In this document: piece by piece, positions 1 to 36,511 of the stretch | Layout: the number at the start of each line of letters is the position of its first letter | How positions within the stretch are numbered: position 1 is the stretch's first letter | Source: Candidatus Poribacteria bacterium | Lineage (GTDB): Bacteria; Poribacteria; WGA-4E; UBA9662 | DNA: 36,511 nt | Direction: 5' to 3' | NCBI GenBank assembly: GCA_002709695.1 | Contig: PAQF01000030.1 | Span: forward strand, 1 to 36,511 | Program-made: the position numbers and the translations under genes | Notes under the pieces: model-generated | What the model was told of the DNA's origin: nothing | The model's input: the letters and a program-made list of their open reading frames with translations, nothing else | Database searches by the model: none

Positions 1-330
1 GTCAACATCATCTGCTGGAGGAGAGGGAACTTGGTCTACCGATTCTTCTTCTTCGACATCGTCAAAATCATCTGCTGAAGGTGCAGCGGTTGTACCACCC
101 TGTTTAGCTCTTTTCCGAAGAATCATCTTGCGTCGAGATGGTGATAATCCTTCCAATTCGGCATCGTCAACATCATCTGCTGGAGGAGAGGGAACTTGGT
201 CTACCGATTCTTCTTCTTCGACATCGTCAAAATCATCTGCTGAAGGTGCAGCGGTCGTTCCACCCTGTTTAGCTCTTTTCCGAAGAATCATCTTGCGTCG
301 AGATGGTGATAATCCTTCCAATTCGGCATC
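1..330. repeat. 165-bp direct tandem repeat, two near-identical copies
   Basis: Copies lie at 1-165 and 166-330. I see only two base differences between them, near the sequences gcggttgta and gcggtcgtt. The period is exactly 55 codons, so the reading frame is kept. The array may continue past the left edge. Confidence 0.9.
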
Positions 331-354
331 GTCGAATAGATCTTCTGTACTCAT
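1..354 (-). CDS. partial repeat-rich acidic protein (N-terminal 118 residues)
   Basis: The reading frame opens with ATG at 354 and runs off the left edge without a stop, so only 118 residues are visible. The ATG overlaps the TGA stop of the HEAT gene (ATGA), so the two genes are almost certainly co-transcribed and translationally coupled. After a short lead (MSTEDLFDD) the protein is two copies of a 55-residue unit. Each unit has a basic helix-like part (SPSRRKMILRKRAKQGG) followed by an acidic, Ser/Pro-rich part (PSADDFDDVEEEESVD, then PPADDVDD). Within one unit the PSADDFDD and PPADDVDD stretches look like an older sub-repeat. There is no signal peptide in the visible part and no family is recognised. 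The composition suggests a disordered linker or protein-interaction region; that is inference. The C-terminal part, which could carry the functional domain, is not visible. Confidence 0.75.
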   Translation of the reverse strand, partial: MSTEDLFDDAELEGLSPSRRKMILRKRAKQGGTTAAPSADDFDDVEEEESVDQVPSPPADDVDDAELEGLSPSRRKMILRKRAKQGGTTAAPSADDFDDVEEEESVDQVPSPPADDVD

Positions 355-1370
355 TTTAATGCCTCCATTGCAGCGTTACGGACTTTCATGTTGGAATCGT
401 TTTCGCTCAGTTTTTTAATCATTTCAATCAGAACAGGATGCTTAATGTAAGATGCAGCTTTAATTGCCACGAGAATGATCTGATTTTGTTCGTATGGGTC
501 AACCTCAGGAAATGTCCCCAGATATTCTCGGTTTAGCAGATGAAGGATAACTTGTTGTCCCGAACTGTCGCCCATCTTGGCCAAAGCAATGGCTGCATCC
601 CATCTAACATTTTCCTCTGTATCATTTAACGCTTCTTGTAAATATTGGATGGAATCCAATTGACCAATATTGCCTAGTGTAATGACCGTAGCTAGCCTAA
701 CTTCGGGTTGTGGGTGATCGACATAGCTATGAATTTTGCTAACCGCCTTTGAGTCCTTTAAAGATCCGAGTGCAGATATAATAGAAACCAAGTTATCCTG
801 ATTGTTTTTTTGTTCAAGCGCTTCTCGTAAAGGTGGTGCAAATTTAGGATTTCCTGTTTGCCCCATTGCTATAGCTAGATAACTTCGGACGCGCTTGTCA
901 TCAGCCTTGGTGATTGGACTGTTGAAGACACCAATCATTTCTGCAACAAAGCGATCTTCAAAAACTATTGGGTTAGGTTTGGATAGAGATTTGGATAGCT
1001 CAAACGCAGATTGCCAGCGCGAATCGGATAATTTAAACGCAGATTGCCAGCGTACCGTCCGATTCCCTGTTTTGATCTTGTTTATGTGGTCATACACATC
1101 TTCATTTTCAGAAGTCAGGAGAAAAAAGATGGCAACTACAACGACGCAGAAACAGGCAATAATAAATGGAATTACAAAAAAAGAGTGGATGATCACACCC
1201 ACTATGCTTTCTTGCTTTGATTCTACTTGATCTTCTTCTGATGAATTTTCTTCTTCGTCACCAACAACTGGATCTTGCTCTACTTCTTGATGGATTGTAG
1301 AAATCGAATTTCCCACCAGCAACTCGTTAAAACTCTTTAACCTAAACTCCGTTTGAAATGATGATAACAT
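351..1370 (-). CDS. HEAT-repeat membrane protein
   Basis: About 339 residues. The N-terminal 55 residues are polar and very acidic (DEEENSSEEDQVE). One strong transmembrane helix follows (about residues 56-86), and then an alpha-helical repeat domain to the C-terminus. The repeats match the PBS-lyase HEAT-like pattern (VRLATVITLGNIGQ, VRWDAAIALAKMGD, MKVRNAAMEALK), so a protein-binding scaffold held at the membrane is likely. Just after the helix an 11-residue unit is duplicated (RWQSAFKLSDS / RWQSAFELSKS), produced by a 33-bp DNA repeat. I chose the ATG at 1370; a TTG two codons upstream is also open. Neither has a clear Shine-Dalgarno, and both sit in a long inverted repeat. The stop overlaps the start of the next gene. 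The partner is unknown. Confidence 0.85.
   Translation of the reverse strand: MLSSFQTEFRLKSFNELLVGNSISTIHQEVEQDPVVGDEEENSSEEDQVESKQESIVGVIIHSFFVIPFIIACFCVVVVAIFFLLTSENEDVYDHINKIKTGNRTVRWQSAFKLSDSRWQSAFELSKSLSKPNPIVFEDRFVAEMIGVFNSPITKADDKRVRSYLAIAMGQTGNPKFAPPLREALEQKNNQDNLVSIISALGSLKDSKAVSKIHSYVDHPQPEVRLATVITLGNIGQLDSIQYLQEALNDTEENVRWDAAIALAKMGDSSGQQVILHLLNREYLGTFPEVDPYEQNQIILVAIKAASYIKHPVLIEMIKKLSENDSNMKVRNAAMEALK
1002..1052. repeat. 18-bp direct repeat with 33-bp period inside the HEAT gene
   Basis: The sequence aaacgcagattgccagcg occurs at 1002-1019 and again at 1035-1052. It duplicates 11 residues in frame (RWQSAF plus linker) between the membrane helix and the first HEAT unit, a sign of recent slippage or duplication. 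Confidence 0.85.
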
Positions 1371-1412
1371 TACCAAAAATACTAAGTCAAGAGTATTTCT
1401 GAGGTAATGTTA
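1365..1412. promoter_or_regulatory. two-part inverted repeat over the start of the HEAT gene
   Basis: The outer arms are TAACATTACC (1365-1374) and GGTAATGTTA (1403-1412), a perfect 10-bp match. The inner arms are AAATACT (1377-1383) and AGTATTT (1392-1398), a perfect 7-bp match around an 8-nt loop. The structure covers the TTG/ATG start region of the minus-strand HEAT gene, so as RNA it could occlude translation and as DNA it could be an operator. There is no U-tract, so a terminator is less likely. Confidence 0.55.
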
Positions 1413-1451
1413 CTTAATAGAAAAATTGTCAATTTCCTAAGCTATATTGGG

Positions 1452-1485
1452 AAAAACTGATACCATCTGAGGTAACCAGAGATGG
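1452..1485 (-). terminator. rho-independent terminator after tRNA-Val
   Basis: Read on the minus strand, CCATCT (1485-1480) pairs with AGATGG (1468-1463). The loop contains a small GGTTACC arm. A TATCAG spacer and five T (1456-1452) follow. The left arm begins inside the CCA end of tRNA-Val, so the hairpin would form at the tRNA 3' end. It is weak but well placed. Confidence 0.5.
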
Positions 1486-1557
1486 TGGGACGTACCGGAT
1501 TTGAACCAGTGACTTCTACCGTGTGAAGGTAGCGCTCTACCCCTGAGCTAACGCCCC
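1483..1557 (-). tRNA. tRNA-Val (anticodon CAC)
   Basis: The minus strand folds as a full cloverleaf. Acceptor GGGGCGT pairs with ACGTCCC (one G-U). The D arm GCTC/GAGC has loop AGGGGTA. The anticodon stem CTACC/GGTAG encloses TTCACAC, giving anticodon CAC. The T arm is ACTGG/CCGGT around TTCAAAT. Discriminator A is followed by an encoded CCA (1485-1483). It lies 8 nt downstream of the tRNA-Met gene and shares its promoter. Confidence 0.95.
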
Positions 1558-1565
1558 ATTATTGA

Positions 1566-1638
1566 TGGGCCCACTAGGACTCGAACCTAGGACCGATCGG
1601 TTATGAGCCGATTGCTCTAACCACTGAGCTATGGACCC
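1566..1638 (-). tRNA. tRNA with CAU anticodon (Met, or Ile2)
   Basis: Acceptor GGGTCCA pairs with TGGGCCC. The D arm is GCTC/GAGC with loop AGTGGTTA. The anticodon stem ATCGG/CCGAT encloses CTCATAA (anticodon CAT). The T arm CCTAG/CTAGT has loop GTTCGAGTC-type bases. The 3' end reads ATCA, so CCA is not encoded, unlike the neighbouring tRNA-Val. The non-initiator A-U/C-G features at the acceptor suggest elongator Met, but tRNA-Ile2 (lysidine-modified CAU) cannot be excluded by eye. Confidence 0.9.
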
Positions 1639-1661
1639 TAATTAAGTCACGCAAGCTAAGG

Positions 1662-1690
1662 ATTATAATTATAATGCCTCTATTTGTCAA
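1662..1690 (-). promoter_or_regulatory. sigma-70 promoter of the tRNA-Met/tRNA-Val operon
   Basis: On the minus strand a perfect -35 TTGACA (1690-1685) is followed by a 17-bp spacer and a perfect -10 TATAAT (1667-1662). A second overlapping TATAAT lies at 1673-1668 but is too close to the -35. Transcription should begin near 1655, about 17 nt before tRNA-Met. The spacer carries AGGCATTA, also seen in the tRNA-Gly promoter. Confidence 0.85.
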
Positions 1691-1713
1691 TGCTATTTGG
1701 AATGTCCCCATTA

Positions 1714-3282
1714 TCAATCAAGTAAACCTCTTAGCCAATAACTACGAGTTGGGTGGCGAAGTTTCCGCAAGGCTTTTGCTTCAATCTGGCGAACTCGCTC
1801 TCGAGTTACGTTAAATTCCATTCCAACTTCTTCTAGTGTACATGGGCAACCGTCTTCAATACCAAATCGGAGCAGAATCACACGCTTTTCTCTTTCTGTT
1901 AATGTCTCAAGGACTTCGTTCACCTTTTCCTTAAGCATTATCAAAGCTGTTTCACTGACGGGGGAACTGACCTTTTTATCCTCGATAAAATCACCAAGAT
2001 AAGTATCGTCTTCATCTCCAATTGGTGTTTCTAGTGAAATCGGCTCCTGTGCGACTTCTAGTATCTGTCGCACTTTTTCAACGCTCATTCCCATTTCCCT
2101 GGCGATTACTAACGGATCCGGATCTTGTCCGTTTTCTTGGACAAGATGACGAGAAGTGCGTAATACTTTGTTAATTGTTTCAATCATATGTACCGGTACA
2201 CGAATGGTACGTCCTTGATCAGCAATTGCGCGTGTAATTCCTTGCCTGATCCACCAAGTTGCATAGGTGCTAAACTTATAACCTCGCCTATAATCAAATT
2301 TATCAACTGCTTTCATAAGCCCAATGTTGCCTTCTTGAATCAAATCGAGAAACATTAAACCTGAAGCACGATTCCTATATTTTTTAGCGATGCTAACCAC
2401 TAATCGCAGATTAGATTCAACAATTTCCATCTTTGCTTTCTGCGACAGGTCTTTTCCTTTCTTAATTGTCTCGACGATCTGCTGTAATTTTGTGCTAGAG
2501 AGCCCTACTTCTGACTCGACTCGTTTAATCTGCCGTTTTGCCCTCACAATATTTTGATTGTATTTAACTAAATCCTCTGTGAGTTCGGCATTATCATCCC
2601 AAAAATGGGTTTCTGCTACGTTCTGAATTTGTTTGGATGACATACCAGCAGTGTTTTCAATAGCTACTATTTCATCTTTGAGTTGTTTTACTTTCTTGTT
2701 TAATTCAGTAAATTCCTCACAAATTGCGCTAATTTCGTCTTGATTAATCTTGACAAGTTTTAGTTTGTCTGAGATTTCTTGGTGGTGTAACCTTAAATCA
2801 TCTTCGATCTGTTTTTTATGCTTAGGATCAAGGTTATTTGCCGCCAATTGTGCTTCTTTGTCAGAAATGTGAACCCCAATTTCTTTTAACGCATCTATCA
2901 ATTGCTGAGTAAATTCAAGGTATCGTATATCTTTTTCGTCTATAGAGGAAATGTCGACAGGAAAATCTAAAAGATCTGATGGCCTCTTTTTACCGGAAAT
3001 AACTATATAGAAAATTCTTTTAACTTTCACAACCCCATAGGGATTTGAGAAAATGGAATCATGGACAATCTCATGCCCTTCTTTAATTTTTTTAGACAGG
3101 TCAATTTCGCGTTGTTTCGATAACAATGGAATCTTGCCCATTTCCTTCAAGTAAACTTTGATTGGATCGTCTGCTTTATCAAGGTCTCCCACAGTTAAAT
3201 CAAGAAAAGCCTCCTCATCTTGATTTTGTACATGGTCCTCACAACTAGACTCTAGGTACTGGCTGATATTAGCTACTTCCAT
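1714..3282 (-). CDS. rpoD: RNA polymerase primary sigma factor RpoD
   Basis: 522 residues. It directs core RNA polymerase to -10/-35 promoters. Region 1.2 is at about 38-68 ([22 protein letters not shown]). A poorly conserved, partly coiled-coil stretch follows (about 70-280). Region 2 is at about 285-355, with [20 protein letters not shown] and the melting motif [13 protein letters not shown]. Region 3 contains the [11 protein letters not shown] segment. Region 4 at the C-terminus has the helix-turn-helix [23 protein letters not shown]. The acidic region 1.1 of the E. coli protein is missing or reduced to about 37 residues. The usual conserved segment after FGIEDG reads CPC here. An AAGGAG motif lies about 11 nt before the ATG. 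It follows dnaG after 220 bp, so a promoter of its own is possible. The two consensus tRNA promoters in the window fit this sigma. Confidence 0.97.
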
Positions 3283-3502
3283 CGCTGTGAAATCTCCTTC
3301 ATGTCAATTATTAGGTGTCAGAAAGGCTAAGTTGGTTTAGAATTACCCGACGATATTTTGCCAAATTTCTCCGGTTATAATGCTTGGTTATGTAAACTCC
3401 TAAATTCTTTCTTTATAAGCTTGATAAGGAGAAACACTTACCATTCAGCTGTGTTTATGCTTTTTTAGATTATTGGTACTTTACGAAAATAGTGATTGTA
3501 AC

Positions 3503-5287
3503 TTATAGATTAAATTGCTTTCTTCGCTTTGAAAGTTCGACGAGTTCCATCAGTGTTTTTACGTCATCTTGACCTTCTGCTAAGGCCGTTGTGCGAATGT
3601 CGCGTTCGAGATCCAAGAGCACAAATTGATTAAGTTTTTTTAAACAGCCTTCTAGCCTTATCTTTGGATTTGGTACGTTATTCTCTGTCAGTGCGAAACT
3701 TGAAACTATGTTTTGGATTTCCTCATTATTACACTCATCCACTAGATCCTGAATCGAGATATTATCTTTTGCTTCAGTTACCTTCCACAATACTTTGGCG
3801 ATTTCTGAGAAGATAGGGTGCTTAAAATCGTCGAAGCTGAAACTTTCTTTAGCAATTGAGATGAAATCAGGATTTTGAAATAGAACTTCCATTAATTGTT
3901 GTTCAATCGAGTGGCGTGGATTAAGTGAGGTTTTATTCGGTTTAGTCTTTATTTTAGATTTATTTGATTGTGGAGGTTTAACACCTAGTGCACGTAGTTC
4001 CTGCCATATGATAGCTCGGTCTAAATCAAGTTCTTGTGCAGTGTAATTGATGTATTGATCTAATTCAATTCGACTTTTAATATTTGAGAGAGTGTCAGCA
4101 ATATCTTTTAGTACTTGAGTCTTAACGTCTATTTGCCGAAGCCCTCCCGTTTCCACCGCCCGCCGAATTTGGAATTCGACTAAATTCATGGCTGCAGCAA
4201 GACGTTCATTAAAGGCCTCAACCCCATGATGTAGTACAAATGTATCGGGGTCTTGACCATCAGGTAGCATCATCACGCGAACCTTCAAACCCTCTTTTAC
4301 CAAGTGATTCAAACCACGTACTGTCGCTCGAATGCCAGCACTATCACCATCAAAAACAATAAAGACCTCGTCTACGAAACGTTTTAGGAGACTTGCGTGT
4401 GATTTGCTGAAAGATGTCCCAAGTGAAGCAACTGTGTTCTTTACACCTTCTTGGCTTAAGCGGATCACATCAAAATATCCTTCTACCAAAATTGCTTGAC
4501 GTGTTTTCTGCATCGCAGATTTCGCTCCGTACAGATTATAGAGAGTCTTACTTTTATCATAAAGTACAGTTGACGCGGTGTTGAGGTACTTTGGGAAAAC
4601 GTCCGGTGAAAGTACCCTGCCACCGAAAGCAACTGGTATCCCTCGTTCATCAATGATTGGAAAAATCACGCGGTCCCAAAAACGGTCGGTTGTTCCGTTT
4701 TCATTATCTTTGATTAATCCGACATCCAAGAGTTGCTGTTTAGATGAGCCTTTTCGTATCGCGTTTTCAAGGAGATCTTTCGAACCTCGGGTAGCATATC
4801 CAATCTGGAAGGCTCGAATTGAGCTGTTTGAAACCTGCCGGTTTTTTAGATAAATCGAAGCTTTTGTACCTATTTTAGAATCGAGCAGATTACGATGAAA
4901 ATATTTGGTTGCTAACCGATTGAGTTCTTCCAAATTTAGCCGTTTCTTGGCTTGCTCCTTTGATTTTTGATCCTGTGTGGGTAGCGGAACTCCAACACGA
5001 TTAGCCAACCATTCAATGGATTCAATAAACGGCTTATTCTCGTACTTTTGCAGGAACGTTATAGTGTTTCCTCCTACTTGACATCCAAAGCAGTAAAACA
5101 TCTGTCTCTCAGATGATACAGTAAACGAAGGTGTCTTTTCATCATGAAAAGGACAACATGCTTTGTAATTTTTTCCGGCTAACTTCAAAGGTATTCCACA
5201 CTCCATAATCACTTCAGCAATGTCATTTCTTTGTCGAACTTCGTCAATTATTTCTGGGGGAATATGATTAAAAGATCGAGCTCTCAT
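3503..5287 (-). CDS. dnaG: DNA primase DnaG
   Basis: 594 residues. It synthesises RNA primers at the replication fork. The N-terminal CHC2 zinc ribbon is intact (C45-x2-H48 and C66-x2-C69). The Toprim catalytic core has the metal-binding glutamate in EGYFD (E270) and the DxD pair in FDGDSAG (D314, D316). The C-terminal about 130 residues (from around 455) form the helicase-interacting region, which is poorly conserved as usual. The start ATG is 6 nt after the mutS2 stop, so translation is probably coupled to mutS2. The order dnaG then rpoD is the classic macromolecular-synthesis arrangement, here with mutS2 in the place often taken by rpsU. Length is normal for the family. Confidence 0.97.
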   Translation of the reverse strand: MRARSFNHIPPEIIDEVRQRNDIAEVIMECGIPLKLAGKNYKACCPFHDEKTPSFTVSSERQMFYCFGCQVGGNTITFLQKYENKPFIESIEWLANRVGVPLPTQDQKSKEQAKKRLNLEELNRLATKYFHRNLLDSKIGTKASIYLKNRQVSNSSIRAFQIGYATRGSKDLLENAIRKGSSKQQLLDVGLIKDNENGTTDRFWDRVIFPIIDERGIPVAFGGRVLSPDVFPKYLNTASTVLYDKSKTLYNLYGAKSAMQKTRQAILVEGYFDVIRLSQEGVKNTVASLGTSFSKSHASLLKRFVDEVFIVFDGDSAGIRATVRGLNHLVKEGLKVRVMMLPDGQDPDTFVLHHGVEAFNERLAAAMNLVEFQIRRAVETGGLRQIDVKTQVLKDIADTLSNIKSRIELDQYINYTAQELDLDRAIIWQELRALGVKPPQSNKSKIKTKPNKTSLNPRHSIEQQLMEVLFQNPDFISIAKESFSFDDFKHPIFSEIAKVLWKVTEAKDNISIQDLVDECNNEEIQNIVSSFALTENNVPNPKIRLEGCLKKLNQFVLLDLERDIRTTALAEGQDDVKTLMELVELSKRRKQFNL

Positions 5288-5293
5288 TGGTAT

Positions 5294-7687
5294 CTATTCT
5301 CTTAGTTTGACTACGGTTGCTCCTCGCCCACCTTCCGGTCGAGAAGCAAGATCGAAGTGCAAAACAGACGGGTGATTGCTGAGAAAATTTTGAACTGCAT
5401 CTCGCAAAACTCCCGTCCCTTTGCCGTGAATGATTCGTACAGATGGCAAACCACTCAGCAGAGCATCGTCCAAATATTTATCTACTTTGTTAAGGGCGTC
5501 ATCTACCTTTTTTCCAATGAGGTTAATCTCAGATTGTACATTTCCAGTTTTGCCATGTTGGATTTCTAGCACAGACGCAGAAATTCCAGCAGTGTTTTTG
5601 AGATCTGATGGAATTTCTATGTCATCCTTTGGAATGCGCATCTTCATACCACCAACTTGAACCCGAATCAAATTCCCACCGCCTTTTTCTAGTGAAAGGA
5701 CTTCGCCGAACCGATTCAGGCTTCGTACAAGGACCTTATCTCCAATCTGAACTTTATCGATATAAGGGGATTGAGGTTGAGGTCTACTTACTTGCTGATT
5801 TTGCTGTAGTTCTTGTTTAGTTTTATCTAGATGATGAAACGCGGCGTGCACACTTTCTTTAGAAGCCTGTTTACGCCGAATTTGAGCAATTGTTTCCTCG
5901 ACTGTACGACGTGCCTCTTTCAAGATGCTTGCAGCTTCATTTTTTGCTTCCTGCTTTAAGCTATTCCGTTCAATGCTAAGAGAATCGATTTTCATTTCGT
6001 ATTTCCGACGTCTTTCTTGGGTCGATTCTATTTGGCGTTGTAGGGTATCCCGCTCCGTTTCTAATTCTTGTTTGGCTTCTTGTATATCAATCAGCAGATC
6101 TTCAACCGTAACTTTTTGTTCGCCTACATAGGATTTCGCGGATTCAAGGATTGTTGCAGGCATGCCTAACCGTTCAGCAATATGGATTGCGTTGCTACCT
6201 CCAGGTACTCCAATCTGAAGATGGTAACTAGGTCGCAACGAACTCCAATCAAATGCCATTGATGCGTTTATCATGTCATTTTGATTATGGGCATGAGCTT
6301 TTAGTACACTGTGGTGGGTTGTAGCAATTGTTTTGACCCCGGCTTCCGTCAGCCAATCAATGATCGCCATACCGAGTGCTGCTCCTTCAGCAGGGTCAGT
6401 ACCTGCACCAACTTCATCAAGTAACACAAGTGAATTTTCAGTTGTGTTTTTTAGCGCATCGATAATTTTGGTCATATGTGAGGAAAAGGTACTCAGATTT
6501 TGCTCAATACTCTGCTCATCACCGATGTCGGCAAAAATATGATCATAGACAGCGACTTCACTTCCGCTTCCAGCAGGAATATGGAGACCGGATTGCGCCA
6601 TCAATGTCAACAGTCCAAAAGTCTTAAGAGCAACTGTTTTTCCTCCCGTATTCGGCCCGGTGATTACCATCGTACTGAAATCGCCACCAAGGTATATATC
6701 AGTAGGAATGATATCTTTAAGGACATGTTCTTCTTTGTTTGACTGAATACTAACTTCGAGTATTGGATGGCGTGCTTCAAGCAGCTTAGTAAAACCGCTT
6801 TTATTTAGTACGGGTTTTGTAGCCTTTAGTTCTAAACTTAGCCCTGCTTTTGCCCCTAGGAAATCAAGTTCGCTTAAGTATTCTATGGTACTCTCAAGTT
6901 CGGGGACTACCTCATGGATTTGGGCAGTTAAATTGGAGAGAACACGTCGAATCTCCTCTTGTTCTACATCGATAAGCTTTGCGATCTTGTTGTTAATTTC
7001 GATTGTTTCAAATGGTTCCATAAAGAGCGTAGCACCACTCGTTGATTGGCTGTGGATGACGCCTCGAAAATTTCCCTTTGCATTTTGCTTGATAGGAATG
7101 ACGTAACGACCATTTCGTGAAGTAATTACGCTTTCTTGGATTGACTGGCTATGCGTTGGTGACTGTAAGATTGATTCAAGTCTTGATTGAAGGGAATCTT
7201 TAGTGTTGACAAGTTCCTTGCGAATCGACCTGAGTTCAGGGCTCGCGGAGTCTAAAACTTCGCCTTTAGGACCAATAGCGGCCTTGATTGCTGAAATGAG
7301 ATGTGGAAAGTTATGAAGAGCGTCGAAAATCTCAAACAAATTGGGGAAATTATGCTGACTCAATTTTGATGCTTTGTGCTTAATCTTACAGCTGATGTCG
7401 ATTATGTTTGAAATATCGTTTAGCTGGTTCGGGTGGAGAATGGCACCATTTTTTTTCGCTTGCTTTAGTGCGGGTGAGATATCTTGAAAACTCTGAATTG
7501 GAAATTCGCCTTGAGTCTGACGAAAACTTTTTGCTTCCGCGCAAAGTTGTTGTTGGTAGCGAATAGTGCTGATATTGCGAATGGGTTGAAGTTGTTCAAC
7601 CTTATGTCTACCTAGTTCAGAACGAGTGTGTTTGGCTAATAATGATTTCAGCTTATCGTATTCAAGAATTTTTTCTGAATAGGCCAT
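5294..7687 (-). CDS. mutS2: endonuclease MutS2
   Basis: About 797 residues. MutS2 proteins are ATPases with an Smr nuclease domain that act on branched DNA or, in some bacteria, rescue collided ribosomes; they are not mismatch-repair proteins. The core/clamp region is at about 1-330. Walker A is GPNTGGKT (344-351) and Walker B is LVLLDEVGAGTDPAEGAAL from about 419. A long charged coiled coil spans about 525-640. A KOW-like segment is followed by the C-terminal Smr domain with HGKGTGVLR. The LDLRG motif at the start of many Smr domains reads INLIG here. The frame stays open to 7792, but I start at the ATG at 7687, because MAYSEKILEYDKLKSLL matches the family N-terminus and avoids a 77-bp overlap with the upstream gene. 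That leaves 28 bp between the genes. Confidence 0.93.
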   Translation of the reverse strand: MAYSEKILEYDKLKSLLAKHTRSELGRHKVEQLQPIRNISTIRYQQQLCAEAKSFRQTQGEFPIQSFQDISPALKQAKKNGAILHPNQLNDISNIIDISCKIKHKASKLSQHNFPNLFEIFDALHNFPHLISAIKAAIGPKGEVLDSASPELRSIRKELVNTKDSLQSRLESILQSPTHSQSIQESVITSRNGRYVIPIKQNAKGNFRGVIHSQSTSGATLFMEPFETIEINNKIAKLIDVEQEEIRRVLSNLTAQIHEVVPELESTIEYLSELDFLGAKAGLSLELKATKPVLNKSGFTKLLEARHPILEVSIQSNKEEHVLKDIIPTDIYLGGDFSTMVITGPNTGGKTVALKTFGLLTLMAQSGLHIPAGSGSEVAVYDHIFADIGDEQSIEQNLSTFSSHMTKIIDALKNTTENSLVLLDEVGAGTDPAEGAALGMAIIDWLTEAGVKTIATTHHSVLKAHAHNQNDMINASMAFDWSSLRPSYHLQIGVPGGSNAIHIAERLGMPATILESAKSYVGEQKVTVEDLLIDIQEAKQELETERDTLQRQIESTQERRRKYEMKIDSLSIERNSLKQEAKNEAASILKEARRTVEETIAQIRRKQASKESVHAAFHHLDKTKQELQQNQQVSRPQPQSPYIDKVQIGDKVLVRSLNRFGEVLSLEKGGGNLIRVQVGGMKMRIPKDDIEIPSDLKNTAGISASVLEIQHGKTGNVQSEINLIGKKVDDALNKVDKYLDDALLSGLPSVRIIHGKGTGVLRDAVQNFLSNHPSVLHFDLASRPEGGRGATVVKLRE

Positions 7688-7715
7688 ATTTGGGGGTAAG
7701 CCTTGGTAGAGGTGT

Positions 7716-8816
7716 TCAATTTTCGGTTTTGGAATACTGAAACTTGTTTGATTCGAAAAGGGCTTTCTCATATATAGAACGGCTTGGTGCAAAACTTAAG
7801 CCGACAGCTTGGTCATAGTAATACAGCGCAGTTGATGTGCGCCCTTCTGACTTATTCTCTCGTGCTTGTTTCAAGTCTTCAAAAAATGTATTTGACTCTT
7901 TCTCAAATTTCCGGATTTTCTTGCGAACTGACGGAGCCAAACCTCCTTTCAGGTCTTTGTTAACCTTATATTCATGCAACTTTTTCCGATAGGTCAAAAA
8001 AGTTTTGTAATGCGCATCAGCAAATCCAAGATTAGTTACAGGCGGTCTTTCTGTGTCAGGAAGGCTGTTTAGAAGGGATTCAGCATTCTCCACAAGTTTT
8101 GCACTTTTGTCTTCAATAGCCTTATCCAAATTCTTTTCAAATTTTGCGATTAAATTTTTATAAGTTTTACTTGCTTTTTCATCTTGGCCCAGTTTTTTCT
8201 GACATCGTGCTTGACTTAGCTTCGCAAGTTCAATAATATGATCACGGAATGGCATATTAGTACTAGCCTCCGTTGAATCTATAAGGACTTCATAAGCTTC
8301 AATAGCTTTGGCGTACTGATTTTGTTGTTCATAGCAATTACCAATTGCTACCTTAGCGTAAAGAGCTAAATGCACACCGCTCTTAGGTTTTTCATTGAAA
8401 ATTTCTTCGAACTTTGTTCTGGCAACATCATACTCACCACGGTAGTATTTGATTTTGGCGAAATTATAGCGAGCTTGATCAGCGGCGGCCGATCCTTTAT
8501 ATCTTTGGAAAATTTCTTGGAAGGCAACTTCTGCTACTTGAAGTTGATCAGCATTTGTGTCGTCAGAATCAAGCCAATTGTTTTCGGCTTCGTTAAACGT
8601 TTCAAAGGCTTCTGTGAGTGTAACTGATGCTTCGGCTCTTTTGCTCTGTAATTGCTGTTGACGCAGTGCAAGCCCAACAGTTCCTACAATAATTATGATC
8701 ACTGCAATAGCAAGGTTCTTCGCATGGCGTTTTGCAAACGTGCCGACACTCAACACAAAACTTCTAAAAGTATCGCTTTCGACATCTATCGTGTTTTTCT
8801 GTCTTTCTTTTGTCAT
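7716..8816 (-). CDS. YfgM-like TPR membrane protein
   Basis: 366 residues. The N-terminal 33 residues are cytoplasmic, and a single transmembrane helix follows (about 34-51, AIAVIIIIVGTVGLAL). The rest is an extracytoplasmic helical domain with tetratricopeptide-like units (AADQARYNFAKIKYYRGEYDVARTKFEE region, and VAIGNCYEQQNQYAKAIEAYEVL region). This layout resembles YfgM/ancillary SecYEG translocon subunits and other tol-pal-type TPR proteins. A role in envelope protein handling is inferred from architecture only. It is the first gene of the minus-strand run leading into mutS2, dnaG and rpoD. A -10 TATAAT lies about 30 nt upstream. Confidence 0.75.
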   Translation of the reverse strand: MTKERQKNTIDVESDTFRSFVLSVGTFAKRHAKNLAIAVIIIIVGTVGLALRQQQLQSKRAEASVTLTEAFETFNEAENNWLDSDDTNADQLQVAEVAFQEIFQRYKGSAAADQARYNFAKIKYYRGEYDVARTKFEEIFNEKPKSGVHLALYAKVAIGNCYEQQNQYAKAIEAYEVLIDSTEASTNMPFRDHIIELAKLSQARCQKKLGQDEKASKTYKNLIAKFEKNLDKAIEDKSAKLVENAESLLNSLPDTERPPVTNLGFADAHYKTFLTYRKKLHEYKVNKDLKGGLAPSVRKKIRKFEKESNTFFEDLKQARENKSEGRTSTALYYYDQAVGLSFAPSRSIYEKALFESNKFQYSKTEN

Positions 8817-8846
8817 CTATATGAGCTAGGTCTCCCTATGTACGAA

Positions 8847-8875
8847 ATTATATTTGCTACAGTATTGATCTAATA
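8847..8875 (-). promoter_or_regulatory. possible promoter of the YfgM-like/mutS2/dnaG run
   Basis: A perfect TATAAT (8852-8847, minus strand) lies about 30 nt before the ATG. The hexamer 17 bp upstream, TATTAG, matches the -35 consensus poorly, so the call rests on the -10 and its position. Confidence 0.35.
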
Positions 8876-8889
8876 CACGAGACGAGGAA

Positions 8890-8961
8890 AGCGGGAAACA
8901 GAACTTGAATCCGCAGCTCCAGGGTTGGGAATCTGAGGCTTTACCATTGGGCTATTCCCGC
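8890..8961 (-). tRNA. tRNA-Gly (CCC)-like gene with mismatched D and anticodon stems
   Basis: The minus strand has the length and landmarks of tRNA-Gly. The acceptor is a perfect GCGGGAA/TTCCCGC. The D loop is AATGGTA. The anticodon loop TTCCCAA gives CCC. The T arm GCGGA/TCTGT encloses TTCAAGT. The two middle arms are damaged: the D stem GCCC/AAGC keeps only two pairs, and the anticodon stem TCAGA/CCCTG keeps only one or two. A shifted fold (TCAG/CTGG) would give a 10-nt anticodon loop. CCA is not encoded. A consensus promoter lies directly upstream. It may be a decaying tRNA, a tRNA with unusual folding, or a tRNA-like RNA. Confidence 0.6.
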
Positions 8962-8977
8962 AAAAAATTTGTCGAGG

Positions 8978-9007
8978 ATTATACTAATTTAATGCCTAGA
9001 TTGTCAA
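8978..9007 (-). promoter_or_regulatory. sigma-70 promoter of the tRNA-Gly-like gene
   Basis: On the minus strand TTGACA (9007-9002), an 18-bp spacer and TATAAT (8983-8978) match both consensus hexamers perfectly. Transcription should start about 10 nt before the tRNA. The spacer contains AGGCATTA and the -10 continues as TATAATCCT, both shared with the tRNA-Met/Val promoter. Confidence 0.8.
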
Positions 9008-9051
9008 GGTATTTGTGACATATAGCTTACGATAAGAATGCTTTTGTAAGT

Positions 9052-9957
9052 TTATTGAGTCAAACTCTGACTGGGCTCTTCGATCAATTCTGATGTTCCA
9101 TTTTCCAGATTACTATTTGTTGCTTGTTTGTGGAAAAGGAATAACAACCCCATTCCGGTAACCAGCAGGGCCAAAATCGATACTGCTAGCTCTCCTGAGC
9201 TACCAGTGTTTTTGAAGATTTGACGAATTGATATTATTGATATGGTGATTGAAAATATTATGACGATCAAACATGGTAGTAAATGCAAATTAGCCTTGAT
9301 AGCTAGAAGTGCAATAAGTGAAAACATGAAACCTACGAGTGTGAGTTTGCTGAAATGGAAACGTTGTCCATCATCCGACTCTAACCGAGAGCGTAAAGGT
9401 GGGACATCACGGTATGTAGACTCAATAAGTCTGGTGAATTCCAGCATCATTCTATGATCTTTAAGCCATTTAAAGAGCTCGGGATATTCGTGTTTCAGAA
9501 GAATCGAAAACTCTTGACGTTGCGCACTAAAGTCAGTAAACTCCTCCCATCGGTCTTCACCAACTATGTAGTAAGGTTCTAACCCCATCCGAAGTTCATA
9601 ACCGTGACCAACATGGTGAACAACTTTACCGATGTCTCCTCGGTCCGCAATTGTTATGGATGAAATGTCTGTCGGTGTGGTTGTTGGTGTTTCTGATTCT
9701 GTTGTTACTGTCTCCCCGGTAGGTACCTCCTTATTCTTTAAGTTACTATCTATGATGACGAGATCGATATGACTAACAATTTCTTTCGCGCTGACCTCAT
9801 CTTCTAGGCCAACAAATAAAGCGATTTCACGACTACCAGAGTTGGTCTGTCGCTTTTTCATTAAGGATTGAATTCCTTCTCGTTTCAATTGTGTTTGAAT
9901 CAACTGAGCGTTCCATTGATCAAATGTAGAATAAATTTCAATTACATTCTTCTGCAT
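9052..9957 (-). CDS. DUF2007-like membrane protein
   Basis: 301 residues. The first about 70 residues (IEIYSTFDQWNAQLIQTQLKREGI, then a strand and LEDEVSAKEIVSHI) have the ferredoxin-like pattern of the DUF2007 putative signal-transducing domain. A Thr/Glu-rich linker follows (about 75-100). Then comes a soluble helical segment of unknown type with conserved-looking aromatics (YYIVGEDRWEEF). Three hydrophobic helices lie near the C-terminus (about 205-222, 226-245, 257-277), followed by a short polar tail. There is no signal peptide, so the N-terminal domain is probably cytoplasmic. It stands alone on the minus strand: downstream is the tRNA-Gly promoter and upstream a 650-bp gap. No Shine-Dalgarno is obvious before the ATG. 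Function is unknown. Confidence 0.7.
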   Translation of the reverse strand: MQKNVIEIYSTFDQWNAQLIQTQLKREGIQSLMKKRQTNSGSREIALFVGLEDEVSAKEIVSHIDLVIIDSNLKNKEVPTGETVTTESETPTTTPTDISSITIADRGDIGKVVHHVGHGYELRMGLEPYYIVGEDRWEEFTDFSAQRQEFSILLKHEYPELFKWLKDHRMMLEFTRLIESTYRDVPPLRSRLESDDGQRFHFSKLTLVGFMFSLIALLAIKANLHLLPCLIVIIFSITISIISIRQIFKNTGSSGELAVSILALLVTGMGLLFLFHKQATNSNLENGTSELIEEPSQSLTQ

Positions 9958-10335
9958 AGCTATATTATTTGATACTTTGCCTGTATCTGGGTATTTGGTT
10001 AATCGGTAAATCTTACCAAGTTTTAACTTTAAATATGCTTAATGGTTAGCTGTAGTTGAACGAAAATCTTGCAGTGATTTTCCTCGTCTCCGAAAAACCA
10101 AAGGTGAATTTCCATTTTATCACAACAAATATTCTACCATTGTACTCTGGTCATTACCAAAATCAATTCTCTGTCTATTCTAGACGACAGTTGCGAATGA
10201 ATTCCAAATGTCCTTCCATGTGATCGGGCACATTCTTACCCATTTTTTAATAGGATGTCAGTCTCAAGACGGAGCACATATACAATTTAGGTCTAGAACT
10301 TAATGACTTAATGTTTTCTTGACGTATATTTGGAA

Positions 10336-10352
10336 CTAATTGAGTCAATTAG
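10336..10352. promoter_or_regulatory. 17-bp perfect palindrome, possible operator
   Basis: CTAATTGAGTCAATTAG is an exact 8+1+8 inverted repeat, typical in size for a dimeric regulator site. It lies about 175 bp upstream of the promoter of the envelope operon and about 380 bp upstream of the DUF2007-like gene. Confidence 0.4.
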
Positions 10353-10524
10353 GGATCAAACAACGCTTTGGAAATTTCTAGAGTCATAAACATAGATGAG
10401 GAAGCCTTGGTTTCGACTAATTGTCACAACAACATGGGTTATGAAACTCTCCTAGAACAATTCGGATATAATGTCCATTTAATTTTTTTATTCTGCATGT
10501 GATAAAGCTTCGAGTTGTCAAAGC

Positions 10525-10553
10525 TTGATGGTAAACTGAACTTCTGATATAAT
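10525..10553 (+). promoter_or_regulatory. promoter of the envelope operon
   Basis: TTGATG (10525-10530), a 17-bp spacer and a perfect TATAAT (10548-10553). The expected start near 10560 gives a leader of about 50 nt to the TTG start of the beta-helix gene. Confidence 0.65.
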
Positions 10554-10609
10554 TTGAATCCCAGCTTGTATCCAGTTTATAAATTTTAGAATCTAGGACC
10601 ATCGAAGAA

Positions 10610-13600
10610 TTGATCCGAGAAAGAAATACCCTAGTTTTTATCCTGCTACTTTTTGCTTCATTCGCGCAAGCAATTACTATTTTTGTCCCAAAAGATCAGC
10701 CTACCATACAAAATGCTATTCATGTTGCTTCCAATGGGGATGAAGTTATTGTATCAACTGGAGTTTATCAAGAAACGATTGCATTTAATGGTAAAAACAT
10801 TATTCTCCGGTCGATCAACCCAGCAGATAAAGACATAGTGAGAACTACAATCATCGATGGTGGGGCCAAAGACTCTGTTATTACCTTGACGGGGAGTGAA
10901 AACGAAACATGTGTCCTTTCAGGGTTCACAATTACGAATGGCAATTCAGTGAATGGTGGTGGGATAAATGGAAATGGTTCTAAAGCAACAATTGAGTATT
11001 GTTTTATCATTGCAAATTCTTCGACCAGTTTGTCAGCCAATGTTAGTGGGGGAGGGATTCATGGTATAAACGGTATTATTCAATATAACACAATCAGAGG
11101 AAATTCGGTAGAGACTCTGTCTGGCTCACGTGTGGCAGCCAGTGGGGGAGCAATTTCCAACAGTAATGGCATTATTCGAAATAATGCCATTACAAATAAT
11201 TTCGCCTATGCGCCTTCTGCAAGTGCTAGTGGAGGAGGATTGGCCTATTGTGATGGTCTCATTGAAAACAATATCATTGCTAATAATGTAGTGTCGGCTG
11301 CCTGGAGTACTTTCGGTGGAGGACTAGCTTATTGTAGTGGTTATATTATTAATAATACAATCGTTTACAATGAACTCCGGTCAAAAACAGGTTTAGCTAC
11401 CTACCAGAAAGGGAGTGGGCTCTACTTTTGTCAAGGTAAAATTAAAAACAGTATCATCTGGAAAAATTTAAATGCTCACCAAATCATGGCAACAAGCATA
11501 CCATCTTATTCGTGTATTGAAGGAGGTCTGGCTGGTATTGGTTCGGTCAATGAGCAGCCTAAATTTATTTCACTGCTGAATCAGGATTTTCGACTCAGTG
11601 CAGGGTCGCCTTGCATTAATGCTGGTGATAATAAAGATGCTCCACGAATAGATTTTACTGGTACCTCTCGGGTTTTGGAAGTTGATATTGGTGCATACGA
11701 ATGGACAAGTTTGCCTCTTGTGATATGGAGTTCAAGTCAAGTTAACAACAGAACAGCACAATTAAAGGGACAAATTAATCCGAACGGTAATGTGACTGAA
11801 TACTATTTCGAATATGGTCAAACAAACAATTATGGACAAACTACAGACGTCAAAAAACTGACTGGTGAATTTGCGATTCTGAAAATTAGTGAGGTAATCA
11901 CCGATCTAGAACCGAATCAAACTTATCATTTCCGTTTAAATGCCCAAAATGATGCTGGGTTTGTCTATGGAGTTGACCAAACTTTTACTTCCGAGGTGCC
12001 GGTTATTTATGTCCCTAGAGACCAACCAACAATTCAGGATGCTGTTGATTTTGCTACAACTGGGGACACAGTTATAATTGCTGATGGGATCTACATAGGA
12101 TCTCGAAATAAAAATATCGACTTTCAAGGTAAATCAATTACTGTTAGATCAGAGAATGGAGCTAATCGTTGTGTGATTAACTGCGAGGGGCAGGGACAAG
12201 GTTTCTTATTTCATAATAATGAAACCGCTGGGTCAGCTATCATTGGTCTCACAATCACCAATGGAAGCGGAAATGGAGGGGCAATATCGTGTATTGGTTC
12301 TTCCCCTACTATTAGGAACTGTAGGATTTCGAATAATACGGCTGCAAGTACTAATGATGGTTATGGTGGTGGGATTTACTGCCGTGATGCAAATCCCGTT
12401 ATCTCTGACTGTGAAATCCTAAATAATGATTATGGCGGAATATATTGTATTCACTCGTCACCCAAAATCATAGGTTGTAAATTCGTGGCTAACAATACCA
12501 GCACGAATGGTGGCGGTATACGTTGTGACTTTTCCTCTCCTGTGATTACAAATACCATCTTTGACAGAAACACTTCCGGAGATCATGGGGGTGCGATCTA
12601 TTGTCAATCCTCCTCTCCAATAATCACCAACTCGTTTTTTACGGAAAATTCTGCTAAGTATGGAGGTGCAATTGCAGGGCTTATCTATTCCATGCCTTCT
12701 GTGATCAACTGCACGCTTACGGCGAACACGGCAGCAACTTCAGGTGGTGCCGTTCATGTCAAAGCTACGTCGTACCCAGAAATTAACAATACGCTGATTT
12801 GGGATAACGTACCCAATGAAATTCATTTTGAAGGGAACCTTCTTCCTGTCTCTTATTCAAATATTAAAGGTGGGTATCAAGGAACGGGAAATATCGATAC
12901 AAATCCGATTTTTGTTGATGTCGAGTCAGATGATTATCGACTCATGGCCTCAAGTGAATGCATTGGTTCTGCAAGTTTGAGTTTTGCTCCGCCAACCGAC
13001 TTATTAGGTGACCTCAGGAGGAATCCTCCAACGATAGGGGCCTACGAAGTTGGTGTTGACATACCATACCAGTACAAAATCCATGTGGAATCAGGTGTAG
13101 GAGGCTTAATTCTACCAGACGGTGAAGTGGTTGTAGATCGCAAGATGGATCAATCGTTTACTATAAAGCCGAATGATGGGTACTATCTTTCAGATGTTGA
13201 AGTCAATGGTGGTTCTGTTGGAGTGATTACTAAATACACTTTCAATAAAGTCAGATCCAATCATACCATTCGAGCAACATTCGCTAGTTTGCCAAAATCA
13301 CTATCAATCAAAAGTGAAAAATTGCTTTATAAAGGCAATACTGCTGAACTTCGTATCGAGTTATTGGATCTTAATGGCGATAAGGCCAACGCTGTACAGC
13401 CGGTCATCATTGAATTGAAATCAACTAGTGAAGACAACATTTTCAGTGCGGGTATTAACAATTCTATTCCAATTAATGGAATTACAATACCCGAAGGTCA
13501 GAATTCTGGTAACTTTTTTTATACAGATTTAGTAGTTGGTATATCAAGTGTTTCGGCGACAGCAAGAGACCTAAACCCTGTTACACAGGAACTTGAGATT

Positions 13601-15412
13601 AGAAGTGCTGTTGACAGCATTTTTATTGATGGGAATCCAGTGACATTCCACCAAGTAGCAACTATTACAGCTCAAGGGAGATCGGATCAGCGAGCTGTAT
13701 TTTCCATTGCTAATTTGGTCGTTGATCAAATCATGGTTGAATCTCCTGATGCAAAAGGGAAATATTTGGCCCAATTTACTCCGATCGCTGATAAGCATCT
13801 GGAAGGTAACTACGATGTCACTGTCAAGATTGGAGAAAGTTGGCAAACATTGAAAAATGGGATCATTATTAATACTACACCAATTATAAAAGCTCCCACG
13901 ATCAACCGTGCTCAGCTACGGAACGGTCAATTATTAATGATACAGGTGGAAGGAAACCGGTCTGGGCTTTTGGTAATTGCTGATATTTCTGAATTGGACT
14001 CAACCGCGAGTGGTCCAATAAAACTTGCCGAAAACCGATCACTGAAAAGGATGTATTCAGCAACCGTTCGTGTTCATGATGACAATGAACATGATGATGG
14101 GATGAAAACTATAAAGATTTCTGCACAAGATCCGCAAGGGAATAAGACGAGTCAACTTACCCAAAGAATCGCGTTACGCAATGTTTTTGATTTTGAATTG
14201 AGTATTCCCAAGAATATTGGTTTAATCCATATTCCAATACAAATCAGCCATGTGAATGGAAAACCAATGATGGTTAAGACTGTTGGTGATTTGTATGATG
14301 TCCTTGGTGGACCCAAAAACGTTAACTTTTTGATTGCTTACGATCATGGCTCTTTGATTTGGAGAAGTTTTCTTGGGGATCGCAGTTATGGCAAACTGGC
14401 TAATCAACTCATTTCAGAAACTACGGGTATTCTCAGCGTTATGCGGAACCCTGTGACTCTGAAACTTGTTGGCAAAGCCCTTGGAAAGCGTGGGGGAAGT
14501 CGAATCAAACTCTACAAGGGCTTAAATTTAATTGGTCTTCCTCTTAACGATGATCGTTTTCAATATTTGAGCGACCTCCTCGACGTTGACGAAATTGGGG
14601 AAATTGTCAAAGGGATTGTAGCTGCCGAAAATGGCGTTTTCAGAACAATTGCTCGATCCAATGATAAGGATGGACTAGTCGTTGTCCATGATATACCTAT
14701 AGAACCTGGAAAAGCAGTTGCATTTATCTGTTCCGAAGAAGGGACAATTGATGTTATGGGGGAAACTTGGAGCCAGCTAGAAGAAAGCCATCCTCCTTTG
14801 GCCTCACCAACTACTGTAACAGAGATGGATTTTAGTAGCACGCCCATCTTAGTTGTACAAGGCCTTTTGCCCTATGAAGCGGGTGTGACACAATTGGCTG
14901 TTAAGAACTTATCAAAAGGTTATGCACTGAATTCCATGGTTATCAACAATTATTATCAGGCTTCTTTTGTCAGTTTGAATGCGGAAGTTATGGTGGAAAT
15001 TGGGGATATTATTGAAATTAGTGCATCGAAAAGTACTGGAGCCGTAGAAATTGAGACTGCTAAACATGTTATAACGCTTCAGGATATCCAAAATAAGCGG
15101 ATTCATGTGGATTTAACGGCAGTTTCGGTTCCAAATGTATCGAGTCTTAGCCAAAACTTTCCTAACCCGTTTAATCCAGAGACTTGGATCCATTATCAAC
15201 TCCCGGAACTATCAGATGTTAGGGTTTTAATTTATGATGTGTCTGGTACTTTGGTCCGCCAGATTTTTGTTGGTTTAAAACCCATTGGAACTCATATAAC
15301 ACACTGGGATGGTCGGTCAACTACGGGTGAGCAGATGGCAAGTGGAATTTACTACTATCACCTTGATGCAGGGAATTTTCAATTCACGCGAAAGATGACT
15401 CTTCTCAAATGA
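10610..15412 (+). CDS. secreted parallel beta-helix protein with FlgD-like C-terminal sorting domain
   Basis: 1600 residues. The start is TTG, with AGGA 11 nt upstream; no ATG is near, and this start gives a clean signal peptide (cleavage after SFAQA, about 21). Two right-handed beta-helix (NosD/PbH1-like) domains, at about 22-365 and 464-815, each open with the same phrase (VPKDQPTIQNA / VPRDQPTIQDA) and contain many N-x-I/SGGG-type coils. An FN3-like module lies between them (about 370-460). An InlB-type bacterial repeat follows (about 820-895, GYYLSDVEVNGGS), then further beta-rich regions. The end (about 1510-1600) has NFPNPFNPETW, an Ig-like FlgD fold and the closing YYYHLDAG-FQFTRKMTLLK, as in surface proteins using a C-terminal sorting signal. 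Beta-helices of this kind often bind or cleave polysaccharide; no catalytic residues are evident. Confidence 0.9.
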   Translation: MIRERNTLVFILLLFASFAQAITIFVPKDQPTIQNAIHVASNGDEVIVSTGVYQETIAFNGKNIILRSINPADKDIVRTTIIDGGAKDSVITLTGSENETCVLSGFTITNGNSVNGGGINGNGSKATIEYCFIIANSSTSLSANVSGGGIHGINGIIQYNTIRGNSVETLSGSRVAASGGAISNSNGIIRNNAITNNFAYAPSASASGGGLAYCDGLIENNIIANNVVSAAWSTFGGGLAYCSGYIINNTIVYNELRSKTGLATYQKGSGLYFCQGKIKNSIIWKNLNAHQIMATSIPSYSCIEGGLAGIGSVNEQPKFISLLNQDFRLSAGSPCINAGDNKDAPRIDFTGTSRVLEVDIGAYEWTSLPLVIWSSSQVNNRTAQLKGQINPNGNVTEYYFEYGQTNNYGQTTDVKKLTGEFAILKISEVITDLEPNQTYHFRLNAQNDAGFVYGVDQTFTSEVPVIYVPRDQPTIQDAVDFATTGDTVIIADGIYIGSRNKNIDFQGKSITVRSENGANRCVINCEGQGQGFLFHNNETAGSAIIGLTITNGSGNGGAISCIGSSPTIRNCRISNNTAASTNDGYGGGIYCRDANPVISDCEILNNDYGGIYCIHSSPKIIGCKFVANNTSTNGGGIRCDFSSPVITNTIFDRNTSGDHGGAIYCQSSSPIITNSFFTENSAKYGGAIAGLIYSMPSVINCTLTANTAATSGGAVHVKATSYPEINNTLIWDNVPNEIHFEGNLLPVSYSNIKGGYQGTGNIDTNPIFVDVESDDYRLMASSECIGSASLSFAPPTDLLGDLRRNPPTIGAYEVGVDIPYQYKIHVESGVGGLILPDGEVVVDRKMDQSFTIKPNDGYYLSDVEVNGGSVGVITKYTFNKVRSNHTIRATFASLPKSLSIKSEKLLYKGNTAELRIELLDLNGDKANAVQPVIIELKSTSEDNIFSAGINNSIPINGITIPEGQNSGNFFYTDLVVGISSVSATARDLNPVTQELEIRSAVDSIFIDGNPVTFHQVATITAQGRSDQRAVFSIANLVVDQIMVESPDAKGKYLAQFTPIADKHLEGNYDVTVKIGESWQTLKNGIIINTTPIIKAPTINRAQLRNGQLLMIQVEGNRSGLLVIADISELDSTASGPIKLAENRSLKRMYSATVRVHDDNEHDDGMKTIKISAQDPQGNKTSQLTQRIALRNVFDFELSIPKNIGLIHIPIQISHVNGKPMMVKTVGDLYDVLGGPKNVNFLIAYDHGSLIWRSFLGDRSYGKLANQLISETTGILSVMRNPVTLKLVGKALGKRGGSRIKLYKGLNLIGLPLNDDRFQYLSDLLDVDEIGEIVKGIVAAENGVFRTIARSNDKDGLVVVHDIPIEPGKAVAFICSEEGTIDVMGETWSQLEESHPPLASPTTVTEMDFSSTPILVVQGLLPYEAGVTQLAVKNLSKGYALNSMVINNYYQASFVSLNAEVMVEIGDIIEISASKSTGAVEIETAKHVITLQDIQNKRIHVDLTAVSVPNVSSLSQNFPNPFNPETWIHYQLPELSDVRVLIYDVSGTLVRQIFVGLKPIGTHITHWDGRSTTGEQMASGIYYYHLDAGNFQFTRKMTLLK

Positions 15413-15418
15413 TTGAAC

Positions 15419-15439
15419 CTGTTATAATATATTTAACAG
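15419..15439. promoter_or_regulatory. inverted repeat between beta-helix and lipoprotein genes
   Basis: CTGTTA (15419-15424) and TAACAG (15434-15439) are perfect arms around 9 nt. There is no T-tract. A TATAAT overlaps the left side (15423-15428) but has no good -35. It may be a small operator, a weak internal promoter, or chance. Confidence 0.3.
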
Positions 15440-15472
15440 CCTGATGTTGAAGTGTGGGGTTTAGAGGGTAAA

Positions 15473-16075
15473 ATGCAAATTGCTCGTCTGTTTTCTCTTG
15501 TCGCTTTAGTGTTACTCCTAATTAGCTGCGGCGCGGATTTTGATGATACAGTTGATGTCAACGAACTAGTCAGTTCAGGATGGGAGAAGTACGCTGTAGG
15601 TGAATTTGACGAAGCACTCAATTTGTTTAACCAAGCAATACTAGCAGATAACCAGAGTTCGGATGCTCAGATTGGAATTGGGTGGAGTTTTTTTGGCAAA
15701 CAAAAAGCACAAAGTGCAATCAATGAGTTTGAAAAGGCATTGGTATTGAAATCTGATGCAACCGATGCATATGTAGGCCTTTCTGGCGCGTACCTTGCAG
15801 TTGAGAACTACAAATCTGCTATTGAAAATGCTCAGGCGGCGCTCGACCTGCAACCAGATTATACTTTCGTACATAATCCTTTAATTACGAGTAGAAACTT
15901 ACATCTCGTTATTGCCAAAAGCTATTATTTTCTTGGAAATCTTGAGCAATCTCTGGATTCTATTCGTACTATTGATGAATCAATGGAGGTAGAAAAAAGC
16001 AACCTTGAATCCGAGTTACCGAAGATTTTAGAAAAATTGACTCAAAATTTGGCACAAGGTATGACTAACGAGTAA
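15473..16075 (+). CDS. TPR lipoprotein
   Basis: 200 residues. I start at the ATG at 15473, because GAGG lies 6 nt upstream and this start gives a classic lipoprotein signal (LLLISC, Cys19). An upstream GTG seven codons earlier is open but would spoil the signal. The mature part is made of tetratricopeptide units: SGWEKYAVGEFDEALNLFNQA, then IGIGWSFFGKQKAQSAINEFEKAL, then YVGLSGAYLAVENYKSAIENA, and a fourth near the end. Periplasmic lipoproteins like this act as assembly scaffolds for envelope machinery. It lies 60 bp after the beta-helix gene and 3 bp before the next gene. That context suggests a role in handling surface proteins, which is inference. Confidence 0.85.
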   Translation: MQIARLFSLVALVLLLISCGADFDDTVDVNELVSSGWEKYAVGEFDEALNLFNQAILADNQSSDAQIGIGWSFFGKQKAQSAINEFEKALVLKSDATDAYVGLSGAYLAVENYKSAIENAQAALDLQPDYTFVHNPLITSRNLHLVIAKSYYFLGNLEQSLDSIRTIDESMEVEKSNLESELPKILEKLTQNLAQGMTNE

Positions 16076-16078
16076 GAC

Positions 16079-16849
16079 ATGACAAGAAAAATAGGTCTGT
16101 TTGCTTATGTAATCTGTATTGCATTAATTATGTATGTCTATTCTGTTTCCAGCTACGGAGGAGAAAGATTTACTCCATACAATTATGTGATCAAGGTAAA
16201 TGGGAAAAAAATTTATTTTGATTTAGGATATAACCATGGAGTTCAAAAGGGAATGGTTTATCAGGTTCTTCGGGGGGGGGACAATGCTGAAACAGTCCGG
16301 ATCGCAAAAATTCTTGTGACTGAGACTTTTGATTCGGTGTCCAAAGCGATATTAAGAGAAGATTTCGCTGACTCCGTCATCGAAGTTGGTGATTGGGTTG
16401 AAATCGTTTTGGAACCTGTAACTGGAACGATACAACCTATGAAAAACGTACAGAAAGAAAAAAACAAGGAAATTCAGTCGGAAGCGTTGGTAATTCCAGT
16501 TGTACGCAAAACTGAGGGAGAAGTGAGTAGAAGTTTTAGTTGGACGAGGTGGGCGACGCTAGCTGCTGGCGTCGCAACGGGGTTCGCATCAGTTTCCAAC
16601 TATAGATCACTCAATTCAACTAACAACGAAATTGAGCAAAATAAACGCACCCAATATGACGTTAAAAAAATTCGACAGCTTATTGAAACAGGGAAAAGTG
16701 ATCAAACAAGATACTATATTTTTACCGGAATTTCAGCAGTGTTACTTAGTTATACTAGTTATAAATTTATGTTGGGCAGTCTAACTGCCCCTACAACCTT
16801 CAATGCTTCACCTGGATATCTGGAATTCAGATTCCATCAAAGCTTTTAA
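16079..16849 (+). CDS. small envelope protein with FlgT-C-like domain and hydrophobic segments
   Basis: 256 residues. An N-terminal signal or anchor (about 5-25) precedes a short beta-rich domain (about 35-120) with a repeated pattern: FDLGYNHGVQKGMVYQVLRGG, then VSKAILREDFADSVIEVGDWVEIV. That resembles the C-terminal domain of FlgT and similar envelope modules. A charged linker follows (about 125-150). Two hydrophobic segments (about 158-175 and 218-238) flank a helical region and may form a hairpin in a membrane. The start is 3 bp after the lipoprotein stop, so co-translation is likely. A run of nine G (16272-16280) in codons for RGG makes slippage possible. The family assignment is tentative. 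Confidence 0.7.
   Translation: MTRKIGLFAYVICIALIMYVYSVSSYGGERFTPYNYVIKVNGKKIYFDLGYNHGVQKGMVYQVLRGGDNAETVRIAKILVTETFDSVSKAILREDFADSVIEVGDWVEIVLEPVTGTIQPMKNVQKEKNKEIQSEALVIPVVRKTEGEVSRSFSWTRWATLAAGVATGFASVSNYRSLNSTNNEIEQNKRTQYDVKKIRQLIETGKSDQTRYYIFTGISAVLLSYTSYKFMLGSLTAPTTFNASPGYLEFRFHQSF
16272..16280 (+). repeat. G9 homopolymer inside an envelope gene
   Basis: Nine consecutive G follow a C in the frame CGG GGG GGG GAC. A loss or gain of one G would truncate the protein about 65 residues from its start. Such tracts are typical contingency sites, but a single read-through cannot show that it varies. Confidence 0.85.
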
Positions 16850-16873
16850 GCAGATGAAGGGGAAAAATAGAAG

Positions 16874-18025
16874 TTGAGGAAGAAAAAAGATCATTATCGC
16901 ACACTCGGGGTGCATTTTGGTGCAACGTTCGATGAAATTAAGAACGCTTACCGAAAGACAGCCGTTCAGTACCATCCAGATAAAAATCCTGGTGATAAGC
17001 AATCAGAAGAAAAATTTAAGGCGTTATCAGAAGCATACACTATTTTGAGCAATCCAGATCGGCGTAGGATATACGATCAGGCAGAAGGGATATGTTCGGA
17101 TTTGAATTATACTACTTCAAATAGGACAACTAACGAACATAGTCCCACTGATTTAAATGATATTTTTAATGATATTCTGCAACCCAAAAAATCAAAATCA
17201 CAAACGAACAAATATACTAGTTCATATAAAAGCCGTCATCAGAAGGTAAACCCCACATACAACGTAAAAAATGTTAGAACAAAGGGTAAACGGGGTAGCG
17301 ATATCAACACTGAATTAGCTATTCCGTTTGCTCAGTCTATCTTAGGTGTGGAAAAAAGCATCCAGTTGAAGCGTGATGAAACCTGCAAGACTTGTGACGG
17401 AACTGGCACCAGTGAGAATTCAATTCAGTCTATTTGTCCTAGGTGCATGGGAAAGGGGGAAACCTCGCAATCACAAGGGAAAATGAGATCAGCTCAGTTC
17501 TGCAATCGTTGTGGTGGGAAAGGGACTCTAATCCATCAACCATGTGGAGATTGTCATGGTGTTGGCGTAGTTAGAAAAGAACGTACGCTGAGGGTTAAGA
17601 TCCCACCACTAACTGATGATGGTAGTTTACTTCGTTTAGCAAACAAAGGACATACTGGTGAAAATCGAGGGGATCCTGGGAATCTCTTTGTTAAAGTGTT
17701 GGTTGAGAAACATCCTGTTCTTGAAAGGGATGGATATGATTTAAAATGTCGTATCCCAATTGGATTTGCTACTGCAGCGCTGGGAGGAAAAATAGAAGTG
17801 CCAACGTTGACTGGTCATGCTAAATTTGAAATTCCAGGTGGAACTCAACCAAATAAAACATTTAGAATCAACAATTTGGGAATCAAGAAGAGCGAGGACG
17901 AAAAAGGCGACCTTGCTGTTACTGTTGAGATTCGTGTTCCCACGAAACTAAGCAAAAAACAGCAAAAATTGTTGAAAGACTACAAAAAGACCGAACCAGA
18001 ACATGAATTTAGCGGGAAGAATTGA
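16874..18025 (+). CDS. dnaJ: DnaJ-type (class A) cochaperone
   Basis: 383 residues, starting at TTG with a GGGG-rich Shine-Dalgarno about 11 nt upstream; no ATG is available. DnaJ proteins deliver clients to DnaK and stimulate its ATPase. The J domain has HPD at 34-36. The Gly/Phe linker is replaced by a Ser/Asn/Lys-rich stretch (about 75-140) keeping only a remnant, LNDIFNDIL. Four zinc motifs are complete: C171-x2-C174, C188-x2-C191, C210-x2-C213, C224-x2-C227. Two C-terminal beta substrate domains follow. No dnaK or grpE is adjacent. It is the last gene of the envelope operon (24 bp after the previous stop), so it may be a second, dedicated DnaJ rather than the main one. It converges on gltD. 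Confidence 0.92.
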   Translation: MRKKKDHYRTLGVHFGATFDEIKNAYRKTAVQYHPDKNPGDKQSEEKFKALSEAYTILSNPDRRRIYDQAEGICSDLNYTTSNRTTNEHSPTDLNDIFNDILQPKKSKSQTNKYTSSYKSRHQKVNPTYNVKNVRTKGKRGSDINTELAIPFAQSILGVEKSIQLKRDETCKTCDGTGTSENSIQSICPRCMGKGETSQSQGKMRSAQFCNRCGGKGTLIHQPCGDCHGVGVVRKERTLRVKIPPLTDDGSLLRLANKGHTGENRGDPGNLFVKVLVEKHPVLERDGYDLKCRIPIGFATAALGGKIEVPTLTGHAKFEIPGGTQPNKTFRINNLGIKKSEDEKGDLAVTVEIRVPTKLSKKQQKLLKDYKKTEPEHEFSGKN

Positions 18026-18049
18026 GCCGAGTTGCATCCACAACAACTA

Positions 18050-19546
18050 TTACGGCAAATCAGTTGTTCCCATCAAATAACGATCTACCTCACGTGCTGC
18101 TTCTCGGCCTTCTTTGAAGGCCCAAACGACTAAACTTTGGCCTCTGCGCATATCTCCCGCAGCGAAAACTCCCGGCACATTAGTCGTATATTTGCCTTCC
18201 TCTGCTTGAACGTTTGAACGTGGGTCACGCTCGAGATCAAGTTGGTCCAGTATAGTATCTTCTGGGCCTAGGAATCCCATGGCTAGTAGCACTAAATCAA
18301 CCGGCCGAACGGTTTCGGTGCCTTCAATTGGTTTAGGAAATTGTCTTCCATCATCACCTGTTACCCATTCGTATTGACTTGTATGTAGCTCTTTAATGTT
18401 ACCGTTTTGGTCACCAACAAATTTTGTTGCGCTGGTTAGGTATTCGCGAGGATCTGCATAATCGAATTTGGCTGCTGCTTCTTCTTGGCCATAATCTAGT
18501 TTGTAGGTTCGTGGGAACTCAGGCCAAGGGTTATTGGGTGCCCTTTCATCTGGTGGGCGAGCAACGATTTCAAACTGGGAGAGCGTTTTACAGCCATGTC
18601 TTATAGAAGTTCCAACACAATCAGTTCCTGTATCCCCTCCGCCAATTACAATGACGTGCTTGTCTCTAGCTGAAATGTAGTTACCATCTGTATGCTTGGA
18701 ATCTAGTAGACTCTTGGTATTTTGATGCAAGAATTTAACGGCAAAATGGACGCCGTTTAGGTCGCGGCCTTCAATCGGTAGATCCCTCGGTTTTGTGGCT
18801 CCACCACACAGGACAACAGCGTCAAAGGATTCGACCAACTCCGTGGCTTGAATATCTGTGCCGATTTCGGTACTGGTCACGAAAGTGATTCCTTCTTTCT
18901 CCATCAAGTCTACTCGGCGCTGGACATATTCTTTGTCCAATTTCATGTTAGGGATTCCATACATCAGTAATCCACCAATTCTGTCGGCCCTTTCGTAAAC
19001 TGTCACCAAATGTCCTGCCTTATTTAATTGAGCAGCACAAGAAAGTCCCGCAGGTCCAGAACCGACGACTGCAACCGTTTTTCCCGACCGTCGCTCGGGA
19101 GGGGTAGCTACGATCCAACCTTCTTCCCAACCTTTGTCAGCGATTGAGACCTCAACGTTTTTTATTGTTACAGGTGGCTCGGTTATACCTAAAACGCAAG
19201 CTCCTTCACACGGTGCTGGGCAGACTCGTCCAGTGAACTCTGGAAAGTTATTAGTCTTGTGCAGGCGATCTAGTGCCTCTTTCCACAGCCCTCGGTAGAT
19301 CAGATCATTCCATTCTGGGATCAGATTGTTAATCGGGCATCCTGAGGCAAATGGAGTGGTCTCTGGTAATCGGGTGCCGGTATGACAAAATGGAACGCCA
19401 CAGTCCATGCAGCGAGAACCTTGTGTTTGTAATCTTTTTTCATCAAAGTGTAGATGGAATTCATCCCAATCTTCAATACGTTCTATCGGTGAACGGTCAT
19501 CCGGAAGTTCCCGATCATATTCCATGAATCCTGTCGGTTTTCCCAT
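18050..19546 (-). CDS. gltD: glutamate synthase (NADPH) small subunit GltD
   Basis: 498 residues. It passes electrons from NADPH through FAD and iron-sulfur clusters to GltB, for 2-oxoglutarate plus glutamine to two glutamate. The N-terminal cysteine-rich domain has [10 protein letters not shown], a further GCPINN, and CPAPCEGAC for two 4Fe-4S clusters. The FAD-binding motif is [12 protein letters not shown]. The NADPH-binding motif is [12 protein letters not shown]. The closing [15 protein letters not shown] is typical for the family. The ATG has GGAG 6 nt upstream and lies 14 bp after gltB, forming a two-gene operon. Length and motifs are normal. Confidence 0.97.
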
Positions 19547-19560
19547 TTTTTCTCCTTAAT

Positions 19561-22500
19561 TTAGACATTTGCTGAAACTTCGATACCACGTTGGAATGCG
19601 GACAGCCACGCGTCATCGTCCTGTAGGCCTTCTTTTTGAGCTTCCTCATAGGCTGTGAGGATACGCTTGTAATCATCTGGCATCACCTTGACAAATTGAG
19701 ACACAATTTCGTTCCAATCGGTTAGAATTTCCCAAGCGAGGCTACTATGTGTGTACTCAGCATGTAGGTGTATCATTTTTCTGATGTCTTCGATTTCTTC
19801 AGTATCTGTTAGTCTTTCAAGACTACACTGATCTTGATTACAACGAACATGAAAATCTCCATCGCGATCAAGAATATAAGCGATCCCTCCCGACATGCCA
19901 CCAGCAAAATTACGACCAGTTTTTCCTAAGATGACCACCTTGCCTCCAGTCATATATTCACATCCATGATCTCCGACGCCTTCGACAACTGCGTTCACGC
20001 CGCTATTCCGAACACAGAAGCGCTCGCCGGCTAACCCGCGAATATATGCTTCACCGCTGGTAGCACCGTAAAAAGCTACATTACCAACGATAATGTTCTC
20101 TTCAGGTTTGAAAGTTGACTCTTCAGGCGGGTGCAAAATCAGCTTGCTGCCAGAAAGACCTTTCCCAAAGTAGTCATTTGCATCACCTTCAAGGCGAAAG
20201 GTGATGCCGGGTGGAGTGAAGGCAGCAAAAGATTGTCCAGCAGATCCTTGGAAATGAATGTTGATGGTATCTTCTGGTAAACCTTCTGGTCCAAATTTCC
20301 TGGTTAAATCGCTTCCTAGAATTGTTCCAACTACTCGGTTCGTATTCTTGATAGGCAAAGTTGCTGTCACCTTTTTCCCTTCTTTCAAAGCGGGGTTACA
20401 AAGGTCAAGTAGAACTTGATTATCCACCGAGTTTTCCAAACCATGATCTTGCTCAATTTGACAATATCGTCCAATTTCGGGGCCAACATCGGGTTGGTGA
20501 AGAATTGGCGTTAGGTCTAATCCCTTCGCTTTCCAGTGCTTGACAGCTTTCTTTGGTTCAAGAAAATCAGTACGTCCAATCATTTCGCTAACAGTTCGTA
20601 TACCGAGACTAGCCATAATTTCACGCATGTCCTCTGCAATGAACCGAAGGAAATTGACCACATGTTCTGGGTCACCTGTAAACTTTTTTCGTAGTTCTGG
20701 ATTTTGTGTGGCAACACCAACGGGGCAGGTGTCAAGATGACAGACTCGCATCATGATGCAACCGAGTGAAACCAAAGGAGTTGTAGCAAATCCAAACTCC
20801 TCAGCGCCTAGCAACGTTGCCATAACTACATCACGTCCCGTTTTTAACTGACCATCAGTTTCGACTATAATGCGAGAACGCAGGTTATTCAGCACTAAAG
20901 TCTGGTGGGTTTCGGCTACACCCAGTTCCCATGGCAAGCCTGCATGTTTGATGCTGGTCTGAGGCGAAGCTCCTGTACCACCATCGAGGCCACTAATCAA
21001 AACCACATCAGCATGTCCTTTGGCTACACCTGCAGCGACGGTTCCAACGCCGACTTCGGAAACAAGTTTGACATTGACCCGCGCATGATGATTCGAGTTC
21101 TTCAGGTCATGGATTAACTGTGCTAAATCTTCAATTGAGTAGATATCATGATGCGGAGGTGGCGAAATAAGTTCAACACCCGGTGTGGAGTGGCGAACCT
21201 TAGCAATCCATGGGTAGACCTTTCGACCTGGTAACTCTCCTCCTTCACCGGGTTTCGCACCTTGTGCCATTTTGATTTGTAGTTCTTGGGCATGAACCAG
21301 ATAATTGCTCGTTACACCAAACCTACCTGAAGCAACCTGTTTAATAGCACTATTTTTTGAATCACCATTTGGCTCAAGGGTGTATCGAATAGGATCTTCT
21401 CCACCCTCACCAGTGTTACTTTTTCCACCAATACGGTTCATCGCAATCGCCAGTGCCTCATGTGCTTCTTTGCTTATGGATCCATAGGACATAGCACCAG
21501 TTTTAAAGCGTTTAAAGATATTTTCGACTGGCTCAACTTCGTCAATTGGAATCGGATCGTTTCCCAATTTTAATTCTAGTAGTCCGCGTAAAGTTCCAAT
21601 TTGTTCGGAGTGCTCATTGATTAGCGCAGCATACTCTTTATAAACTTCGTAATTATTAGTACGAGTCGCTAATTGCAATTTGTGAATTGTCTTGGGGTTG
21701 AACAGATGGTACTCTCCATCTTGGCGCCATTGATATTGCCCTCCAACATCCAGAGTTTGATTGTCGACGGGAATATCAGGATACGCCCGACGATGTCTCA
21801 TCAATGCTTCACGGGCAATCACATCTAAGCCGATACCTTCTACGCGGGTATCTGTCCAAGTGAAATATTTATCCACAACTTCCTGTTTAATACCAACTGC
21901 TTCAAAAATCTGGGCGCCTCGATAAGATTTAATCGTTGAAATCCCCATTTTTGCCATTACTTTGATGACACCTTTTGTAGCTGATTTGATGTAACCTTTC
22001 ACGGCGTCATAGTAGGCAATATCTGTAAGTTGCCCCTCTTGAATCATGTCAGCCAAACTCTCAAAAGCCATGTAGGGGTTGACGGCTTGCACACCATAAC
22101 CAATCAACAAACAGAAATGATGGACTTCACGTGATTCGCCGGATTCAAGTGCAATACCAACTTTTGTTCGAGTTCCTTGTCTAATTAAATGGTGGTGTAA
22201 ACCTGAAACGGCAAGTAGCGCTGGAATTGGCACATGCTCCTCGTCGAGTCCCCGATCTGATAAAATTAAGATATTATGTCCTTCTCCAATTGCCTGATCA
22301 GCCGCTGCAAACAGGTTAGCCAAAGCTTTTTCAAGGCCGTCTTCTCCATCGATACGATCGAATAAAATTGGCAACGTTATTGAACTAAAACCGGGTTGGT
22401 TAATTTGACGGAGTTGTTCCAGTTCTTCGTCCGATAGAATTGGTGTTTGCAACTTAATTTGGCGACAATTTTCGGGTTTGGGGTCGAGAAGATTTCGCTC

Positions 22501-24156
22501 CGGCCCGATAGTTGTTTCAGATGAGGTGATGATCTCTTCCTTAAGTGGATCCAAAGGTGGATTAGTCACCTGTGCAAAAAGTTGCTTGAAATAATTATAA
22601 AGAAGATGTGGTTTGTTGGATAAAACTGCTAAGGGTGCATCGTTACCCATGGATCCAACTGGATCTCTACCGATCTTCGACATTGGTCCTAGAAAGACTC
22701 GCTGATCTTCAAAAGTGTAGCCAAAAGCTTGTTGGCGTTGTAAGATGGTATCATGATCCTTTTCTGGTTCTTTAGGTTGTACTGTTGGTAAGTTTGACAG
22801 TGCAACCATATGCTCGTCTAACCATTTTCGATAAGGATATTCAGAAGCAAGCTGGTTCTTGACTTCCTCATCACTGATAATCCGACCTTCTTCGGTGTCG
22901 ATCAGTAGAGTTCTGCCTGGTTGTAATCGACCTTTATAATCTACCATTTCGGGAGCAACTTCCATTACTCCAGCCTCTGAAGCTAGAACAAGCACATCAT
23001 CTTTAGTAACATAGTAACGTGAGGGGCGAAGACCGTTTCGGTCGAGACAGGCGCCAACCACTACCCCATCGGTAAAAGCTATAGAAGCTGGACCATCCCA
23101 AGGTTCCATTAAACAACTGTGATATTCGTAAAAAGCACGTCTCTCTTCGCTCATACTCTCGTGGTTTTCCCAAGGTTCGGGAATCATCATCATAGCAGCG
23201 TGCGACATGGATCGCCCAGAGAGAGAGAGAAATTCTAGGCAGTTGTCAAAAATAGCAGAGTCGCTACCGTCTTCATCTAAGATCGGGAACACTTTCGGCA
23301 AATCTTCACCAAACAATTCTGATGCTAACATCGCTTGCCGGGTTTTCATCCAATTTTGATTGCCACGAACCGTATTAATTTCGCCATTATGGATCAAATA
23401 TCTGTATGGATGAGAACGATCCCAAGTGGGGAAAGTATTGGTGGAAAATCGCGAGTGGACTAAAGCAATAGCTGTTGACATCCTTGAATCTTGCAGTTCT
23501 GGATAGAATTCCTTAACCTGCATAGTTGTAAGCATACCTTTGTAAACAATGGTTCTGCAGGATAGGCTGGGAACATAGAAGCTTGGGTCCAGTCCACCAT
23601 ATCGGATGATATTGGAGGCTCTTTTCCGAATGACGTACAATTTTCGGTCGAAATCTAAATCATCTTGTATTTCGGAACTACGTCCAATAAAAGCTTGCCA
23701 GACAGATGGTTCGGTCGAACGAGAAGTGGGCCCCAAGTGGAAATTGTCGGTTGGTACTCTACGCCAACCTAGGAAAGTTTGACCTTCTTCGGTAACAATC
23801 TCCTCAAATTTTTTCTGGCAATTTTGGCGTAGATCACAATCTTCGGTTTGGCTAAAAAAGAGCATGCCCACACCGTATTGACCTCGGTCAGGCAAATTTA
23901 TACCAACTTCCTCACAAGCGTGCCTAAGAAAATCATGCGGGATTTGCATCAATATCCCTGCCCCATCGCCTGTGTTATCTTCACAGCCGCGAGCACCCCG
24001 GTGTTCCAAACACTCCAAGGCCTCGAGTGCTTGGCGCACAATCCGATTTGATCTTTCCCCTTTTATATGAACCAAAAAACCAATACCACATGCGTCATGT
24101 TCATGGGTTGGATTATAAAGTCCCTGCTTTGCAGGAAGACCAAAAAAATTTGTCAC
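19561..24156 (-). CDS. gltB: glutamate synthase (NADPH) large subunit GltB
   Basis: 1531 residues. Start is GTG, with a perfect AGGAGG 7 nt upstream. The N-terminal class II glutamine amidotransferase begins [11 protein letters not shown]. Cys23 is the expected nucleophile, exposed after removal of a 22-residue propeptide. The central domain and FMN synthase domain follow ([10 protein letters not shown] and [10 protein letters not shown] regions). The 3Fe-4S cysteines are in [15 protein letters not shown] (about 1135). The C-terminal glycine-rich beta-helix contains [17 protein letters not shown]. It makes glutamate from glutamine and 2-oxoglutarate with GltD. The leader is about 300 nt and repeat-bearing, so regulation after transcription start is plausible. 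It is divergent from the citrate synthase operon that supplies 2-oxoglutarate. Confidence 0.98.
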
Positions 24157-24203
24157 TGTAAAACCTCCTACGTTACCTCATTGTCTGTTTCAACATACTT
24201 CAT

Positions 24204-24237
24204 TATCAAGAGCTTTAAGTTATCAAGAGCTTTAAGT
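24204..24237. repeat. two tandem copies of a 17-bp repeat in the gltB leader
   Basis: TATCAAGAGCTTTAAGT occurs at 24204-24220 and 24221-24237 without a gap. It lies about 50-80 nt upstream of the gltB start, inside the predicted leader. It may be a regulator site or a slippage product. Confidence 0.85.
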
Positions 24238-24453
24238 TCAGGTAGAGAATACAGAAAGCAGACTAGCACACAAGGGGCAGAATTCCAAGGAAAAGCTTTT
24301 TGGTATCGACTGTACCTAATGGGCGGACTGTTTGTAGCGGCTACTTGGGCTATTTAAAATGGTCATAATATTTTGGCGTTCCTAAAGTCTTGGCAGACAC
24401 AACGGAAAGTACAGGCAAACATAACAATCAACCGCAACCCAACCAAGATACCG

Positions 24454-24463
24454 CTCGGCCGAG
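24454..24463. promoter_or_regulatory. CTCGGCCGAG palindrome at the gltB transcription start
   Basis: A perfect 10-bp palindrome, GC-rich in an AT-rich setting, sits where the gltB transcript should begin (7-16 bp past the -10). It could be an operator, or form a 5'-end structure on the RNA. Confidence 0.35.
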
Positions 24464-24469
24464 ACAAGA

Positions 24470-24499
24470 ATTATACATTGAAATGAGCCTGTGTGTCAA
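24470..24499 (-). promoter_or_regulatory. promoter of gltBD
   Basis: Minus strand: TTGACA (24499-24494), 18-bp spacer, TATAAT (24475-24470), both hexamers perfect. The start near 24463 predicts a 5' leader of about 307 nt. Confidence 0.8.
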
Positions 24500-24544
24500 G
24501 CTCTTTCTTTGTCTCAAAACTCAAATGAACACTGAATGATTTCC

Positions 24545-24574
24545 TTGACAGCCTCTCCAATTTTTTGCTATGAT
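24545..24574 (+). promoter_or_regulatory. promoter of the citrate synthase-icd-mdh operon
   Basis: TTGACA (24545-24550), 18-bp spacer, TATGAT (24569-24574). The start near 24581 predicts a leader of about 385 nt. The -35 lies 45 bp from that of the divergent gltBD promoter. Confidence 0.75.
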
Positions 24575-24866
24575 ATTCAGGTCAATTTTCCGTAAATCGA
24601 TGGTCGGTGGCACTATTTAGCCTCTAATTTCACGGTTGTGAAGTCTAGTTCCTCAAAGTCCTATATATTGATGTTCAAGCCTGATTTGATATACGATGTG
24701 GTTAATTATGCCTGGAATTTCACCTTGAATATATTATTATTTGTTATTGAAAAAAACTCCGATATGGTAAAGCAATTCGCCAGATTTTGGAGTTTAAGTG
24801 TCATCTTCTGGTTGCAGGTGCGGGAAGTTTTTGATAGGTTTCCATTAACTAAGAACTATATGGTAG

Positions 24867-24888
24867 CGCTAATACTGAGGTATTAGCG
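24867..24888 (+). promoter_or_regulatory. perfect 9-bp hairpin in the citrate synthase leader
   Basis: CGCTAATAC (24867-24875) and GTATTAGCG (24880-24888) enclose the loop TGAG. No T-tract follows, so it is not a standard terminator. It ends 77 nt before the citrate synthase ATG and covers the stop codon of a short upstream frame. A role in RNA stability, processing or leader-peptide control is possible. Confidence 0.5.
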
Positions 24889-24965
24889 AAGAGAACCAGA
24901 TCCAACTAAGATTTTGATTACAGCTTGGCTATGTACAGTCTGCTGTTTATTTTAAGGAGAATTCA

Positions 24966-26543
24966 ATGGCAACCAGCCAAACACAGGCTTCTCAAGTAGC
25001 AATAATCCGAAAAACACTGTCGGAACTCCCCGCCCCGTCGGATTATGCTCCTGTGACAGAAGCAATAGCCAGAAGTACCGAGTTAGGTGAGGCGGAGATT
25101 ACCAAGACCCTAAGTGGGTTAGTTTCAATGCCTCAGTCAACGACAGTCTTTGCCAATCCCCCTTTACATGCAGCTAATGTTGATTGCAATGGTACAAGTA
25201 TAGAATTACAAATCCGAAGTTTCTCTATTCGTGGATTGTTGAGTGAAAGCGAGATTGTCGCTGGCAATGTAACACCCGCTTACCTCATTTTTGTTGGTCT
25301 ATTTGGTCGTTTGCCTCAAAGAGATGATGTGGTTGACGAAGAATTATTAATTCAATCTTTAATAGATAAGAAGTTTTATCAAATTGCACATACGAAACAG
25401 CATGGTATCTCCGGTATAAAACCAATAAGTTTCCATGTTGCTGAGTTCATGAAAACTTTCTCTCAGGCTGGCCCTGAGATTGCCATTCAACACATTGCAA
25501 TGCTGCACAAAGCAGCATATTCGAAGAAACAGAGGCAACCTAGGGGGTTTGATGATCATCGGAATAGTGGATATTTTTTAATCCGGAAAATTCATGTACA
25601 CATGATGAACGTGGCGGTGGGTGGAATGTCAACCTATATGCGGTATTTACTCGATGACTCACCCAATCTAAGCGAGCAGGAGCTTGCAGAAGAAACTTGT
25701 AACTTTATCGAACAACATAAAGAAGAAGGTAAAACCGCTTTTGAAACTTGTTATAGCCTGCTGTTAGGTAGAAAAGCGAACGATGTCGAAGCCAAAATTT
25801 TGGAACGAATGGGAATAATCCAGACACACCACGGATCCGCCGCTTCCAATGTGGTCGCGCGTTACATGTCGACTTTGCATGCAGTTACTATCTCAGATTT
25901 CTTCAATGCTTCTCAGATGATTCTCGACGGGAAACGTCACTTTGGAGCTATACATGACATGACCGCATTTATCAAGGAACTAGAAGAAATACCTGAGGGT
26001 GATCAAGTTCGAATCGTCAGGGAGAAAGTGATGATGGGAGGTCTACCAACTTTCGGCCATCCTGAAATATCAGCTGCTGGTCGTGGAAATCAAATTCAAC
26101 AGGATCCTCGCGCAGCGATCTATCTGTCACCATTTTTTGACGCTATAGATCAAAAGAGTCTAAGTCTTTCAAACAGGCAACTCGAGAGGCTCAAGATAGT
26201 CCAGCGAATTTATCAAATTGCTTTTATTGAAGGGCTAACAAAGCCTGATCAAGAAGACCGTCCACCACTGAGATTAACACCAAATACTGATTTTGGGGCT
26301 TGGTGTGTTCAGGAAGGTTTGGGTGTTGACGATCCTGATCGAACTCTATTGACCTACATTTTCAGAGGTTTTGGCTGGATAATGGATGCTAGGGAACAGC
26401 TTCAACAGAGGATCATGCGCCCAGTCGTTGCACCTCATCCAGACATTATACCGGCAGTTGATAATGATCCTACAGTTCCAGATCAGGTAGTGAATGTTCA
26501 CAATCGCCTAGCAGAGGATGAGGCATTTAGCCCTTCAGGCTAA
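24966..26543 (+). CDS. gltA: divergent citrate synthase
   Basis: 525 residues, about 100 longer than common bacterial forms. It condenses acetyl-CoA and oxaloacetate to citrate. The active-site pattern is kept despite strong divergence: GAIHD (about 331, for the first catalytic His of GPxHGGAN), PTFGH (about 362, second His), QQDPRA (about 379, the DPR arginine) and NTDFGAW (about 440, the NVDFYSG aspartate). The segment between GH and DPR is several residues longer than usual. The N-terminal about 75 residues are extra and contain a small helical part. The ATG has AAGGAG 7 nt upstream. It leads icd and mdh, two neighbouring TCA-cycle enzymes, which supports the call over methylcitrate synthase. 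Confidence 0.82.
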   Translation: MATSQTQASQVAIIRKTLSELPAPSDYAPVTEAIARSTELGEAEITKTLSGLVSMPQSTTVFANPPLHAANVDCNGTSIELQIRSFSIRGLLSESEIVAGNVTPAYLIFVGLFGRLPQRDDVVDEELLIQSLIDKKFYQIAHTKQHGISGIKPISFHVAEFMKTFSQAGPEIAIQHIAMLHKAAYSKKQRQPRGFDDHRNSGYFLIRKIHVHMMNVAVGGMSTYMRYLLDDSPNLSEQELAEETCNFIEQHKEEGKTAFETCYSLLLGRKANDVEAKILERMGIIQTHHGSAASNVVARYMSTLHAVTISDFFNASQMILDGKRHFGAIHDMTAFIKELEEIPEGDQVRIVREKVMMGGLPTFGHPEISAAGRGNQIQQDPRAAIYLSPFFDAIDQKSLSLSNRQLERLKIVQRIYQIAFIEGLTKPDQEDRPPLRLTPNTDFGAWCVQEGLGVDDPDRTLLTYIFRGFGWIMDAREQLQQRIMRPVVAPHPDIIPAVDNDPTVPDQVVNVHNRLAEDEAFSPSG

Positions 26544-26583
26544 AATAATAAATTAGAGCGCACATTATTCAATAGGAGTTGAG

Positions 26584-27825
26584 ATGAGCACGTTTGAAAA
26601 ACTGGAAATCCCGAAGGATGGGGAGATCATTAGCAAGAAAAATGGGGTTCTGTCTGTTCCAGATCAACCCATTGTTCCCGTGATTGAAGGTGATGGGATT
26701 GGTCGTGATATTATGAAGGCCACGCGGCGCGTTATAGATAAAGCTGTTGAAAAAGCATACGATGCTCAGAAAAAGATTGTTTGGTTTGATATTTACGCTG
26801 GAGAGAGGGCAAATGAGGAATATGGTGAATGGTTGCCACAAGACACTCTGAAAGCTATCCCACTTTTCCACGCAGCTCTTAAAGGTCCTCTTACGACACC
26901 CGTTGGTGGAGGATTTCGAAGCTTGAATGTGTCGTTACGGCAGCAACTTGACCTTTACGCTTGTGTTCGGCCAGTACGTCACTTCGAAGGTGTTGTAACC
27001 CCAGTGCAAAAACCGGGTGATATGGATGTAGTAATTTTTCGGGAGAATACGGAAGATGTTTACGCTGGAATCGAGTGGCAACAAGGGACTGATGAGGCTA
27101 AAAAGGTAATTAATTTCTTAAAGGAAATGGGAATCGAGATCCGCGAAGACTCAGGTGTCGGTGTTAAACCAATCAGTGTCACGGGGACCAAACGAATTGT
27201 TCGCATGGCAATTCAGCATGCAATCGATCACAATCGTGAAAGTGTAACTATGGTCCATAAAGGCAATATAATGAAGTATACTGAAGGTGCTTTTAGGGAT
27301 TGGGGATATGAACTTGCCCAAGAAGAATTCACAGAACAGGTTATAGCCGAATCTGACTTGTGGGAGCAACATGATGGAGAAATTCCTGAAGGGAAAGTCG
27401 TTATCAAAGATAGAATTGCCGATAGCATGTTGCAACAAATTCTGACAAGAACTAGCGAATACGACGTAATTGTTACTCCTAATTTGAATGGAGACTACCT
27501 GTCAGATGCGTGTGCAGCTCAAGTTGGAGGGATCGGCATGGCTCCAGGGGCGAATATCGGAGATGAAGCGGCGTTATTTGAAGCAACCCATGGAACAGCA
27601 CCCAAATATGCGGACCAAGATGTGGCCAACCCAAGTTCCCTTATATTATCTGCTGTTATGATGCTTGAGTACATCGGTTGGCAGAAAGCGGCGGATTTAG
27701 TTATTACCGGTATTGAGGAATCAATTTTACAAAAAAGAGTTACTTACGACTTGGAAAGACTGATGGAGGATGCGACAAAACTCCACACTTCTGAATTCGC
27801 ATCAGCAATTATTGAAAACTTTTGA
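26584..27825 (+). CDS. icd: isocitrate dehydrogenase (NADP)
   Basis: 413 residues, close to the 416 of E. coli Icd. It converts isocitrate to 2-oxoglutarate and CO2 with NADPH. The substrate loop RSLNVSLRQ places a serine at 113, the residue phosphorylated in enteric Icd. The NADP-selecting Lys-Tyr pair is in [11 protein letters not shown]. The metal-binding aspartates are in the LNGDYLSD segment. [10 protein letters not shown] opens the fold. The gene follows citrate synthase by 40 bp with AGGAG upstream of the ATG. Its NADPH and 2-oxoglutarate are the inputs for the divergent gltBD. Confidence 0.97.
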
Positions 27826-27837
27826 GGAAAGCATAAA

Positions 27838-28764
27838 ATGAGCAGGAAGAAAATTAGCATTATTGGAGCCGGTAACGTTGGAGCGACAGCGGCGTTTCTC
27901 ATAGCTCAAAAACAACTTGGTGATGTCGTAATGGTTGATATCGTTGATGGCATCCCTCAAGGCAAAGCACTTGACATGGCGCAGATGGGACCAGTCGAAA
28001 TGTTTGATGCCGATATATCAGGTGCACTTGATTATGAGGAAACCGCAGAATCGGACGTGGTAATTATTACTTCTGGCTCCCCTCGGAAACCAGGTATGAC
28101 ACGTGAAGATCTCTTAAATACCAATGCCAAAATTGTTGAGGACGTTACCTTGAATGTCATTAGGCACTCTCCCAACACTATCATTGTGATGCTGACGAAT
28201 CCTCTTGACATTATGACATACCATGCTTGGAAAGTTTCTGGGTTTCCTCAGAATCGGGTTGTTGGGCAAGCTGGGGTTCTAGATTCGGCGAGATTTCGCA
28301 CTTTCGTTGCGATGGAACTTGATGTCTCTGTTGAAGACATAACGGCAATGGTAATGGGTGGTCATGGTGATACCATGGTACCTTTGCCTCGCTATACAAC
28401 TGTTGGTGGTATTCCAATCACCCAACTCATTTCAGAAGACAGAATTGAAGAGATATCAGATCGAACACGTAATGGTGGCGGTGAGATCGTGAATCTGCTC
28501 AAAGTGAGTGGTTATTATGCTGCAGGTGCATCGTTAGCCCAGATGGCTGAAGCAATTGTTCTCGACAAAAAGCGATTGATACCCTGTTCTGCTTATCTTA
28601 CTGGTCAATATGGTATCGATGATTTGTATATTGGTGTTCCCATAAGACTAGGAGCAAATGGGGTTGAGGATATCCTTGAAATTTCGCTTGAGGAAAATGA
28701 ACTGGAAGCCCTCCAAAAGTCCTCTCAAACTTATCGTGAAGGCATCCAAACGATCGGTTACTAA
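27838..28764 (+). CDS. mdh: malate dehydrogenase (LDH-like, NAD)
   Basis: 308 residues. It oxidises malate to oxaloacetate, the substrate of the citrate synthase two genes upstream. The Rossmann motif is GAGNVG (10-15). Asp34 at the end of the second strand indicates NAD. The substrate loop SPRKPGMTREDL has the two arginines typical of malate rather than lactate dehydrogenase. The catalytic histidine is in MGGHGDTM. Length fits the LDH-like MDH family (about 310). It starts 12 bp after icd with GAGG as the ribosome site, so it belongs to the same transcript. A 220-bp gap follows. Confidence 0.97.
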   Translation: MSRKKISIIGAGNVGATAAFLIAQKQLGDVVMVDIVDGIPQGKALDMAQMGPVEMFDADISGALDYEETAESDVVIITSGSPRKPGMTREDLLNTNAKIVEDVTLNVIRHSPNTIIVMLTNPLDIMTYHAWKVSGFPQNRVVGQAGVLDSARFRTFVAMELDVSVEDITAMVMGGHGDTMVPLPRYTTVGGIPITQLISEDRIEEISDRTRNGGGEIVNLLKVSGYYAAGASLAQMAEAIVLDKKRLIPCSAYLTGQYGIDDLYIGVPIRLGANGVEDILEISLEENELEALQKSSQTYREGIQTIGY

Positions 28765-28984
28765 AACGGCTTGGAATTCCTTATGATTTCTTTACCCTCT
28801 TAAATTCCTGCCAAAGCCGATTTCACCTGTCGGGCCTAACCGAAGACCGTCAGTGCCAGCTGAATGCGTATGTTCATTCTAGTCATGTCACGTTTGATCT
28901 CTGGTCATAAGCCTGAAGAAGCCATGCTGATCGTAAGAGCCTTCTCAATTTCAGAAATAAGCCGCGATTTTTGCTGGATTTTCA

Positions 28985-30559
28985 ATGATTGACAAATTGT
29001 TAGAGACTGAAGAGATGGGATTCGATTCGATTAAGCTAGAGCTTTACAGGAATATTCTAAACTCGATTGCTGAAGAAATGGGTGTCGCACTGTGCCGATC
29101 AGCTTTATCGACAAACATTAAGGAAAGACGGGATTTCTCTTGTGCTATATTCAATCGACACGGGAAAATGATTGCACAAGCCGCCCACATTCCAGTACAC
29201 CTTGGATCAATGCCACTCTCAGTCATGTCAGCAATTAAAGAAATCGAGATGTCAAAGGATGATATGGTGATTCTAAATGATCCATTTCGTGGAGGCACTC
29301 ATTTGCCCGACATCACACTGGTTTCTCCGGTTTTTATTGAGGAAATACCAATTTTTTTCGTTGCTAACCGTGCGCATCATGCAGACGTTGGTGGAATGAC
29401 GCCAGGTTCAATGCCACTTTCGAACCATATCATTCAAGAAGGTATTCGTATTCCTCCAATCAAGATTGTCGAAAATGGTGAGATTCGGGGTGATGTGTTT
29501 GAATTATTACTTTCTAATGTTCGTACACCGAAAGAACGATGTGGCGATTTGGAATCACAGATATCGACTAACCGAATTGGAAGGCAAAGACTCATTGAGA
29601 CTTCAGAGAAATATGGTGTTACAGAAGTCAGCGATTACATGGACCGGCTTCAAGAGTACTCAGCTCGTTTAATGCGACAAAGCCTTCGTGACCTTGCAGA
29701 TGGTTCATATTCCTTTTCGGATTTTCTTGATGACGATGGTATCGATAGTCATCCTATTGAACTTTGTGTAAAAATAACCATTGATGGGGCAGAAGCGATT
29801 ATTGATTTCACTGGAAGCGCCGATCAGGTTAAAGGGAGTATGAATGCGACATATGCTATCACGGTTTCCGCTGTGTTTTACGTGTTTCAGTGTCTTGTTA
29901 GTGTGGACATTCCTTCAAATTCGGGGTGTCTTGACCCAATTGAAATCATTGCCCCTGTAGGTTCTGTCGTTAATGCCCAGTTTCCCGCCGCTGTGGCAGG
30001 TGGTAATGTTGAGACGTCCCAACGGATTGTAGATGTTCTCTTCGGCGCATTAGCTCAAGCTTGCCCGGGTCTCATTCCTGCTGCTAGTTCTGGTACTATG
30101 AATAATTTAACTATTGGCAATCAGAACTACACTTATTATGAAACAATTGGTGGTGGGATGGGGGCTAGGCCGAATCAGGATGGTATTTCAGCCATTCAAA
30201 CTCATATGACTAATACACTTAATACACCAATCGAATCGATTGAAACCTCCTTCCCTTTGCAAGTTGAAAAATATAAAATTCGGTCCCAGAGTGGTGGGGA
30301 AGGAAGGCTTCGTGGCGGTGATGGTATTATTAGAACATACCGCCTACTATCACCAGCACAAGTTACAATTCTATCTGAACGAAGGAAGTTTCCCCCATAT
30401 GGTCTCGACGGCGGAGAGCCAGGGAAAACTGGCCAGAACATATTGCGACGAAACAATCAGAATATCGAGCTTGAAGGAAAAGTGAGCTTCTCTGGAAACA
30501 ATAAGGACATTATTGAAATTAAGACACCTGGTGGGGGAGGATTTGGCGCTTTGAAGTAA
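28985..30559 (+). CDS. hydantoinase B / oxoprolinase family protein
   Basis: 524 residues. The family (HyuB, PF02538) is the B subunit of ATP-dependent N-methylhydantoinases, 5-oxoprolinases and acetone/acetophenone carboxylases. Typical segments are NIKERRDFSCAIFN, HIPVHLGSMP, NDPFRGGTHLPDITLV, RAHHADVGGMTPGSMP and the C-terminal SQSGGEGRLRGGDGIIR. The family normally works with a HyuA partner, fused or adjacent. None is in this window, so the substrate cannot be named. The chosen ATG has a poor ribosome site. A second ATG at codon 11 (29015) fits the usual family start (MGFDSIKLELYRN) about as well. It converges with the DUF1080 gene across a symmetric terminator. Confidence 0.9.
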   Translation: MIDKLLETEEMGFDSIKLELYRNILNSIAEEMGVALCRSALSTNIKERRDFSCAIFNRHGKMIAQAAHIPVHLGSMPLSVMSAIKEIEMSKDDMVILNDPFRGGTHLPDITLVSPVFIEEIPIFFVANRAHHADVGGMTPGSMPLSNHIIQEGIRIPPIKIVENGEIRGDVFELLLSNVRTPKERCGDLESQISTNRIGRQRLIETSEKYGVTEVSDYMDRLQEYSARLMRQSLRDLADGSYSFSDFLDDDGIDSHPIELCVKITIDGAEAIIDFTGSADQVKGSMNATYAITVSAVFYVFQCLVSVDIPSNSGCLDPIEIIAPVGSVVNAQFPAAVAGGNVETSQRIVDVLFGALAQACPGLIPAASSGTMNNLTIGNQNYTYYETIGGGMGARPNQDGISAIQTHMTNTLNTPIESIETSFPLQVEKYKIRSQSGGEGRLRGGDGIIRTYRLLSPAQVTILSERRKFPPYGLDGGEPGKTGQNILRRNNQNIELEGKVSFSGNNKDIIEIKTPGGGGFGALK

Positions 30560-30591
30560 TCCTGTAGCCCCTTTGCTGTAACACGGCATAA

Positions 30592-30629
30592 AAACGACGA
30601 ACTGCTAGAGCATGGCACATTCGTCGTTT
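30592..30629. terminator. bidirectional terminator between convergent genes
   Basis: AAACGACGAA (30592-30601) and TTCGTCGTTT (30620-30629) are perfect 10-bp arms around 18 nt. On the minus strand the stem is followed by T5, and on the plus strand by TTTCC. Its place between the ends of hyuB and the DUF1080 gene supports use from both sides. Confidence 0.75.
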
Positions 30630-30636
30630 CCTTATA

Positions 30637-31170
30637 TTAATGTTCGCGAATACGAATATTTCGGAATGAAACAGGACCGTGATCACCTTGTAGCATTAAT
30701 GGTCCTTTAACCGGATTATCGTCCCCAAGTTGCCCACCAGTTGGACCGCTGATAGTAACATTGTCATGAATTTTTTTACCATTTAGTGTTACTGTCAGTA
30801 CCATACCCTTGAGTGTCACATCCATGATTTGCCATTCACCTGCTGGGTTTGTAGCTTCCACATCAGGGCGTTTTTGATTGTAGAGAGCTCCATTCTCAGC
30901 TGGATAATCATAGGTGTTTCCTAAACTGTCTAAAATTTGTAATTCATAACGGCCACGTAAATAGATACCGCTGTTGCTTCCTTCGGGAAATAGATACTCA
31001 ATGTGTAGATCGAAGTCACCAAATTCATCCTCAGTAATGATATCAACAGCATGCTTTGTGTTTTCCAGAATACCTTCATGGGCAACCCAAGCGTGCTCTC
31101 GGTCAGCGTGGCGCATTTGCCAACCCGTTAAATCATTCCCGTTAAAAATTTCCTTCCATTCACTGTCCAT
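30637..31170 (-). CDS. DUF1080 (3-keto-disaccharide hydrolase-like) protein
   Basis: 177 residues forming a single DUF1080 beta-jelly-roll domain. The family is now linked to 3-keto-glucoside hydrolysis and is abundant in Planctomycetes and Poribacteria-like genomes. The start FNGNDLTGWQM, the core EYLFPEGSNSGIYLRGRYELQI and the end GPVSFRNIRIRE are characteristic. I start at the ATG at 31170 with GGAG 6 nt upstream; a TTG four codons earlier is unlikely. There is no signal peptide, unlike many relatives, so it should be cytoplasmic. It is a single-gene unit on the minus strand. The exact substrate is unknown. Confidence 0.88.
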   Translation of the reverse strand: MDSEWKEIFNGNDLTGWQMRHADREHAWVAHEGILENTKHAVDIITEDEFGDFDLHIEYLFPEGSNSGIYLRGRYELQILDSLGNTYDYPAENGALYNQKRPDVEATNPAGEWQIMDVTLKGMVLTVTLNGKKIHDNVTISGPTGGQLGDDNPVKGPLMLQGDHGPVSFRNIRIREH

Positions 31171-31373
31171 AACTATCTCCAAATTAACAAATATTTTTAG
31201 CGTTCCAAGATATCAATCATATTGTAAAGAATTGCTGAATAAAAAACAAGTATGGATCTTGTCAATGGTAGGTTTCCAATTCCCATTAAAATATATACAT
31301 GTAGTTGAACAAATCTGAAAAAAGTAGTAAATATCGTAAATTTACTGATCAATCTATTGATATTATATTTTTA

Positions 31374-31379
31374 TATAAT
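31374..31379 (+). promoter_or_regulatory. possible -10 box before the unknown gene
   Basis: A perfect TATAAT in a very AT-rich stretch, about 24 nt before the chosen ATG. I find no good -35 at the right distance. It argues against using the TTG at 31379 as a start. Confidence 0.3.
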
Positions 31380-31402
31380 TGGGTGATGTGAGCCAAAATT
31401 CT

Positions 31403-31912
31403 ATGTACTACAAAATTATCAAGAAATTCGGTCCTTCAGATGAGGAAAGATGGCAGAGTTATCTCAACTGGCGGCAATTGGACTTGACTTGTTTCGATTC
31501 TATCGATGGTATCCTTAGACCTGATTTGTTCAATCCCAAATCTCAGGAAGATTGGGAAAACTGTGTAAATGCAGATTTTAAACTTTATTTGATTACTAAT
31601 TCCAATTATGCTAAGAGAATTGTGCGTCGGTACCACAATGCCACTATAGTAGGTGTTGAAACTGAACTAGACGTAGTCTATGAAACTAAAGAAGGGTTAC
31701 TGGGATACGATATAATCGATGGCTCGATCTCAGTGCTTACCAATTGGGGGGCTGACAAAGAAGGCTTAATCAATCCGTACCTAATGCCCAATGGTTTGAT
31801 TGGTGATTTGGCTCAAGCACTATATATCCTTAACTCACTAAGAAAGAAATTCCCTAACGATCTGCATGTAATAGAGAGTGAAGTTTGGGCAGTCTATTCT
31901 GTTGATACATAG
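31403..31912 (+). CDS. unknown cytoplasmic protein
   Basis: 169 residues from the ATG at 31403. The frame is open upstream to a TTG at 31379, but that codon overlaps a TATAAT, and no start has a clear ribosome site. There is no signal peptide or membrane helix. The sequence is mixed alpha/beta and rich in aromatics: RWQSYLNWRQLDLTCFDSIDGILRP near the start, then YLITNSNYAKRIV and YHNATIVGVETELD, and TNWGADKEGLINPYL toward the end. I do not recognise a family. The conserved-looking WG and helix-rich C-terminus resemble small immunity or barrel proteins only in a general way. It abuts the GH99/71-like gene (48 bp), suggesting co-expression. Confidence 0.6.
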   Translation: MYYKIIKKFGPSDEERWQSYLNWRQLDLTCFDSIDGILRPDLFNPKSQEDWENCVNADFKLYLITNSNYAKRIVRRYHNATIVGVETELDVVYETKEGLLGYDIIDGSISVLTNWGADKEGLINPYLMPNGLIGDLAQALYILNSLRKKFPNDLHVIESEVWAVYSVDT

Positions 31913-31960
31913 GTGAACTGTTTCACAGATATACAAAATTTAAACCAGAGAAAATTGATA

Positions 31961-33193
31961 ATGAGCTACCGCTACATTACCGAATTATCATGCAACATAT
32001 TACTGTTATTCAGTTTGTCTTTGCATCTACATAGTGAAGTTGGTCCAAAAACTGTACTGGTTCATTACATGCCATGGTACTCATCGAAATCTATAAGTGG
32101 TGGTTGGGGATGGCATTGGACGATGAATTACTTCAATCCTGAAAAAATTAATAAAGATGGTCAACGAGAGTTAGCTTCACACGATTATCCTCTCATCGGT
32201 CCTTATGACTCCAACGATGGCCAAGCTTTGGAATGTCAGGTGTTGTTAATGAAGTTTTCGGGTATAAAAGGAGTGATTCTTGATTGGTATGGTATAGAGG
32301 ATTTTCGAGATTATGCTATGATTCATCGCAACACTAAACACATGATTAAATACATTAAGAGAGCGGAACTTCAGTTTGCAATCTGTTATGAAGACCAAAC
32401 AGTCACACATATGATTGCGGGCAAGTTCCTTCAAAAGCAGGAGGATCATATCCATGGCAAGAAAGTCCTACAATGGCTTGACAAAAACTGGTTTGGTGAT
32501 GATGCCTATATAAAGCTTGATGACCAACCTATGCTACTTGTCTTTGGCCCTCAATATTTCGAGGAAAAACAGTGGAATTATATGGTGTCAGGATTGTCGA
32601 AACGCCCGCGAATTTATGGCCTGCCACATGTTTCTCAGCAGGCTGGGATGAGTGGTGTATTTGGCTGGCCTCCAGTATCTGGGGGAGGAGAGATAGTATC
32701 TGTTGTTTGGAAAGAATACCTTGGCCAGCTTTATACCAAAGGATTGGCCGCAGAAGCTATCATCGCTGTGGCTTTCCCGGGGTTCCATGACATCTATAAT
32801 GATGTTGGTTTGCACGAGAGCATCGGATATATTAATGACCGAGCAGGAAAGACCTTCATTGAGACTTTTGAATATGCATGGAATAGTCAATCAAAGTTTA
32901 TTCAGATTGCTACGTGGAATGACTATGGTGAAGGAACAGGCATTGAACCAACACAATCGTTCAAGTACCAATATCTAGAGGAAATCCAGAAGTATACCCA
33001 AACGGGCTTTGGTCGAGACGACCTGCGATTACCTGTAATATTGTATAACCTTAAAAAGAAACATATGAAAAACTCTGTAGCTATGGAAGATCTGAAACAA
33101 GTTTCCACTTTGTTATTTTCCTCTAAATGTGATGAAGCGAGAATTCTCCTTCAGCCGTATATAGCAAAAAAGACAAACAAAACCGTATGGTAA
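31961..33193 (+). CDS. secreted GH99/GH71-like glycoside hydrolase
   Basis: 410 residues. I start at the ATG at 31961, which gives an N-terminal signal peptide (about 1-25, NILLLFSLSLHLHS). An upstream GTG directly after the previous stop is open but would bury the signal. The domain is TIM-barrel-like with the marks of the GH99/GH71 group (endo-mannosidase and alpha-1,3-glucanase relatives): VHYMPWYSS, GGWGWHW, IGPYDSND, GIKGVILDWYGIED, and the final TWNDYGEGTGIEP with the catalytic-type acidic residues. A C-terminal 50 residues are helical. Secretion suggests breakdown of external glycan such as sponge or algal mannan or glucan; the substrate is inference. It converges with the flagellin gene. 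Confidence 0.85.
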   Translation: MSYRYITELSCNILLLFSLSLHLHSEVGPKTVLVHYMPWYSSKSISGGWGWHWTMNYFNPEKINKDGQRELASHDYPLIGPYDSNDGQALECQVLLMKFSGIKGVILDWYGIEDFRDYAMIHRNTKHMIKYIKRAELQFAICYEDQTVTHMIAGKFLQKQEDHIHGKKVLQWLDKNWFGDDAYIKLDDQPMLLVFGPQYFEEKQWNYMVSGLSKRPRIYGLPHVSQQAGMSGVFGWPPVSGGGEIVSVVWKEYLGQLYTKGLAAEAIIAVAFPGFHDIYNDVGLHESIGYINDRAGKTFIETFEYAWNSQSKFIQIATWNDYGEGTGIEPTQSFKYQYLEEIQKYTQTGFGRDDLRLPVILYNLKKKHMKNSVAMEDLKQVSTLLFSSKCDEARILLQPYIAKKTNKTVW

Positions 33194-33304
33194 ATATCGA
33201 AAATCTGCACTCATTAAGCTTTTACTAATATCTAAAAAATACTATTTAGGTTGAGTCTGGTGAAAAAACAAAATCGTCGCTTGCCGAAAACTTATAAGTC
33301 AAGA

Positions 33305-36300
33305 TTAAACTGTGATTAATGAAATTATGTTCTGTGATATTGAATTGGCTTGAGCTAACATTGCTGTAGTTGATTGTGTTAATATCTGGTTTTTCGCTAG
33401 GCTGGCGGCATCGGATGCAAAGTCAGCATCTTGTATGTTAGAGCGCGAGATTTCAATGTTCTGTGTTTGGTTGGTCAAATTCGACATGGTAAAAGCCAAA
33501 CGGTTCTGCTCTGACGCTAGATAACTTCGTTCCTGGTTAACTACATCTATTGCCATATCCAGAGATGTTATGGCAGATCTGGCCTGATTGATATCCGCTA
33601 CTGATTCATCCTCAATCTCTAATCCACTGGCTGTCACACTGGTAATTCCTAGTTTCAACTGGTGATTGACGTCGTTGTCAAATCCAACTTGTAGGTCCCT
33701 GTTTGGGGAAATTTCTATCTGTTTACCGTTTAGGCTGTCTGTGTGTGGGTTATAACTGTCAATAGAAGGAGTGGAGTGATCAGGACTACCATTGATCTCC
33801 AACTGAATGCCAAATTCATCAAAATTCAGCGTCGTGTCATAACCAACTCGATATTCCAAGCTTTGCTGTAAACCATTCTCTCCCGTCATGGTTAGTTTTC
33901 TGGTTTCTGGCACAAAGAAATCCTGTGAAGAACCAAGTAACGTTGTGGTCGTTTTTGGTGCTTCATTGGTATCAACTTCCAATCCTAATCGGGAAAAATC
34001 TATCGTTTGAGGATTGCTGTGAAATTGGTATCCAATTTCCTCCATGGGGCCTGTATTGGGTGAATTGACTGCCAACGTTGGATTAACGGTAAAATCTTTG
34101 GAATTATCGAGTAGCTGGTTTGCTGTAATCTGGGCGTTATTGCTGTCAACATCAAGTCCTAAATTATCAAAGGAAACTGTTTGAGATTCTCCACTAGATG
34201 AATATTTAATCTCTTGATAGGTTCCATCAGGAGCAGTTGCTGTTAATCTGGCATCAACAATGAATCCTTGGGTCCTGTTAAGTAATATGGTCGATGTTTG
34301 TTCAGCATCATTGCTGTCAACATCAAGTCCTAAATTATCAAAGGAAACTGTTTGAGATTCTCCACTAGATGGATATTTAACCTCTTGATGGGTTCCATCA
34401 GGAGCAACTGCTGTTAATCTGGCGTTAACAGTAAACTCACCAAAACTGTCCAGTAAAATTGCCGTTGTGTTTGCGGCATTACCAGTATCCATTTCGATAC
34501 CTAAGCTGGAGAAATCAACTGTTTGAGAATTGCTGTTAAAGGAGTAGTCAGTTTCTACCGGGGAACCAACTGGCGGAGTTACTTCCAGTGTTGGATTGAT
34601 GGTAAAAGTTTTGGGTGTATTCAGTAAATCTGCTGTCATGTTTACGGCATTTTCAGTATCAACATCAATACCTAAGCTGGAGAAATCAACGCTGGTGTCA
34701 TTCAGATTATATGTAACTTCGCTAGTTGTTGTATCCGGAGCAGTTACAACTAATGTTGGATTGATAGTGAAAGACTGTGAATTGCTGAGTAAAGCATTTG
34801 TCATAGCCGAGGTGTTGTTGGTGTCAACTTGAAGACCTAAATCAGAAAAATCAGCGCTGGTGTCATTCAGATTATATGTAACTTCGCTAGTTGTTGTATC
34901 CGGAGCAGTTACAACTAATGTTGGGTCTATTGTAAAAGTTTGTGAGCTGATTAGTTGCCCTGGTAGAACATCAATATTATTGATATCCATTTCAATACCT
35001 AAATTCGTAAGGGCGACTTTTCCATTAAAGGAATCACCCTGAGTATGGGTGTAGGATTCAGAGAGGCCATCGGGAGCTGTTACTGTCATGGTAACTACAG
35101 GAATTCCTTCATGGTCTAATGTGCTCAATGCATCATTCTTATTTTCACCGAAGGTGTAGAAGAATGTCATGTTCTTAGTTGCACCTGACGGTAAACCCAT
35201 TAGGTTTTTGGCTACATTAATTGAGTTGTCTTCCTTGCCTCCGTTCGGATCGTTTGGTGAATTCAGGACTATATCTGGGTCAGTTATTTTAAAATCTCGC
35301 CCAGCTGACACAACAGCGTCTTTGTCCACACTTCCAATGACAACTGTATACCCTGAAATTTCGCCTACGGCTGAAGCGGCAACTTCACCAGAAGCTAAAG
35401 TTAAAGTATCATTGAAAGTATTAGTTGTGCCATGTGGCCCCCTATCCTGATCAGGATCCGCATTACGTAAATACTTGAGATTACTAATTGGTTGACTGCC
35501 TACATTTTTGAATGTTAAATCAAACCGGAGCACTCGGCTGCCTTCTTCAAGTGAGACAACTTGTTCAATCTCTAAATTGCCATCTGGAGTTGTACCATTA
35601 GCTACTGAAACCTGATGGGTTGCAGTGCTATGATCCCTGACATTGAAGGAAATATTGGGACTGTTTTCTGGAGCGGCATTGCGGTAAAGTTGAGTTGAAC
35701 CACCAATTTCATATTTAACGGAGAACCCCTCCAAAGGAGTACCCGGATAGAAGAAATCTCCACTTGGCCCTTTAGGCCCGGAAGTACCATCAGGATCAAA
35801 CACAACACTAGTATTCCCTAAGTTGGTATTGATTAACGAGGCATCATGATTAATTCCCACCGTCAAAAAATCATTCGTGAGTAATCGGTTAGAACCAGAA
35901 AGAGCTGGATCGTATGTGAATGTAGTTCCACTGCTGTTAGAACTTGCAACCTGCAAAGTATAAACTCCTGGTTGCACGCTTGACTGGTGACTAATTTGAT
36001 TGATAGATGTACCCGAAAGATTGCTGATATCGGCTGTTCCTGCGTCTACCTTGGCACTGACTACGTAGTTGCCAACTGAAGCTGAAGAAGTGTGGTTAAT
36101 AGCAGCTTGACTAATGGCAATTGTGTTTGGATTAACTTGTGAATTAATGCTATAGACACCCGGTTGTATGGAAGCATTATGGTTAATTTTGTTGATGTTA
36201 ACAAGATTACTAATATTTGCTGTGCCAGCGTTGACCTTAGAACTAACTGTGTAGAATCCTGGTTGAGTCAGTGGGGAATTGCTGTGAATAATACTGGTAC

Positions 36301-36511
36301 CTGATACATTACTAATATTTGTTGTGCCGGCATTGACCTTGGAACTAACTGTGTAGAATCCTGGTTGAGTCAGCGGGGAATTGCTGTGAACAATGCTGGT
36401 ACCTGATACGTTGCTAATATTTGTTGTGCCAGCATTGACCTTGGAACTGATCGTGTAGTCGCCCGGTTGCACGACAGAGGAAGCGTTATGTCGGATTTCG
36501 GTAATGGCTGT
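33305..36511 (-). CDS. giant modular flagellin (partial, N-terminus outside window)
   Basis: 1068 residues are visible and the frame is open to the right edge, so the gene starts outside the window. The C-terminal about 90 residues are a clear flagellin D0/D1 end: LDMAIDVVNQERSYLASEQNRL, then NIEISRSNIQDADFASDAASLAKNQILTQ, then TAMLAQANSISQNIISL. The rest is expanded. From the edge inward there are five to six units of about 34 residues (QPGFYTVSSKVNAGTTNISN type), resembling flagellin IN motifs. A beta-rich inserted domain of about 270 residues follows, containing LRFDLTFKNVGSQPISNLKYL and a TTNTFND segment. Then come eight units of 55-60 residues (TLVVTAPDTTTSEVTYNLNDTS, then LGLQVDTNN and LL-FTINP). 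Ordinary flagellins are about 270-600 residues. It should be exported and form, or decorate, the filament. Confidence 0.88.
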   Translation of the reverse strand, partial: TAITEIRHNASSVVQPGDYTISSKVNAGTTNISNVSGTSIVHSNSPLTQPGFYTVSSKVNAGTTNISNVSGTSIIHSNSPLTQPGFYTVSSKVNAGTANISNLVNINKINHNASIQPGVYSINSQVNPNTIAISQAAINHTSSASVGNYVVSAKVDAGTADISNLSGTSINQISHQSSVQPGVYTLQVASSNSSGTTFTYDPALSGSNRLLTNDFLTVGINHDASLINTNLGNTSVVFDPDGTSGPKGPSGDFFYPGTPLEGFSVKYEIGGSTQLYRNAAPENSPNISFNVRDHSTATHQVSVANGTTPDGNLEIEQVVSLEEGSRVLRFDLTFKNVGSQPISNLKYLRNADPDQDRGPHGTTNTFNDTLTLASGEVAASAVGEISGYTVVIGSVDKDAVVSAGRDFKITDPDIVLNSPNDPNGGKEDNSINVAKNLMGLPSGATKNMTFFYTFGENKNDALSTLDHEGIPVVTMTVTAPDGLSESYTHTQGDSFNGKVALTNLGIEMDINNIDVLPGQLISSQTFTIDPTLVVTAPDTTTSEVTYNLNDTSADFSDLGLQVDTNNTSAMTNALLSNSQSFTINPTLVVTAPDTTTSEVTYNLNDTSVDFSSLGIDVDTENAVNMTADLLNTPKTFTINPTLEVTPPVGSPVETDYSFNSNSQTVDFSSLGIEMDTGNAANTTAILLDSFGEFTVNARLTAVAPDGTHQEVKYPSSGESQTVSFDNLGLDVDSNDAEQTSTILLNRTQGFIVDARLTATAPDGTYQEIKYSSSGESQTVSFDNLGLDVDSNNAQITANQLLDNSKDFTVNPTLAVNSPNTGPMEEIGYQFHSNPQTIDFSRLGLEVDTNEAPKTTTTLLGSSQDFFVPETRKLTMTGENGLQQSLEYRVGYDTTLNFDEFGIQLEINGSPDHSTPSIDSYNPHTDSLNGKQIEISPNRDLQVGFDNDVNHQLKLGITSVTASGLEIEDESVADINQARSAITSLDMAIDVVNQERSYLASEQNRLAFTMSNLTNQTQNIEISRSNIQDADFASDAASLAKNQILTQSTTAMLAQANSISQNIISLITV
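34020..35090 (-). repeat. eight tandem 55-60-residue units inside the flagellin
   Basis: Each unit runs from a TAPDG/TAPDT strand through an F-x-x-LG-hydrophobic-x-hydrophobic-D core to a closing LL-x-FT-hydrophobic-NP/A. DNA similarity is high between some neighbours (for example 34720-34740 against 34895-34915, and 34165-34200 against 34333-34368) and weak between others, so the array includes recent and old duplications. Confidence 0.7.
36000..36460 (-). repeat. 102-bp tandem repeats near the visible flagellin N-terminus
   Basis: Units of 34 codons (QPGxYTxSSKVNAGTxNISN, then a spacer with SNSPL or HNAS). Copies beginning near 36241 and 36343 are almost identical, offset by exactly 102 bp. 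Others are diverged. The array may continue past the window edge. Confidence 0.75.

Follow-up and report, generated by a model that had tools for sequence, protein, structure and literature searches.

The window analysed here, 36,511 bases long, lies at the very start of contig 30 (70,516 bases), which belongs to a 5.2-Mb bin that is 96% complete with 2.9% contamination. No 16S rRNA was found in the bin, and the nearest named relative of the host is 'Candidatus Poribacteria bacterium UWMA-0119', a public genome that confirms what an earlier note on this DNA had supposed only conditionally, that the host is a poribacterium. At the end of the window lies a minus-strand reading frame (33305-36511) that is open to the window's edge and extends further in contig 30. 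The complete gene occupies positions 33305-37447 of the contig on the minus strand, starts with GTG at 37447 and has 1,380 codons; residues 313-1380 and the stop codon fall in the window. At 1,380 residues, the encoded protein is about three times as long as a usual flagellin, and it contains no cysteine, an absence that is common in flagellins. Convergent with this gene is one for a WbsX / GH99-like protein (31913-33193, plus strand), which could act on glycans, and elsewhere in the window a 1,600-residue protein (10610-15412, plus strand) has a C-terminal FlgD_ig domain as its sole Pfam match.

Both ends of the protein are those of a flagellin. Flagellin_N (PF00669) matches residues 9-142 with E=1.2e-32 (113 bits against a cut-off of 26.6), and the corresponding D0/D1 domain is encoded beyond the window's end, at 37022-37447 of contig 30 on the minus strand. 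Flagellin_C (PF00700) matches residues 1294-1378 (33314-33568) with E=3.4e-18, in a C-terminal D1/D0 region that spans residues 1234-1380 (33308-33748, minus strand). A Pfam search returned no matches between these two domains. From N to C terminus the layout is D0/D1, a linker (contig 30, 36809-37021, minus strand, outside the window), a first repeat array (A), an insert, eight units of a second repeat family (B), and D1/D0. The earlier note had recognized the C-terminal flagellin signature, had placed two repeat families around an inserted domain, and had made its reading depend on an N-terminal flagellin domain upstream. The signature and the two-family mosaic hold, the latter by HMM units and by lag self-scores compared with shuffles, and because the PF00669 domain is present, an objection based on its absence does not apply. 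The gene encodes a true giant flagellin, longer than 1,000 residues, with conserved D0/D1 and its two termini present.

HMMs resolve about eight A units of 34-38 residues each between residues 184 and 492: a main array at residues 214-492 (contig 30, 35972-36808), preceded by a weaker first unit at residues 184-210. The part inside the window covers residues 313-492 (35972-36511, minus strand). The mean BLOSUM62 self-score of the A region is 0.53 at lag 34 and 0.66 at lag 38, compared with at most 0.08 at the best lag of 200 shuffles. One pair of adjacent units shares 96.5% DNA identity (70-87% for the others), so part of the array was duplicated recently. The Flagellin hook IN motif (PF07196) consists of short beta-containing units of flagellar proteins, and the A repeats had earlier been called IN-like. 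This identity was rejected by profile tests: although IN units are also short, the window gene has no PF07196 match, and HHalign gives a probability of 0.3% against the IN units of the host's own FliD proteins, where the true PF07196 matches of the genome sit. An NCBIfam hint in the A region (TIGR03769, E=2.5e-5, below the cut-off, 17 residues) was set aside as too weak.

The B array occupies residues 784-1233 (33749-35098, minus strand), where HMMs give exactly eight 57-residue units, each with iE <= 7e-20, in agreement with the original estimate of eight units of about 57 residues. At lag 57 this region has a mean self-score of 0.69, compared with 200 shuffles in which no best-lag value rose above -0.29. 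A profile of the motif next to D1, built solely from ordinary poribacterial flagellins and a paralog on contig 20, matches the D1-proximal unit (residues 1177-1233 in the window protein; 33749-33919, minus strand) of this flagellin and of a second giant described below, with iE values of 7e-6 and 5e-5 and the other units in register. When the internal B units were aligned with the ordinary motif by HHalign, the probability was 69%, compared with at most 0.3% for five column shuffles. These profile comparisons indicate that the B units are amplified copies of the ordinary D1-adjacent flagellin motif, not foreign sequence.

Between the two arrays lie a linker (residues 493-512; 35912-35971, minus strand) and a beta-rich insert (residues 513-782; 35102-35911, minus strand). 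The insert spans residues ~493-782, or about 270-290 residues, close to the 270 first proposed. We found no significant relatives of it in Pfam, NCBIfam, PDB sequences, plasmids or viral contigs. Among 85 poribacterial genomes it has two homologs at ~35% identity, both from a different family within the host's class; they are found close to the start of large proteins (4,151 and 1,227 residues), immediately after an apparent signal peptide. Within this set the insert thus recurs solely in one other poribacterium, in two large secreted proteins, and because these homologs stand in predicted secreted proteins, the insert is best read as a secreted-protein domain placed in a flagellin.

An AlphaFold model of the insert, based on three sequences, reached a pLDDT of 47.7. 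The Foldseek search that the earlier note had called for gave, from this weak model, a best match to 4zle (E=2.8e-4, probability 1.00, TM-score ~0.4), and the leading matches were mainly beta-supersandwich proteins: cellobiose and cellobionic acid phosphorylases, GH116, GH149, galactose mutarotase and YidC. The model thus resembles the N-terminal beta-supersandwich of GH94, GH116 and GH149 enzymes and galactose mutarotase, but the insert has no catalytic domain attached and no sequence similarity to them. With low confidence, the fold may be a galactose-mutarotase-like beta-supersandwich, a lead towards a carbohydrate-associated fold. A model of the 978-residue region from A through the insert to B (pLDDT 38.4) was too poor to use; for the A repeats it hinted at regular strands (pLDDT about 60), and for B at a beta-beta-helix arrangement that is below confidence. 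Because the models are poor, the stalk geometry and the fold of the insert stay proposals.

The same genome carries a second giant flagellin on contig 37, a full-length protein of 1,587 residues with the same layout, flanked by FlgM genes. The two giants share 71% identity over residues 1-435, and 80% both over the linker with the early A repeats and over residues 1060-1290, which cover the final B units and the beginning of D1. Their inserts share no significant similarity (best E=0.05). In the same place as the window insert, the second giant has a LamG-like part and an ALK/LTK glycine-rich domain (PF12810, E=8e-17); the LamG-like label was given by eye and by likeness to the contig 20 paralog, Pfam returning no LamG match. 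That paralog, cut off at the end of its contig, has the same LamG-like/glycine-rich cassette with an ALK_LTK_GRD match and a single B-type unit, and the LamG-like parts of the two proteins are 64% identical. A tree of flagellin C-termini groups the two giants as sisters (92/86 support), with the contig 20 gene adjacent. This pattern of identities indicates that the scaffold was retained and the insert exchanged at the same site. A flagellin start much like that of the window gene lies at the end of contig 52 (L022:5818-6044 (+)), and a matching kind of C-terminal half lies at the end of contig 20 (L038:1228-2853 (-)); the two may be pieces of a third giant flagellin that the assembly divided.

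Other flagellins of these genomes also carry additional domains. Contig 80 of the host genome encodes a Laminin_G_3 flagellin, and contig 40 one with a long stretch resembling a coiled coil, its gene cut off by the contig end; plain short flagellins and C-terminal-only relatives are present as well. A flagellin of the same genus (L086:39-2108 (-)) contains a complete subtilisin (S8) domain (PF00082, E=5e-59) in its variable region, with Asp, His and Ser motifs starting at 293, 348 and 495 and a fervidolysin-like prodomain; this gene is broken or misassembled, because it lacks its first ~24 N-terminal residues and is preceded by unrelated DNA. In the same family, two flagellins (L080:1424-2609 (+) and L083:1327-2444 (-)) have LDL-receptor-type YWTD repeats (Ldl_recept_b) in the variable region, and both are frame-broken in the bin. 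Two basic proteins of 200-202 residues (L010:194-796 (-) and L020:4164-4772 (-)), each with a flagellin C-terminus and no N-terminal domain, adjoin flagellin genes.

Expression and export of the giant subunit would be served by the rest of the genome. A sigma28-like promoter (TAAAGTTT-N12-GCCGATA) lies 85-111 bp upstream of the start codon (contig 30, 37532-37558), and other flagellin genes of the bin have similar sigma28-type sites in front of them. The bin contains two FlhA/FlhB/FliP/FliR/FliM/Mot (MotA/B) clusters and a third partial FlhA, together with FliF, FlgB, FlgC, FliS, FlaG, FliD and two FliA-type sigma factors. The earlier note had named flagellar genes elsewhere in the genome as a check, and since two export/motor clusters are present, an objection from missing export genes does not apply. 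The flagellar contigs have 39-43% GC, close to that of the window, and one cluster shows a tetranucleotide correlation of 0.90 with it. The two full clusters and the partial FlhA, which has one in-frame stop, are on contigs 73, 26 and 34 (L026, L027 and L028); the duplication reflects either a dual flagellar system or a second organism binned in. Beside the second export cluster, contig 26 encodes a 3,965-residue FliD-like cap (L103:6979-18876 (-)), with FliD_N at residues 10-105 and FliD_C from residue 2992; other poribacterial FliD_N frames are 328-1,014 residues long, and neither giant flagellin shows similarity to this FliD.

Of the 85 poribacterial genomes, 16 have Flagellin_N; the largest family, with 59 genomes, lacks it altogether, while the three genomes of the host's own family have 8 to 14 matches each. 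Motility, which the earlier note had called notable for a poribacterium, is accordingly not unheard of in the phylum. Poribacteria are also among the poorly studied clades with FlgV, a gene co-conserved with flagellar genes (2024, PMC11607428).

We have described above a complete gene with intact termini, a conserved scaffold with non-homologous inserts, a sigma28-like promoter and the genes for flagellar export. What could such a subunit be for? Because related genes keep the stalk and core and change the insert, the filament may work as a display scaffold, and its subunits would then present exchangeable, probably adhesive, domains; this is our leading explanation, to which we give about an even chance. 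Controlled by sigma28, the giant flagellin would leave the cell through the flagellar type III export apparatus and polymerize via its ordinary D0/D1 domains. The chain would exit the filament core through the A array and return through the B array, so that the two arrays form a stalk holding an unrelated insert at the outermost point. Stalk and core would stay constant as inserts are swapped or as other domains come to occupy the same variable region (supersandwich, LamG plus glycine-rich, LamG, subtilisin, YWTD). Giant subunits are probably mixed with short flagellins of the same regulon. The likeliest use would be binding of glycans, particles or matrix, as in adhesive or substrate-targeting flagella, and an adhesin-like role of the surface-exposed part, already suggested in the earlier note, is plausible and is the reading we favour.

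The strongest alternative is mechanical: the giant flagellin would serve only to make the swimming filament thicker and stiffer, as in Bermanella marisrubri, and no binding role would fall to the insert. Published giants of comparable size that duplicate the region next to D1 and carry an extra insert do build filaments with a width of 30 nm or more (PMC6248924), and the B repeats duplicate a normal flagellin motif. Thickening leaves unexplained, however, why similar scaffolds carry unrelated, independently known extracellular domains, and why the insert recurs in secreted proteins that are not flagellar; we consider it rather unlikely. An antigenically variable coat, in which repeats expand and contract and inserts are swapped, giving escape from phages, predators or host recognition, would fit the near-identical A units and the swapping of paralogous cassettes between genes. 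The four ambiguous bases within the repeats of the window gene might also seem to speak for it, but they are not repeat-specific, because single Ns occur in the unrelated FlaG/FliD genes of contig 40 too, and their reading as strain variation was dropped. Near the giant flagellin gene there are no inverted repeats and no promoter switch, so that this second suggestion of the earlier note gained no positive evidence and appears improbable. Least probable is a product that never enters a filament (a flagellar-exported secreted protein, a pseudogene or an assembly chimera): these bins contain several flagellin genes that are truncated, frame-broken or interrupted by a contig end, as well as short C-terminal-only flagellin-like genes, but the window gene is a single 1,380-codon open frame with intact termini and a sigma28-like promoter, and a full-length paralog of the same layout lies on another contig.

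The display reading can be widened, more tentatively, to the whole lineage. In these flagellated Poribacteria the filament might be a modular display, in which near-constant giant scaffolds swap supersandwich, laminin-G and ALK-type glycine-rich inserts, related flagellins carry a YWTD propeller or a subtilisin, and the cap is possibly enlarged, so that the filaments of one cell could bind or digest different extracellular material. We regard this broader proposal as possible, with well below an even chance. Poribacteria are known mainly from sponge symbionts, and the present genomes place a rich flagellar system in that phylum. If the inserts bind glycans or matrix, they may reveal the means by which flagellated relatives become attached to particles or hosts. 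Because core and stalks are shared by two giants of one genome whose tips are unrelated, and other domain-bearing flagellins accompany them, the idea of the filament as an exchangeable scaffold is directly testable.

It is instructive to compare this protein with known flagellins. The earlier note had called flagellins of more than 1,000 residues rare; the size stands here, and the rarity needs softening, as such giants occur in many phyla, Poribacteria being absent from those listed (Thomson 2018, PMC6248924). Like the Bermanella and Oleibacter giants of that study, the window protein has more than 1,000 residues, conserved D0/D1, a tandem duplication next to D1 and an insert between repeat blocks, and its B array resembles in layout their duplicated 'domain-extension' (DE) region. 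It differs in its poribacterial host, in having two different repeat families flanking the insert, in eight or nine B copies as opposed to two, and in an insert that has kin in non-flagellar secreted proteins and is unrelated to that of the sister giant. Foreign domains in the hypervariable surface region are also shared with flagellinolysins and other domain-bearing flagellins, for which 61 different domains have been described (Eckhard et al. 2017, PMC5595980). Flagellinolysin identity was rejected for the window protein: the NCBIfam match scores 32.7 bits against a cut-off of 205, its best stretch lies in the D1 region, and no HExxH metalloprotease motif was found in the sequence. Its insert family, moreover, has no Pfam or NCBIfam name and is placed between repeat stalks, and several inserts occur on related scaffolds in one genome. 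We found no description of a subtilisin- or YWTD-bearing flagellin in the part of the literature searched, where YWTD was not itself a search term and an earlier report is possible. Giant and domain-bearing flagellins are therefore already known; new here are their presence in Poribacteria, the differing stalks on either side of the insert, and sister giants that differ in the insert they carry.
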